A DNA stretch of 64,000 nt, from positions 1 to 64,000 of the forward strand of contig JANYEQ010000102.1 of NCBI GenBank assembly GCA_025363015.1, written 5' to 3'. Below, piece after piece: positions 1-64,000 of this stretch. Source of the stretch: Bacteroidota bacterium. Its GTDB lineage: Bacteria > Bacteroidota > Bacteroidia > B-17B0 > Aurantibacillaceae. The translations under genes and the position numbers were made by a program. Position 1 is the stretch's first letter; each line of letters begins with the position of its first letter. The notes under the pieces are model-generated. The model was given only the letters and a program-made list of their open reading frames with translations, searched no databases and had not been told where the DNA came from.

Positions 1-1429
1 AATAGTTGGCCGTATTACCTACACCTGGAGATCCAACCACTGGATTAAAACTATAACTGTGAACACCTACTCCACTCATCGCATTAAAATTAAATAAATT
101 ACCCGTTAAACATTGTGTCGATATAGGAATAATGAAGGAAGTATTTATAGCGGCTGGTTGGGTAATTGTTATATTTGATTGAGAAACGCAACCATTATTA
201 TCTGTTACCGAAACTGTGTAGGTACCAATAGGTAAATTACTAGCTACTTGTGAATTTTGAACAGGCGAAGACGTCCAGGTATACGTATATGGGCCGGTGC
301 CTACTGGCGTTACAGAGCCGGTGCCATTGGTGCCGCCAAAACATGATACATTGGTACTATTAGCAGTACTTGAACAACAAGCCATAACAGCGGCAAAAGG
401 ATAATCTGGATCGCCTTGACAGGCAATTGAGCTCCAAGAACCGGTTTCCCCATCTCCCGTTGTATTAATACTAACATTTAAATTACTACATCCAGGTGAA
501 CAAAGTGCTTTTGTTTTTAATTTAAAGCAAAATGTCCAAGTACATAATCCTGATGAATTATAATCTCCAAAATTATTTCCAGCATTACCAGGTGAAAGTG
601 TATTATCGTAATAAAAACCAGGCCCAGTTACCGAACCCGTTGCCGTTGATGTATTGCCACCAGGAAACCACACCCAAGAACCATTTGTAGAACATGAGGT
701 GGCAGGAGTATAAGTAAGCGAAGTTAAATCCCAACCACAGCCAAAAGTAGGTATTACGCCATGTAACCAATTAGCACTAACTTGGGTATAACCAGAAATT
801 GTATAACAAAAATTAACAAAAGTGTTTGGAGGATATGTACCATTTGTAGGTGTTGGAGTAACTGCTAAATTTGAGGCCTGTAGGCAATTATTACAATCGT
901 TTAATGCACTTACGGCTAAGTTAAAATTTCCAGCTGCAGTTGCGGTCATGCCACTTACTTGAATGTAATATGTTTGACCAGGAGTAGTAGGTTGAAATAA
1001 AATAGTAGAGTTTCCGCCAGCTGTACCATTATTGGAACAATTAAATCCCGCTAAACTACCACATGTACCCGTCCATAAAGTAACCGCAGGATTAGCCAAA
1101 GTAGGTGCAGCACCTGGCGTTACAACTATTTGAAGTTGATTACCACTTGCAACAACCGTGTACCAAACATCTAAAGCAGGACCTGGTTGATTACCACCCG
1201 TTTGGCAATTTAATAAAGTGGTGTAGGGATTAGGGGCTGTAGCACCAATAGTTGTACCTGCAACGTTTACAACAGCACCAATGCCAGATGGGCAAGCCGA
1301 AGGGGCAGGCAATGTGCCTATACTAGTGGCCGTAGCACAATTATCATTTGCTGGTTGCGAAATTACTAAAAGTGAGATACATGATAAAATAAGTGAAAGA
1401 TATTTTTTTTTTATATATTGATGTTTCAT
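1..1429 (-). CDS. Large secreted protein with signal peptide and SprB-like repeat (partial, C-terminus beyond window start)
   Basis: Minus-strand frame open from ATG (cat at 1427-1429) to window edge: MKHQYIKKKYLSLILSCISLLVISQPANDNCATA...; includes SprB-like stretch SVTPVGTGPYTYTWTSSPVQNSQVASNLPIGTYTVSVTDNNGC. Not in the ORF track because it has no stop in the window. Confidence 0.8.
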   Translation of the reverse strand, partial: MKHQYIKKKYLSLILSCISLLVISQPANDNCATATSIGTLPAPSACPSGIGAVVNVAGTTIGATAPNPYTTLLNCQTGGNQPGPALDVWYTVVASGNQLQIVVTPGAAPTLANPAVTLWTGTCGSLAGFNCSNNGTAGGNSTILFQPTTPGQTYYIQVSGMTATAAGNFNLAVSALNDCNNCLQASNLAVTPTPTNGTYPPNTFVNFCYTISGYTQVSANWLHGVIPTFGCGWDLTSLTYTPATSCSTNGSWVWFPGGNTSTATGSVTGPGFYYDNTLSPGNAGNNFGDYNSSGLCTWTFCFKLKTKALCSPGCSNLNVSINTTGDGETGSWSSIACQGDPDYPFAAVMACCSSTANSTNVSCFGGTNGTGSVTPVGTGPYTYTWTSSPVQNSQVASNLPIGTYTVSVTDNNGCVSQSNITITQPAAINTSFIIPISTQCLTGNLFNFNAMSGVGVHSYSFNPVVGSPGVGNTANY

Positions 1430-1430
1430 T

Positions 1431-1814
1431 TTAGTTGGTAGTTTTAATGTTTGGATTACTTGAATATAAAGCAATTAAGGTACCTTGAGGTGTTAATTGA
1501 AATTTTGGCATTAAGTAACCTTTTACTTTTTCGGAATAAAGAGAAGGGTTAGTTTTATGATCTAAAATATAAAGTTCGCGAGCTGAAAATAAAACGAATT
1601 TTAATCCATTTGAAAACTCAAGGGTATCGTTAGTAGATTTATATCTATAATTTTCCATATTAGCTATTGAAATCGCAGTTTTATAACTCTCAACTTCTGA
1701 TTGAGAAACCGCTCCGTTTTGTATTATTTTAAAACTATTTATGTTGGTTTGCGAAACCATTATTTTATTAAAAAAAATAAAGAAACAACTAAGTAAAATG
1801 ATTTTTATTTTCAT
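1431..1814 (-). CDS. Hypothetical secreted protein, 127 aa
   Basis: ORF with N-terminal hydrophobic signal; stop lies 1 nt before the start of the downstream SprB-repeat gene, suggesting an operon. Confidence 0.65.
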   Translation of the reverse strand: MKIKIILLSCFFIFFNKIMVSQTNINSFKIIQNGAVSQSEVESYKTAISIANMENYRYKSTNDTLEFSNGLKFVLFSARELYILDHKTNPSLYSEKVKGYLMPKFQLTPQGTLIALYSSNPNIKTTN

Positions 1815-2112
1815 ATGCGTTTACGGTATATTATTGTGTGTAAGATAGCTTGTAATACTAGGCTACCAAAATCACTCACTCATTTAAAAGACGGTTTCGC
1901 TCAGTTTTTATAACAAAACATGTCCTAAATTAGTTTAGTAACATTTTTTGGATATTTTAAAGTTAAAAAATGGTTGTGAAATTGTAAAATTTTAAAAAAA
2001 TTAGATAAATGTTAAATTAATAAAATCTCAAATGTAATTGTGTTATTGCAAATATAAAATTAGCTGGGTTTTTAATTGAGATTTAGTTAATTTCGTAATT
2101 ATTTAACACCAA

Positions 2113-3135
2113 ATGCAAAAAAATAATTTATTACTTTTATTACTAATTGCGCTAATTTTTTTTAGTAGCTGCGAACAAAATTATAACAACAAAGTAACTA
2201 ATTGCGACCAAAATAAAATTATAACCAACCCACTTAACGATTCTGTTGAACTTGACTGGCAAGCCCCTGATACCAACTTAATACCCAATAACGAATTTGG
2301 TGAAGCGGTGCGTTATGGCAAAAAGTTAATTTTAAATACTGCTTATTACATTGGCCCACAAGGTGTAGTAAGTAAAAATTTAGGTAATAAAATGAATTGT
2401 ACTAACTGCCATTTAAATGCGGGTACAAAACCTTATGGCTTTAACTATTTTAGTTCGCACGCACGTTACCCACAATATAGAGCTAGAGAAAATAAAATTT
2501 TATCACTATCCGAAAGGGTTAATAACTGTATTGAACGCCCACATAACGGCAAACCTTTAAAATTAGATAGTAAAGAAATGACAGCTATTATTTGTTACAT
2601 CAAGTGGGTGGGGCAAAACGTACCCGTAGATAAACATGTAAAAGGCGATAAATCTATTGAACTTACTTTTATGGACAGACCTGCAGACCCTGTAAAAGGT
2701 GCAGAAATTTATATACGAGAATGTAAAGCCTGCCATGGCATTAATGGTGAAGGTAAAATGAGATTAGATAATGTTTGTTATGAATATCCACCATTATGGG
2801 GATTAGCATCTTATCAGCCAGGTAGCAGTATTCACAGAGTGGTAAAGGCAGCGGCATTTATTTATGCCAATATGCCAAATAACACTACCACGTATAATAA
2901 TCCAAAATTAACTATGGAAGAAGCCTTTGATGTTGCTGCCTTTATAAATGATGATAGAATTCATAAGCGCCCGGTAAACCATGGAACATTTAATTATCCC
3001 AATTATAAAAACAAGCCTATTGATTATGGAAAAGGGCCGTATATAGATACTTTTTCAGAACAACAACATAAATTTGGTCCATATCAACCTATTATTGACT
3101 TTAGAAAAAGTAAAGGTTTAGCCATTACTTTTTAA
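2113..3135 (+). CDS. Di-heme cytochrome c lipoprotein, TsdA (thiosulfate dehydrogenase)-like
   Basis: Lipobox-like FFSSCEQ; two CxxCH motifs (CTNCH, CKACH); N-terminal half GKKLILNTAYYIGPQGVVSKNLGNKMNCTNCHLNAGTKPYG resembles TsdA-type cytochromes. Confidence 0.8.
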   Translation: MQKNNLLLLLLIALIFFSSCEQNYNNKVTNCDQNKIITNPLNDSVELDWQAPDTNLIPNNEFGEAVRYGKKLILNTAYYIGPQGVVSKNLGNKMNCTNCHLNAGTKPYGFNYFSSHARYPQYRARENKILSLSERVNNCIERPHNGKPLKLDSKEMTAIICYIKWVGQNVPVDKHVKGDKSIELTFMDRPADPVKGAEIYIRECKACHGINGEGKMRLDNVCYEYPPLWGLASYQPGSSIHRVVKAAAFIYANMPNNTTTYNNPKLTMEEAFDVAAFINDDRIHKRPVNHGTFNYPNYKNKPIDYGKGPYIDTFSEQQHKFGPYQPIIDFRKSKGLAITF

Positions 3136-3921
3136 TTACTTTACCACCAATGCTTTTGTAACACGCGTAGCAATTACATTTGCAATTTTAGAAATATATT
3201 TTTCGATAATTTTTTTAGGGTTATTTAAAGTGCTTTCAAATTCTTGCTCAGCAATGCCCGAATTTATTTCTTTAGCGTCGAAGGTATAAACAGTATAATG
3301 CACAATAATTTTTCGGTTCGCATTCCCTTCACCTAATTCGGCAGGGCCTTTGCTGCCCATCGCTTTAATTTCTAGTTGGTTTATAAACACAAAAATATCG
3401 GTTTTGTATTTGGCATACAATAAGGGTACTACTTTGGCATTAGTTACTTTAGCATTCATAAAACGAGCTTCAGTATTAGTTTCTACATTTAATTGCCCTT
3501 TTTCTACTTGCTTTTTATCTTTTTCTTTTTTAGGTGCTTGGTAATTATCCTGATTAGGCACTTTTTGATAATCAAAACTTAAATATTGATAAATACCTTC
3601 CATATCTTTTTTATACTTTGTGGTATCTTCCATTAAATCTACAACGCCATATTTTTCAGTTTTAAAGGCTTTGTATAGCTGGTCGTTTAATCCATCTCTA
3701 AATGTGTGTTTAATTTGTTTAGCGGTTAATTTAGTTTCGGCATTAATGTTATAATCTATTTCACTTAAATACAACCGTGGCTCAAATGGTATAAGCATTA
3801 CTTTATGAGTAGTAGAAGTTTCGCGTTCTACTTTATCTTTTTTATTAATAGTTGTTTGGCTAAAACAATTAAAAATTAAAAAATTAAAAAATAATACTAT
3901 CGTTAGTTTTATTAAATTCAT
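3136..3921 (-). CDS. Hypothetical secreted protein, 261 aa
   Basis: ORF with signal peptide; immediately downstream of rseP on the same strand. Confidence 0.65.
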   Translation of the reverse strand: MNLIKLTIVLFFNFLIFNCFSQTTINKKDKVERETSTTHKVMLIPFEPRLYLSEIDYNINAETKLTAKQIKHTFRDGLNDQLYKAFKTEKYGVVDLMEDTTKYKKDMEGIYQYLSFDYQKVPNQDNYQAPKKEKDKKQVEKGQLNVETNTEARFMNAKVTNAKVVPLLYAKYKTDIFVFINQLEIKAMGSKGPAELGEGNANRKIIVHYTVYTFDAKEINSGIAEQEFESTLNNPKKIIEKYISKIANVIATRVTKALVVK

Positions 3922-3931
3922 TTAAAAAAAA

Positions 3932-5263
3932 TTAATTTCTTAACCAATCTGTATTAGCATAAACCATTAAGCCTAATACAATAAATAAGCCAACATTGTT
4001 TGCATAATAAATTACCTTATCGCTTACTTTTTTGCCAGTTACCATTTCCCATAAAATAAACATAATATAACCGCCATCAAGCATGGGTATGGGTAAAAAA
4101 TTCATAAAGGCTAAAGCCAATGATAAAAAGCCCGTAAACATCCAAAAGCCTTGCCAATCCCAAACTGGATTCATTTGTTGTACCATAGTGTAAAACCCAC
4201 CCACTTGTTTATGAGCATCTTTTACAGTAAAAATTACAACAAACTGTTTGGCTTGCATTACAATTTGCTCAATACCATCTTTTACACCTTGCGATAAAGC
4301 GCCAAAAAAACTGTACTTGGTTTCAACAATTTTAATATCGGGGGGGCTTTGATAAATACCTAGAGCGGCTTGGTCATTTACATTGCAGGTAGTATTAATA
4401 GTATCGCTTCCTCTTAAAACCAAAAGGTTAACTTTTTTAGAAATATTTTTGTTTAATTCGGTTTTATACTCATCAAAAAATACAATAGGACTATTGTTTA
4501 CAGCAATTATTTTATCGCCTTTTTTAAAATTAGCATTGGCGGCAAATGTGGTTTTATCTACCGAATCAATAGTGCCCATTAAATAACGTGGGGCAATAAA
4601 TTTAGATTTTTTAATGCGTTTTAAAATTAAGCCCCTATCATCGTTAGTAACTGTTAAATTAAACGGCTCACCGTTTGCATGAATACCTTCAATATTTTTA
4701 GCACCATTCATAATTAATTCAATAGGAATTCGGTTTACCGATGTAACAGGTTTGCCACCCAAGGCTGTTATTACATCGCCATTACGTAAGCCCATATTAT
4801 AGGCAGTGCTATCTACAGCAATTCCGTACTTTAAATTTGTCATTGGCAAGGTTTCTTTTCCCCACACAAATAAAGCCATCCAAAAAATTAAAACACCTAA
4901 TATTAAATTTACAATAATACCACCCATCATTACCAACAAGCGTTGCCACGCTGGCTTGCTGCGTAATTCCCATGGCTGTGGTGGCGCATCAATTACACTT
5001 TTATCCATTTGCTCATCTACCATACCCGCAATACTAACGTAGCCACCAAACGGAAACCAACCAATACCATATTCCGTGTCGCCAATTTTCTTTTTAAATA
5101 AGGCAAAATTAGCAACGTTTGCAAAGGGAAATAAAAAATCGAAAAACAAATAAAATTTATCTACCTTACATTTAAAACGTTTGGCAAACCAAAAATGACC
5201 AAATTCATGAAGGGTAACAAGTATAGTAAGACTTAAAAAAAGTTGGGCTATTTTTATAAACAT
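3932..5263 (-). CDS. rseP: RIP metalloprotease RseP (site-2 protease)
   Basis: HExxH in TLHEFGHFWFAKRF, PDZ region, C-terminal MNFLPIPMLDGG motif. Start moved to MFIKIAQLF (cat 5261-5263). Confidence 0.93.
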   Translation of the reverse strand: MFIKIAQLFLSLTILVTLHEFGHFWFAKRFKCKVDKFYLFFDFLFPFANVANFALFKKKIGDTEYGIGWFPFGGYVSIAGMVDEQMDKSVIDAPPQPWELRSKPAWQRLLVMMGGIIVNLILGVLIFWMALFVWGKETLPMTNLKYGIAVDSTAYNMGLRNGDVITALGGKPVTSVNRIPIELIMNGAKNIEGIHANGEPFNLTVTNDDRGLILKRIKKSKFIAPRYLMGTIDSVDKTTFAANANFKKGDKIIAVNNSPIVFFDEYKTELNKNISKKVNLLVLRGSDTINTTCNVNDQAALGIYQSPPDIKIVETKYSFFGALSQGVKDGIEQIVMQAKQFVVIFTVKDAHKQVGGFYTMVQQMNPVWDWQGFWMFTGFLSLALAFMNFLPIPMLDGGYIMFILWEMVTGKKVSDKVIYYANNVGLFIVLGLMVYANTDWLRN

Positions 5264-5431
5264 AATTAATAATTTGTAAGCGGTAAATATACACACAAAT
5301 TAATTGTGTTAAAAGTTAAACAAGTTGCTATTTTAAAGTGTAGTAAATAATTATTGTTAAATTTTATGTAAGGTAAATCTATATACACATATTTTTTGTA
5401 TCTTTATATAAATACATTATTTAAAATAAAA

Positions 5432-6049
5432 ATGAAAAAATTAATATTACTTCCGCTTATAGCAATTGTTGTTACTACTATCTATTCGTTCTCAATTAAA
5501 AAAACAAATTTTGACGAAATTACTATTGCCTCTACCTTACCACAAGCCGATTTAAAAATGAAAGATGTAAGTGGTAAAGACATTAGTCTTAACGATGCAA
5601 AAACAGCTAAGGGCTTATTAGTAATTTTCAGCTGTAATACTTGTCCTTATGTAAAGTTAAGCGAAACACGTATTAAAGAATATACCGATTATTGTGCCAC
5701 CAATGGCATTGGTTGTATTTTAATTAACAGTAACGAAGCACAACGTGTAGAAGATGATAGCTTTGATGCCATGGTAAAATATTATACTGCTCAAAATTTA
5801 AAATGTTTTTATACAGTTGATGCTAAAAGCACATTGGCAAATGCCTTTGGTGCTACTCGTACCCCACAATGTTTTTTATTTAACGCAAAGGGCTTAATTT
5901 ACAAAGGCGCTATTGATGATAACGTAAAAGATGCTTCGGCTGTAAAAGTAACCTATTTAAAAGATGCGTTAAATGCAGTTATTAAAGGTGCAAATCCTGC
6001 AATACAAGAAACAAAAAGTATTGGTTGTAGCATTAAACGTGTAGAATAA
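5432..6049 (+). CDS. Thioredoxin/redoxin family protein (AhpC/TSA-like)
   Basis: Thioredoxin-like fold with CNTCPYVK motif; start at MKKLILLPLIAIV. Confidence 0.8.
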   Translation: MKKLILLPLIAIVVTTIYSFSIKKTNFDEITIASTLPQADLKMKDVSGKDISLNDAKTAKGLLVIFSCNTCPYVKLSETRIKEYTDYCATNGIGCILINSNEAQRVEDDSFDAMVKYYTAQNLKCFYTVDAKSTLANAFGATRTPQCFLFNAKGLIYKGAIDDNVKDASAVKVTYLKDALNAVIKGANPAIQETKSIGCSIKRVE

Positions 6050-6090
6050 TTTTCATTTTTTTTATTTTTTACTTTATATCTTTGTACTAA

Positions 6091-6261
6091 ATGTTTAATA
6101 AACAATTAGAACCTGAAGATTTTTATTATAGCCCCGAAGGCTATATAATTTTTACCGAAAAATATCATTTAAAACGTGGGCATTGTTGCAAAAATGGTTG
6201 CAAACACTGCCCTTATGGATATAATAAAAAAACAGGCACTTTTGATAAAGACAAAAAATAA
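6091..6261 (+). CDS. DUF5522-like small protein (56 aa)
   Basis: Manual translation MFNKQLEPEDFYYSPEGYIIFTEKYHLKRGHCCKNGCKHCPYGYNKKTGTFDKDKK*; Cys-rich CCxxGCxHCPYG signature. Absent from the ORF track (below length cutoff). Confidence 0.85.
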   Translation: MFNKQLEPEDFYYSPEGYIIFTEKYHLKRGHCCKNGCKHCPYGYNKKTGTFDKDKK

Positions 6262-6270
6262 AATTAGTAT

Positions 6271-8310
6271 ATGACCTCAGAATTTTTTAAACAACTTATT
6301 TTACAAGGTATTCCTACCGAATTACCAGTATCAAAAACTTACGAAAGCGCCATTAATCACGCGCCTAAACGTAAAGATATTTTAAATACTGATGAAAAAA
6401 AATTAGCCATTCAAAATGCACTACGTTATTTTAAACCTCAGCAACATGCTATTTTAGCTAAAGAGTTTGCAGAAGAATTAAAAACATACGGACGCATTTA
6501 TATGTACCGTTTTCGCCCCGATTATAAAATTTTTGCACGTCCCATTAATGAGTATCCGCACCAATCCATACAAGCAGCGGCTATTATGCACATGCTTAGT
6601 AATAATTTAGATTATGCGGTGGCACAACATCCACACGAATTAATTACCTATGGGGGTAATGGATCTGTGTTTCAAAACTGGGCGCAATACTTGTTAACGA
6701 TGCAGTATTTAGCAACCATGACAGATGAACAAACATTAGTTTTGTATAGCGGACATCCCATGGGTTTATTTCCTTCGCATAAAGATGCTCCTCGTGTGGT
6801 GGTAACTAACGGCATGATGATTCCTAATTATAGCAAACCCGATGATTGGGAAAAATTTAATGCCTTAGGTGTAACGCAATACGGACAAATGACGGCGGGT
6901 TCGTTTATGTACATTGGTCCACAGGGCATTGTACACGGCACTTGTATTACGGTGATGAATGCGGCGCGAAAAATTTGTAAAACAGAAGAAGAACGTAAAG
7001 GAAAACTATTTGTAACTTGTGGTTTGGGCGGCATGAGTGGCGCGCAACCAAAAGCAGCAAAAATTGCTAATTTAGTTTCTGTTACCGCTGATATAAACGC
7101 CAAAGCGGTGCACACACGCCATTCACAAGGTTGGGTAGATGAAGTATTTGATAATTTAGATGCGTTAATTCCTCGCATTAAAACAGCGCAAACAAATAAA
7201 GAAGCTGTTTCGTTGGCGTACCAAGGTAATGTGGTAGATTTATGGGAGCAATTGGTAAAAGAAAATATACCCGTTGATATTGGCTCTGATCAATCATCCC
7301 TGCACAATCCTTGGGCGGGGGGGTATTATCCTGCAGGATTATCACTAGAAGAAAGTAATGAATTAATGGCCTCCGATCCTACTAAATTTAAAGAAGAAGT
7401 TCAGAAAACCTTAGTTCGTCATGCTAACGCAATTAATACACTTACAAACAAAGGCATGTATTTTTTCGATTACGGAAATGCCTTTTTATTAGAAGCTGGT
7501 AGAGCTGGTGCAGATATTTATGAAACAGAAAAACCAATTAAAGGTGGGCGTATAGGAGCCACGTTTAAATATAAAAGTTACGTACAAGATATTTTAGGGC
7601 CCATGTGTTTTGATTATGGCTTTGGTCCGTTCCGCTGGGTTTGTACGAGTGCTGATGAAAATGATTTACGTAAAACCGATGAAATTGCTTTACATGTTTT
7701 AGAAGAAATATATAAAACGGCACCTACAGAAATTAAACAACAATTAAGCGATAATATTATTTGGATTAGAGATGCCATGAAAAATAACTTAGTAGTTGGT
7801 TCGCAAGCCCGCATTTTATATGCGGATAGCGAAGGCCGTGTAAAAATTGCCGAAGCTATTAATAAAGCCATTGCTGATAAACAAATTTCGGCGCCTGTAG
7901 TTTTAGGTAGAGATCATCATGATGTGAGTGGCACCGATTCTCCTTACCGCGAAACATCTAACATTTATGATGGCAGTAAATATACAGCCGATATGGCTGT
8001 GCAAAATTTTGTAGGTGATGCCTTTAGAGGCGCCACTTGGATTAGCTTGCACAATGGCGGCGGCGTTGGTTGGGGCGAAGTAATAAATGGCGGCTTTGGT
8101 TTAGTATTAGACGGAAGCGCTGATGCGGATAGAAGGTTAAAATCGATGTTATTTTGGGATGTGAACAACGGCATTGCTCGCCGAAGTTGGGCGCGCAACA
8201 AAGAAGCAAATTTTGCAATAAAACGCGAAATGGAACGTACTCCAAATTTAAAAGTAACCTTACCAAATTTGGTAGACGATACTATTTTAAATACTATTAA
8301 TTTTACATAA
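6271..8310 (+). CDS. hutU: Urocanate hydratase
   Basis: 679 aa; YGGNGSVFQNWAQYLLTMQYLATMTDEQTLVLYSGHPMGLFPS and QYGQMTAGSFMYIGPQGIVHGT are characteristic. Confidence 0.95.
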   Translation: MTSEFFKQLILQGIPTELPVSKTYESAINHAPKRKDILNTDEKKLAIQNALRYFKPQQHAILAKEFAEELKTYGRIYMYRFRPDYKIFARPINEYPHQSIQAAAIMHMLSNNLDYAVAQHPHELITYGGNGSVFQNWAQYLLTMQYLATMTDEQTLVLYSGHPMGLFPSHKDAPRVVVTNGMMIPNYSKPDDWEKFNALGVTQYGQMTAGSFMYIGPQGIVHGTCITVMNAARKICKTEEERKGKLFVTCGLGGMSGAQPKAAKIANLVSVTADINAKAVHTRHSQGWVDEVFDNLDALIPRIKTAQTNKEAVSLAYQGNVVDLWEQLVKENIPVDIGSDQSSLHNPWAGGYYPAGLSLEESNELMASDPTKFKEEVQKTLVRHANAINTLTNKGMYFFDYGNAFLLEAGRAGADIYETEKPIKGGRIGATFKYKSYVQDILGPMCFDYGFGPFRWVCTSADENDLRKTDEIALHVLEEIYKTAPTEIKQQLSDNIIWIRDAMKNNLVVGSQARILYADSEGRVKIAEAINKAIADKQISAPVVLGRDHHDVSGTDSPYRETSNIYDGSKYTADMAVQNFVGDAFRGATWISLHNGGGVGWGEVINGGFGLVLDGSADADRRLKSMLFWDVNNGIARRSWARNKEANFAIKREMERTPNLKVTLPNLVDDTILNTINFT

Positions 8311-8350
8311 TACTAACACATTAAAAGTAAAGTTTACATCTAACATAGCA

Positions 8351-8716
8351 ATGCAAAAATTTTTATTTTATTTTATGATACTCCTGTATGTTGCAGCGGG
8401 CTTAAATCATTTTATAAACCCCCATTTTTATTTAAAAATAATGCCACCCTACCTACCTTATCACAAGGCCTGTGTATTTTTAAGTGGCGTGTGCGAAATT
8501 GTGTTTGCAGTGCTACTACTTTTTAAATCTACCAAAAAAATAGCCGCTTATTTAATTATAGCAATGTTACTTGTATTTTTTACGGTACACATACAAATGC
8601 TAGTGGATAGTTGGAATAAAACAGGTATTGTTTTTTGGATACCAGTTGTACGCTTGCCCTTACAATTTGTTTTTATTTATTGGGCATACATATATAGCAA
8701 GTCCAATAAAAACTAA
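8351..8716 (+). CDS. DoxX-like small membrane protein
   Basis: 121 aa, four hydrophobic segments, N-terminal AAGLNHFINPHFYLKIMPPYLPYH typical of DoxX-like/MauE-type proteins. Confidence 0.75.
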   Translation: MQKFLFYFMILLYVAAGLNHFINPHFYLKIMPPYLPYHKACVFLSGVCEIVFAVLLLFKSTKKIAAYLIIAMLLVFFTVHIQMLVDSWNKTGIVFWIPVVRLPLQFVFIYWAYIYSKSNKN

Positions 8717-8742
8717 GTCTTTTTTATTTCCTATTTTGTGGT

Positions 8743-10149
8743 TTAAATATGCAAGGCTCTTTTACCAGTTGCATCTAAACATGCTTCTTTCATGCTTTCG
8801 GTAAAGGTAGGGTGCGCGTGACTCATACGACTTATATCTTCTGCGCTTGCTTTGTATTCCATTGCAATAACAGCTTCGGCAATCATGTCTGCGGTACGTG
8901 GCCCAATCATGTGTACACCTAGAATTTCATCGGTTACTTCATCTGCCAATACTTTTACAAAACCGTCGGTATCCATACTCGCTCTTGCTCTACCACTTGC
9001 TTTAAACGGAAAGCTACCTACTTTGTATTTTTTACCTTGCTCTTTTAATTGTTCTTCGGTTAAGCCTACAGCCGCCACTTCGGGCCAAGTATACACTACG
9101 CCTGGTATTAAATTATAATCAATGTGGGGTTTTTGTCCTGCTAATTGTTCCGCAACAAAAACGCCTTCTTCTTCAGCTTTATGGGCTAACATGGCGCCTT
9201 TAACAACATCGCCAATAGCATAAATATTATCTACGTTTGTTTTTAAATGATTATCCGTTTCTATTCGTCCACGATTATCTAATTTAACGCCTGCATTTTC
9301 TAAACCTAAATTTTCGGTGTATGGTTTACGTCCAACTGCTACAAGGCAATAATCGCCTTTAATTTCAACGGTTTCGTCTTTTGCATTTAATGCCGTAACG
9401 GTTACTTCCTTAGCGGTAGCTTTTGTGCCAGTAACTTTGTGTTTAAATAAAAATTCGAAACTTAAATTCTTTTTTAATACACGTTGTAATTCTTTGCTAA
9501 GCGAACCATCCATGCCTGCAATGATTCTATCCATAAATTCTACAACAGTCACTTTACTACCTAAACGGCCATACACACTGCCTAACTCTAAACCAATTAC
9601 GCCACCGCCAATTATTATTAAATGTTTGGGCACTTCGGTTAATTCTAAAGCTTCGGTGGATGTAATCACACGTTTTTTATCAATATCAATGCCAGGTAAC
9701 GATGAGGGCTTAGAGCCTGTGGCAATGATAGTTTTAGCGGACTCTATTTTTTCAATCGTGCCATCGTCTTTTTTTATTTGAATAGTTGTTTTATTTTCAA
9801 ACGAGCCAAAACCAGTGTAAACAGTAATTTTATTTTTTTTCATTAAAAAATTAATGCCTTCAACCGTCATTTTTACAACGCCACGTTTACGTTCTATCAT
9901 TTGTTTAATATTTACTTTAGGCGCTTTAATATCAATACCATGTTCTTCAAAATGATGGACAGCATTATAATAATGTTCGCTACTATCTAACAAGGCTTTT
10001 GAGGGGATACATCCTACGTTTAAACACGTGCCACCTAATGAGGGATATTTTTCAATTAAAGCAGTTTTCATTCCTAATTGTGCACAACGAATGGCGGCTA
10101 CATATCCACCTGGGCCGCCTCCAATAATAGTTACATCAAATTTTTCCAT
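8743..10149 (-). CDS. lpdA: Dihydrolipoyl dehydrogenase
   Basis: GGGPGGYVAAIRCAQLG, redox-active GGTCLNVGCIPSKALL, C-terminal HAHPTFTESMKEA. Confidence 0.96.
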   Translation of the reverse strand: MEKFDVTIIGGGPGGYVAAIRCAQLGMKTALIEKYPSLGGTCLNVGCIPSKALLDSSEHYYNAVHHFEEHGIDIKAPKVNIKQMIERKRGVVKMTVEGINFLMKKNKITVYTGFGSFENKTTIQIKKDDGTIEKIESAKTIIATGSKPSSLPGIDIDKKRVITSTEALELTEVPKHLIIIGGGVIGLELGSVYGRLGSKVTVVEFMDRIIAGMDGSLSKELQRVLKKNLSFEFLFKHKVTGTKATAKEVTVTALNAKDETVEIKGDYCLVAVGRKPYTENLGLENAGVKLDNRGRIETDNHLKTNVDNIYAIGDVVKGAMLAHKAEEEGVFVAEQLAGQKPHIDYNLIPGVVYTWPEVAAVGLTEEQLKEQGKKYKVGSFPFKASGRARASMDTDGFVKVLADEVTDEILGVHMIGPRTADMIAEAVIAMEYKASAEDISRMSHAHPTFTESMKEACLDATGKRALHI

Positions 10150-10235
10150 AATTATATATTTAAGTTTTGAATTAGTAAATTAAAAATGCGAAGTTAAACA
10201 ATATTTTAAAGTTTTTTAATTGTTGTTTTTGTTAG

Positions 10236-11468
10236 TTATACTATTTCTTTTGGGTAACAAATAAAATGTTTTGTAACGGTTTTACTTAAGCTTTGTATAT
10301 TAAGCTGGTCGCTTGCTTTAGCTACGTCTAATAATTTTCCATCACTCATTAAAATAGTAATATTAAATTTATTAGCTAAATAAGCGCTATTATTTACAAG
10401 GCTGTTAAACACAAAATAGTTAGCCTCTTTTTTAGTTATTTTATATAGTTTACAAACTTTTAGTATTAATTTGTTTTTATAAGCCGCAGTAATGGCAGAA
10501 TTTTGTAATTCTATTTTATATAATTTGCGTTCTAATAAATTGCTACATAATTTACTTAGAATAATATCCTCATGCTCGGCCCACACTTTTATTGATGCCA
10601 TAATATCGTAATCATCAAGGTTGGCAAATTCGTTTAGTAAAGCCGAATCGTTTTCAAAATCTTCTTTTGCAAAATCTGTTATTAAAAATAATTTTAAGGT
10701 AGGTGTAGCAAATAACTTTATACCATTAGCGCTTAATTCTTTGGCGCGTTTTAAAATATTTACCAATAGCGTTTCGGCACTTAATACGGTTTTGTGTAAA
10801 TACACTTGCCAATACATAAGCCTACGCGCTATTAAAAATTTTTCGATACTATAAATAGCTTTGTATTCAACCACTAATTCGTTATTTACAACATTTAGCA
10901 TTTTAATAATCCTATCGCTACTAATTACCCCTTCGCTTACGCCCGTAAAAAAACTATCGCGCTTTAAATAATCTAGCCTATCCATATCAAGCTGCGAACT
11001 CACTAGCTGATGCAAAAATTGTTTTTTATATTTATTATTAAAAATTTTTATAGCTAACGTTAATTTACCTTTAAATTCTTTATTTAATTTATCCATTAAT
11101 AAACTACTAATGGTTTCGTGGTTAATACCTTTTACAATACTATGTTCTAACGCATGACTAAATGGGCCATGACCAATATCATGCAATAAAATAGCTATTA
11201 AAACGGCATTTTCTTCATCGGCAGTAATAACTATTTTTTTTTGTTTTAAATTTAAAACAGCTTCTTGCATAAGGTGCATAGCGCCAATAGCATGATGAAA
11301 ACGTGTGTGTAAAGCACCAGGGTAAACCAAATTAGTTAAACCCAACTGTTTAATACGGCGCAAACGTTGAAAATAGGGGTGGTTTATTAAATCGTAAATT
11401 AAGGCGTTAGGAATAGTTACAAAGCCATAAATAGGGTCGTTTATTATTTTACGTTTGTTAGTAAGCAT
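10236..11468 (-). CDS. HD-domain phosphohydrolase (SAMHD1/dGTPase-like)
   Basis: HD motifs TRFHHAIGAMHLM and LLHDIGHGPFSHALEH. Confidence 0.87.
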   Translation of the reverse strand: MLTNKRKIINDPIYGFVTIPNALIYDLINHPYFQRLRRIKQLGLTNLVYPGALHTRFHHAIGAMHLMQEAVLNLKQKKIVITADEENAVLIAILLHDIGHGPFSHALEHSIVKGINHETISSLLMDKLNKEFKGKLTLAIKIFNNKYKKQFLHQLVSSQLDMDRLDYLKRDSFFTGVSEGVISSDRIIKMLNVVNNELVVEYKAIYSIEKFLIARRLMYWQVYLHKTVLSAETLLVNILKRAKELSANGIKLFATPTLKLFLITDFAKEDFENDSALLNEFANLDDYDIMASIKVWAEHEDIILSKLCSNLLERKLYKIELQNSAITAAYKNKLILKVCKLYKITKKEANYFVFNSLVNNSAYLANKFNITILMSDGKLLDVAKASDQLNIQSLSKTVTKHFICYPKEIV

Positions 11469-11551
11469 TAAAAACTAAAAATGTGTTAAATTAAATATTG
11501 AGTGCATAATAAAGTTAAAATTAATACGTTATTTGTTATAAAACTAATTGT

Positions 11552-13108
11552 ATGGAAAAAATAAAAATTTTGTGGGCCGATGATGAAATTGAGTTATTAA
11601 AACCACATTTATTATTTTTAAATGGCAAGGGCTACGATGTAATTACTGCCTTAAGTGGCGATGAAGCCTACGATATTGTAAAAGAAGATAAAAACATTAG
11701 TGCTGTTTTATTAGATGAAAATATGCCTGGTATTTCGGGTTTAGAAACGCTTTTAAAAATTAAGCAAGTAAATAACGATTTACCTGTAATAATGATTACC
11801 AAAAGCGAAGAGGAACATATAATGGACGATGCCATTGGGGGAAAAATTGCCGATTATTTAATTAAACCCGTTAATCCCAACCAAATATTGTTATCGCTAA
11901 AAAAAGCTTTAGATAATAAACGCCTAGTGAGTGAAAAAACAAATACCGAGTACCGTAAAGAGTTTAGTAACATTGGCATGCAAATTAATGATAGCCTTAC
12001 TTGGCAAGAATGGGTAGAATTATATAAAAAAATTATTTTTTGGGAATTAGAAATTGATAAACTACAAGATAAAAGTATGTTTGAGGTTTTAAAAATGCAA
12101 AAAGCTGATGCCAATGCCCAATTTTTTAAGTTTGTTGAACGCAATTATATATCGTGGGTAAATGGCAAAGCCAGTACTATACCCACAATGAGCCACACCT
12201 TAATAAAAAATAATTTTTTAAAAGAATTAAATAAAAACGAACCCGTTTTTTTATTAGTTATTGATAATTTACGTTTTGACCAATGGAAAATGATACAACC
12301 CATTATTCAAAACTACTATAAAGTAGATAGTGAAGAAACCTATTTTGCAATTTTACCTACTGCTACACAATATGCACGTAACGCCATTTTTAGCGGTTTA
12401 TTACCAAGCGAAATGGAAAAAATGTTTGCTGATATGTGGTTAAATGACGAGGAAGATGGTGGTAAAAATTTACACGAAGAAGCCTTTATGCAAGCGCAAT
12501 TAAAGCGTTTAAATAAAGATATTAAAATGAGTTATAATAAAATTACAACCCATTCTGCTGGCAAAAAATTAGCCGAAAACATAAATAATTTACTACAAAA
12601 TAAATTAAATATAATTGTATATAATTTTGTAGATATGCTTAGCCATGCCCGTACCGAAATGGAAGTTATTAGAGAGCTGGCTGACGATGAGCCCGCCTAC
12701 AGAAGCATTACTGTAAGCTGGTTTGAGCACTCGCCCCTACTCGATATAATAAAACAATTAGCTGATAAAAAAATAAAAATTGTAATTACTACCGATCATG
12801 GTACTGTGCATGTACAACAACCTACTAAAATTATTGGCGACAAAAACACAAACACAAATTTACGATACAAACAAGGCAAATCATTAGAATATAATCCAAA
12901 AGAAGTATTTGAAATTAAAAATCCTAGTGATGCTTTTTTACCAAAACAACATCCAAGTCAACGCTTTGTATTTGCTAAAGAAAATAAATTTTTTGCCTAT
13001 CCAAACAATTTTAACCATTACGCAAATTATTACAAAAATACTTTTCAGCACGGCGGCGTAAGTTTAGAAGAAATAATTATACCTTATATAACCCTTAGTG
13101 CAAAATAA
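11552..13108 (+). CDS. porX: Response regulator with PglZ domain, PorX (T9SS regulator)
   Basis: Receiver domain ILWADDEIELLKPHLLFL...VLLDENMPGISG, C-terminal alkaline-phosphatase-like PglZ region (FLLVIDNLRFDQWK, TTDHGTVHV). Confidence 0.92.
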   Translation: MEKIKILWADDEIELLKPHLLFLNGKGYDVITALSGDEAYDIVKEDKNISAVLLDENMPGISGLETLLKIKQVNNDLPVIMITKSEEEHIMDDAIGGKIADYLIKPVNPNQILLSLKKALDNKRLVSEKTNTEYRKEFSNIGMQINDSLTWQEWVELYKKIIFWELEIDKLQDKSMFEVLKMQKADANAQFFKFVERNYISWVNGKASTIPTMSHTLIKNNFLKELNKNEPVFLLVIDNLRFDQWKMIQPIIQNYYKVDSEETYFAILPTATQYARNAIFSGLLPSEMEKMFADMWLNDEEDGGKNLHEEAFMQAQLKRLNKDIKMSYNKITTHSAGKKLAENINNLLQNKLNIIVYNFVDMLSHARTEMEVIRELADDEPAYRSITVSWFEHSPLLDIIKQLADKKIKIVITTDHGTVHVQQPTKIIGDKNTNTNLRYKQGKSLEYNPKEVFEIKNPSDAFLPKQHPSQRFVFAKENKFFAYPNNFNHYANYYKNTFQHGGVSLEEIIIPYITLSAK

Positions 13109-13114
13109 TTGTTA

Positions 13115-13534
13115 ATGTCTGAGCTACTTTTAAATACCCAATTCACTTTAGAAACAATAGCCCAAATTGCCAATCAATTATTACAACTCAACGAAAAAAC
13201 AATCCTTTTCGATGCACCAATGGGTGCAGGCAAAACAACCCTAATTAAAGAAATTTGTAAGCAATTAGGCAGTACCGACAACTTTAGTAGCCCAACCTAT
13301 CAATTAGTAAATGAATATACATTTTTAACTGGTAAAATTTATCATTTTGATTTGTACCGCTTACAATCCATAGAAGAATTATTAGACATTGGTTTTGAAG
13401 ATTATTTACAGCCAAACAACTATTGTTTGATTGAATGGCCCACTTTTGCCCAACAGTTTTTACAATCAAATTTTTTAAAAGTAGATATTACAGTACAACA
13501 AAATATTCGCTACCTTAGTGCTTCAAAATTTTAA
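13115..13534 (+). CDS. tsaE: tRNA threonylcarbamoyladenosine biosynthesis ATPase TsaE
   Basis: Walker A APMGAGKTTLIKEIC, SSPTYQLVNEY, HFDLYRLQSIEELLDIGFEDYL; adjacent to porX. ATG at 13115. Confidence 0.93.
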   Translation: MSELLLNTQFTLETIAQIANQLLQLNEKTILFDAPMGAGKTTLIKEICKQLGSTDNFSSPTYQLVNEYTFLTGKIYHFDLYRLQSIEELLDIGFEDYLQPNNYCLIEWPTFAQQFLQSNFLKVDITVQQNIRYLSASKF

Positions 13535-13536
13535 CA

Positions 13537-14355
13537 ATGCGCTATTATATTCTGTTACTTTTTACAAGTTTATTATTTACTAATTCTGTTGCTCAAAGCG
13601 ATTCTATAAAAACAAAAAAGTTTAAAAAATGGTATGCTACTTGGGGTTATACCAAATGTGCCTTTAGTAAAAGTACTATTCATTTTAAAGATTTATCTAA
13701 TAAATACCATGAAGCTACGGGTTTAAACAATTATTACGATTTTACAATTTATGATGTAACTGCAACAGATAGACCTGATTTTGATAAAATTAAAGATGTT
13801 ATAAACGTTACCATTCCTCAATTTGTAGCCAGACTTGGTTACCAATTTAATACTAAATGGGGCATTGAAATAAATTACGATCATGCTAAATATGTAGTTG
13901 ACGATTTTCAAAGAACCCACATTAAAGGACAATTTAACGGAGTGGCAGTTGATAAAGACACCACCCTTAATCCCAACACATTTTTACATTTTGAACACAC
14001 CGATGGTGCAAATTTTTGGATGATAAACGCTGTGCGTAAATTCAAGCTGTTCAATCCTAATAAAAATTTTAATGCCTCGTGGGTTTTAAAGCCTGGTGCT
14101 GGTGTTGTTTTTCCGCGTACAGACGTTACCATTTTTGGCGAACGACTGAATAATAATTGGAAAGTAGCAGGTTGGATTGTAGGCGTGGAAACTGGTTTAC
14201 GACTTGAATTTTTAAACAACGGTATTTTTGAATTTGTTTCAAAAGGCAGTTATGCCGATTATGTAAATGCTTTGGTGTTAGGTAAAGGTAATGGCAAAGC
14301 CAATCACCATTTTTGGGCTGGTCAACTAACGGCTACTTTAGGGCTTAGGTTTTAA
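13537..14355 (+). CDS. Putative outer-membrane beta-barrel protein
   Basis: Signal peptide, alternating amphipathic strands, terminal LTATLGLRF. Confidence 0.6.
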   Translation: MRYYILLLFTSLLFTNSVAQSDSIKTKKFKKWYATWGYTKCAFSKSTIHFKDLSNKYHEATGLNNYYDFTIYDVTATDRPDFDKIKDVINVTIPQFVARLGYQFNTKWGIEINYDHAKYVVDDFQRTHIKGQFNGVAVDKDTTLNPNTFLHFEHTDGANFWMINAVRKFKLFNPNKNFNASWVLKPGAGVVFPRTDVTIFGERLNNNWKVAGWIVGVETGLRLEFLNNGIFEFVSKGSYADYVNALVLGKGNGKANHHFWAGQLTATLGLRF

Positions 14356-14420
14356 TAAAAAATTGTTATATTTAACTCGTAAATAAATTTTAAATCAATC
14401 ATCTTAAATCTTAAATCAGT

Positions 14421-15326
14421 ATGATACACTTCCATTCTTCAAAAATTTTAATTCCAATTGATTTTAGCGAAACCTCTTACCTAGCCATTAAACATGGCGC
14501 CTTTACGGCACAATTAACTAAAGGCGAAGTATATTTATTGCACGTAATTAATGCGCAATATACTACCACAAATATGTTTTTGCCAATTATACAAATTGAA
14601 AATCAAAACGACTTTGAAAAAAAAATTGAAGAAAAACTACTACAATTAGCCCAAGATATTAAAAAAGAATACGGTGTTACTGTTCAATGTATTTTAAAAA
14701 CAGGTAATCCTAGCAGAGAAATTACTAATGTTGCCAAAGAAATTAAAGCATCGCTTATTGTAATGGGCACCCATGGGTACTCACCATTAGAAGAATTAGT
14801 AATTGGTAGCACTGCTCTAAAAACATTAAACCACTCGCTCTGCCCTACTATGGCTATGAGTAGCGAGGCAACACATAAGGGGTATAACAAAGTTTTATTA
14901 CCTATTGATACAAGCGCACACACCCGCCAAAAAGTAAATTATACTTTAGAATTAGCTCAGCAATTTAGCGCTTCGGTGCATGCAGTAGCACTTTTACATA
15001 CTAAAGAAGAGATTGAAAAACCTAAAATTGAATTAATTTTACATCAAATTGAAAAATTAGCCAAAGAAAAAAATGTGCCTTTTCATAGCGATGTATTAAG
15101 CGACGTAAAAAATACAGCAACAACTACCGTTAATTATGCCGAAAAAATTGATGCTGATTTAATTGTAATTATGACTGACCAAGACGCCGAACTTAGCGGT
15201 TTCTTTTTAGGGCCTTACGCCCAACAAGTTATACATCTAAGTAAAGTGCCTGTAATTGCCATTAAACCCGAAGAACATCCAGAAAATGTAAACTTTACTT
15301 TATTAAGTGGTACTAGCGGCATTTAA
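14421..15326 (+). CDS. Tandem-domain universal stress protein
   Basis: Two UspA-like halves; ILIPIDFSETSYLAIKHG and ASLIVMGTHGYSPLEELVIGS. Confidence 0.88.
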   Translation: MIHFHSSKILIPIDFSETSYLAIKHGAFTAQLTKGEVYLLHVINAQYTTTNMFLPIIQIENQNDFEKKIEEKLLQLAQDIKKEYGVTVQCILKTGNPSREITNVAKEIKASLIVMGTHGYSPLEELVIGSTALKTLNHSLCPTMAMSSEATHKGYNKVLLPIDTSAHTRQKVNYTLELAQQFSASVHAVALLHTKEEIEKPKIELILHQIEKLAKEKNVPFHSDVLSDVKNTATTTVNYAEKIDADLIVIMTDQDAELSGFFLGPYAQQVIHLSKVPVIAIKPEEHPENVNFTLLSGTSGI

Positions 15327-15329
15327 AAT

Positions 15330-15881
15330 TTGCAAACATATATTTCAATATTAAGAGGCATTAACGTAAGCGGACATAAACTTATAAAAATGGATGCCTT
15401 ACGAAATTTATATGCTGAACTTAATTTTAGTAATGTACAAACCTACATTCAAAGTGGTAATGTTATTTTTAAATACAAAAAAACAAAAACTACAGTTTTA
15501 GAAACGACTATTGCTAAAAAAATAACCCAACAGTTTGGTTTTGAAGTACCAGTAATGGTGAAAGATGTAGATGAAATAAGTAAAATATTGGCTAACAATC
15601 CTTTTTTAACCAACCGAAAACTAGATGAAACCAAATTACACCTTACTTTTTTATCTGAAGCACCACAAAAAAATTTAGTTGAAAAATTAAAAGAAACGCC
15701 ATACGCCAATGACGAATTTATAGTAATAGAAAATGCAGTTTATTTATTTTGTCCCAATGGTTACGGTAATACAAAACTTACCAATACTTTTTTTGAAACT
15801 AAATTAAAACTAACTGCCACTACTCGTAATTGGAAAACTGTAAACCAACTATATACCATGTCGCACGAAATAAATAATTAA
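15330..15881 (+). CDS. DUF1697 domain-containing protein
   Basis: N-terminal QTYISILRGINVSGHKLIKMDALRNLYAELNF; apparent TTG start. Confidence 0.88.
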   Translation: MQTYISILRGINVSGHKLIKMDALRNLYAELNFSNVQTYIQSGNVIFKYKKTKTTVLETTIAKKITQQFGFEVPVMVKDVDEISKILANNPFLTNRKLDETKLHLTFLSEAPQKNLVEKLKETPYANDEFIVIENAVYLFCPNGYGNTKLTNTFFETKLKLTATTRNWKTVNQLYTMSHEINN

Positions 15882-15943
15882 TTTCTTTTTAAAAAAATGT
15901 GGAATTTATAACAACTCATCATCTCCATTTAAAAAAATAACAT

Positions 15944-16975
15944 ATGAAAAAATCAACACTCCTAATCCTAAGTCTTATTACAAGTATTACTTTTGCTCAA
16001 AAACAAGCCGATGTTAGTTTAGAATTATTAGATGGAAATCTAATAAAAGGCACTACAACCCTTTCTGATATTGATTTTGTAACTGCCTATGGTAAATTAT
16101 TAATACCAATTACCAAAGTTAGCCATATAGATATTGGCATTGGAAAAGATAACGCCGTATCCGAAAAAGCCAAATCGTATTTAAAAATTTTAAACACTAG
16201 CAATAGCGATGATACTCGTAAAGGCGCTTACGCCGATTTAATTAAACTAGGCCCTAAAGCCATTAACGCTATTCAAGATTTTTATAACGACCCAAAAAAT
16301 AATAACGAAGAAAACACCTACACCGGAGAGTTTACCATTGATAATGCCCTATCAGAAATAAAATCTAATAGCAATATTACCAGCGATGCGCCCATTGAAG
16401 ATGTACTTGCTTTAGAGAATAATTATACCATGGGTGGCAATTATAACTTTGTTAAAATGGATGTAAAAACCGAGTACGGTAGCCTAAGCGTTCCCAAAGA
16501 AAAAATTAAAAGTGTAGATATTTCAATAGCTGTTGAGCCAGGTAAAGGCGAATTTAATTTTAAATTAATAGCCTCAAAACATATTAGTGGCAACACAAAC
16601 GGTGGTTGGTTAAAAACTAACGTCATGCTAAAAGTAGGACAGCGATTTACAATTAATGCAAATGGCGAAGTTACATTAGCCAGTTTAAGCAACTCTAAGT
16701 ACAAGCCCGATGGAAGCAGTAAGGCAGAAAGCGCTACCGAATTTACTTCTGTTGGTGGTGGTGATTTAGAAACAGGCAGCACCTATTCTTACCCAAGTTA
16801 TGGAAACGTAGTTTATCGTATTGGCGAAAATAGTACCGAAAACCTAAAAGCGGGTGCTAAATTTAATGGCACAGCAAAAACAAGTGGGATGCTATTAATA
16901 TCCATATACGAAACCGTTTATAATGCCAGCAATAAAGGTGCTTATAACGTAAAGGTAGGTTTAGGAAATAAGTAA
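15944..16975 (+). CDS. Hypothetical secreted protein with internal repeat
   Basis: Signal peptide; two similar segments (LDGNLIKGTTTLSDIDFVTAYGKLLIPITKVSHIDIGIG and LENNYTMGGNYNFVKMDVKTEYGSLSVPKEKIKSVDISIA). Confidence 0.65.
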   Translation: MKKSTLLILSLITSITFAQKQADVSLELLDGNLIKGTTTLSDIDFVTAYGKLLIPITKVSHIDIGIGKDNAVSEKAKSYLKILNTSNSDDTRKGAYADLIKLGPKAINAIQDFYNDPKNNNEENTYTGEFTIDNALSEIKSNSNITSDAPIEDVLALENNYTMGGNYNFVKMDVKTEYGSLSVPKEKIKSVDISIAVEPGKGEFNFKLIASKHISGNTNGGWLKTNVMLKVGQRFTINANGEVTLASLSNSKYKPDGSSKAESATEFTSVGGGDLETGSTYSYPSYGNVVYRIGENSTENLKAGAKFNGTAKTSGMLLISIYETVYNASNKGAYNVKVGLGNK

Positions 16976-16976
16976 A

Positions 16977-17321
16977 ATGCTTCGAAAAACATTCATTATT
17001 TTAGCCTTAGCCGTATTTTTTAGCTGTTGCAGTTTGCCACAAATTAAAAACGAAGCTCCGCAAATTAATACCCTTAAAGTGGCTCAAACATTTAAAATAA
17101 ATTTGCCCGAAGAGCATAAAACGGGTTATATGTGGCAATTAAGCGATAATTACGATAAAACCGTTTTAAACCACCTAAATGCCGTTTGGCATGGCAATCA
17201 AAAAGGCATAGACTTTAATTTTAAAACTTTGTCGATAGGACAAACCACTTTAACCCTCATAAAACGCAAATACATCGATACAATAGCCAAAAAAACCTTT
17301 ATTGTTAGTATTCAAAAATGA
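16977..17321 (+). CDS. Chagasin-like (I42) protease inhibitor lipoprotein
   Basis: Lipobox-like FFSCCS; KTGYMWQL resembles the chagasin L2 loop; starts 1 nt after the preceding stop. Confidence 0.55.
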   Translation: MLRKTFIILALAVFFSCCSLPQIKNEAPQINTLKVAQTFKINLPEEHKTGYMWQLSDNYDKTVLNHLNAVWHGNQKGIDFNFKTLSIGQTTLTLIKRKYIDTIAKKTFIVSIQK

Positions 17322-17386
17322 ATAGTTTTGTTATTTTTAAACAAATTTTATACCTTTGCTTTTGTAAAATATAAAACTATAAAAAA

Positions 17387-18478
17387 ATGAGTACTCATAC
17401 AATTATTCGTTTCAACAATACTAACCGCCAGTTTTATACTGAGGTTAAAAAAAGAGTAGATGGTTATTTTAAAGAAAACCAGATTAGTAAAAATGGTAAC
17501 ATAAATATGTACCTAAAAACCATATTTATGTTTGCCGCTTACTTAACGCCCTATTTTTTAATAACATTAAACGTTTTTGAAAGTAAAACTACCTGGTTTT
17601 TATTAGCCGTAATTATGGGCTTTACAATGGCTGGCATTGGTTTATGCGTAATGCACGACGCCAACCATGGCAGTTACAGCAAAAACACTAAATTTAACCG
17701 TGCAATGGGTTATGTATCATTGGTATTATTAGGTGGCCACTCGTTAAATTGGCGCATACAACACAACGTAATACACCATACTTATACCAATGTGCATGAG
17801 CATGATGAAGACATTGCTCCTCCAGGGTTTATGCGTTTTGAACCACATGCTGAGAAAAAAAGTATTCATAAATTACAATTTTTATACGCTTGGTTTTTTT
17901 ATGGAATGATGACCCTAATGTGGAGCACCACTAAAGATTTTAAACAATTAAACCGATACAACAAAAAAGGTTTATTAAAAGGTGCAAATACAACTTATGG
18001 AACAGAGTTAACGGTTATTATTTTATCTAAAATGGTTTATTATGGCTATATGTTGTTACCTTACTTTTTAGTAAAGGAAATGACAATTTTAAATTGGTTA
18101 TGTGGTTTTGTAATGTTGCATTATATTGCAGGTTTAGTTTTAGCTATGATTTTTCAACCAGCGCATGTAGTTGAAGAAACCTCTTTTCCGCTTCCAAGTA
18201 GCGAAGGCACTTTAGAAGAACACTGGGCACAACACCAATTACGCACTACTATGAATTTTGCAACTGGCGACCCTGTATTTTCGTGGTTAGTGGGCGGCTT
18301 AAACTATCAAGTAGAACATCATTTATTTCCAACAATATGCCATGTGCATTATCCTAAAATATCTAAAATTGTAAAAGAAACCGCTGCCGAATTTAACTTA
18401 CCGTACCTCAGCCAAAAAACATTTTTGGGCGCCTTATGGTCGCACGAACGAATGCTTTGGAAATTAGGTAGAGTTTAA
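17387..18478 (+). CDS. Membrane fatty acid / acyl-CoA desaturase
   Basis: Three histidine boxes: HDANHGSY, HNVIHHTYTN, QVEHHLFP. Confidence 0.93.
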   Translation: MSTHTIIRFNNTNRQFYTEVKKRVDGYFKENQISKNGNINMYLKTIFMFAAYLTPYFLITLNVFESKTTWFLLAVIMGFTMAGIGLCVMHDANHGSYSKNTKFNRAMGYVSLVLLGGHSLNWRIQHNVIHHTYTNVHEHDEDIAPPGFMRFEPHAEKKSIHKLQFLYAWFFYGMMTLMWSTTKDFKQLNRYNKKGLLKGANTTYGTELTVIILSKMVYYGYMLLPYFLVKEMTILNWLCGFVMLHYIAGLVLAMIFQPAHVVEETSFPLPSSEGTLEEHWAQHQLRTTMNFATGDPVFSWLVGGLNYQVEHHLFPTICHVHYPKISKIVKETAAEFNLPYLSQKTFLGALWSHERMLWKLGRV

Positions 18479-18502
18479 TAATTAAAAAAATAATTAATTA
18501 AA

Positions 18503-18530
18503 AAATAGCTGAAAGAAATTTCAGCTATTT
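18503..18530 (+). terminator. Intrinsic-terminator-like hairpin after the desaturase
   Basis: Perfect 12-bp stem aaatagctgaaa-gaaa-tttcagctattt 24 nt after the stop codon. Confidence 0.7.
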
Positions 18531-18579
18531 CTGTATTTGGCCAATTCTAAAAAATAAATAACTTTATTATCTAGAAACA

Positions 18580-18837
18580 ATGAAAAACAAAACATTCATC
18601 TCTATAACTCTCTTTTAGTATTACATATTTTTACTTTTTGTAACAAACAAGTAAAGACAAATTTCCTGCAAGACAGAGTCAGCTCGTCAAAAAAAATTAA
18701 AGATGACCTGGCAAAAAAAAGCCGTGGATTATTGCAGAACAAAGTTGGTAAATTTTTAGCTCTGTAGCGGTAGAAATGAAGGCATAACTGTTTGTAATGA
18801 GAAAACCTTTACCAACTTTTTAAATAATAAATCATGA
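18580..18837 (+). pseudogene. Frameshifted small lipoprotein remnant
   Basis: MKNKTFISITLF* breaks within CTCTCTTTT; next frame continues LLVLHIFTFCNKQVKTNFLQDRVSSSKKIKDDLAKKSRGLLQNKVGKFLAL*; third frame LCSGRNEGITVCNEKTFTNFLNNKS*. At least two frameshifts. Confidence 0.6.
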
Positions 18838-18898
18838 GGGGTCATCTCCACAAAGCGTTATTCTGTTTATTTTTATATTTTATAACAAACAACAAGCA

Positions 18899-20482
18899 TT
18901 ATCTCACAAACAAATCTTTTTTAGATTTTGGGCGTTTGTTATAAATCCAATTAAAGCCTTTTAAATTTGCCTCTTCTAAATTTACATCTTTTATAGGTGT
19001 TACTTCTCCTTCGGTATTGGGTTTTAAGGTTACGCGTTCAATATCTTGGTTTTTAAACCACAATAAAATTTCGGTACAATTGGTTTTATTTAAACCCACC
19101 GCTTTATTTTTACTAGTAGGAAAATATAATGCATTAGCATTGCCACTTACAATGGCTTTACGAATGGTATCTTGCCTTATAAATGCTTCAATACTTCGGC
19201 CACTTAATTGGTTAAACTTTGTATTATTTTTCAAACTATCTACTTGTTGAATTAAAAACGCATTGCCCTCTAACTTAAAACCATTAATTGCACTTTTACC
19301 TATATTTATTTTAATTAATTTTGCAGTAGCTTGCGAATTTTTGCTCCATAACACGGGCGTTTTAAATAATTGAATTAACGAATCTATGGTGTTTAAACTT
19401 GCCGAGTCGGCTTGAGCTTGTATATCTTTTTTAAATAATTTTACATGATGGTAGGCATTTAAAAAATTATTTACTGAATCTAAATCTCTATGGTAAAGCG
19501 TGTCGGCAGAAATAAAAAGTGTATCGTTGTCTATTATTCGCGCATAAAGAGCGTGCTTAGTAACTAAGGCTTCTGATTTTTTTTCTTTGTACTCTATGTA
19601 ATCGCCATATAAAATAGATTTTTGAGCTGTATCAATTAAACGTACATTTCTATAAGCTCTACCCACATTTGCTACTCTATCATAAAATAAACTATCGCCC
19701 GTAAGTTTTTGTTCTTTGGTTATTAATAAAGCATGTTGACTAAATTGCGCTTTTTCTTTATCGGTATTGTACCAACCATTTTCGCAGTATATATAATCGT
19801 TTTTGCTTAAAATAATACTTGGACCTAAAAAATACGCGGTTTTAGTAATGGTATTGTAGCGAGAGGTATCTGATTTCATTTTATACTCGGGGTTTACCAA
19901 CTCTACATCGTAATGAAACGCCACCTCTTTTGTAGCTGAATAATAATGTCCGTTTTTACTCGTTAATGTATTTTGTTTATTAATAATGGTGCCTCCGTCA
20001 TAATAATTGGCAATTGAGTTTCCCACATCAAAAGTTAAATGATGTGTGGTTAAAATCATATCTTTTTCTACACATTTTACGTTACTATCTAAACGTGCTA
20101 TTTTTGTTTTACCATCATAAAATAATTTATTGCCGGTAACGGTAATGCTATCGCCTTTGGTAATTTTAATATGGCCGCTGGCTTGCATTTTATTATCACC
20201 ATCAAAAATTAAAGCTGTATCGCAGGTTAATATAGCGCCATCGTGTGCGCAAATAACATCGCCAGTTAAAATTTTAGCTTCACTTTTGTTTTTATCAAAT
20301 TCAATTTTTGAGGCGTGTCTAATTTCAATTTCTTTTTGCTTAGGTGCAGTGGTATTTGTAACTACAGAAGTGGGGGCAATTTTAATTTTATTTTTTTTAG
20401 ATTTATTTTTTATTGTTTGTGAAACACTGCTTAAACTAAGCAGCAAAAAAATAAATAAACTATACTGCTTAACAAAAAACAA
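18899..20482 (-). CDS. OstA/LptA-like LPS-transport family protein
   Basis: Signal peptide; beta-jellyroll repeats such as ASGHIKITKGDSITVTGNKLFYDGKTKIARLDSNVKC typical of OstA-like proteins. Confidence 0.82.
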   Translation of the reverse strand: MFFVKQYSLFIFLLLSLSSVSQTIKNKSKKNKIKIAPTSVVTNTTAPKQKEIEIRHASKIEFDKNKSEAKILTGDVICAHDGAILTCDTALIFDGDNKMQASGHIKITKGDSITVTGNKLFYDGKTKIARLDSNVKCVEKDMILTTHHLTFDVGNSIANYYDGGTIINKQNTLTSKNGHYYSATKEVAFHYDVELVNPEYKMKSDTSRYNTITKTAYFLGPSIILSKNDYIYCENGWYNTDKEKAQFSQHALLITKEQKLTGDSLFYDRVANVGRAYRNVRLIDTAQKSILYGDYIEYKEKKSEALVTKHALYARIIDNDTLFISADTLYHRDLDSVNNFLNAYHHVKLFKKDIQAQADSASLNTIDSLIQLFKTPVLWSKNSQATAKLIKINIGKSAINGFKLEGNAFLIQQVDSLKNNTKFNQLSGRSIEAFIRQDTIRKAIVSGNANALYFPTSKNKAVGLNKTNCTEILLWFKNQDIERVTLKPNTEGEVTPIKDVNLEEANLKGFNWIYNKRPKSKKDLFVR

Positions 20483-20692
20483 ATTAATACAATTTTATAA
20501 ATAATATTTATAAAGATAAATTATTTTTACTTCGTCGTAATTTTATTCTGTGTTTTTTTTAAGATTTTAATTGGTATAATTAAAAAAATTAAGCAGAATG
20601 GCTGATATATTTGAACTATTTTTTAAATAAACGTAACACAACCAAATATTATATTTGATACTTAAATAAAATTTATTGCGTTTAATTAGTAA

Positions 20693-23600
20693 CTACTCTT
20701 TTACTAATTTTTTATAGTACAAATTGCCGTTAATACTTATTTTTAAAAAGTATGTACCAGCGGCAATGTTGCCTGTATAAAGTGTTTGGTTTAAAATACC
20801 TTTTTCTTCTTTACTTTCGGTTAATAGCAATTCTCTTCCTAACACATCAACAATACTAATTTTTACTTTGCTAGCAGTGGCGTTTTGAAGTTTAAAATTT
20901 AATTGGTTTGTAAATGGGTTTGGATATACTTGCAAGCCTATCACCTCCGCATTTTCTTTAATGCCAAGGGTTGAAGCTGTATCTACTTTTTGCCCATTAC
21001 TACTAATTACACTACTAAATAAACCCGCACCGTTTTCAGACTTAATATTAAAATAGTAAATTGTATTTTGTACTAAGGTTAATGTTTTGGCAGTAACCGC
21101 CGTTGCACCCCAATTATTTGTCCAGCCTAATGTATTTATAGCACCTGGCGAAGTACCAATACTATACCAATAACGTGCAATGGCAGAATTTGTATCAAAC
21201 GAGTTGCCCCAATTTGCACGTAACGAATCGGTAGTATTTACCACCGAAATATCAGTAGTAGGTCCGTCATTTACAAAAGTAATGTTGCTTGGCGGTGTCC
21301 AATCTATATTAATGTTTTCGGTATCAATAGCCGATAAATTACCGGCACTATCTTGACAAATAGATTTTATTTTACCAGCTAATTGGCTCGAACTTTGGTT
21401 TTGATAACGCATTTCGTTTGCTAAACCATTACCAACATTTATACCCACTGTATTCGTTCGCGAGCGATATACTTTAATTTCATCCACACTAAATTTACAA
21501 TTGCCACTTCTAAAACTAATGGCATTGCCATTTGTATAAGGTGTAGGATCTATCCAACTGGCAACTGCAGCATTATTAAAGTACACTGTTATTTTCCCGG
21601 TTACGCGGTCGTAAATTGTTTTAATATCGTACCATTGCCCAGCACTAAATGTTAATGGTAAATCAATTTTTGGAGTACCAATGGCATTATTTACAACTTT
21701 ATATAATTGTACTTTTTGATCATCTAACCTAAACCATACAAAGTAGGAGTTGTTGCGATTACTACTATCTGCTTGGTCGCAAAAAAAGTGAAACCCTGCA
21801 CGTCGGCTAGTTCCTGTGCCTTCAAACTTCCCTAAAAAATGATATAAATAGCGGTTACTTAACGATTGGGTTAAGGCTGCATAAATATTGGTATTTCCTG
21901 CAGCAACACTGGCTTCATCACTTTGCACTAAGGCATTACCTGTAACTGTCCATGTTCCTACTTTTATTGTCCATTCTGGGTGAATAGCATTATCAAAATT
22001 ATCAGCAAAAAACCCTTTTGTGTAATTGGCACGCCACTCCGTACCATTAAAATCAATAGGTTGGTAATACCCTTTTTGCACACCACTTCCTCCCACATTA
22101 TCTGCATCGGCTACGGTTGCAGTAAAAGCTGCTGTTTTCCAAGCATTAGTAGTAGTAATGGTGGTAGTTGGTGCAATAACATCTGGCATACTCGCTGTTA
22201 CTGTACCATTCATAGTAAAGCTTGCAGCCCAACCTGGCTTATTGGTAGCGCAATCGCTTCTAAATTCAACTAACACGCTATCGTTAACGGATGTGATAGG
22301 TGCTGGGTTTACAGTGCCTGTGTACTGCGCTACTAATGGCGAATTAATGGAGCCACCGTTATAGATAAATAAATTATCATAATTATTCTCTAAATTAAAT
22401 GAGGTAAAACTTAGAGTAATGTTTGTAGCTCCTGCTTTTGTGAATAGCCAAAATTTCCGTTCATCATCGCCATAATTACCAGCTAAACCTCCTGTATCGT
22501 AAAACGAACCCGTAGAAGTAGTATACGTTGCGGTAATTGAATACGTATTATTAATTAATTTATAAAATTTTGCCCAATTCCAATAAGGTCCAGGGTCGTT
22601 ATGTGTTTGGTTAGGATACATTTGATGCCCTTTTACTTTTATACAAGTACCTTGCGCACATTGTTGAGTGGTACCACTACAACCTGGTCCATAATACGTT
22701 CTTAAGGGATTGATAGAATAACCAACACACATATCTTTAACCAAAGCAGCAGATGAAACATACATGGCATTGGTATACCAACTAGCATTATTGTTATAAC
22801 CTTCGTGCTCAATACCTAAGGTATATGGGTTTTCAGAACCAATGTGCCATGCTTTGTTAGCTTCTAATACCATTTGAGTAATTTGGCCATCGCTACTGCG
22901 TATTACATAATGAGCAGATGCACTGGCAGAACAATTTTGAAACCATGAAATACAACCTGCATAACTACCTTCTACATCGTGAATAGCAACAGCTGTAATG
23001 GGTGTGCCACTTCGACTACTGTAGTTACAGCTTGTTGGTGTCCAATTAGCTGAAGGATAATCGGGAGACAAAATAGAGGTAATAGAATTAAATTTAAAAT
23101 TAGCTCCAGCAGAATTTGTAATATATTGCCCATCAATAACAACACTTTTAGCACTTAATACCTCATAATTAGAGCCAAAAATTGTTTTTAAATTTAATTG
23201 GTAATCCGGAAAATTATACGCGTCTTGAAACTCTGAATTTGATAAAAACCAATATAATTGGTATAAATGTGCATTTAAAGCGTAATTATCTTGCAAGTTT
23301 TGACTTAATGGCAATTCGCTTAACGCAATAAAAATAGGTTGGTATTTAGCTAAATCTGTTCCAAATATATGTGCTTGAATTTGTAAATTATTAAACGCTT
23401 TTGCATAGGCTAAAATACTGGTTTCGGCATTTGAAATGATTGCTTCTGGGCTAAAGCCTGATAGTTGTGCCACTTTGTTTAAGTTGTTTCTAAAATAATT
23501 TTTACCATCTAAGGTTAAGCCCATTACTGAATAAGCACGAGGATAGCCAATGCAACTTGGTTCGTTGTCATCGTTTAAATGATGAAAACGCGTTTGGGTA

Positions 23601-23752
23601 AATGCCACTGCCTCTAAAACACCCTTGGGTATGGAAGGATAAAGACTATAAACTTTTTTAAACGATTGCTGAAATGAATTTTCAACAATTAAATCGTTAG
23701 CATTTATAATAAAAAAAGAAAAAATAGAAATAAGCGTAATTATTTTTTTCAT
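20693..23752 (-). CDS. Secreted N-acetylmuramoyl-L-alanine amidase with CUB-like and LamG-like domains and T9SS sorting domain
   Basis: Amidase_2-type AVAIHDVEGSYAGCISWFQ...SAHYVIRSSDGQITQMV...AWHIGSENPYTLGIEHEGY; CUB-like NLENNYDNLFIYNGG; C-terminal GLQVYPNPFTNQLNF...GTYFLKI. Confidence 0.88.
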   Translation of the reverse strand: MKKIITLISIFSFFIINANDLIVENSFQQSFKKVYSLYPSIPKGVLEAVAFTQTRFHHLNDDNEPSCIGYPRAYSVMGLTLDGKNYFRNNLNKVAQLSGFSPEAIISNAETSILAYAKAFNNLQIQAHIFGTDLAKYQPIFIALSELPLSQNLQDNYALNAHLYQLYWFLSNSEFQDAYNFPDYQLNLKTIFGSNYEVLSAKSVVIDGQYITNSAGANFKFNSITSILSPDYPSANWTPTSCNYSSRSGTPITAVAIHDVEGSYAGCISWFQNCSASASAHYVIRSSDGQITQMVLEANKAWHIGSENPYTLGIEHEGYNNNASWYTNAMYVSSAALVKDMCVGYSINPLRTYYGPGCSGTTQQCAQGTCIKVKGHQMYPNQTHNDPGPYWNWAKFYKLINNTYSITATYTTSTGSFYDTGGLAGNYGDDERKFWLFTKAGATNITLSFTSFNLENNYDNLFIYNGGSINSPLVAQYTGTVNPAPITSVNDSVLVEFRSDCATNKPGWAASFTMNGTVTASMPDVIAPTTTITTTNAWKTAAFTATVADADNVGGSGVQKGYYQPIDFNGTEWRANYTKGFFADNFDNAIHPEWTIKVGTWTVTGNALVQSDEASVAAGNTNIYAALTQSLSNRYLYHFLGKFEGTGTSRRAGFHFFCDQADSSNRNNSYFVWFRLDDQKVQLYKVVNNAIGTPKIDLPLTFSAGQWYDIKTIYDRVTGKITVYFNNAAVASWIDPTPYTNGNAISFRSGNCKFSVDEIKVYRSRTNTVGINVGNGLANEMRYQNQSSSQLAGKIKSICQDSAGNLSAIDTENINIDWTPPSNITFVNDGPTTDISVVNTTDSLRANWGNSFDTNSAIARYWYSIGTSPGAINTLGWTNNWGATAVTAKTLTLVQNTIYYFNIKSENGAGLFSSVISSNGQKVDTASTLGIKENAEVIGLQVYPNPFTNQLNFKLQNATASKVKISIVDVLGRELLLTESKEEKGILNQTLYTGNIAAGTYFLKISINGNLYYKKLVKE

Positions 23753-23916
23753 TGTTTAAATTTTAGAAATGTGAAGTTATGTAATATGATTTGCAATTAA
23801 AAATAACATATTGACCGTTTTGCACAACTTTTTATTAATAAAGATGCTTAAAAGTGTTGTATAGAAGGGGCTAAAACGATTTTAAATAATATTTAATATT
23901 TTAATTTATTAAATAT

Positions 23917-25920
23917 TTAATTCCCAAAACTTACCGCAATTATTTGAATTTTACGCTCCTGTGCAGCAAAAGGACTATACACCGAATTACGTTTATCTTT
24001 TAAATCGTCGCTTACTTTACTGGCAATTAATTCGCCAATGTCCACATCTTCAAAAATAATTTTCCCTTCGCCAACAGTTTCGTTATTAATGTATTTTTTA
24101 AACCACCCGTTTTTGGTTTCGGTAAAATAATTTCGCAAACTGCTTATGCGGCGTTTTGCCAAATTAACATTATAATCGGTACTTGCTAAGGGGCTGCAAT
24201 AACCTTTCATGGTAATTTTTACCAACTCACCTTTTAATACTACTTTTTCTAATAAATCTGAAAAGCGTTTTAAATCTTCCATACCTGCATCTACACTATC
24301 TGCAAAAAAATTATCTACGCGGTTTAAGGCTGTTTCTTTTTGTTCGCCCTCTAAGCCTTTTGGGTACTCGTACACATACTGCGGTACTAATTTTTTATAA
24401 TCATCGTAAGTCGTTTCATAATTTTTTGTTGTAAGTGTTTTTGTTGTTTTGGCATCGGGTTCATCGTTATGAAAGTATAACGTTAACGGACATAATAATT
24501 TCATTTGCCCGCGCATTATATCCAACGTATCTATTGGTTTTGGCGGAATGTTTAAGGGTTCAATACTAAAACGGTAAATATCGTTACAGCAATTTAATTT
24601 GTTTTCAAAATAAGATCCAATGCGGTTACTGCTCAGGTAAGCTCTATCGCGTGCCTTATTTACCGAATAATAAATATCGTTAAAGCTACTGTTAATAGGG
24701 TATCCAGCGTTTTGTGGTTCGGCAAAAACTGTATCATTAAACTGACTACTAAAAATATCAAAGCCGCCTAAACCTTTGTGGTAAGTACTACTAAAATATA
24801 ACGTGTTTCTTTCATTTACAAACCAAGGTGTAATTTCATCATCGGGTGTATTTACTTTTTTACCGCAATTAATAGGTTTTTCAAATGTACCATCGGCATT
24901 TTTTGTACAGTACCAAATATCTAAATTACCCTCGCCACCGCTTCTATTACTAGAAAAAAATAATACCGACTTTTTATTTAATTCGCCAAAACTTGGTTGT
25001 GTGGTATTAAATCCCTTTACATTAATTGGTTCGGGCATACGTTCTAAGGGTTGCCACTTGTTATTAACGTAATTGCTTACAAATAATTCGCAGGTATATT
25101 CACTCGCGTTTTTTGCTTTACAACGAGATACAATCATTTGTTTGTAATTGGCACTAAAGCAAGTATTGGCATTATGTAAATAGGTGGCGTTAATGTTTGT
25201 ATCTAATGCTTTTACTTTTTGCCATTTTAAATTTTTCATATCCGACTTATAAATTTTATTAAAACTTACATCGTTAGCATCTTTTTTTGATGGGTTTTTT
25301 AAAGACGAAAAATACAAACTGCTATCCATTTCAAAAGCAGCGTACTCACTTACTTTACTATTAATATTGGTATCTAAATGTTCAACCTTTGGTAGTATAG
25401 GTTTTTTAATAAGCAGCTGCGCTAAATCGCAAGCATCTATTTCTAATTTTGATTTTGCTAAATAATAATCGTAATTAATTTTTTTTGGGCCTGAACTCGC
25501 CGAAGTCCCTTTTTTAGTTTTACTAAATTTTGTAAACCACTTTTTTGCCTCTTTATATTGTGCTTTGTTTTTTAGTAATTGTCCTACCCAATAAAAACAC
25601 AAGGGGTAATTTTTGCCGTTATCTGTGGCAATAACTTTATTGTATAACCGAAAAGCAATATCTAAATCAAAATTTAAGCGGCTAGCCTCAGCATAATTGT
25701 ATTGTAAATCAACGCTACTACTATCTCTAAAATACAAACGGTTAAAGTACGAAGCGGCATTTACCCAGTCTTTATTAGCCATACTAGCTTGAGCGTCTGC
25801 CAATATTTTTCTATCAGATTGGGCATTTGCTTGAAGCAAAAGAAAGAACAAAAGGAAAAAAAATAATGGTTTCGACAAACCTGAGTACCATTTATTTATT
25901 GAAAATTTATACTTTAACAT
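23917..25920 (-). CDS. OmpA-family protein with TPR and PD40/beta-propeller repeats, PorE-like T9SS component
   Basis: N-terminal TPR-like region, PD40 repeats (FFSSNRSGGEGNLDIWYC), OmpA-like MKGYCSPLASTDYNVNLAKRRISSLRNYF; downstream of PorP/SprF-like gene. Confidence 0.82.
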   Translation of the reverse strand: MLKYKFSINKWYSGLSKPLFFFLLFFLLLQANAQSDRKILADAQASMANKDWVNAASYFNRLYFRDSSSVDLQYNYAEASRLNFDLDIAFRLYNKVIATDNGKNYPLCFYWVGQLLKNKAQYKEAKKWFTKFSKTKKGTSASSGPKKINYDYYLAKSKLEIDACDLAQLLIKKPILPKVEHLDTNINSKVSEYAAFEMDSSLYFSSLKNPSKKDANDVSFNKIYKSDMKNLKWQKVKALDTNINATYLHNANTCFSANYKQMIVSRCKAKNASEYTCELFVSNYVNNKWQPLERMPEPINVKGFNTTQPSFGELNKKSVLFFSSNRSGGEGNLDIWYCTKNADGTFEKPINCGKKVNTPDDEITPWFVNERNTLYFSSTYHKGLGGFDIFSSQFNDTVFAEPQNAGYPINSSFNDIYYSVNKARDRAYLSSNRIGSYFENKLNCCNDIYRFSIEPLNIPPKPIDTLDIMRGQMKLLCPLTLYFHNDEPDAKTTKTLTTKNYETTYDDYKKLVPQYVYEYPKGLEGEQKETALNRVDNFFADSVDAGMEDLKRFSDLLEKVVLKGELVKITMKGYCSPLASTDYNVNLAKRRISSLRNYFTETKNGWFKKYINNETVGEGKIIFEDVDIGELIASKVSDDLKDKRNSVYSPFAAQERKIQIIAVSFGN

Positions 25921-25934
25921 TTATAATTTCTATA

Positions 25935-26951
25935 TTACATAAACACCGGACAAATTCTTTTTTTAGAAACATAACTTGGTTTCTTTTTAAAAATATAATT
26001 AATAAAAATTTCAAAAGCACCCCGATGATTGGTAGCTGCAATAAATTTACTAGTATTAATATCATAAGCAATACCTGTTTGCATAGTTTTGTAATGGTAG
26101 CCCATTCTAAAAATTACCGCATCACGGGTACGCCAACACAAGCCGCCTAAAATGGCTTGATTTAAATCTTTATTTAAATAATATTTTAGCGATGCATGTG
26201 GAATTAACTCATAATACTTGCCTTGCTTATTAATTTGAGCTTCGGCAACAATATCCATATTAATATTTATGGGCGTTGTGTAGCTTAAATAGTTAGCCAA
26301 TTTAAAATCTAATCTACTTAAATTATTACTTTGATAACTAATAACGGGATTGGTAATGTGGTGTAAACCCAGGCCATAAGTAAATTTATGTTTTTGATTT
26401 AAAATATATTGTATAGATGTACCCAAATTTAAATCTGCATAATTGTATTTTGTGTAATCAAATCGTTCGTTTGGCGAAGTACTTTTATTGTATTGCAAGC
26501 CATCAAATTGATTATCAAACGTTGCTCTATTATAATCAAACCCAACTTGGCACCAACCAATATTCATCCCAGCACTTACTAATAAAGAGCTATCGGCTTT
26601 GCCTAAAAAAATATAATTACCACTTGCGTATAATTGTGTAGTGCCATAGCGCAAATCGCCAGCCCTATCGCTATTAAATGTTAAACCTACACCCAACATA
26701 TCTTTTACAAAACTTTTTGGTTTTAAGCGCGCTTCGCCCGCCATACTAAAGGTAGAATAAGGTACGGGTACACTTTGCCACTGACTGCGGTAAATAGCGC
26801 TTGCTCTAAAATCACCATTAAAAAAGCCAGTAAATGCAGGAGAAATATTTAATAAACTACCATCAAACTGAGAGAAATGAATATCCTGAGCACTTAAAAA
26901 GCAAGATGTAAGTACTAAAAAAAATAAATATTTAATTTTTGAAACGATAAT
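25935..26951 (-). CDS. PorP/SprF family T9SS membrane protein (probable non-AUG start)
   Basis: Track ORF ends at ATG 26744, but the frame continues upstream with IIVSKIKYLFFLVLTSCFLSAQDIHFSQFDGSLLNISPAFTGFFNGDFRASAIYRSQWQSVPVPYSTFS, a signal peptide plus canonical PorP/SprF N-terminus; a stop is at 26955-26957 and no ATG/GTG/TTG follows it before the signal peptide. Confidence 0.82.
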   Translation of the reverse strand: MIVSKIKYLFFLVLTSCFLSAQDIHFSQFDGSLLNISPAFTGFFNGDFRASAIYRSQWQSVPVPYSTFSMAGEARLKPKSFVKDMLGVGLTFNSDRAGDLRYGTTQLYASGNYIFLGKADSSLLVSAGMNIGWCQVGFDYNRATFDNQFDGLQYNKSTSPNERFDYTKYNYADLNLGTSIQYILNQKHKFTYGLGLHHITNPVISYQSNNLSRLDFKLANYLSYTTPININMDIVAEAQINKQGKYYELIPHASLKYYLNKDLNQAILGGLCWRTRDAVIFRMGYHYKTMQTGIAYDINTSKFIAATNHRGAFEIFINYIFKKKPSYVSKKRICPVFM

Positions 26952-27141
26952 TTTTTAAACCAACTATAAATATTAAAGTTACTAAAAATTTATTATAAAA
27001 ACAAAAAAACAACTCGTTATTTTAAAATGATATTGTTTTTTAAACTAAAAAAAACACTCTAAAACCTTTGCTAATTAAGGATTTTAAAATTATTTTTAAA
27101 AATGCTACAATATGTAGCAATACTTTGCTATTTTATTGCTT

Positions 27142-27149
27142 TACCTTTG
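27142..27149 (+). promoter_or_regulatory. Bacteroidota -7 promoter element (TACCTTTG) upstream of recA
   Basis: Exact TAnnTTTG match about 63 nt upstream of the recA ATG. Confidence 0.55.
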
Positions 27150-27211
27150 TAGAGTGAATGAGTTAAATAATTAACTTTTATAAAAACGTAATCATATAAA
27201 CTATATATAAA

Positions 27212-28285
27212 ATGGCAAAAAAAAATGCAGAAGATGTAATGGAGTTAGAAACATCTACAGGCTCAGCCTCAAAAAAAACAATTAATTCTGAAAAACTAAA
27301 AGCCTTACAATTAACTTTAGATAAGTTAGAAAAAACCTATGGCAAAGGTACTGTAATGAAATTAGGCGATAGTAAAATTGAACCCATTGAAGTAATTAGT
27401 ACAGGCTCATTAGGTTTAGATATTGCCTTAGGTATAGGCGGTTTACCTAAAGGGCGTGTGGTTGAAATTTATGGGCCTGAAAGTTCGGGTAAAACAACAT
27501 TAGCAATACACGCCATAGCCAGTGTACAAAAAACGGGTGGTATTGCTGCATTTATTGATGCAGAACATGCTTTTGATAGTACCTACGCAGCAAAATTAGG
27601 TGTTGATATAAAAAATTTATTAATATCGCAACCCGATAATGGCGAACAAGCTTTAGAAATTGCTGATAATTTAATACGCAGTGGTGCTGTTGATTTAGTA
27701 GTAATTGACTCAGTAGCTGCCTTAACCCCAAAAGCCGAAATTGAAGGTGAAATGGGAGACAGCCGCATGGGTTTACAAGCTCGTTTAATGAGCCAAGCAT
27801 TGCGTAAATTAACAGGTACTATTAATAAAACTGGCTGTTGCTGTATTTTTATCAATCAATTACGCGAAAAAATTGGTATTATGTTTGGTAACCCCGAAAC
27901 TACTACTGGTGGTAATGCTTTAAAGTTTTATGCCTCTGTACGTTTAGATATCAGACGAATTAGCCAGTTAAAAGATGGCGATAATGTAATGGGTAATAGA
28001 GCAAAGGTTAAAGTTGTAAAAAACAAAATGGCACCGCCTTTTAGAATAGCTGAGTTTGATATTATTTTTGGAGAGGGAATTAGTAAAGTAGGCGAAATTA
28101 TTGATATTGGTGTTGAAAAAGGCATTATTAAAAAAGCTGGCTCTTGGTTTAGTTACGACGAAACTAAATTAGGACAAGGCCGCGATGCAGTAAAATCTCT
28201 ATTTTTAGAAAACCCCGATTTAGCCGAAGAAATTGAATTTAAAATAAAAGAAATTTTAAGTGCAGAAGCTGCGCCAGCAGAATAG
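27212..28285 (+). CDS. recA: Recombinase RecA
   Basis: [51 protein letters not shown]. Confidence 0.98.
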
Positions 28286-28311
28286 GTAAAACGTTTAATG
28301 AGATTTGTTAC

Positions 28312-28345
28312 AAAAAACTACTTTTAAATAAAAAGTAGTTTTTTT
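28312..28345 (+). terminator. Intrinsic terminator downstream of recA
   Basis: aaaaaactactttt-aaata-aaaagtagtttttt stem with T-run. Confidence 0.8.
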
Positions 28346-28424
28346 GTTTTGTGGTTTTTTAAATTTTAATGTTCAATTTTTTATAGTTTAACAAAAAACA
28401 TAAACACTTGGCATTGTGCGTTTT

Positions 28425-29159
28425 TTAACTATTCCAAATTTCCCAACTTTTTTCGGCTTGTAATTGTAACATACTGTATCCATTAACCACTAAAGCACCT
28501 TGTTGCTTGGCTTGTTTTAAAAACAACGTTTGTGTGGGATTATAAATTAAATCATAACATAAATGATTTTGAGTAATCCATTCATAAGGAATAGTTGGCT
28601 GTTCATTTATATTTGGGTACAAGCCCAAAGGCGTGGTATTTACAATTAACTTAAACGCATTAAAGATGTAGTTATTTAATTCAGAATAAAAAAAAGTGTT
28701 TGTTTGTTTTTTAATATTTGAAGAGGTTACAAAATAAACCTCTACCCCAATATTTTTTAAAGCGTAGGCCACCGCCTTTGCTGCACCGCCAGTGCCTAAT
28801 AGTAAGGCTTTGTTATGTTGCGGTTCTAAAAAAGGTTTTATACTTTGTGCAAAACCATAAAAATCGGTATTGTAACCAATAATTTTTCCATCACTAATTT
28901 TTATACAGTTTACGGCGCCTATTTGTTTGGCATCTAATGTTAATTCATCTAAAAAAGGTATTATTTCTTCTTTGTAAGGGTTAGTAACGTTTAAGCCTTT
29001 TATATTTGATATTTTAAAAACATTTTCAATTTGGCTAATGATATTTAATTCAAAATTTTGATAGGTATGGTTTATTAAATTTAAATCATTAAATTTTTTT
29101 TCGAAATATGTTTTACTAAATGAGTGTGTAAGCGATTTTCCTATTAATCCAAAATTCAT
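28425..29159 (-). CDS. aroE: Shikimate dehydrogenase
   Basis: FGLIGKSLTHSFSKTYF, NVTNPYKEEIIPFLD, GTGGAAKAVAYAL. Confidence 0.93.
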   Translation of the reverse strand: MNFGLIGKSLTHSFSKTYFEKKFNDLNLINHTYQNFELNIISQIENVFKISNIKGLNVTNPYKEEIIPFLDELTLDAKQIGAVNCIKISDGKIIGYNTDFYGFAQSIKPFLEPQHNKALLLGTGGAAKAVAYALKNIGVEVYFVTSSNIKKQTNTFFYSELNNYIFNAFKLIVNTTPLGLYPNINEQPTIPYEWITQNHLCYDLIYNPTQTLFLKQAKQQGALVVNGYSMLQLQAEKSWEIWNS

Positions 29160-29161
29160 AT

Positions 29162-31426
29162 TTACTTCTTAAATTTATTTTTTAAAGCCGCTAAAGCACT
29201 ATTTATATCGTTAGGATTATATTCTGCTTCCTTACTAACGGTTTGCTGCTTTGCACTTTTTGTTTCTAATTGTTTATTACCTTCTGTTTCGCCTTTCATA
29301 CTCAAAGCAATGCGTTTGCGTTTAGCATCCACTTCGGTTACATTTACCCAAACATGCTGCCCCACTTTTACAACTTTATTTGGGTCGTCAATAAACGTAT
29401 CGCTTAGTTGCGAAATATGGACTAATCCATCTTGATGAACGCCCACATCAACAAAAGCGCCAAAATTAGTAACATTGGTAACAATGCCTGGTAAGCGCAT
29501 CCCTTCATATAAATCAGATATTTTATGTACTTTTTCATCAAAACTAAATATCTCAAAACTTTTACGCGGGTCGCGCCCAGGTTTCTCTAATTCGCTAACA
29601 ATATCTTTTAAAGTTGGCAAACCAATGCTTTCGGTAATATAATTTTGTAAATTAATTTTTTTGCGTACTTCTTTTTGTTCCATTAAATCGTTAATGCTGC
29701 AATTTAAATCCGTTGCCATTTTTTCTACAATATAATAGCTTTCGGGGTGCACCGCACTTTTATCTAAAGGGTGATTTCCATTTAATAATCGTAAAAATCC
29801 AGCGCACTGCTCAAATACTTTTTCGCCCATGCGTGGCACATTCATTAATTGTTTACGCGATTTAAATTCGCCATGTTCATTTCTATACAACACAATATTT
29901 TGTGCTAAGGTGGGCCCTATTCCCGAAACGTAAGACAATAGCTCTTTTGATGCCGTGTTCAATTCTACACCTACAGCATTTACGCATAAACTTACTACCT
30001 CATCTAATTTATTTTTTAAATGTGTTTGATCTACGTCGTGTTGGTATTGCCCTACACCAATTGATTTCGGATCTATTTTTACTAACTCGGCTAAAGGGTC
30101 AGCAAGCCTTCGCCCAATACTAACTGCTCCTCTCACTGTAACATCTTTATCTGGAAATTCTTCACGGGCTACATCACTAGCACTATAAACGGATGCTCCT
30201 GCTTCGCTTACTACAATTACAGGAATTGATTTTGGCAACACATCAATGTTTCTTACAAACGCTTCTGTTTCTCTACTGGCTGTTCCATTACCAATAGCAA
30301 TGGCTTCTAAATTATATTTTTGGCAAAAGGCTAATACAACCATTTCTGCCTCTACTAATCTACGTTGGGGCTCATGTGGATAAATAACGGTGTCTTCTAA
30401 TAATTTTCCTTCTTTGTTTAAAGCCGCAACTTTACATCCACTTTTAAAGCCTGGGTCTAATGCTAAAATAGATTTTTGCCCCAAGGGCGATGCCAACAAT
30501 AATTCTCTAAAATTATCAGCAAAAACAACAATTGCTTTTTCGTCGGCTACTTGTTTTGTAAAGAGGCGCATTTCGGCTTCAATACTGGGTTGTAATAAGC
30601 GTTTGTAACCATCTTCAACGGCTTCTTTAATTTGAGTGGCACATTCGCCATTACGATTGGTAATAATTTTTCGTTCAATTAAATTAAGTGCTTCGTCGTT
30701 ATCAATTACTATATCTAAAATTAATATGTCTTCTTTTTCGCCTCGGCGCATGGCTAACATACGGTGACTTGGGCACGTAGCTAATTTTTCTTCCCACTCA
30801 AAATAGTCAGTAAATTTTTCCCCAACTTCTTCTTTACCTTTTATTAATTTACTTTTTATAATAGCCGTTTTTTTAAATTGTTCTCTAATTGTTTCGCGTA
30901 CTATAGCATCTTCGCTAATTATTTCGGCAATAATATCGCGTGCACCTTGTAAGGCTTCTAAAACAGACTTTACCTCTTTTTCTACTGATAAAAACTTTTC
31001 CGCCTCTTCAAACACTAAATTACTTTTTTGCTGTAGTATAAATTGTGCCAATGGTTCTAAATTTTTTTCGCGAGCAATAGTGGCTTTTGTTCTGCGACGA
31101 GGTTTAAACGGCAAGTATAAATCTTCTAATTTAGAAAGCGTTTCGGCATCATAAATACTATTTGCTAATTCGGGGGTTAATTTTCCCTGACTTTCAATCG
31201 ATTTTAAAATAGATTCGCGGCGTTGTTCTAATTGGCGTTGGCGGTCAATTTCATTTTTAATATTAATGATTTGAACCTCGTCTAAATTACCCGTAACTTC
31301 TTTTCGGTAACGCGAAATAAATGGAACAGTCCCTCCTTCGTCTAATAATCGAATGGTTGCAGTCACATCTTGCGCATTTAAATTTAATATAGTGGCAACT
31401 TTTAAAAATAATTTAGCTTCGCTCAT
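29162..31426 (-). CDS. tex: Transcriptional accessory protein Tex (S1 RNA-binding)
   Basis: EEGGTVPFISRYRKEVTG-like N-terminus, LALDPGFKSGCKVA, C-terminal S1 domain GIVTNVTNFGAFVDVGVHQDGLVHIS. Confidence 0.96.
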   Translation of the reverse strand: MSEAKLFLKVATILNLNAQDVTATIRLLDEGGTVPFISRYRKEVTGNLDEVQIINIKNEIDRQRQLEQRRESILKSIESQGKLTPELANSIYDAETLSKLEDLYLPFKPRRRTKATIAREKNLEPLAQFILQQKSNLVFEEAEKFLSVEKEVKSVLEALQGARDIIAEIISEDAIVRETIREQFKKTAIIKSKLIKGKEEVGEKFTDYFEWEEKLATCPSHRMLAMRRGEKEDILILDIVIDNDEALNLIERKIITNRNGECATQIKEAVEDGYKRLLQPSIEAEMRLFTKQVADEKAIVVFADNFRELLLASPLGQKSILALDPGFKSGCKVAALNKEGKLLEDTVIYPHEPQRRLVEAEMVVLAFCQKYNLEAIAIGNGTASRETEAFVRNIDVLPKSIPVIVVSEAGASVYSASDVAREEFPDKDVTVRGAVSIGRRLADPLAELVKIDPKSIGVGQYQHDVDQTHLKNKLDEVVSLCVNAVGVELNTASKELLSYVSGIGPTLAQNIVLYRNEHGEFKSRKQLMNVPRMGEKVFEQCAGFLRLLNGNHPLDKSAVHPESYYIVEKMATDLNCSINDLMEQKEVRKKINLQNYITESIGLPTLKDIVSELEKPGRDPRKSFEIFSFDEKVHKISDLYEGMRLPGIVTNVTNFGAFVDVGVHQDGLVHISQLSDTFIDDPNKVVKVGQHVWVNVTEVDAKRKRIALSMKGETEGNKQLETKSAKQQTVSKEAEYNPNDINSALAALKNKFKK

Positions 31427-31538
31427 AAATAATTTATTTTTTATAAATGTAGTTGTATTGAGCAGTTTATGAAATTTATTTTTTAAACAAAAGCAATTGT
31501 TTTTTTTAGTAACTTAGCAATAATAAAAACCAATTTAT

Positions 31539-32393
31539 ATGAAAAAACTTATACTAAGCTTATCCATTTTTAGCTGTTTAAATAGCACGGCACAAATTTT
31601 AAATCCAAGTTTTGAAAGCGTTACGGCTGGCAAACCAAATAATTGGAATACAACCTTGTATAACTACAGTTCATATCAAATTAGGGATACAAATATTGCA
31701 CACACTGGGGCACACGCAGCATATATTAGAGGTTTAAGTTCGCAATCGTATTCTATACAAGGTGCGGTATTAGGTGTTTTTTCGGCTACGGGTACACCCG
31801 CGGCATTACAAGGTTGGTATAAGTGTAATATTATGCCAGGCGATTCGTTAGTATTTAACCCTTATGTTTATCAAACTACTACTGCTGGTCCTTTTGCATC
31901 AGCTTATTCTTATACTACTGGTTCAACAGCTGTTTATAAACAATTTACCGCAAACTTTAATTATACTTTATTTTCAGTAACGAGTATTGATACCGTTTAT
32001 ACTGGCATTTATTTATCAGGTACTAATGTTGATGCACAAGGTGTAGTTATACCTCAAACTGGTACATGGGCAATAATTGACGATATAGCCCTTGCTACAC
32101 CAACAATAACAGGTATAAAAGAAAATGGAGAACAACAACTTATTGAACAAGTATATCCACAACCCGCCACCAATATGGCTTTTATGATATACAACTTAAC
32201 GCAGAATGTTACAAGTACTTTAAAGTTATTAGATATTACGGGTAAAGAATTAAAAATAATTTTTGAAAACGAAAAACAAACACAAGGTAAATACAAAGCC
32301 GAAATACCTGTTTATGATTTAGCACCAGGCATTTATTTTGCTGAGTTAAATATAAATGGACAAATAACCGTTGCCAAAATTATTAAACAATAA
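31539..32393 (+). CDS. T9SS type A sorting-domain secreted protein
   Basis: Signal peptide and C-terminal QVYPQPATNMAFMIYN...APGIYFAELNINGQITVAKIIKQ. Confidence 0.8.
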   Translation: MKKLILSLSIFSCLNSTAQILNPSFESVTAGKPNNWNTTLYNYSSYQIRDTNIAHTGAHAAYIRGLSSQSYSIQGAVLGVFSATGTPAALQGWYKCNIMPGDSLVFNPYVYQTTTAGPFASAYSYTTGSTAVYKQFTANFNYTLFSVTSIDTVYTGIYLSGTNVDAQGVVIPQTGTWAIIDDIALATPTITGIKENGEQQLIEQVYPQPATNMAFMIYNLTQNVTSTLKLLDITGKELKIIFENEKQTQGKYKAEIPVYDLAPGIYFAELNINGQITVAKIIKQ

Positions 32394-32408
32394 AACAATA
32401 CTCTTTAT

Positions 32409-32468
32409 AGTCACAAATTATACAGATTCGTAAGTTAATTGATTACGTAATTTGTAAAATTTGTGACT
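32409..32468 (+). terminator. Long imperfect hairpin, probable terminator
   Basis: agtcacaaattatacagattcgtaa ... ttacgtaatttgtaaaatttgtgact: about 25-bp imperfect stem followed by T-rich sequence. Confidence 0.6.
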
Positions 32469-32500
32469 TTTTCTATTACTAATAAACTACTATTTTATAA

Positions 32501-33922
32501 ATGCCAAAATTGTTTTATTTATTTTTAGTGCTTCCGTTTTTTTTAAAGGCGCAACTAAGCAGCATAGCTAAAAATTGGGAAGTGGATAAAGATTTAAAAA
32601 GTGCAGCCATTGGTTATTGTGTGGTAGATGTAAACACCACATCGGTAATTGCCGAATATAATTCACACAATTATTTAATACCAGCAAGTACACAAAAAGT
32701 AATTACCACAGGTGCCGCTTTAGGTCTACTAAATGCTAATTACCGCTTTGAAACACGCTTATGTTATACTGGTATGTTTGATAAAAACACAGGCATATTG
32801 AACGGCGACTTAATTATTTATGGGCATGGCGACCCCACTTTACAATCAGAAAATTTTACAAAAGATAGTACACAAGTTACTGATAAATGGGCCAGTATTT
32901 TAAAAGAAAAAGGCTTAAAAGAAATTAAAGGTAAAATAATTGGCGATGCTACTTATTTTGATAGAAACATACCCGCCAATTGGATTTGGGCTGATATTAA
33001 TAATTACTTTGGCGTTGCTCCTTGTGCCTTATCATTTTACGATAATAAATTTAAAATAATTTATACTAGTAAAGAAGTAAACAGTAAAGCTATTGTTGAA
33101 AAAACGTACCCCAGTTATTTAAGTAATACCATTACCATAAATTCAAATGTTATTTGTAAAGGCACAGAGGATGATGCCTTTGTTACTGGTGACCCTTTCT
33201 CATACACAAAAGATGTAAACGGAAAAATACCACCTAATAAAACTAATTTTGAAGTAGAAGCTGCCCTACCCGACCCTGCCTTACTTTGTGCCGAAAAATT
33301 ATTTTTATCCTTAACAAAAAACGGCATTAAGTGTAATCAAAAATTAATTCAAAGCAATTATAAAAAAACCGATAGTACTATTACAAAAACTACATTTTAT
33401 TCGCACTACTCGCCTTCATTAGAAAAAATTATTTTTTATACCAACTTAAAAAGTAATAACCATTATTGCGAAACTATACTACGTGCCATTGGCAAAGGCA
33501 GCATGTATTTAGGTATAGATGCCGTAAAAAATTATTGGCAAAAACAGGGTTTAGATGTAAGCGAATTATTTATGGTTGATGGCAGTGGCTTATCACGAGC
33601 AAATACAGTAAGTACAAATTTTCAAGCAGCATTGCTATGTAAAATTTATAGAGATAGTAGTTTTTATAAATCATTTAACGCATCGCTACCTGTAGCGGGT
33701 AAAAGCGGCAGCATGAGTAATATTGGCAAAGGCACTTTTTTAGAAAACAATATGCGCGCCAAAACAGGCTATATAAACAGGGCGAGAGGCTATTGCGGTT
33801 ATGTAAAAACAAAATCAGGAAAAGACTTAAGTTTTTCAATACTATTTAATAATTACAATTGTAGCGCTAAAGAAGCAAAAACTAAAATTGAAAAATTTTT
33901 AATTGAGTTGGCAGAGTTGTAA
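32501..33922 (+). CDS. dacB: D-alanyl-D-alanine carboxypeptidase / PBP4-type (S13)
   Basis: PASTQKVITTGAALGLL (SxxK), DGSGLSRAN, KSGSM motifs. Confidence 0.92.
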   Translation: MPKLFYLFLVLPFFLKAQLSSIAKNWEVDKDLKSAAIGYCVVDVNTTSVIAEYNSHNYLIPASTQKVITTGAALGLLNANYRFETRLCYTGMFDKNTGILNGDLIIYGHGDPTLQSENFTKDSTQVTDKWASILKEKGLKEIKGKIIGDATYFDRNIPANWIWADINNYFGVAPCALSFYDNKFKIIYTSKEVNSKAIVEKTYPSYLSNTITINSNVICKGTEDDAFVTGDPFSYTKDVNGKIPPNKTNFEVEAALPDPALLCAEKLFLSLTKNGIKCNQKLIQSNYKKTDSTITKTTFYSHYSPSLEKIIFYTNLKSNNHYCETILRAIGKGSMYLGIDAVKNYWQKQGLDVSELFMVDGSGLSRANTVSTNFQAALLCKIYRDSSFYKSFNASLPVAGKSGSMSNIGKGTFLENNMRAKTGYINRARGYCGYVKTKSGKDLSFSILFNNYNCSAKEAKTKIEKFLIELAEL

Positions 33923-33954
33923 TTTTTTAAGTTTAAAATAGTAATTTTACGCCA

Positions 33955-34353
33955 ATGGATAATTTTTGGAAACGATTTAAGTTTTACGGTTTTGGGTTTG
34001 GAATGGGCATCATGATAATTTACGCCATGTTTGGTACACGCAGCTGTATTAGCCCCAACGAACATAAAATGCAAGAATTAGTATTTCAGCATTTTGAGTT
34101 AAGTAAAAAAGCAAAATGTAAATTAACCTGTTTAAAAATAAACGAGTATATTTTAAAAATACAATTACGCCATTTTGAGGTTAATTACGATTTAAGCTCC
34201 GTACATAAACAACCTTGTGGCGAATATTTTATTCAACCCAAAAAAGGATTTGAAACACAATATAATTTTAAATTAGTAGCTTTGGATTGCGATACCATTA
34301 CAAAAATTAACGATATAAACATTGTTACAACCAATACCTGCAATTGTAATTAA
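33955..34353 (+). CDS. Hypothetical membrane-anchored protein, DUF4258-like
   Basis: Single N-terminal TM; resembles small Bacteroidota DUF4258 proteins; family assignment tentative. Confidence 0.5.
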   Translation: MDNFWKRFKFYGFGFGMGIMIIYAMFGTRSCISPNEHKMQELVFQHFELSKKAKCKLTCLKINEYILKIQLRHFEVNYDLSSVHKQPCGEYFIQPKKGFETQYNFKLVALDCDTITKINDINIVTTNTCNCN

Positions 34354-34387
34354 TACACTTAATATATAGTGCATTACAAAAGTTAAC

Positions 34388-34831
34388 ATGATTTTTTTTG
34401 ACGATACTTATTTTATGAACGAGGCTTTAAAAGAAGCCCAAAAAGCATTTGATGCCGACGAAATACCCGTTGGTGCTGTAATTGTAGCTAATAATAAAAT
34501 AATTGCCCGTGGGCATAATTTAACCCAACGCTTAAACGATGTAACTGCTCATGCCGAAATGCAAGCCATTACGGCAGCGGCCAATAGTTTGGGTGGTAAA
34601 TACTTAACCGATTGTACCCTTTATGTAACTTTAGAACCCTGTGTAATGTGTGGTGGTGCTTTAGGCTGGAGCCAAATAAGTAAAATAATTTATGGCGCTA
34701 GCGATTTAAAAAAGGGATTTGGTAATTTACCAACCACTATTTTACACCCCAAAACCGAAGTACTTGGTGGTATTTTAAAAGAAGAATGCCAACAATTATT
34801 AAATATTTTTTTTATCAATAAACGAAAATAG
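34388..34831 (+). CDS. tadA: tRNA-specific adenosine deaminase
   Basis: HAEMQAI and LEPCVMCGGAL zinc-deaminase motifs. Confidence 0.94.
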   Translation: MIFFDDTYFMNEALKEAQKAFDADEIPVGAVIVANNKIIARGHNLTQRLNDVTAHAEMQAITAAANSLGGKYLTDCTLYVTLEPCVMCGGALGWSQISKIIYGASDLKKGFGNLPTTILHPKTEVLGGILKEECQQLLNIFFINKRK

Positions 34832-34882
34832 ATAATTTTGGCACAATTTTTGACTATATTTGATATATAAATACTATCCATT

Positions 34883-35305
34883 ATGAAAATTTTAAAAATA
34901 CTATCCATCTCCGTTTTATTAGTTGCAACAAGTGTTTCAAACACTGTTAATGCTAAAATTAAAACTTTTAAATTAGCCTTTATCGAAATTCCTGTAAAAA
35001 CGGTATGTATTAAACACCCAGAAGCTGCCGATGCAACTAAGTATTTTGCTAACGCAACCATTGTTAGCTTTGAAATTTACAAAGCTGGTGGAGCTGCCGA
35101 AATAGATAAAATTATTAAATTATTAAGTGCTGATGCAAATATAGAAAGTTGTACAGCAGGTAAAATTACTGGCGATTTTTCGGCAATAACCTTAAGCTTA
35201 AAAACTGCAAAAAACAAAGCTTGGTTTGTAAGTCAATTTAAAAAAGCTGGCTTAACGCACATTAAGTTAAACAATAGCGCCCCTGTTGAAGCTGACAAAC
35301 TATAA
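34883..35305 (+). CDS. Hypothetical periplasmic protein (HMA-like fold possible)
   Basis: Signal peptide, 140 aa; no confident family. Confidence 0.55.
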   Translation: MKILKILSISVLLVATSVSNTVNAKIKTFKLAFIEIPVKTVCIKHPEAADATKYFANATIVSFEIYKAGGAAEIDKIIKLLSADANIESCTAGKITGDFSAITLSLKTAKNKAWFVSQFKKAGLTHIKLNNSAPVEADKL

Positions 35306-35347
35306 TTTATTTTATTTAATTAATGTTTTACACACTTTAGAGGTATG

Positions 35348-35614
35348 TTAGTGTTTGAACCTAAAAATTACAAACAGGGTAAATAATACTGGTAAGGAGC
35401 TAAATACCATTCCTAAATACCCTTTCGGATATTTTTCTATATAGTAAAAATATTTTGCATTTAAGAAAATATTTATGCCCGATATAACAAACCCTAAAAT
35501 GGCTATACCTATGCCTAAAAAAATATGTTGTATTTTAAACATACATAATGCGGCACAAATTCCAATTAGCAGAGATAAGTAGCCAGTAACAAAATAAATT
35601 TGTTTTAAGTTCAT
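35348..35614 (-). CDS. Small membrane protein
   Basis: 88 aa with three hydrophobic segments. Confidence 0.6.
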   Translation of the reverse strand: MNLKQIYFVTGYLSLLIGICAALCMFKIQHIFLGIGIAILGFVISGINIFLNAKYFYYIEKYPKGYLGMVFSSLPVLFTLFVIFRFKH

Positions 35615-35639
35615 ACGTAAAATTAAAAACTATTTTTAA

Positions 35640-35677
35640 TAAAAAATCCCTTTTAGCAAATTACTAAAAGGGGTTTT
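35640..35677 (-). terminator. Intrinsic terminator downstream of rplY
   Basis: aaaaatcccttttagcaaattactaaaaggggtttt: stem with T-run on the minus strand. Confidence 0.7.
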
Positions 35678-35696
35678 ATGCTTAAATTACATTAAA

Positions 35697-36332
35697 TTAT
35701 TTTTTAGCTGGTGCAGCCTTTGCAGGTGCAGCAGTTTTAGCAGCGGCAGCTGGTGTTGCTGCAGCCTTTGGATCTTCAACAGCAACTACGTTACGCGTTG
35801 TTTGTACACTTACCACCGAAATATTTTTTGGGTGTAATAATGTTAATCCATCTACATTAATATCACCAGCCGAAATAGATTTACCAATGGCTAATTTTTC
35901 AATATTTAAATCAATACTTTCGGGTATCTTTGCAATTAAACCACGCACTTTTACTTTACGTAATTTAATAACTAATTTACCACCTGCTTTTACACCTTCT
36001 GCTTGGCCAATTGTTTTAATTGGTATTTGAACAGATACCGCTTTATCTTCGGCCACTTGTAAAAAATCAGCATGAATTAATTTATCATTCACTTTATGAT
36101 ATTGTGCTTCTTGTAAAATGGTACGGTATTTTTTACCAGCAACCTCAACTTCTACTAAATTTGTATCAGGAGTAAAAATAATATTTTTAAATGCACGCTC
36201 ATCGGCACTAAAGTGAATTTGCTCACCTGAACCATAAATTACACAAGGCACATGCCCTTTAGTGCGTAATGCTTTTGCATCTACTTTTCCTACGTTCGCA
36301 CGTGGCGAACCGCTCAATTGTACTGTTTTCAT
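35697..36332 (-). CDS. rplY: 50S ribosomal protein L25/general stress protein Ctc
   Basis: KVDAKALRTKGHVPCVIYGSGEQIHFSADE; Ala/Pro/Lys-rich tail; adjacent to prs. Confidence 0.95.
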   Translation of the reverse strand: MKTVQLSGSPRANVGKVDAKALRTKGHVPCVIYGSGEQIHFSADERAFKNIIFTPDTNLVEVEVAGKKYRTILQEAQYHKVNDKLIHADFLQVAEDKAVSVQIPIKTIGQAEGVKAGGKLVIKLRKVKVRGLIAKIPESIDLNIEKLAIGKSISAGDINVDGLTLLHPKNISVVSVQTTRNVVAVEDPKAAATPAAAAKTAAPAKAAPAKK

Positions 36333-36413
36333 TTTTTTATTTTAATTTATAAGTAAAACTTAATTGTCCGCTTCAGCTAAGGTTTACTTTGTTATTTATT
36401 TTTTATGCGGATA

Positions 36414-37346
36414 TTATATTATAAAATTGCTACTAATTGATTCGTAATTTTGAACGCTATTAATTACTTTAGCAAACAAATCAGCCACGCTTAGTACTTT
36501 AATTTTTTGACTTTCTTGTTTTAAAGGAATAGTATCTGTCACAATTAGTTCGGTTAACTTAGAGTTGTGAATATTTTCGTAAGCCCTACCTGATAAAACA
36601 GGATGCGTACACACAGCTCTAACACTTAATGCGCCTCTATCTAACATCATTTCGGCAGCTTTACAAAGTGTTCCGCCAGTATCTACTAAATCATCTACCA
36701 ACACAATATTTCTACCTTCTATTTCGCCAATGGCAGTCATACTTTCAATTACATTTGCTTTGGCGCGTTGTTTATAACAAATTACCATTTCGGCTTTTAA
36801 ATGTTTAGCATAACTATTAGCCCGTTTACTACCACCCATATCAGGCGCTGCCACGGTAAGGTTATGTAAGTTTAATGAGTTGATGTATGGTAAAAATATG
36901 GTTGATGCGTATAAATGATCAACCGGCACGTTAAAAAAACCTTGTATTTGGTCGGCATGTAAATCCATAGTCATAACACGTGTGGCACCTGCTACGGCTA
37001 ACATATCGGCTACTAATTTAGCGCCAATGGCTACGCGTGGTTTATCTTTTCTATCTTGCCTTGCATACCCAAAATAAGGCAATACTGCAACAATATGGCG
37101 GGCACTAGCACGTTTAGCGGCATCAATTAACAGTAACATTTCCATTAAATTATCGGCTGGTGGCATGGTGCTTTGTATAATATACACACTTTGCCCTCTA
37201 ATACTTTCTTCGTACGAGGCTTGTAACTCGCCATCACTAAAGCGGTAATGCTCAACTTTGCCCAACGCTTGCCCATAAGAACCAGCAATTTTTTTTGCTA
37301 AATCTTCTGATGCAATTCCTGAAAATAATCTAACTTGTGATTCCAT
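36414..37346 (-). CDS. prs: Ribose-phosphate pyrophosphokinase
   Basis: FSGIASEDLAKKIAGSYG, YFGYARQDRKDKPR, VLVDDLVDTGGTLCKAAE. Start at MESQVRLFSG (cat 37344-37346); the longer track ORF overlaps the tRNA. Confidence 0.95.
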   Translation of the reverse strand: MESQVRLFSGIASEDLAKKIAGSYGQALGKVEHYRFSDGELQASYEESIRGQSVYIIQSTMPPADNLMEMLLLIDAAKRASARHIVAVLPYFGYARQDRKDKPRVAIGAKLVADMLAVAGATRVMTMDLHADQIQGFFNVPVDHLYASTIFLPYINSLNLHNLTVAAPDMGGSKRANSYAKHLKAEMVICYKQRAKANVIESMTAIGEIEGRNIVLVDDLVDTGGTLCKAAEMMLDRGALSVRAVCTHPVLSGRAYENIHNSKLTELIVTDTIPLKQESQKIKVLSVADLFAKVINSVQNYESISSNFII

Positions 37347-37444
37347 TTTTTTAAGGATTGCAAATATACGGTTTTTACTGAATTGTACCAAGTTTTTTTG
37401 GTGAATTGTAAAAGAAAGCATAGTTTTACAGCCCACTGTTAAAT

Positions 37445-37528
37445 GCCTTGATGGCGGAATTGGTAGACGCGCTGGTCTCAAACACCAGTAACTTCACGGT
37501 TGTGTCGGTTCGAGCCCGACTCGAGGTA
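37445..37528 (+). tRNA. tRNA-Leu (anticodon CAA)
   Basis: gccttga...tcgaggt acceptor pairing, D-loop ggcggaattggtagacgc, anticodon stem-loop ctggt-ctcaaac-accag, T-arm ggttcgagccc. Confidence 0.95.
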
Positions 37529-37600
37529 CAAATATAAAAAGCTACTTATAATCAGTGGCTTTTTATATTTTAATTATATACTCCTATTTGCACTATTAGT

Positions 37601-39691
37601 TTAATATGCCAATAACTCTGCAATTGCCTTCTCTACCTTATCGGCATTGGGTAGCATTGTTTTTTCTAAAATAGAATTTAAAGGTATAGCTGGTAAATTT
37701 TCTGATCCAACAACGGTTACGGGTGCATCTAAATACTTAAAACAATTTTGGCTAATGCGTGCGGCAATACTTTGTGCAAAGCCATTAAATACAGGCTCTT
37801 CGGTAAGTACTAATACTTTACCGTGTTTTTTTGCAGAGTTAAAAATAGTTTCTTCATCAATTGGGGCAATGGTTCTTAAGTCAACAATTTCTACTTTGCC
37901 TTCAAATTTTTTAGCAGCAGATTTTGCCCAATAAACGCCCATGCCGTAGGTAATAATTGAAATTGAGGATTGTTGATTTTCGATTGACGATATAGCTTCT
38001 AAAACAATTCTGGCTTTACCAAATGGTATAACATAATCTTCATCGGGTTCAATGGTTTTTGCATCTTCGGTACCTTTTATTTTACTCCAATACAAGCCTT
38101 TGTGTTCTAACATTACTACAGGATTGGGGTCATAATACGCTGCTTTTAATAGACCTTTTAAATCGGCACCAGTGCTTGGGTAAGCAATTTTAATGCCTCT
38201 AATGTTTGCCAACACACTCTCTATACTGCTTGAATGGTAAGGCCCACCACTGCCATAAGCGCCAATGGGTACACGCAATATCATACTTACTGGCCATTTG
38301 CCATTGCTTAAATAACAACTACGGCTAACCTCAGTAAATAATTGATTTAAGCCTGGCCAAATGTAATCGGCAAATTGCACTTCTACAATTGGTTTTAAGC
38401 CAACGGCACTCATACCAACGGTGCTACCAACTATAAATGCTTCTTGTATGGGGGTATTAAATACTCGATGGTCGCCAAATTGTTGTGCTAAAGTAGCCGC
38501 TTCTCTAAACACACCGCCTAAGCGTGCGCCTACATCTTGGCCATATAACAAGCACTCGGGGTGCTTAATCATTAATTCTCTAATAGCAAATAGGGCGCTA
38601 TCTACCATCACCGTTTTTTCTTTCCCTATTGGCTCACGTACTCCTTTTTCTTCGGTTATAGGTGTGGGTGCAAATTCGTGTGTAAACAAATCTTCGGGTA
38701 ATGGGTCTTCTTCTAATAATGCTTTTTGATAATCGGCGGCTACTAATTTATCCGCTTCATCTTCAATGGCTTTTATTTCAAGTGCATCAATGCCTGCAAT
38801 AATTAATTGATTGCGTAGGCGAGGTAATGGGTCGCGTTTTTCGGCTTCGGCTAAATCATCTCTGTACCATTCTTTTCGCACACCGCTGGTGTGATGATTT
38901 AACAAAGGTACTTTCGCATGAATTAAAAAAGGGCGACGTTCTTTTCTGATTGTTTCTAAGCATAATTTTACCGTATTGTAACTTGTAATAAAATCGGTAC
39001 CATCAATAGTTTTTACCTCAATGCCTTTAAAACCTTTGGCAAATTCGGTAATGTCTTGTGCTCTAATTTCGCGGGCGTGTGCGCTAATATCCCACTCGTT
39101 ATCTTGCACTAAAAACAAAATGGGTAATTGCTTTAAGGCTGCCATTTGAAAAGCTTCAGATACCTCTCCTTCGGTGCAGCTTGCATCACCTAATGAACAA
39201 ATGGCAAGTCCTTTTTCTATAGTTTCATTTACTGGTAAAATTTTATCTAAATATTGTAAACCCATGGCAACGCCGGTTGTAGGAATAGCCTGCATACCTG
39301 TAGCACTTGATTGGTGAGGTATTTTTGGCATATCATGGCGCTTTAAACTTGGGTGCGAGTAATACGTTCGGCCACCACTAAAAGGGTCGTTACGTTTAGC
39401 CAGTAATTGCAACATTAACTCAAAAGGGCTTAAACCAATGCTTAGCAAAATACTATCATCGCGGTAATAAGCACTTAAATAATCTTGTGGTAGCAATTGT
39501 AAACCTAATGCAATTTGAATGGCTTCGTGCCCGCGACTTGTAGCGTGTACATATTTTGCAGTAATTTCTTTATTGGCTTCGTATAATGTTGCCATACTTT
39601 TAGCAGTGTACATTAATTTAAAAGCTTGTTTTAAAGTTTCGAGCGAAATTTTGGGCATTAGCTGTGTGGTTTTGGTAGAAAGATTTTGCAT
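37601..39691 (-). CDS. Fused alpha/beta 2-oxoacid dehydrogenase E1 component (branched-chain type)
   Basis: N-terminal E1-alpha (YYRDDSILLSIGLSPFELMLQL) fused to E1-beta (LLYGQDVGARLGGVFREAATL, FADYIWPGLNQL). Confidence 0.93.
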   Translation of the reverse strand: MQNLSTKTTQLMPKISLETLKQAFKLMYTAKSMATLYEANKEITAKYVHATSRGHEAIQIALGLQLLPQDYLSAYYRDDSILLSIGLSPFELMLQLLAKRNDPFSGGRTYYSHPSLKRHDMPKIPHQSSATGMQAIPTTGVAMGLQYLDKILPVNETIEKGLAICSLGDASCTEGEVSEAFQMAALKQLPILFLVQDNEWDISAHAREIRAQDITEFAKGFKGIEVKTIDGTDFITSYNTVKLCLETIRKERRPFLIHAKVPLLNHHTSGVRKEWYRDDLAEAEKRDPLPRLRNQLIIAGIDALEIKAIEDEADKLVAADYQKALLEEDPLPEDLFTHEFAPTPITEEKGVREPIGKEKTVMVDSALFAIRELMIKHPECLLYGQDVGARLGGVFREAATLAQQFGDHRVFNTPIQEAFIVGSTVGMSAVGLKPIVEVQFADYIWPGLNQLFTEVSRSCYLSNGKWPVSMILRVPIGAYGSGGPYHSSSIESVLANIRGIKIAYPSTGADLKGLLKAAYYDPNPVVMLEHKGLYWSKIKGTEDAKTIEPDEDYVIPFGKARIVLEAISSIENQQSSISIITYGMGVYWAKSAAKKFEGKVEIVDLRTIAPIDEETIFNSAKKHGKVLVLTEEPVFNGFAQSIAARISQNCFKYLDAPVTVVGSENLPAIPLNSILEKTMLPNADKVEKAIAELLAY

Positions 39692-39873
39692 TATTAAAAT
39701 TATAATAAGAATTTAAAAATAGTAAATATTAACTTAAAATCATATAAATGTTATGCAAAAGTATTTAGGAATTAGTTTAAATTTTTTAAGCGTAAGCCTA
39801 AATTTAAGGGGAGAAAATGTAAAGGGTAAATTGAACCTATTTATTATTTAAAATTGGTTTATTGATACTAAAA

Positions 39874-39916
39874 AAACTCTTAGCATTTTGCATACAGCAA
39901 ATGTGCTAAGAGTTTA
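39874..39916 (-). terminator. Hairpin terminator downstream of the ice-binding protein gene
   Basis: aaactcttagcattttgc-ata-cagcaaatgtgctaagagttt strong stem. Confidence 0.7.
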
Positions 39917-39969
39917 AGGGTTGAATTTTAACTGATATAAACTACTTGGTTTATACCCTAGTAATTAAC

Positions 39970-41598
39970 TTATTGTTGAGAGATTAATTTACCTGACTCA
40001 ATCGTTTTATTATTATAACTTATTTTATAAAAATAAATGCCTGAAGAAAGATTATTCATTTCAAGCGTAGTTAATTGTTTTGTAATATCGCTGCTCATTA
40101 TTTCAGATCCAGAGAAATTATACAATTTAAAATTACATAAATCACTTTGCCAAATAGTACTATTAATACTAATGTTTAATGATGTTGTGAATGGATTAGG
40201 ATAAATTTTAACAGATGAATTTATATCCTTATTAGATTTAATACCCACCGTTAAACAATTAGCTGGTAAACTAGTTGCTACCAAATTAATAGCCGTAGTT
40301 GATAATGCACCGTTGGTGGTTAGTACTCTACCATCAAATACTACACCCGTGTTTATAGCCCCTACTGCGCCATTGTTACAAATAATTGTACCTCTAAATG
40401 TTGAATAATTATTAATATTAACGGCACCTTCAATTTTCCAAAATACATTTTTTGATTGTGTACCGTTTATTAATTTAATTTTTGAGTAAGTACTAGTTGT
40501 TAAAGCACCTTGAATTTGTATAACAAACACAGCATTTGTATTACCAAGCGCATTAAGATAAAGCGTATCTGTTAATGAAGCAGCAGCATTCATACGGTAA
40601 ACGTGCGGCGTAAGTACAAGATTATTTCCAAATTGTGCTGGATATAATAATTCAATATCATAGGCTAAAGTATTTACATACGTGTAAGCATTTAATAAAT
40701 CACTAGCGGTAACAGCAGTTGAACCATCAGGCGTTAAATGAATAGTACCTGTTACAAATAATGGATTATAGCCCGTTGGAGAACTAGAGTTACTCCCAAT
40801 ATCACCAGTAACATAGGTAGTACCCGAATTTGAAACTGCACCAGCAGCAGAAAATAAACCATAACAAGCTGCTGCACCAAGATTAGGTGCTACAGGACCA
40901 TTAAGCACAGGGCTTCCACAACCAACAGGTGTATAAGCAAAAGTACCATCTATTGTTACTGCACCAGCAGTAGAAAGCGCTCTACCTTCTAATGTATCGC
41001 CAGTGCTAATATTAATTGCGGCATTGTTTGCTATAATAGTTCCGCGCATAGTAGCACCTGAGGCCATACTTACTAAGCCTTCTATTTTCCAAAATATATT
41101 ACAAGCCTTAGCACCATTAATTAACTTAACTTTAGCAGAGGCATTAGCAGAAAAAGCTCCTTGAATTTTCATTATAAACACAGCATTTGAATTGCCTTGC
41201 GCATTAAACGTAAGGTCTAAATTTAAAGTTGTATTTCCTGATATAGCATAAACACCTGGCGTAAGTACTTGCCCATTTCCTAATAGTGCGGCAGGAAACA
41301 AAGTTGCAGTAGTACCATTTAATTGATTATAAGCAATTAATAAATCAGCGGCGCATTGTGCACTAGCACCATCGCCATCATGCATTACACCGTTTACATT
41401 TCCAAAACCAGTGCTTGAACCATTGTTGGTACCAACATTACCTGTAATTTGTGAAATACCTGTATTACTAACCGCACCATTTGTAGAAAAAAGTACGAAA
41501 TTAGCAGCTGTGCCTAAGTTAGGCGCTTGTGCAAAATTTAAATTTGGTAAAGCAAACAAAGAAACTGTTGCTATCATATTACGTAATTTTGTTTTCAT
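39970..41598 (-). CDS. Tandem DUF3494 (ice-binding-like) protein with T9SS sorting domain
   Basis: Two copies of LGTAANFVLFSTNGAVSNTGISQITGNVGTNNG / LGAAACYGLFSAAGAVSNSGTTYVTGDIGSNSS with A..VFIMKIQGAF...NIFWKIEG...GTIIANNA; C-terminal KIYPNPFTTSLNIS...SGIYFYKIS. Confidence 0.9.
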   Translation of the reverse strand: MKTKLRNMIATVSLFALPNLNFAQAPNLGTAANFVLFSTNGAVSNTGISQITGNVGTNNGSSTGFGNVNGVMHDGDGASAQCAADLLIAYNQLNGTTATLFPAALLGNGQVLTPGVYAISGNTTLNLDLTFNAQGNSNAVFIMKIQGAFSANASAKVKLINGAKACNIFWKIEGLVSMASGATMRGTIIANNAAINISTGDTLEGRALSTAGAVTIDGTFAYTPVGCGSPVLNGPVAPNLGAAACYGLFSAAGAVSNSGTTYVTGDIGSNSSSPTGYNPLFVTGTIHLTPDGSTAVTASDLLNAYTYVNTLAYDIELLYPAQFGNNLVLTPHVYRMNAAASLTDTLYLNALGNTNAVFVIQIQGALTTSTYSKIKLINGTQSKNVFWKIEGAVNINNYSTFRGTIICNNGAVGAINTGVVFDGRVLTTNGALSTTAINLVATSLPANCLTVGIKSNKDINSSVKIYPNPFTTSLNISINSTIWQSDLCNFKLYNFSGSEIMSSDITKQLTTLEMNNLSSGIYFYKISYNNKTIESGKLISQQ

Positions 41599-41794
41599 TT
41601 GATTGGGGTTTTAATTGTGAATTAATTTTCACTATACAAAATTAAGTATTATTAAACCTAAAAGTATTACAGCAAAATTGTAAATAGTTACATAAATCGC
41701 ACTTTTCTTTTTTATAAAACAAAAAGCTTTTTTAAATACGAAATGAAGGAAATATTAAGGGTGAATAGCCCTTATTGAATAAATTAAACTAGTC

Positions 41795-44062
41795 TTAAGC
41801 CTTTAAAATTAATATAGATGGACTATATGCTAGCCAAGTTGTTTCTTCTTTAATAATGCTTCGCCAACTTTCAATATTCAGTAAACATAAATCAAAAGCT
41901 GTAAAAAAAGTTTCTTCGTTAGAATAGCTTTGTACTATTTTAACTTCGGCATTAGCACTTGTAAAAGTATTTTTTAACTCAGGGTACTGATTAAAAATAC
42001 CTACCGCATCAAATACAGTAATTTGTGCATTAGCATTAAAAATTAATTTTTGAGCATATATCATTAAAAAACTATCGCTTAACGAGTAAATAGGGATAAT
42101 TATTTTTTGTGCTTTTTCAAATTTTTTATCAATAAAAATACCTACGGGTATAGTGGCGTGTTTTATTACATAATTTGTATGCTCATCAAACATACTATTT
42201 TCGTAATGTATTTTTCTATCTTTTAAAGTATTAATAAAGTTTTTAGGATTAAGTATTTTTGATGTTAAGCCTAAAAAATTACCAAGTAAAGAGCCTGTAA
42301 ATAATGAGTTACCCGAACCTATTAATAAAAAATCGTAACTATCGTTACTACTTGTTTCTATAATTTCTTTATCAATATCTAAGGCGGGTTTAAATAGGGG
42401 TTGTATTTCTAATTTTAAACGTAGGGCTTCTTTTTTAATTGGGGTTAAACTTTCTTTTTCATACTCTACTAAATTATATTTATTTAATTCGTTACTAGGC
42501 GAAATATGCATGGTTGTAATTAACGAATTTTTAAGTGAGTTTTTAGTTAAGTTATAGGCTAACTTTAGCATGGCTTTACCTTTTGCAGGATTGCCATACG
42601 AAATTAAAATGCGGTATTTTTCGTCAAAATTTGAAAGTGTGACTTTATCATCTAACGCTTTATTTCTAAACAACCAATTTGTAAAATCTAAGGCTGGCCC
42701 CGTCATAAAGGTTGTAAACAAAGCCATTATAACCATCATTGCAAAAATTTGTGGATTTAAAACGCCTAAGTCAAATCCAATATTTAATACTACTAATTCC
42801 ATTAAGCCACGTGTATTCATCAACGCGCCAATGGTAAAACTTTCTTTCCATGTTTGACCCACAAACCTAGCCGCAATGGCACTACCCCAAAATTTACCTA
42901 TTACCGCAATAAGTATAATTATAGCGCAAACTTCCCACATATAAATATCATTTAATAAGCCTATTTGGGTGCGTAAACCTGTAAATACAAAAAATAATGG
43001 CAATAATAAAACAGAGGATACATCTTCAATTTTTTCGATAAAAATATTTCTAAAATTAATATTACTTGGCATTATAACACCCGCCAAAAATGCACCAAAC
43101 AAGGCATGAATACCAATAATTTCAGATAAAAAAGCAGATATGAGTAAGGTTAAAAAAAACACCGCCACAATAGGTTTAGTTAACCCTTCTTTACTCGAAT
43201 ATTTTTCGCCTAATTGTTTTAAAAAGGGTTGCACTAATTTTATCATAAACAACAAATACACAATGGCCAAAGCAATGGTGTATAACGAACTTACAAACGT
43301 GCCTGCTTTTACAATTGCAATTACTGCCGCCAAAGCGCACCAAGCAGTTATATCATCAATAGCCGCACAAGTTATAACCATAGTGCCTAATTTTGTTTTA
43401 GAAATACCCCGCTCTTGTATGATGCGCGCCAATACTGGGAAGGCCGTAATACTCATGGCAATACCTATAAACAGTGAAAACGATAAAAAATTAACCCCTT
43501 GTGGTGCAAATTTTTCGTAAATAAAATAGGCAAACCCAACACCCAACGAAAACGGAATAATAATGCTAGCGTGACTTATTACAAGGGCTTCGTGAGCTTT
43601 GGTACGAAGTACTTTAAAATCTAACTCCATACCCACCACAAACATAAAAAGTATTAAACCAATTTGACTTAAAAATTTTAAATTACTTAAGGAGGTGAGC
43701 GGAAATAGAAATTGTGAAAATTCAGGGAAATAATGACCCACAAACGATGGCCCTAAAAAAATACCCGCCATAATTTCGCCAATTACGGAAGGCTGACCCA
43801 TTTTGCGAAACAAAAAACCAAAAACGCGCGCCGTAAAAATAATGGTAATTATTTGCAACATTAAAATTGCTAAAGGGTCGGTTACGTTATGCGAAAACAC
43901 ATTTTTAAAATCTAACCACGAACTTTGAGTTACAAATTTAGGAGCAATTAATGTCTCTACGTTTTCTTTAAGTTGGCCTTTTATTACAATAAAATATACA
44001 AACAGCGAAAATATAGCTGTAACAAAAACATAAAAGCCAATATTTTTATAATTTTTAATAAT
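41795..44062 (-). CDS. CPA2-type cation:proton antiporter with C-terminal USP-like region (probable non-AUG start)
   Basis: Core GQPSVIGEIMAGIFLGPS, FALGVGFAYFIY. Track start is GTG at 43900; in-frame upstream IIKNYKNIGFYVFVTAIFSLFVYFIVIKGQLKENVETLIAPKFVTQSSWLDFKN is TM-like and matches family layout; stop at 44066-44068. Confidence 0.85.
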   Translation of the reverse strand: MIKNYKNIGFYVFVTAIFSLFVYFIVIKGQLKENVETLIAPKFVTQSSWLDFKNVFSHNVTDPLAILMLQIITIIFTARVFGFLFRKMGQPSVIGEIMAGIFLGPSFVGHYFPEFSQFLFPLTSLSNLKFLSQIGLILFMFVVGMELDFKVLRTKAHEALVISHASIIIPFSLGVGFAYFIYEKFAPQGVNFLSFSLFIGIAMSITAFPVLARIIQERGISKTKLGTMVITCAAIDDITAWCALAAVIAIVKAGTFVSSLYTIALAIVYLLFMIKLVQPFLKQLGEKYSSKEGLTKPIVAVFFLTLLISAFLSEIIGIHALFGAFLAGVIMPSNINFRNIFIEKIEDVSSVLLLPLFFVFTGLRTQIGLLNDIYMWEVCAIIILIAVIGKFWGSAIAARFVGQTWKESFTIGALMNTRGLMELVVLNIGFDLGVLNPQIFAMMVIMALFTTFMTGPALDFTNWLFRNKALDDKVTLSNFDEKYRILISYGNPAKGKAMLKLAYNLTKNSLKNSLITTMHISPSNELNKYNLVEYEKESLTPIKKEALRLKLEIQPLFKPALDIDKEIIETSSNDSYDFLLIGSGNSLFTGSLLGNFLGLTSKILNPKNFINTLKDRKIHYENSMFDEHTNYVIKHATIPVGIFIDKKFEKAQKIIIPIYSLSDSFLMIYAQKLIFNANAQITVFDAVGIFNQYPELKNTFTSANAEVKIVQSYSNEETFFTAFDLCLLNIESWRSIIKEETTWLAYSPSILILKA

Positions 44063-44151
44063 AAACTATTTGTACAAAAATACATTATAATACTACAATT
44101 AATTGCGATTTTAGTTTTTTAATTATACATTAGTATAATAATATTTATTTT

Positions 44152-44559
44152 ATGATTGAAATTAACCAAACCTACTCGCACGATTTTAGCTTTTCGCAAA
44201 CCGAAGTAAACCAATTTGCCCAAGTTACTGGCGATAAAAACCCCGTACATACCGATGCAGATTATGCCGCAAAAACAATGTTTAAACGCCCTATAATGCA
44301 TGGTATGCTTAGCGCAAGTTTGTTTAGTAAAGTGTTTGGCACCTTATTTCCTGGCGAAGGAACTATTTATTTAAAACAAAGTTTAAATTTTTTAAAACCA
44401 ATGTATGTGGATGTAACTTACGAAGCTGTTTTTACAGTAAAAGAAGTTTTAAAAGATAAAAACCGCGCCATTGTTGAAACAATAATAAAAGATAAAACCA
44501 CAGGAAACGTTTGTACAAGTGGCGAAGCCACTGTTATGAATGTAGATAAAATTAAATAA
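44152..44559 (+). CDS. phaJ: MaoC-family (R)-specific enoyl-CoA hydratase
   Basis: FAQVTGDKNPVHTDADYAAKTMFKRPIMHGML hot-dog hydratase motif. Confidence 0.85.
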   Translation: MIEINQTYSHDFSFSQTEVNQFAQVTGDKNPVHTDADYAAKTMFKRPIMHGMLSASLFSKVFGTLFPGEGTIYLKQSLNFLKPMYVDVTYEAVFTVKEVLKDKNRAIVETIIKDKTTGNVCTSGEATVMNVDKIK

Positions 44560-44629
44560 TTTGCTAACATTAATTTAAGATGAGTATTATTATAATTGCA
44601 CATTTTTAAACCTTTAAAACAAAAAATAT

Positions 44630-45376
44630 ATGGATAAGGCAAACAAACGAATTGTATTAGTAACTGGTGCTACTGGTGGCTTAGGAACCGCAATGTGTAA
44701 AACATTATTAAAAGACGGATTTAAAGTAGTGGGAAATTATATTACACCCGAAAAAGCCGAAAGATGGACCAAACAAATGAACGACGAAGGTTGCCATATT
44801 GAACTGTTTCAAGGAGATGTAAGTTCGTTTGAAGACGCTGGGCGAATGATAAAAGAAATTGAAGAAAAAGTAGGTACCATTGATACTTTAGTGAATAACG
44901 CTGGTATTACCCGCGATGGGCGTTTAATTAATATGAAGGTAGAAGATTGGCACGCTGTAATTAACACCAACCTTAACTCAGTTTTTAATTGTACTAAACA
45001 CGTTATACAAGGTATGATTGACCGTAAATTTGGACGTATAATAAATATTTCATCTGTAAATGGGCAGCGTGGGCAATTTGGGCAAACCAATTATAGTGCC
45101 GCAAAGGCAGGTATGCACGGGTTTACAAAAAGTTTAGCCATGGAAGTTGCAAAATTAGGCGTAACGGTAAATACAATTTCACCAGGATATATTGGTACGG
45201 ATATGGTAATGGCAGTACCCGAAAAAGTATTAACTCAAATTGTAGCGCAAGTACCCATGGGGCGTTTGGGTGGAACACACGAGGTAGCGCATTTAGTTAG
45301 TTTTTTAGCAAGTGAAGAAACTAGTTTTATTACTGGAGCCAATTATAGTATTAATGGCGGGCAGCACGTGTATTAA
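44630..45376 (+). CDS. phaB: Acetoacetyl-CoA reductase-like SDR
   Basis: VTGATGGLGTAMCKTL, NNAGITRDGRLINMKVEDWHAVINTNLNSVFNCTKHVIQGM, YSAAKAGMHGFTKSLAMEVA. Confidence 0.88.
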   Translation: MDKANKRIVLVTGATGGLGTAMCKTLLKDGFKVVGNYITPEKAERWTKQMNDEGCHIELFQGDVSSFEDAGRMIKEIEEKVGTIDTLVNNAGITRDGRLINMKVEDWHAVINTNLNSVFNCTKHVIQGMIDRKFGRIINISSVNGQRGQFGQTNYSAAKAGMHGFTKSLAMEVAKLGVTVNTISPGYIGTDMVMAVPEKVLTQIVAQVPMGRLGGTHEVAHLVSFLASEETSFITGANYSINGGQHVY

Positions 45377-45413
45377 AATTTGCATGTTATTACTAAGGCT
45401 TTAGCCAAAAATA

Positions 45414-46316
45414 CTATTGCCCAATAATTTTTAAATATTTTGTGGTGTGGGCTGGATCTACTAACATTAATAATTCTGCTGCTTTCGTTTTTTCTTCGGG
45501 GGTGCCTTCTTTAAAAATATTTACCATTTCATCGGCTTTGGCATTAAAAAATAATTGCATGTTAAATGATGCTGGGCGCGCCGCATACACCGGGCGAAGC
45601 AAATCTAATGCTTTTAAAATATTGACTCTTCCTTCTTCAACTTTTTCGTTCATTATGTCTAACCCATTTTTACTTAATTGGTATTGGCAATCGCGTATGC
45701 CTTTAAACAAAGGTTGTAATGTATTTTCTACAATCCAATAACGGTTTTTATTACTTTCGCTACTACGCCAGCCCTTTTCAGAAGCGGTTTGCGCATTGTT
45801 TACAATAAGCTGTGCTTGCTGCCAATATTCCGTTCCCCCTAATGGAGAGAAGGTATCATAATCATTAGCTATAACAACGTAAGCATAGTAGGCTAGTACA
45901 GAGGTTAAATTATTTTGAAACGTAGTTACTTGAAAATCTAATTGTGAAAATTGTTGAAATTTAAATTGAAAGTTATCGTCTTCATAATTAAACACTGGCG
46001 TAAAGTACGAACTTTTATAAACGGGGCGGCGGCTTTCTACCTGAATGGATGCAGAGTACTCATCGTCGCTAATTTTTGATTTAATAATAATTAATACCGA
46101 ACAATCAATTTTTTCTTGAAACGTAAAATTATCTCTTGTCCATTTTTTGTTATTCATAAACTCAAAAATAGATTTTTGTAATTGGTCAAAAATTTGTTTT
46201 TCGGCAGTACCTTGTATCTGCGAAGTATTAATATTTACTTGGCAATTTAATTCTTGCGAAAAAGTATTGTAGCCAATTACAATCAAAAGTAGAAGTATAA
46301 TTTTTTTAGTATTCAT
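45414..46316 (-). CDS. DUF4835 / PorD-like T9SS-associated protein
   Basis: QELNCQVNINTSQIQGTAEKQIFDQLQKSIFEFMNNKKWT typical of DUF4835; follows bamD-rpoZ-coaBC order. Confidence 0.85.
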   Translation of the reverse strand: MNTKKIILLLLIVIGYNTFSQELNCQVNINTSQIQGTAEKQIFDQLQKSIFEFMNNKKWTRDNFTFQEKIDCSVLIIIKSKISDDEYSASIQVESRRPVYKSSYFTPVFNYEDDNFQFKFQQFSQLDFQVTTFQNNLTSVLAYYAYVVIANDYDTFSPLGGTEYWQQAQLIVNNAQTASEKGWRSSESNKNRYWIVENTLQPLFKGIRDCQYQLSKNGLDIMNEKVEEGRVNILKALDLLRPVYAARPASFNMQLFFNAKADEMVNIFKEGTPEEKTKAAELLMLVDPAHTTKYLKIIGQ

Positions 46317-46331
46317 TTATTTTTATTGCTA

Positions 46332-47534
46332 CTAAGTTTGTTTCGGTATATAACTAATTATATAGTTTACAATATGGTTTGCAATATTGTGTTTAGTATT
46401 AAACTCAAAATTAGTTATTTTATTGTGTTTATCAATTATTGTAATTTTATTTGAATCGCTTCCAAAAACATTATTTTGTTCAGATACAGCATTTGCAACG
46501 ATAATATCTAAATTTTTATTTTTTAATTTTTTAGTGGCATAGTCTATTAAATTTTCGGTTTCTAAGGCAAAGCCTATTAAACATTGTGTTGTTTTTTGTT
46601 TGCCCAATACCCCTAAAATATCTTTTGTTTTTATTAACTTAAGGGTTAATGTTTCATCCGTTTTTTTTATTTTTTGCGCGCTTACTATTTCTGGTTTGTA
46701 ATCGGCAACAGCTGCACTACAAACTACAATATTTTGTAAATTATAATGTTGCAAACACGCGTTATACATTTCATCGGCACTTTGTACCCTTATTAAATGT
46801 ATGTTTTTGTTTTCAATTTCTTGTGCGCTTGGGCCTAGTACTAATGTAACTTCGGCGCCAAATTCGCTTAATTTTTGGGCAATGGCTATACCCATTTTAC
46901 CACTACTTCTATTACCTATAAAACGCACAGGATCAATCGCTTCGTAGGTAGGACCAGCATTTACTAATGCCTTTTTACCGTATAAGGGTAAATTTCTTGA
47001 AAAAAAATGGGTTAAAAATACCATTATATTTTCTGGTTCAGCCATACGGCCTTCGCCCACTAATCCGCTAGCTAATTCGCCTGTTTCGGCGGGAATAATA
47101 AGATTACCAAAGCTTGTTATTTTTTGTAAATTTTGTTGCGTTGTAGGGTGTTGGTACATTTCCAAATCCATTGCTGGCGCCACAATAGTTTTATTTTTAG
47201 AAGAAAGGTAGGTTGCTAGTAATACCGAATCGCAAAGCCCATTTGCCATTTTTGCTAACGTATTTGCTGTTAGTGGGGTTATTAAAAAAACATCGGCCCA
47301 TTGGGCTAATTTTACGTGGTTATTCCAGTTATTATTTGCATCGAAAAATTGAGTAATAACGGTATTTTTACTTAATACTGATAGAGTTTGAGGAGTAATA
47401 AATTCAGCTGCAGCGGGGGTTAAAATTACTTTTACCTCAGCACCTTGCTTAACTAATAAGCGCACTAAATGTGCGCATTTATAAGCAGCAATACCGCCTG
47501 TAATGCCTAAAAGTATTTTTTTGTTATTCAGCAT
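46332..47534 (-). CDS. coaBC: Bifunctional phosphopantothenoylcysteine decarboxylase/phosphopantothenate-cysteine ligase
   Basis: LGITGGIAAYKCAHLVRLL, VNAGPTYEAIDPVRFIGNRSSGKMG. Confidence 0.96.
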   Translation of the reverse strand: MLNNKKILLGITGGIAAYKCAHLVRLLVKQGAEVKVILTPAAAEFITPQTLSVLSKNTVITQFFDANNNWNNHVKLAQWADVFLITPLTANTLAKMANGLCDSVLLATYLSSKNKTIVAPAMDLEMYQHPTTQQNLQKITSFGNLIIPAETGELASGLVGEGRMAEPENIMVFLTHFFSRNLPLYGKKALVNAGPTYEAIDPVRFIGNRSSGKMGIAIAQKLSEFGAEVTLVLGPSAQEIENKNIHLIRVQSADEMYNACLQHYNLQNIVVCSAAVADYKPEIVSAQKIKKTDETLTLKLIKTKDILGVLGKQKTTQCLIGFALETENLIDYATKKLKNKNLDIIVANAVSEQNNVFGSDSNKITIIDKHNKITNFEFNTKHNIANHIVNYIISYIPKQT

Positions 47535-47595
47535 TTAATAGAAAAAGGCAGTAAATCATTATAACTTACTGCCTTTTTAAATGTAATTTTATTTA

Positions 47596-47925
47596 TTAAA
47601 TAATAGGGTCTTTTGATGGATTACGGAAATATACTTTATCGTCTAAAAATTCTTGAATAGAAATTAAAGCTGGTTTTGGTAACTTTTCGTAGTGTTTTGA
47701 TACTTCAATTTGTTCGCGATTTTCAAAAACCTCTTCTAAATTATCAGTATGGGTGCTAAATTCTTGTAATTTGTTAGTTAACTCTTCTTTTAACTCAGAG
47801 CTAATTTGGTTTGCACGTTTGCTCATTATAGAAATAGCTTCGTAAATATTACCAGTTACTCCGTCAAATTTACGAATATCGCGGGTTACAATACTTTGTT
47901 CGGCGTTTGTTTTTTTAAAATCCAT
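47596..47925 (-). CDS. rpoZ: DNA-directed RNA polymerase subunit omega
   Basis: VTGNIYEAISIMSKRANQI; between bamD and coaBC. Confidence 0.85.
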   Translation of the reverse strand: MDFKKTNAEQSIVTRDIRKFDGVTGNIYEAISIMSKRANQISSELKEELTNKLQEFSTHTDNLEEVFENREQIEVSKHYEKLPKPALISIQEFLDDKVYFRNPSKDPII

Positions 47926-47926
47926 T

Positions 47927-48733
47927 TTAATTTAATTTTTCTTTTAATCGTTTACAATTCGTATAAATGTTTTCTGCGTCGCTAAAGTACGAACTTTTCG
48001 GGTATAAATCTACAAATTTTATATAATTTTCTATAGCGCCGTCTAAACGCTCAACTTTTTTTTGCTGAATGCTGTTAATTGCCAATAAATAATACGAATT
48101 TATGGTCATATACATCATTTCGTCGTTTAGGTTGCTACTAGGATATTCTTTTATAAAGTTTTTAGTGGCTACAATGGCGGCTTTCCAATCACTAAGTTTA
48201 TAGTATTGTTTTACTATTTCATAATCTTTTCTTTCTAACTTAGCATGTAGTTTATCTATAATTTTATTGCAACTATCAATTCGAGGGCTTTCATTATAAA
48301 TATCTATAAAAGATTGAAGCTCTTTTATGGCATTTTTACTGCTGGTTTGGTCTAACTTATAGTTTGATGAAGTTAAATAATAGCAATAGGCATTCATAAA
48401 ATAGCATTCTTCGGCATGTTTACTTGCTGGAAACTGGCGGGTATAATTTTTAAAATGGTATTGACTTAAGATATAATCGCCTAAATTATATTCGCTCCAA
48501 GTATAATAGTAATAAACTTCTTCGGCTTTTTCGGTACCTTTTACAACGGGTATTAACTCTTCATATAACTGTGACGATTTAATGTAATGGCCCTTATCGT
48601 AATACTCTTTAGCTTTTGTTAACTTAAGTTCATAATCGGTACTTTTTAGCAAACGATTGAATTTATCGCAAGAGGCAAATAATACGCCAATAGCAATAAA
48701 ACCTAGTAAAATTTTATTTTTAATAAATAACAA
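47927..48733 (-). CDS. bamD: Outer membrane assembly factor BamD
   Basis: Lipoprotein (FASCDKFNRLLKS), TPR arrangement YYDKGHYIKSSQLYEELIP, FPASKHAEECYFMNAYC. Confidence 0.9.
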   Translation of the reverse strand: MLFIKNKILLGFIAIGVLFASCDKFNRLLKSTDYELKLTKAKEYYDKGHYIKSSQLYEELIPVVKGTEKAEEVYYYYTWSEYNLGDYILSQYHFKNYTRQFPASKHAEECYFMNAYCYYLTSSNYKLDQTSSKNAIKELQSFIDIYNESPRIDSCNKIIDKLHAKLERKDYEIVKQYYKLSDWKAAIVATKNFIKEYPSSNLNDEMMYMTINSYYLLAINSIQQKKVERLDGAIENYIKFVDLYPKSSYFSDAENIYTNCKRLKEKLN

Positions 48734-48760
48734 GAGTGTAAAAATACATTTTTATAAACT

Positions 48761-48788
48761 AAAAAACCCCGCCTAAGCAGGGTTTTTT
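48761..48788 (-). terminator. Intrinsic terminator downstream of the T9SS protein gene
   Basis: aaaaaaccccgcctaagcagggtttttt; T-run on the minus-strand transcript. Confidence 0.8.
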
Positions 48789-48808
48789 AATTAAATGTTG
48801 TTAAAAAA

Positions 48809-50167
48809 TTATTGATTAATAACTTTTACAGTTTTTGTATTGCTATTGTTATCTGTAATTCTTACAAAATAATTACCAACAGCTTGGTTAGTTAAATCAA
48901 TGGTAACAGCAGTATTAGTAGATGTTTGAGTTAACACTACGGCACCTAACATATTATATACAGCAATGGTGTTGCTACCTTCTAAATTTGCAATGGTAAT
49001 TTTACCATTAACGGCAGGGTTAGGATACACTAAAATATTGGCATTTAAAGCATTGTTTTTTAAACCTACTGAACAGTTTGATGGAGAAATTACCCAATTT
49101 TTTTGATCAGTAACAGTGGTAGGTAATACTGTTGTAGATTTTACTGCCGACATTTTTACATAATTGGCTGTTAAGCTACCATTAAAAGTTCCAGCTGTAG
49201 TGTATGTTTTAGCAGGACTAGCCGCATTTGATATTGCAGAACCATCAGCAAAATTCCAAGAATAAATAGGACTTACTGTTGGAGGAGTGTTACCATAAGG
49301 CGTCCAATAAGGCACAAACTGATTAAAATTAAATTGACGGTTAGTTAACCAACTTGAGCTTGTATTTGTATACGTAATGCTAGTATTTGTACAAATGGTA
49401 GTTTGTGTAACAGCATGGTTAGCTGTAAGGTTAAAGCCTACACGAGGGGCTACCATATATTCTACATCAGATGTACCACCCGTTGTAGGTAAGTTAAATT
49501 GCCCAGTAGTTGTAGTAAATGTACCTGAACTGCTTAAACGTAAAAAACCAAAACCTTCGCCATATTTACAAGCAGTTAATGTTGTAGTAGATGAAGCTGT
49601 GTTAGCATTATTCATAAACGGTTTAATGGTATCGCCTACAGTATAACCACCACGAATTAATACAGCAAAATCGCCAGTAATAATTTTTGGAACTAAAAAG
49701 TTACCACCAACAAAAGCACCTGCTGTACCTGTTAATACTGCAGCAACCGAATCTATTGCTGGAAAAACAGGAAAACCTGCACTTACATTACATAAATACA
49801 TCATTGCTGTAACAGTAGCATTAGTAGAAGATGCTTTGCGCGAAGCAATACCCTCTAAACCTGTAACCGTAATAGTGCCAGTATTAGCAAAACGCGAGCC
49901 CATATGCGTTACACCACCACCTGGCGATTGATAGGTGTAAAAACCTGTACCTGAAGCATTACGATACACATGTTTTTTATAAAAATACCAAAGTGTATCT
50001 TGTACTAATGCTGCCGATGTTTTTTCATTAACCGTGGCATGAGTTAAATTGTAGCTTTTGTTTGCTGGGTTAAATTCAGCAGGCTGAGCCACAAACTGCG
50101 ATTGTGCATTAATTGCACCAATAGTTGTTACTGTTACTGCAACAACCGAAAGTAATTTTTTTATCAT
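48809..50167 (-). CDS. T9SS type A sorting-domain protein with PKD-like domain
   Basis: PKD-like IYSWNFADGSAISNAASPAKTYTTAGTF; C-terminal ILVYPNPAVNGKITI...VGNYFVRITDNNSNTKTVKVINQ. Confidence 0.85.
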   Translation of the reverse strand: MIKKLLSVVAVTVTTIGAINAQSQFVAQPAEFNPANKSYNLTHATVNEKTSAALVQDTLWYFYKKHVYRNASGTGFYTYQSPGGGVTHMGSRFANTGTITVTGLEGIASRKASSTNATVTAMMYLCNVSAGFPVFPAIDSVAAVLTGTAGAFVGGNFLVPKIITGDFAVLIRGGYTVGDTIKPFMNNANTASSTTTLTACKYGEGFGFLRLSSSGTFTTTTGQFNLPTTGGTSDVEYMVAPRVGFNLTANHAVTQTTICTNTSITYTNTSSSWLTNRQFNFNQFVPYWTPYGNTPPTVSPIYSWNFADGSAISNAASPAKTYTTAGTFNGSLTANYVKMSAVKSTTVLPTTVTDQKNWVISPSNCSVGLKNNALNANILVYPNPAVNGKITIANLEGSNTIAVYNMLGAVVLTQTSTNTAVTIDLTNQAVGNYFVRITDNNSNTKTVKVINQ

Positions 50168-50252
50168 AGTATTTTATTTTTTTAAGTTATAGGCTAAGAT
50201 ACAGCTTTTTTTAAACACAAAAATTTTTTTAACGTTTTGTGCCAATAAAAGT

Positions 50253-50876
50253 TTATGCTTTTAACAGTTTATGGCTATTTAAACCAATATTAAATAAAGC
50301 ATCTAAAATACTTAGGTTGGGAGTAAAATTAAATTTGGCTTCAAACGTTTGATAGTATGGTGTGTTTAAAAACCCGCATGCAGTAGTATCATCACTAAAA
50401 TTTATTTTTGGATGAATAATTTGACGTAAATCAATAGCATCCGTTATTTGTTTTTGATAATGGGTAGTAAAATTAAGTGGTATGGGTTGTTTTAATAGTT
50501 TTAAAATTAACTGTAACTGATTTATATTAAACTGAAACAAGTGTTGAAATGGCCTTGTATAAAATTGTTTTAAATCGGTTTCAAAAAACTCAAAGTATGG
50601 CGAATTTTTATAGGCGCTTTCAATAGCTCGCCAATGGTTTTTTTGCCAATTTTCTTTGTAACAAATTTCAACATTGGTAATTAGTAGCGCGTTATTATTT
50701 TTAATAATAGGAATAGATAAATTTAAAACGCCATTTGCACTTAGCAGTTGAGTACGGTTTCTATAACTTTGTTTTTGATAGTTTTCGTGCTGCTCAATAG
50801 TTATACTTTGGGCATTAAATAGGTAATAAAAATAATGCAAATTGGGTAAATACGCCGCGCTTAAAACAACATTCAT
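50253..50876 (-). CDS. WbqC-family protein
   Basis: AAYLPNLHYFYYLFNAQSITIEQHENYQKQSYRNRTQLLSANG typical of WbqC-like proteins. Confidence 0.87.
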   Translation of the reverse strand: MNVVLSAAYLPNLHYFYYLFNAQSITIEQHENYQKQSYRNRTQLLSANGVLNLSIPIIKNNNALLITNVEICYKENWQKNHWRAIESAYKNSPYFEFFETDLKQFYTRPFQHLFQFNINQLQLILKLLKQPIPLNFTTHYQKQITDAIDLRQIIHPKINFSDDTTACGFLNTPYYQTFEAKFNFTPNLSILDALFNIGLNSHKLLKA

Positions 50877-51766
50877 TTTTTTGCTTTTTTAATGGTGCCA
50901 ATTACTTTACCCACAATATAACTTTGTGGTAAAAATCCCCACACTCTGCTATCATTAGCGTTATCGCGGTTATCAGCCATAACAAAATAATAGTTGTGCT
51001 TTACTACATATTGTTTTGTGAGGATATTATTTATAAAAATACTATCGTTACTAATTACTAAGGTATTGTTTTCGTATTGCTCAATTATTATTTTGTATAC
51101 ATCTATACTTAACGAATCTAACTGTAAGGTATCATTTTTTTTAGGGATATACAATTTGCCATAATTGTCTTTATTCCAAGGATAATGCAACGAAAAGGGG
51201 AAGCACGTAATATCAAAATTGTTTTTACTTAAACTTTTTAATTCTATTTTTTTTATGTTTTGATTTTCAGTTAAACTATCGGCTTGTGTTTTTGTTAGCG
51301 AAAAATTATAATCAAACTCGTTACTAATTGAGCCACCTTGGGTTAATTGGTAACGCATTTTAAATGCCGAATCTATTTTATATTTATCGGTTTTAAAGTA
51401 ATAATTATGTTTTATGGTTGAGGTATCGTTTAATTCAATACCATTTACAATTACTAATTTATCTTTAATTTCTAGGCTATCGCCCGCAACGGCTACTATA
51501 CGCTGTACAAAATAAGTGCTGGCACCACCAGTATCTTTTATTGGGTATTTTAAATACACACAATCGTTTACTTTATAATTATTAGCAAATTTTTTAATAA
51601 ATAACACATCCGCATAATTATAGGTGCTTTGCATATCGTTAGCGTTTACACTAACAATATCAAATAAAAAAAATTTAGTAATAATAAATAGCGCCAATGC
51701 AGTTAAAGCACTAATAAACCATTTTAGCTGTTTTATAAAATTGAATATGTGTTTTAATTCAGACAT
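50873..51766 (-). CDS. Signal peptidase I paralog lacking canonical catalytic residues (putative pseudoenzyme)
   Basis: S26 fold boxes recognisable (NANDMQSTYNYADVLFIKKF, YFVQRIVAVAGDSLEIKDKLVIVNG, YYFVMADNRDNANDSRVWGFLPQSYIVGKVIG), but Ser, Lys and box-E Ser positions are D, Q and A. Start at MSELKH. Confidence 0.85.
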   Translation of the reverse strand: MSELKHIFNFIKQLKWFISALTALALFIITKFFLFDIVSVNANDMQSTYNYADVLFIKKFANNYKVNDCVYLKYPIKDTGGASTYFVQRIVAVAGDSLEIKDKLVIVNGIELNDTSTIKHNYYFKTDKYKIDSAFKMRYQLTQGGSISNEFDYNFSLTKTQADSLTENQNIKKIELKSLSKNNFDITCFPFSLHYPWNKDNYGKLYIPKKNDTLQLDSLSIDVYKIIIEQYENNTLVISNDSIFINNILTKQYVVKHNYYFVMADNRDNANDSRVWGFLPQSYIVGKVIGTIKKAKK

Positions 51767-51836
51767 TAAATTAATATGTAACACTGATAATTGTATGGTT
51801 TACATTTAAAATGTTCAATGCCTAACTAATACTACC

Positions 51837-53618
51837 TTATTTCTTCTCTTTTTCTAACTTTAACTTACGGCGGTTGTTCCACTTATTAAAGCCCCAAATA
51901 CCCAGCACACCAATTATAAATGGAATTTTTATAGAGTGTAAATTACCATCATCTACATAACATAAAAAACGTTCCCATCTAAATTTACCTTCTTTACTGT
52001 TTTTGGTTAATGATTTTAGTACCGATTTGCCACTTACTGGATTATTTTCGGCATACTTCATACTAAACCATACAAAAAACGGCGAACCTACTATATGATC
52101 AAAAGGCACCAAGCCCCAACTACGACTATCGGCAGAGTTATGGCGGTTATCGCCCATCATAAAATAATAATTTTGTTTAAACGTATAACTTGTAATGGGT
52201 TTGCCATCGTAAAGCACCTGTGCCCCTTGTTTAGTTACCTGGTGTAAACCATCATCATACGTATCTAACACTTTTTGATACAAACAAATATTATGAGTAT
52301 CAATAGGCACAGTTAAACCCTCTTTTGGCATTAATAATGGGCCAAAGTTATCGTTATTCCATGGGTACGAAGGGTTGTGAGGAAAAATACGACTATCGTA
52401 ATAATTTTTAAGTTCTACTTTTAAAGTTACACTGTACACTCCGGCTAATGCTTTTACTTTTTCAACAGTAGCCTGCGGCATGTTTAAATCGTAATAATTT
52501 GTATCGTTAGGCCCATTAATTTTACCAGCTTCTGACACATAAATATCTAATTCATCTAATAAATTATAATTAGATAAAGTGTGTTGACCATTTGTACCTG
52601 TTCCGTTTTCGCCAAACAACGCCTCTTTAGTTTTTACAATGTAACGGTGTTGGGCATTTTTAGGCATTTCTTGCTTAATGTTATTTATGTGAACTTCGCC
52701 GTTAATTACCGAAAAATTATCGCCTGCTATTGCCACACAGCGTTTTACATAATGTTCGCGCTTATCCACCGGACGCGCAACAATAGAACCAAAAATATCT
52801 TCTTGTGAATTAACATAATCCCAACTTGTTTTGTAAGCTTGGGCATAAGTCATATTTTTATTTTGTTCCATAGCATATTCCACATTATCTCTAACAATTT
52901 GGTAATAACTTTGGTTTTGTTGTTTAAGCGCCACGGTATCGCCATCTGGATAATTAAATACTACTATGTCGTTATTTTTTACTGAGCCAAAACCTGGCAA
53001 ACGCATATAAGGCAATTTAATCCATTCTAAATACGATTTTTTTGTTTCGCTTAATGGCAAGGTGTGATGGGCAAACGGAAAGGCTAGAGGGGTTTGCGGA
53101 ATTTTTGGGCCATAAGCAAATTTATTTACGAATAAAAAATCGCCTACCATTAAACTTTTTTCTAACGAAGAGGTAGGGATTGTAAACGCTTCAATAAAAT
53201 ACCCACGAATGATAGAAGCGGCAATTACTGCAAAAACAATTGGGTCAATCCAGTTTTTAATAAGTTTACTGGGTTCAATTTTAAATTTACTTAAGCCTAC
53301 AAATTTGGCGGTATCATCAAACCCTAATTTTACAAAAAAAAGATAGGGCAACAACGAAGCAAAAATTAAATCGTTATTACTGGGTTTATTAAATGCGCGT
53401 GCTACATTAAAGCCATATACGCCATACATTAAAATATTTACACCTGGCACTGCCATAATAATGCACCACCACCAGGGTTTATTTAAAAGTTTGGAGAGGC
53501 AATAAAAATTATAAAAAGGCACAAAACCTTTCCAACTTTCTATACCTGCTTTTGCAAATAATTTACTTAAACCAAAAAACGAGGCTAATACTAATGCTAA
53601 AAAAATAATGTTTCCCAT
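51837..53618 (-). CDS. lepB: Signal peptidase I (canonical catalytic residues) with N-terminal membrane domain
   Basis: TIPTSSLEKSLMVGDFLFVNKFAYG, HYVKRCVAIAGDNF, MMGDNRHNSADSRSWG. Confidence 0.93.
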   Translation of the reverse strand: MGNIIFLALVLASFFGLSKLFAKAGIESWKGFVPFYNFYCLSKLLNKPWWWCIIMAVPGVNILMYGVYGFNVARAFNKPSNNDLIFASLLPYLFFVKLGFDDTAKFVGLSKFKIEPSKLIKNWIDPIVFAVIAASIIRGYFIEAFTIPTSSLEKSLMVGDFLFVNKFAYGPKIPQTPLAFPFAHHTLPLSETKKSYLEWIKLPYMRLPGFGSVKNNDIVVFNYPDGDTVALKQQNQSYYQIVRDNVEYAMEQNKNMTYAQAYKTSWDYVNSQEDIFGSIVARPVDKREHYVKRCVAIAGDNFSVINGEVHINNIKQEMPKNAQHRYIVKTKEALFGENGTGTNGQHTLSNYNLLDELDIYVSEAGKINGPNDTNYYDLNMPQATVEKVKALAGVYSVTLKVELKNYYDSRIFPHNPSYPWNNDNFGPLLMPKEGLTVPIDTHNICLYQKVLDTYDDGLHQVTKQGAQVLYDGKPITSYTFKQNYYFMMGDNRHNSADSRSWGLVPFDHIVGSPFFVWFSMKYAENNPVSGKSVLKSLTKNSKEGKFRWERFLCYVDDGNLHSIKIPFIIGVLGIWGFNKWNNRRKLKLEKEKK

Positions 53619-53727
53619 AAAATTAAAAGTTGAATATACTAAAATATAAAATTTATAAACGCTGCAATTTTTATATTATTGCAAGTAGAGTGTTAATATT
53701 TGTTAGTTTTTATGCAAAATCAATACA

Positions 53728-54282
53728 TTATAATTTTGGTTTCCAAGCAATTTCGGTAGCGTTATAGTTGTGTGTAAGCAAGCGGCTTAGCATAAATAAA
53801 TAATCGCTCAGGCGGTTTAAGTATTTGTAATGAATTTGGTCTACCGTTTCGTTTTCGGCTAAACGCAGTACCGCGCGTTCGGCTCGGCGGCATACACAAC
53901 GGGCTATATGGCAATATGAAACATGAATATGTCCACCTGGCAATACAAACGATTTCATTTCTGGAACTACCTCATTTATTTTATCAATTGCTTTTTCTAA
54001 AATGATAATATCCTCTTCAAAAACTGGAGGCAACTGCATTTTATTTTTTAACGGGTCGGCGGCTAAATGCGAGCCAATAGTAAACAAGCGATCTTGTATA
54101 CTAATTAATAAATCTATGGTTTCTTTATCAGTAATTACGTCTCTCATTAAACCAATATTTGAGTTTAGCTCATCTACAGTACCATATGCTTCAATACGTA
54201 TGTGATGCTTTGGCAAGCGTGTACCACCAATTAAAGAGGTTAAACCCTTATCGCCTGTTTTTGTATAAATTTTAAATGCCAT
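53728..54282 (-). CDS. Cob(I)yrinic acid a,c-diamide adenosyltransferase, PduO type
   Basis: IYTKTGDKGLTSLIGGTRLPKHHIRIEAYGTVDELNSNIG, CHIARCVCRRAERAV. Confidence 0.94.
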   Translation of the reverse strand: MAFKIYTKTGDKGLTSLIGGTRLPKHHIRIEAYGTVDELNSNIGLMRDVITDKETIDLLISIQDRLFTIGSHLAADPLKNKMQLPPVFEEDIIILEKAIDKINEVVPEMKSFVLPGGHIHVSYCHIARCVCRRAERAVLRLAENETVDQIHYKYLNRLSDYLFMLSRLLTHNYNATEIAWKPKL

Positions 54283-54369
54283 TTTGTAAGTAGTAAGTCA
54301 TTAGAGTTTAATCGTTCGTCTTAAAACCGTTGGATTATACTAGTTTGTTAAAATTAATTCGATAACACC

Positions 54370-56715
54370 TTAAAACGTTAAACTAATATTTACACTTGGT
54401 ATAATTGGTAATTGGTTAATGCGTTTAAAGGTAAATCTATCAACATAAAAAATATTTTGACGGTTATAAATATTAGTTGCGCCACCATTAATTTCTAAAG
54501 TAGATTTTGGACTAATAGGGTATTTGTATTTTATACCAATATCAAAACGGTGATAATCTGGTAACCTTCCACCATTAAGGCTTCCGGGTATATAGCCTAA
54601 ATTACCATTAGCCGAAGGAAAATTGTAATTAACACTGCCTTGCGGATTGTATTGGCTTATAAACCCTTGCGTTTGGGTAAAGGGGAAACCTGTGCCATAA
54701 TTCCATCGGGCGTTAAATTCCCAATTTTTCTTTTTACCAAAGCTGTATGATGTTACTAAATTAATATTATGCCTTCTATCAAAACTTGGTGGGTAATTTG
54801 TAAGGGTATTCGTGTTGGTATTGCTTGTCCACCTATCGTTAAAGGTAAGTGAATAAACTGCCCAAAAGTAAAACCGTTTTCGGTCGTATTTTAAAACTAC
54901 ATCAAACCCGCGTGCACGGCCTTGTTCAATTATAAAATCTTTTTTATTTATATCTGGCCTAAAAGCATTGGCCCCATCGTCGTTAAAAATTTTATCGCGA
55001 TTAACGTTTACAATAGTGCCAAAGAATTTTTGATACACCTCCACATTTAACTCAAAATACTTGGCAATATCTAACTCAAAACCTGCTACAATGTGTGTTG
55101 CTTTTTGTACCGATGAATTTACGGTTTGAGACTTACCTTTGTAATCAATATAATTTTTAGAAATCCCTTCTTTTTCAGGAGCGTTAATAAAGCCATAAAA
55201 TAAATTTACAATATCTCTATCGCTATTTGCACCCATTAATGTTTGGCTATACAGGCCACCAGCACCTTTAAAACGTATTTTTGGGGTTACGTTTATTTTT
55301 AAAGCAATACGCGGTTCGGGCGATGTAACGCCTAATGTGGCATAATACTGTAAGCGAAAACTAGGCTCAATAATAATACGTTTTTTGGCATCAATAAATT
55401 TATATTTTACAAAGCCACCCACATCAATGGTTTGGCGATTAATATTAATTTCGGCACCTTCAAAATTTTGAATTTTAAAACTGGTGTTTGTTGTTATTCC
55501 TTCAAAACCAAAACGCACCTCTTGCCTTCCAATAAATTTCACAAAATTAAATCCAGTGTTTAAACCATTAATACCACTGCTTTTAGAGTCTGTTTCTAAC
55601 GATGGATTGATAAAATTAATTTTGTAATTAGAGTAAGCAATTACACCTTCAATTAATAAATTACTACCATTTGGTACATATAAAAAATTACTACCAATAC
55701 CTGTATTTTTCCAATTAAATTGGGCTACATTACTGTAATTTACCCTATCAGTAAAATTAAAACCAAACAAACTAAATTTACTTCCGCTGGTACTGTTTAT
55801 AGCAGTTTTCGCATAAATATCGGTATAATTAAAAGGTAAGCCATTGGTATTTGCGTAAGGATATAAAAATTTTGAGGTTTGTGGCAAATACGAATGCTTT
55901 GCCGAAACAATAAACGATGCTGAGGTATTACCGTTTTCGGTTAACTTTAACAAAGGGCCTTCAAGCGTGGTTTTAGCGCCAAATGTAGAGGCACTTACTT
56001 TACCCGAAATACGTTTTTTATTTCCATCGCGAGTGGTAATATCCATAATAGATGACGTTCTGCCGCCATATTCCGCTCCAAAACCAGCACTATACACATC
56101 GGCATTTTTCATAATATCGTTATCAAACACCGAAAATAAACCTATGGAGTGAAAGGGATTGTAAACAATTAAACCATCTAACAATACTTTATTTTGTACT
56201 GGCAAACCTCCTCTAATGTATAACTGCCCACCTTGGTCGCCAGTAAAAACAACCCCTGGCAACACTTGTAGGTATTGTGCAATATCGGGTTCGCCCACAC
56301 TGGGTAATTTACTAATTAAAATAGGGTCTATTTTTTGAATTGCCACCGTTGTATTTTCAATTTTTTCGGTAGAGGTGGTGCTTACTTCCACCTCATCTAA
56401 CTTAACGCCACCTTTTATAGCAAAATATTTTTTACTAATTAAATCGTTGGCTTTTATGGTAATCGATTCGCGTATGGTATCAAAATCTAAATTTGTAACT
56501 AACAAGGTATATTGCCCTGCGGGGATGCGCGAAATGGTGAAAAAGCCATTTAAATCGGTGCTTGCACCAATGGTAGTGCCTTTAAAAAATACGTTGCTAA
56601 AGGGCACTGGTTCGCCATTGGCTTTATCATATACAAATCCTTTTATAGCGCCACTATTTTGCGAAAAAATTGCAGAAAAACAAAAAAAACATATAAAAGA
56701 AAAAAAGTACTTCAT
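54370..56715 (-). CDS. TonB-dependent receptor with carboxypeptidase-like regulatory domain
   Basis: N-terminal GAIKGFVYDKANGEPVPFSNVFFKGTTIGASTDLNGFF, plug LPSVGEPDIAQYLQVLPGV, barrel to C-terminal NISLTF. Start at MKYFFSFICFF. Confidence 0.92.
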   Translation of the reverse strand: MKYFFSFICFFCFSAIFSQNSGAIKGFVYDKANGEPVPFSNVFFKGTTIGASTDLNGFFTISRIPAGQYTLLVTNLDFDTIRESITIKANDLISKKYFAIKGGVKLDEVEVSTTSTEKIENTTVAIQKIDPILISKLPSVGEPDIAQYLQVLPGVVFTGDQGGQLYIRGGLPVQNKVLLDGLIVYNPFHSIGLFSVFDNDIMKNADVYSAGFGAEYGGRTSSIMDITTRDGNKKRISGKVSASTFGAKTTLEGPLLKLTENGNTSASFIVSAKHSYLPQTSKFLYPYANTNGLPFNYTDIYAKTAINSTSGSKFSLFGFNFTDRVNYSNVAQFNWKNTGIGSNFLYVPNGSNLLIEGVIAYSNYKINFINPSLETDSKSSGINGLNTGFNFVKFIGRQEVRFGFEGITTNTSFKIQNFEGAEININRQTIDVGGFVKYKFIDAKKRIIIEPSFRLQYYATLGVTSPEPRIALKINVTPKIRFKGAGGLYSQTLMGANSDRDIVNLFYGFINAPEKEGISKNYIDYKGKSQTVNSSVQKATHIVAGFELDIAKYFELNVEVYQKFFGTIVNVNRDKIFNDDGANAFRPDINKKDFIIEQGRARGFDVVLKYDRKRFYFWAVYSLTFNDRWTSNTNTNTLTNYPPSFDRRHNINLVTSYSFGKKKNWEFNARWNYGTGFPFTQTQGFISQYNPQGSVNYNFPSANGNLGYIPGSLNGGRLPDYHRFDIGIKYKYPISPKSTLEINGGATNIYNRQNIFYVDRFTFKRINQLPIIPSVNISLTF

Positions 56716-56901
56716 AAGTATTTTAAATAGTAATAATTGGCAAAAATAGTAAAAAAATAACGCTTTATCGTTTAAAAAGGTGGGTTTACCGAAACCATGT
56801 AAGTTTTTGATAAAAAATGTAAAAAAATAATTTTGTAAAGTAATTTTTATGTTATACATTTACTTTAATACAAATAGCTATTAACCTATAAACTACTTTT
56901 T

Positions 56902-59520
56902 ATGAAAACATTTTTTACAACATTACTCATGTTAATTGCTATAAGCATTAATGCACAATCCTACACTTGGACAAACTCTGCGGGAGATAATGATTTTGAA
57001 AATCCTGCAAACTGGTCACCCGCTCCAACATTTGGTTTTCCTTCGTTTGGCGAAACTGCCATTTTTGATGGTTCAGTAAGTAACGGTAATTGTATATTAC
57101 CTTTAGATGAAGATTTTTCAACCTTAAGTATGCTATCAAACTATACAGGTTCGGTTGATGCAACTGGAGTAGATTTAACCTTAGTAAGCCTTAGTTTACA
57201 GGGTGGAAGTTTATTGTGTCCATCAAACACCTTACACGTTTCGGGTAATTTTGTAAAAGGCGCTTCTGGAAATTTTATTACCAGCCCTACAAGTGTTTTA
57301 GAGTATAATTTAACCTCTGCCACTGTTAGAACCATGAATGGTGCATTTAACTTAGCTAATTTAAATATAATTACTACAAATGCAGGTAATAGAACTATTA
57401 ATTTTGGTGCTGGCACAACTACTTGTACTAATTTAAAATTATTAGGGGGCTCAAATTCAATGTCGTACCGTGGTTCAATAAACGTTACCAGTAGCTTAAC
57501 AATTAGTGGTACAGCAGTAACTGCAGCGCCAAACAACACAGGCACAGTAATATTTACAGGTGCTGGTAATAAAACTATTGTGGGAGCTGCCGCTGCAGGT
57601 AATAACCCAATTGGCGGTATAACCTTTAATACAGCTGGTACTGTAGCAATGAGTAATAATATTACCGTATCTAGCAAATGGCTAGTTACAAATTTAGGTG
57701 GCTTTACCCCTGGTACATCATTGGTAACAATGGCTGGTGGCACTGTAACATCGGGTGTTGCTGCTACTGCACAAGCAAAGTTTGATAATTTAAGTACAAC
57801 CACTGGTAGTACTACTGTTTTTACAGCAGGTTCAATTGTTAACTTTAATGGTAATTTAACTAATAATGGTTCAATTACTTCAAATAACGCATTATATAAA
57901 TTAAATGGTTTGGGCGCACAAGCAATTAGTGGCAACAGTATATCACTAAATGCCATTGAAGTAAGTAGCACGGGTGCTAAAACAATTAGTACACCAATTA
58001 ATGTATTAGATTCTGTAAAAATTTCTAGCACTGGAAATTTAATTAGTGGCAGTAATATAACTTTGGTATCTAGTATTGCTTTAAAAGGGCGTATTGCTCA
58101 AATAGCTGCTGGCGGTTCGCTTAGTGGAAATATTACGGTACAAACTGTAGCCCCAGGCGGAACTACAGATTGGGCAGTTTTAGGTGTAAGTGGTGTTAAT
58201 GGTCAAACCCTATCTAATTGGGATGGGCAAATACCAATGACTTGTAATGGTTGTGCAAATGGCACTACAACAGCAGGTGGCCCTTTTGCTTCAGCCACAA
58301 GTTGGGATGAGACAGCTTTAGCTGGAGACCCAAATGCGTATGTCACTATGAACAACACCGATCCTTTAACACCTGGTAAAGGGTTTTGGATATATTTAGG
58401 TACTGGTCCTAGCGTTACTTCTAATATGTTTTATAATGTAACAGGTAGTGCAGTAACCGGAAATGTAAATATGCCTTTAACAAATTCAAGCGCTGCAAAT
58501 GGCGATGGTTATAACTTAGTATCTAACCCTTACCCTTCACCAATATCGTGGGGTAAATTATTAAATAGTAATCCTTTAGTTGATAATGCCATTTATATTT
58601 ATAATGCCGATTTAGGTGTTACAACCTCTTATGTAAGCGGTGTATCAAGTCATGTAAATGGTGCTAACGATGTAATACCTATGGGACAAGGCTTTTATGT
58701 AAGAGCACAAGCTGCTACTGCTTTAACAGCTCAAGAATCTAATAAAGTTTCATTTAATACTTCAGCAAATCCATTACTTAAAACAAACGAAGCGCAAAGT
58801 GCAAATGTTTATTTACGTTTAAATGTTGATGGTGGTGGTTTTTCAGATGCAACCGTTGTTCGTTTTCACCCAAGTGCTACAAGCAGTTTTAATAAAGATT
58901 TAGATGCTTACAAACTATTTACATCGCCAGGTTACTTGGGTTACCCAGGTGTTTATAGCCAACGCACAACCATTTCTACTAAAGATAATAGTAATGTTGA
59001 TTATTCCATTAACAGTTTACCATATGCTACTACACAAAATGCAGTAATACCAGTATTAGTAAAAGTGTACGCTACAGGCCAACATACTATTAGCGCTAGC
59101 AGTTTACAAAACTTGCCTCCAAGTGCGTGTGTAACCTTAAGAGATAAATTAACAAATACAACACACGATTTAAAAGCAAGCCCTTATGTTTGTAATATAG
59201 CCGATACAACTGCTAGTGCACGTTTTGAATTAACGGTGTGTGCAAATATTTCGGTAGGTATTAATAACAATACAATTACTAACAGCAACGCTATTTTTAT
59301 TAATAACGATGCTAACGGTGTATTTGTAAAATTAGATTACGACAAAACTTTAAAAACTAAAATAAGTATTACTAATATTTTAGGCCAAAAAATTGTTGAT
59401 GATAAAACAATTACTACCGATAAAGAAACCGTTTACTTAAACGTACAACAAAAAAATCAACTGTTATTTATAACAGTAGATAATGGCATTGAAAAAACAA
59501 CTAAAAAATTAATTTACTAA
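56902..59520 (+). CDS. Large secreted Thr/Ser/Asn-rich protein with T9SS-like C-terminus
   Basis: Signal peptide; YTWTNSAGDNDFENPANWSP; NLVSNPYPSPISW; C-terminal KTKISITNILGQKIVDDKTI...QQKNQLLFITVDNG. Confidence 0.83.
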   Translation: MKTFFTTLLMLIAISINAQSYTWTNSAGDNDFENPANWSPAPTFGFPSFGETAIFDGSVSNGNCILPLDEDFSTLSMLSNYTGSVDATGVDLTLVSLSLQGGSLLCPSNTLHVSGNFVKGASGNFITSPTSVLEYNLTSATVRTMNGAFNLANLNIITTNAGNRTINFGAGTTTCTNLKLLGGSNSMSYRGSINVTSSLTISGTAVTAAPNNTGTVIFTGAGNKTIVGAAAAGNNPIGGITFNTAGTVAMSNNITVSSKWLVTNLGGFTPGTSLVTMAGGTVTSGVAATAQAKFDNLSTTTGSTTVFTAGSIVNFNGNLTNNGSITSNNALYKLNGLGAQAISGNSISLNAIEVSSTGAKTISTPINVLDSVKISSTGNLISGSNITLVSSIALKGRIAQIAAGGSLSGNITVQTVAPGGTTDWAVLGVSGVNGQTLSNWDGQIPMTCNGCANGTTTAGGPFASATSWDETALAGDPNAYVTMNNTDPLTPGKGFWIYLGTGPSVTSNMFYNVTGSAVTGNVNMPLTNSSAANGDGYNLVSNPYPSPISWGKLLNSNPLVDNAIYIYNADLGVTTSYVSGVSSHVNGANDVIPMGQGFYVRAQAATALTAQESNKVSFNTSANPLLKTNEAQSANVYLRLNVDGGGFSDATVVRFHPSATSSFNKDLDAYKLFTSPGYLGYPGVYSQRTTISTKDNSNVDYSINSLPYATTQNAVIPVLVKVYATGQHTISASSLQNLPPSACVTLRDKLTNTTHDLKASPYVCNIADTTASARFELTVCANISVGINNNTITNSNAIFINNDANGVFVKLDYDKTLKTKISITNILGQKIVDDKTITTDKETVYLNVQQKNQLLFITVDNGIEKTTKKLIY

Positions 59521-59541
59521 TACTAGTTTGTTTAAATTATT

Positions 59542-59576
59542 AAACCCGTTTTGGTTAGCCAAAATGGGTTTTTTGT
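59542..59576 (+). terminator. Intrinsic terminator downstream of the T9SS protein gene
   Basis: aaacccgttttgg-ttag-ccaaaatgggttttttg. Confidence 0.75.
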
Positions 59577-59608
59577 TACATTTATATTTATCATTTAAAA
59601 AAATAACC

Positions 59609-61303
59609 ATGCAACGTCAGTTTATAAAAAAAGAGTACAACATCACTACTTGGCAATTATTAGAGCCTTACTTTATAGATTTAAAAAATCGTACACTTAA
59701 TACTCTTACCGAATTAGAATTATTTATAAAAAATTATAACGAACTAGGTGCCGTTATTAGCGAAAATATGGCTTGGCGTTATATTAAAATGACTTGCGAT
59801 ACCACTAATACAGAGCTAAGAGACAACTTTAACGATTTTGTACAAAATATTGAACCTAATATTGCACCCCTATCCAATGAATTAAATAAAAAAATAATTG
59901 AATCTCCTTGTGTTAATCAACTTTCAAAAACAGGTTACCCCATTTTTTTAAGAGGCTTACAAAACACCATTACCTTGTTTAGAGAAGAAAACATTCCACT
60001 CAATACTCAGCTACAAGAGTTAGAACAACAATTTGGCGAAATTAATGGTGCACAAAGTATTGAACATAATGGCGAAAAAATAACCATGCAAAAAGCATCG
60101 GTGTTTTTAAAAGATTTAAATCGTGCGGTACGCCAAGATGTTTATACAAAAGTGCAAAGCCGCAGAGCATTAGATGAAGAAGCACTGAATAATTTATACA
60201 CTCAACTTATTGAATTACGCCACCAAGTAGCTTTAAACACAGGCTTTTCAAATTATAGAGATTATAAACACCAAGCTTTAGGGCGTTTTGATTACAGCGT
60301 ACAAGATTGTTTAAATTTTCATGAGGCTGTAAAACTACACGCAGTACCCTTAATTAAACAACACGATTTACAACGCAAACAAAAATTACAATTAAACGAT
60401 TATCGCCCTTGGGATACAGCCGTTGACGAAGAAAATTTACCACCCTTAAAACCTTTTGCAACAGCCCAAGAATTAATTAACAAAACCATTTTATGCTTTA
60501 ATAAAATAGATACTTATTTTGGTGATTGCATTGCCACAATGCATAAAATGGGTAGGTTAGATTTAGAAAGCCGCTTAGGTAAAGCACCAGGTGGATACCA
60601 GTACCCCCTTTACGAAACCGACGTGCCTTTTATTTTTATGAATTCGGTGGGCTTGCACCGCGATTTAACCACCATGGTTCACGAAGGCGGACATGCCATT
60701 CATTCGTTTTTAGATATGGATTTAGATTTGGTTGACTTTAAATCGCCACCAAGCGAAGTGGCCGAACTAGCAAGCATGGGTATGGAATTAATAAGTATGG
60801 AGCATTGGGACGAATTTTTTAGCACCCCCAATGATTTAAAACGAGCCAAGCGCCAACAATTAGAAAGCGTAATGGATACCCTGCCTTGGATTGCCGCCAT
60901 TGACAAATTTCAACATTGGGTATACCTAAACCCCACACATACAGTAGCCGAACGTAATGCTATGTGGGTACAAATAGCTAACGATTTTGGAAGCGATGTG
61001 GTAAATTATGCTGGCTTAGAAAATAATTTAAAACGTAAATGGCAAGTACAATTACACTTATTTGAAGTGCCATTTTATTATATTGAATATGGTTTTGCAC
61101 AGCTAGGGGCTATTGCTATGTGGCGCAATTACAAAACTAATCCGCAACAAGCAATTGCAAATTATAAAGCTGCATTAGCATTGGGTTATACAAAATCAAT
61201 ACCCGAAGTATATAAAACCGCTGGTATTAAATTTGATTTTAGCCCCAGTTATATTAAAGAATTAATGGATTTTGTGAAAGCAGAGTATGATAAATTAAAC
61301 TAA
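59609..61303 (+). CDS. M3-family oligoendopeptidase (PepF-like)
   Basis: [12 protein letters not shown] zinc motif; start at [15 protein letters not shown] because the longer track ORF overlaps the terminator. Confidence 0.92.
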
Positions 61304-62733
61304 AACTCGCAATTTTTTGGTGTGCGAGGAAAAGGAATAACATCTCTAATATTTGTCATGCCACTTACAAATAATACCAAGCGCTCAAAACCTAAGCCAA
61401 AGCCAGCATGCGGACAAGTACCAAAACGGCGAGTATCTAAATACCAGTCTAATTCGTGTAGAGGGATGTTCATTTCTGTCATGCGTTTAGTTAATAAATC
61501 GTAACGCTCTTCGCGTTGACTTCCGCCAACAATTTCGCCAATGCCCGGAAAGAGAATATCCATGGCTCTAACAGTAGTACCATCATCATTTTGACGCATA
61601 TAAAACGCTTTAATGTTTTTTGGGTAATCAGTTAAAATTACTGGTTTTTTAAAATGTTTCTCTACCAAATAACGCTCGTGTTCGCTTTGTAAATCTACCC
61701 CCCACTCGTTTACTAAATATTGAAATTTCTTTTTCTTATTGTGTGGGCTTTCTTTTAAAATATCTATAGCTTGCGTGTAAGTAATGCGTTCAAAATTATT
61801 AGTTAAACAAAAGTTTAATTTCTCTAATAAGGTTAATTCGCTACGTTCGTTTTGTGGCTTTTGTTTTTCTTCTTCTAATAATCGATTACTTAAAAATTCA
61901 ATATCTTCAGTACAAGTATCTAAGGCATATTTAATAACGTACTTTAGCATGTCTTCGGCCAAATCCATATTATCATTTAAATCAGCAAAAGCCATTTCGG
62001 GTTCTATCATCCAAAACTCGGCCAAATGGCGGGTGGTGTTGCTATTCTCTGCTCTAAAAGTAGGGCCAAAGGTATAAATATCGCCAAAAGCCATGGCAGC
62101 TAATTCGCCCTCTAATTGCCCAGAAACAGTAAGGTTAGTTGGCTTTCCAAAAAAATCTTGTTTATAATCAATAGCACCATGTTCATCTAACGGTGGGTTT
62201 TTAATGTCAAAATTTGTTACATGAAACATTTCGCCAGCGCCCTCAGCATCGTTACTCGTAATAATGGGGGTGTGCATATATACAAAGTTTTTTTGCTGAA
62301 AAAACTGATGCACCGCAAATGCTAAAGCATTACGTACTCTAAAAATAGCACCAAAGGTATTTGTTCTAAAGCGTAAGTGGGCTATTTCGCGTAAAAACTC
62401 TAAGCTATGTTTTTTGGGTTGAAGCGGGAATTTCTCAGCATCGCTATCGCCCAATATATCGAGGGCTGTAGCCACAACTTCTACACTTTGGCCTTTGCCT
62501 TGAGAAGCAATTAAAGTGCCGGTAACACTAATACAAGCGCCAGTAGTAATGCGTTTTAAAAGCGCCTCAGGGGTATTTGCAAAATCTACTACAATTTGTA
62601 TATTATTATTTGTACTGCCATCGTTTAAGGCAATAAATTGGTTGTTACGAAAGGTACGCACCCAACCTTTTACTACTATAGTTTGGTTAGTAGGCGTGGT
62701 GGCCAGTAATTGTTTAATACGTGTACGTTGCAT
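61300..62733 (-). CDS. asnS: Asparaginyl-tRNA synthetase
   Basis: [73 protein letters not shown]. Confidence 0.97.
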
Positions 62734-62990
62734 AGTTTTTTAATGAATTGCAAATGTGCGAAAAAAATAATTAATGCCGTAATTTGGTTGAAGGTTAATT
62801 TTAAAAATAGAATTTTAAAAAATATAAAATAGGTAAAACTCATATTTATTACTTCTATTTAAAACAAAGCGACAATATTTTTATTACTACTAAACAACCA
62901 CCATTTTAAACCATTGTTAAATTAAAAATTTTAATTCGCATAAAATAAAAAACCAAATTTACGAAAGAGAGATATTTATAAAAAATACAG

Positions 62991-62998
62991 TAAATTTG
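62991..62998 (+). promoter_or_regulatory. Candidate -7 promoter element (TAAATTTG) immediately upstream of cyoE
   Basis: TAnnTTTG match 8 nt before the proposed TTG start. Confidence 0.4.
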
Positions 62999-63006
62999 CA
63001 CTGTTT

Positions 63007-63897
63007 TTGAAAGCTACAACAATATCTACTCCCACTAATTACTCTAAACTTTCGGGTTTTTTAAAACTTACCAAATTTAGGTTGGGTGGCTTAGTGGTAT
63101 TTAGCGCCGTAATTACTTATTTTACAGTAGCTGCAAGTATTAATTGGTGCCAAGTAGTGGCACTATGTTTGGGTGGTATGTTAGTTACATCAGCTGCTAA
63201 TGGCTTTAATCAAATTATTGAAAAAGATTTGGATAAGTTAATGGATAGAACTAAAAACCGCCCTATGCCCACAGGCGTTTTAACAAGTACTCAGGCGTTT
63301 ATTTTTTGTACATTTTTTGGTATTAGTGGCACTATTTTATTGTGGGTATATACTAACCCTTTGTGCGGTATTTTAGGCTTTATTTCTATTTTATTATATG
63401 CAGTAGTTTATACACCTTTAAAACGCATTACGCCGTTTTCAGTATTTGTAGGGGCTTTTCCAGGGGCATTGCCTACACTTATTGGTGCTGTGGCCGCTAC
63501 CGAAGGGTTTGGACATATTACTTTTTTTGCTGTTTTATTATTTACCATTCAGTTTGTATGGCAATTCCCACACTTTTGGGCTTTGGCTTGGTTTAATAAC
63601 GATGATTATGCTAAGGCCGATTTTTACCTTCTTCCCTCAAAAGGTGGTAAAGATGATGTATCTAAATTTCAAATATTACTTTACTCGGTATTTTTACTTA
63701 TTACCAGTATTTTACCCTTTGTGTTTCAGCAAGTAGGCATTATTAGTACATTGGTGTGTGTGGTAGCGGGTTTAGCCTTGTTGTTTCAGGCCTATATTTT
63801 TTACCGTTTACCCAGCGATGCACTTGCAAAAAAACTTTTTTTTAGTACTTTAATTTATTTACCCGTAGTGCAATTAGCCTTAATGACAAAATCTTAA
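63007..63897 (+). CDS. cyoE: Protoheme IX farnesyltransferase (heme O synthase)
   Basis: NGFNQIIEKDLDKLMDRTKNRPMPTG UbiA-type motif, nine TM-like segments; apparent TTG start. Confidence 0.93.
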   Translation: MKATTISTPTNYSKLSGFLKLTKFRLGGLVVFSAVITYFTVAASINWCQVVALCLGGMLVTSAANGFNQIIEKDLDKLMDRTKNRPMPTGVLTSTQAFIFCTFFGISGTILLWVYTNPLCGILGFISILLYAVVYTPLKRITPFSVFVGAFPGALPTLIGAVAATEGFGHITFFAVLLFTIQFVWQFPHFWALAWFNNDDYAKADFYLLPSKGGKDDVSKFQILLYSVFLLITSILPFVFQQVGIISTLVCVVAGLALLFQAYIFYRLPSDALAKKLFFSTLIYLPVVQLALMTKS

Positions 63898-63916
63898 TCT
63901 TCAAAAATACAATACT

Positions 63917-64000
63917 ATGGAAGAAACATCACTAAAAATACAAAATCAAAATTTACGCAAAGCAGATTTTAAACAAGCCCAGCGCAAAGCCGCAAAGCCA
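63917..64000 (+). CDS. Start of next CDS (truncated by window); possibly cytochrome c oxidase subunit III by gene order
   Basis: Open frame MEETSLKIQNQNLRKADFKQAQRKAAKP running off the edge; product inferred only from position after cyoE. Confidence 0.5.
   Translation, partial: MEETSLKIQNQNLRKADFKQAQRKAAKP

What the first reader, a model, noticed from the sequence alone, without database searches (positions are those of the whole stretch)
50873..53618. Tandem signal peptidase I genes: one canonical, one apparently catalytically dead
Seen directly: LepB-1 keeps TSSLEKSL, YVKRCVAIAGD and GDNRHNSADSR. The 303-aa paralog has NANDMQST where the nucleophilic Ser should be (S to D), YFVQRIVAVAGD where the general-base Lys should be (K to Q), and ADNRDNANDSR in box E (S to A). 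Loss of all three functionally linked residues with the fold motifs intact argues for a retained pseudoenzyme rather than random decay. By inference it could act as a partner, substrate-binding or regulatory subunit of the adjacent active LepB, or a diverged enzyme.
Basis: partly seen in the sequence, partly recalled or inferred. Interest (0 to 1): 0.72.

Follow-up and report, generated by a model that had tools for sequence, protein, structure and literature searches.

The report
Conserved dead signal peptidase beside lepB
Right after its working signal-peptide-cutting enzyme, this bacterium carries a sister copy that has lost the residues needed to cut but has been kept, with the same two replacement residues, across many related species, so it probably does a non-cutting job such as holding or regulating secreted proteins.

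Summary
LepB (51837-53618) keeps the catalytic S151/K292 and box-E S495. The adjacent 303-aa S26 paralog (50873-51784, more likely 297 aa from ATG 51766) has D50/Q94/A276 at those places. It is not decay, a strain quirk or a sequencing error. In 43 orthologs from three genera of one family of Bacteroidia, Asp is kept in 42 and Gln in 42; only box E is free to vary. The lepB beside it is always S/K/S. dN/dS between close orthologs is 0.04-0.17. A 97-row alignment gives a confident SPase fold (pLDDT 95.7), and no alternative Ser/Lys pair is conserved. The gene sits in a conserved lepB - paralog - wbqC array and usually overlaps wbqC by ATGA. Active sister copies in neighbouring genera show that catalysis was lost after duplication. 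Independent losses occur at the same place in other Bacteroidota: one common origin is rejected (p-AU 0.021), and in an unbiased survey dead copies occur only beside an active S26. Catalytically dead SPase I paralogs are known in Gram-positives (SpsA; SipA, also Ser to Asp), so this is a new variant of a known kind. The partner or peptide-binding role is inferred, not shown.

The parts
51837..53618 (-). LepB-1: canonical type I signal peptidase, 593 aa, N-terminal DUF5684 membrane domain + S26 domain; S151 (codon 53166-53168), K292, box-E S495
50873..51784 (-). LepB-2: catalytically dead S26 paralog (303 aa from GTG; 297 aa from ATG at 51766)
51635..51637 (-). GAT, Asp50 in place of the catalytic Ser nucleophile
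51503..51505 (-). CAG, Gln94 in place of the general-base Lys
50957..50959 (-). GCT, Ala276 in place of the box-E Ser
50253..50876 (-). WbqC-family gene, conserved third member of the array
50873..50876 (-). ATGA overlap: TGA stop of the dead paralog and ATG start of wbqC (translational coupling inferred)

Best explanation
The 303-aa gene encodes a membrane-anchored periplasmic pseudo-signal-peptidase. It is an old Bacteroidota second SPase I paralog (LepB-2) that lay between lepB and wbqC, lost its Ser/Lys dyad once in this lineage (Ser to Asp, Lys to Gln), and has since been kept by selection. Shown: fold, loss of the dyad, fixation of Asp/Gln, purifying selection, conserved array lepB - dead copy - wbqC. 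Inferred: it still offers the SPase peptide-binding groove (positions lining S1/S3 stay hydrophobic; the Met after the nucleophile and the Arg after the base are invariant) and works without cutting. It would bind signal peptides or emerging pre-proteins beside the co-expressed active LepB, as an accessory, specificity or regulatory subunit or holding factor. My split: pseudoenzyme with a selected function about 0.93; that function being direct cooperation with LepB or LepB substrates about 0.45.
For: Asp 42/43 and Gln 42/43 in D/Q-lineage orthologs of three genera, each next to an S/K/S lepB where that gene is in the contig. dN/dS 0.042-0.167 for 15 close ortholog pairs, of the order of the neighbouring lepB. 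Order lepB - dead - wbqC in nearly every locus, with an ATGA or TAATG/TGATG junction to wbqC in 29 of 48. AF2 model pLDDT 95.7, pTM 0.89, best solved matches E. coli LepB and the pseudo-SPase SipA. Sister copies in genera g25, g27, g28, g29 and g33 are S/K/S. Outside this family, second copies with a broken dyad also sit next to an active lepB (L100, L109, L112, L116, L272, L285, L320). In the 80-locus survey 3 of 7 tandem second copies are dead against 0 of 22 readable single S26 genes. Precedent for function without catalysis: SipA (PMC4049620).
Against: No physical or genetic evidence of an interaction. One same-genus genome (G003) lacks the copy, with lepB running straight into wbqC, so it is dispensable somewhere. 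Distance correlations do not single LepB out from WbqC as co-evolving partner (partial r 0.59 against 0.50). The constant neighbour of LepB-2 across the class is wbqC rather than lepB. Loss only beside an active copy is also what simple redundancy would give.
Confidence: 0.55

Rival explanations
1. Retained pseudoenzyme whose job belongs to the wbqC side of the array (envelope glycan biosynthesis or a WbqC-linked function) rather than to LepB.
For: S26-wbqC adjacency is wider than lepB-lepB2 adjacency: LepB-2 copies not seen beside a lepB also precede wbqC (L071, L081, L085, L088, L097, L177, L179, L180, L202); ATGA coupling.
Against: wbqC also follows single lepB genes (L083, L114, L115, many), so the adjacency looks like general operon history. 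Dead copies were never seen without an active S26 beside them where the region is covered.
Confidence: 0.2
2. Active but unorthodox peptidase using Asp50/Gln94 or other residues.
For: Asp and Gln are almost invariant although the rest has diverged to about 45% mean identity, so these two residues matter.
Against: No conserved alternative nucleophile/base pair: the invariant residues are structural S26 ones. In SipA the equivalent Asp could be mutated to Ala or Ser without effect on function, and no peptidase activity was seen (PMC4049620). A g31 relative has A/S/A (L200).
Confidence: 0.07
3. Recently dead duplicate decaying neutrally, or a sequencing/assembly error.
For: The copy evolves faster than lepB (45% against 70% mean identity), and box-E Ser is lost.
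Against: The same D/Q is found in dozens of independently assembled genomes; dN/dS is far below 1; frames are intact; fold residues are invariant.
Confidence: 0.03
4. Decoy or buffer: the dead copy titrates signal peptides or SPase-directed natural inhibitors (arylomycin type) away from LepB.
For: SPase fold with a probably preserved groove and likely co-expression with lepB.
Against: Nothing tested here; a decoy would need high expression and would not explain the fixed Gln.
Confidence: 0.08

Closest known systems
Streptococcus pyogenes SipA/LepA (PDB 4n31, 4k8w)
   Same: Membrane-anchored SPase I fold with the nucleophile Ser replaced by Asp, Lys dyad partner lost, peptide cleft kept, essential non-catalytic role in pilus assembly (PMC4049620). 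Found by sequence and by fold.
   Different: Lys is replaced by Gly (Gln here); lies in a pilus/sortase cluster of a Gram-positive; small non-catalytic domain; not beside an active lepB as far as I know.
Staphylococcus aureus SpsA next to SpsB
   Same: Inactive SPase I paralog in the same genome as an active one; review PMC12445088 lists it as inactive, lacking two catalytic residues. Adjacency to spsB is from memory.
   Different: Different phylum and probably independent origin; the residues at its active site were not checked here.
Canonical Bacteroidota LepB-1/LepB-2 pairs (e.g. Flavobacterium L101, L104; genus g28 L191)
   Same: Same tandem lepB-lepB2 arrangement with wbqC downstream and similar domain layout.
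   Different: Both copies keep Ser/Lys/Ser.

Membership tests
Type I signal peptidase (S26A), as a fold family | S26 profile match over the curated cut-off | tested here: met
   PF10502 93.6 bits (cut-off 22.9), TIGR02227 99.2 bits (cut-off 47); all 30 rows of A1
Type I signal peptidase (S26A), as a fold family | SPase fold with N-terminal membrane helix and box E DNRxNxxDSR | tested here: met
   AF2 pLDDT 95.7, helices 2-19 and 21-40; Foldseek to E. coli LepB E 3e-7; box E conserved
Active type I signal peptidase | Ser nucleophile and Lys general base | tested here: not met
   Asp50 and Gln94; 42/43 and 42/43 in orthologs
Active type I signal peptidase | Box-E Ser next to the dyad | tested here: not met
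   Ala276 here; variable in orthologs
SipA-type pilus assembly factor | Ser to Asp at the nucleophile, Lys lost | tested here: met
   compared with PMC4049620
SipA-type pilus assembly factor | Encoded in a sortase/pilin cluster | tested here: not met
   Nearest neighbours are lepB, wbqC and cob adenosyltransferase
SpsA-type inactive SPase paralog | Dead copy directly beside an active SPase I | tested here: met
   for this protein; SpsA's own adjacency is from memory
SpsA-type inactive SPase paralog | Common descent with SpsA | not tested
   SpsA sequence not fetched; this clade sits inside Bacteroidota LepB-2, so an independent origin is expected

The most novel reading that the evidence does not exclude
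Bacteroidota repeatedly turn the second signal peptidase of the lepB-lepB2-wbqC array into a non-catalytic subunit, so that their SPase I works as a heteromer of an active LepB and a dead substrate-selecting or regulatory LepB-2: a bacterial counterpart of a multi-subunit signal peptidase complex.
Probability: 0.25. Interest if true: 0.75.

Novelty: new variant of a known kind. Interest (0 to 1): 0.5.

Why it matters
Type I signal peptidase is treated as a one-protein enzyme in bacteria. A selected, catalytically dead paralog fixed next to it in a whole lineage, and arising more than once at the same place, suggests that part of Bacteroidota processes or holds exported proteins with a second non-cutting subunit. 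Neighbouring genera give a natural series (S/K/S, then diverged S/K/S or A/K/S, then D/Q), so the step from peptidase to pseudopeptidase can be studied directly.

Tried and rejected
Chance or error: rejected by orthologs and dN/dS. Alternative Ser/Lys pair: none conserved. One common origin of all dead Bacteroidota S26 copies: rejected, p-AU 0.021; one origin of D/Q within the family is not rejected, p-AU 0.437. Distance-correlation test for the LepB partner: not discriminating. The profile A3 built from other dead copies mostly returned active enzymes, so I switched to a survey anchored on wbqC. Papers on inactive SPases in Bacteroidota: none found in the library.

Full report
Observation. 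The two genes lie on the - strand at 51837-53618 and 50873-51784. Both belong to S26 by Pfam and NCBIfam, well over the curated cut-offs, and are 28% identical over 223 residues. In an alignment that includes E. coli LepB, LepB-1 has Ser/Lys/Ser and the paralog Asp/Gln/Ala. The likelier start is ATG 51766 (297 aa), because orthologous reading frames end there.

Orthologs. The window's genome is an unnamed Bacteroidia assembly (3.33 Mb, 143 contigs) with three S26 genes; the third (L064) is S/K/S on another contig. In the window's genus 34 orthologs were read: Asp at the nucleophile in 33 (Gln in L037), Gln at the base in 33 (Gly in L059); box E mostly Ala, sometimes Ser, Val, Cys or Gly. Two further genera of the family, g30 (6 loci) and g26 (3), carry D/Q/A at the same locus. 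That makes Asp 42/43, Gln 42/43, both 41/43. (The 42/42 for Gln is by selection of the rows; the count given here is not.) A g31 relative has a shorter copy that I read as A/S/A between lepB and wbqC (L200, by eye). The lepB next to them was S/K/S in every case where the region is covered.

Selection. Among close ortholog pairs dN/dS is 0.042-0.167 (one further pair, from the S/K/S genus g32, gave 0.219). This is of the order of lepB in the same genomes, though the paralog diverges faster in the long run (mean identity 45% against 70%). Unconstrained pseudogenes would not show this.

History. In a tree without the three catalytic columns the family's accelerated LepB-2 copies form one clade with full support (39 rows). 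It groups with canonical S/K/S second copies of genera g28 and g33, and more distantly g27 and g29. Genus g32 copies in the same clade are diverged but mostly S/K/S (one A/K/S, L183). The D/Q copies as one clade are not rejected (p-AU 0.437). The LepB-1 part of the tree puts g32 outside the other genera. The simplest reading is acceleration first, then one loss of the dyad. This order is inferred.

Neighbourhood. The order lepB - paralog - wbqC is kept in essentially all D/Q loci where the contig reaches. The stop of the paralog overlaps or abuts the wbqC start (ATGA 22, TAATG 4, TGATG 3 of 48 loci, g32 included). In G003 the paralog is cleanly missing and lepB is followed by wbqC, so it is dispensable in some lineages. 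The LepB-2/wbqC link is older than the family, since active LepB-2 copies without a neighbouring lepB also precede wbqC.

Recurrence. Other Bacteroidota have second copies with a broken dyad next to an active one: L100 K/K/A, L109 with a degenerate nucleophile and Met at the base, L112 G/S/S and R/S/P on either side of an active gene, L116 N/S/A. To avoid the bias of that search I sampled 80 wbqC loci of the class outside this family. Thirty have S26 upstream; of 7 tandem pairs 3 second copies are dead (L272 and L285 G/S/L, L320 A/S/S), and of 22 readable single copies none. The nominal Fisher p is about 0.01 by my own calculation, but the rows are not independent (L272 and L285 are one family). 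A single origin of all dead copies is rejected (p-AU 0.021), with the caveat of long branches.

Structure. AlphaFold2 on the 97-row alignment gives pLDDT 95.7 and pTM 0.89. Foldseek finds E. coli LepB first (E 3e-7) and the pseudo-SPase SipA with TM 0.77-0.79 by the length of SipA. No coordinates were available, so the Asp-Gln distance and the shape of the groove were not measured. By alignment the groove positions stay hydrophobic (E. coli I87 to V/I, I145 to I/F/L/V, Y144 mostly F; annotated-ORF numbering), and M51 and R95 are invariant. Which positions line the groove is from knowledge of the E. coli enzyme. No other Ser/Lys pair is conserved.

Meaning. Known pseudo-SPases show what such a protein can do. 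SipA has Asp and Gly at the dyad, no peptidase activity, and is needed for pilus assembly; its Asp can be replaced without loss (PMC4049620). SpsA is described as inactive (PMC12445088). What is new, as far as the library shows, is its presence in Bacteroidota, the fixed Asp/Gln pair, the lepB-lepB2-wbqC setting, and the recurrence. Cooperation with LepB, directly or through shared substrates, is my preferred mechanism at about 0.45; the shown part stops at 'selected, non-catalytic SPase-fold protein likely co-expressed with LepB'.

Noticed in passing
L112:3037-6732: An active lepB flanked on both sides by S26 copies with broken dyads (G/S/S upstream, R/S/P downstream), followed by wbqC.
   Followed up: partly
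L272:3070-4116, L285:3106-4071, L320:835-1776: A second lineage of dead S26 copies (G/S/L, A/S/S) between active lepB and wbqC in two other families of Bacteroidia.
   Followed up: partly
L183, L184, L186, L189, L190: Genus g32 second copies are strongly diverged yet mostly keep Ser/Lys/Ser (A/K/S in L183): possible intermediate stage.
   Followed up: partly
window 51837-53618: LepB-1 has an N-terminal DUF5684 membrane domain fused to the S26 domain.
   Followed up: no
window 48809-50167: Secreted protein with a C-terminal domain that looks like a type IX secretion sorting domain, just downstream of wbqC; homologs follow wbqC in several same-genus loci.
   Followed up: no
L106:758-2371: A Flavobacteriaceae LepB with Thr at the nucleophile (IPTSTLEKT), Lys and box-E Ser kept.
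   Followed up: no
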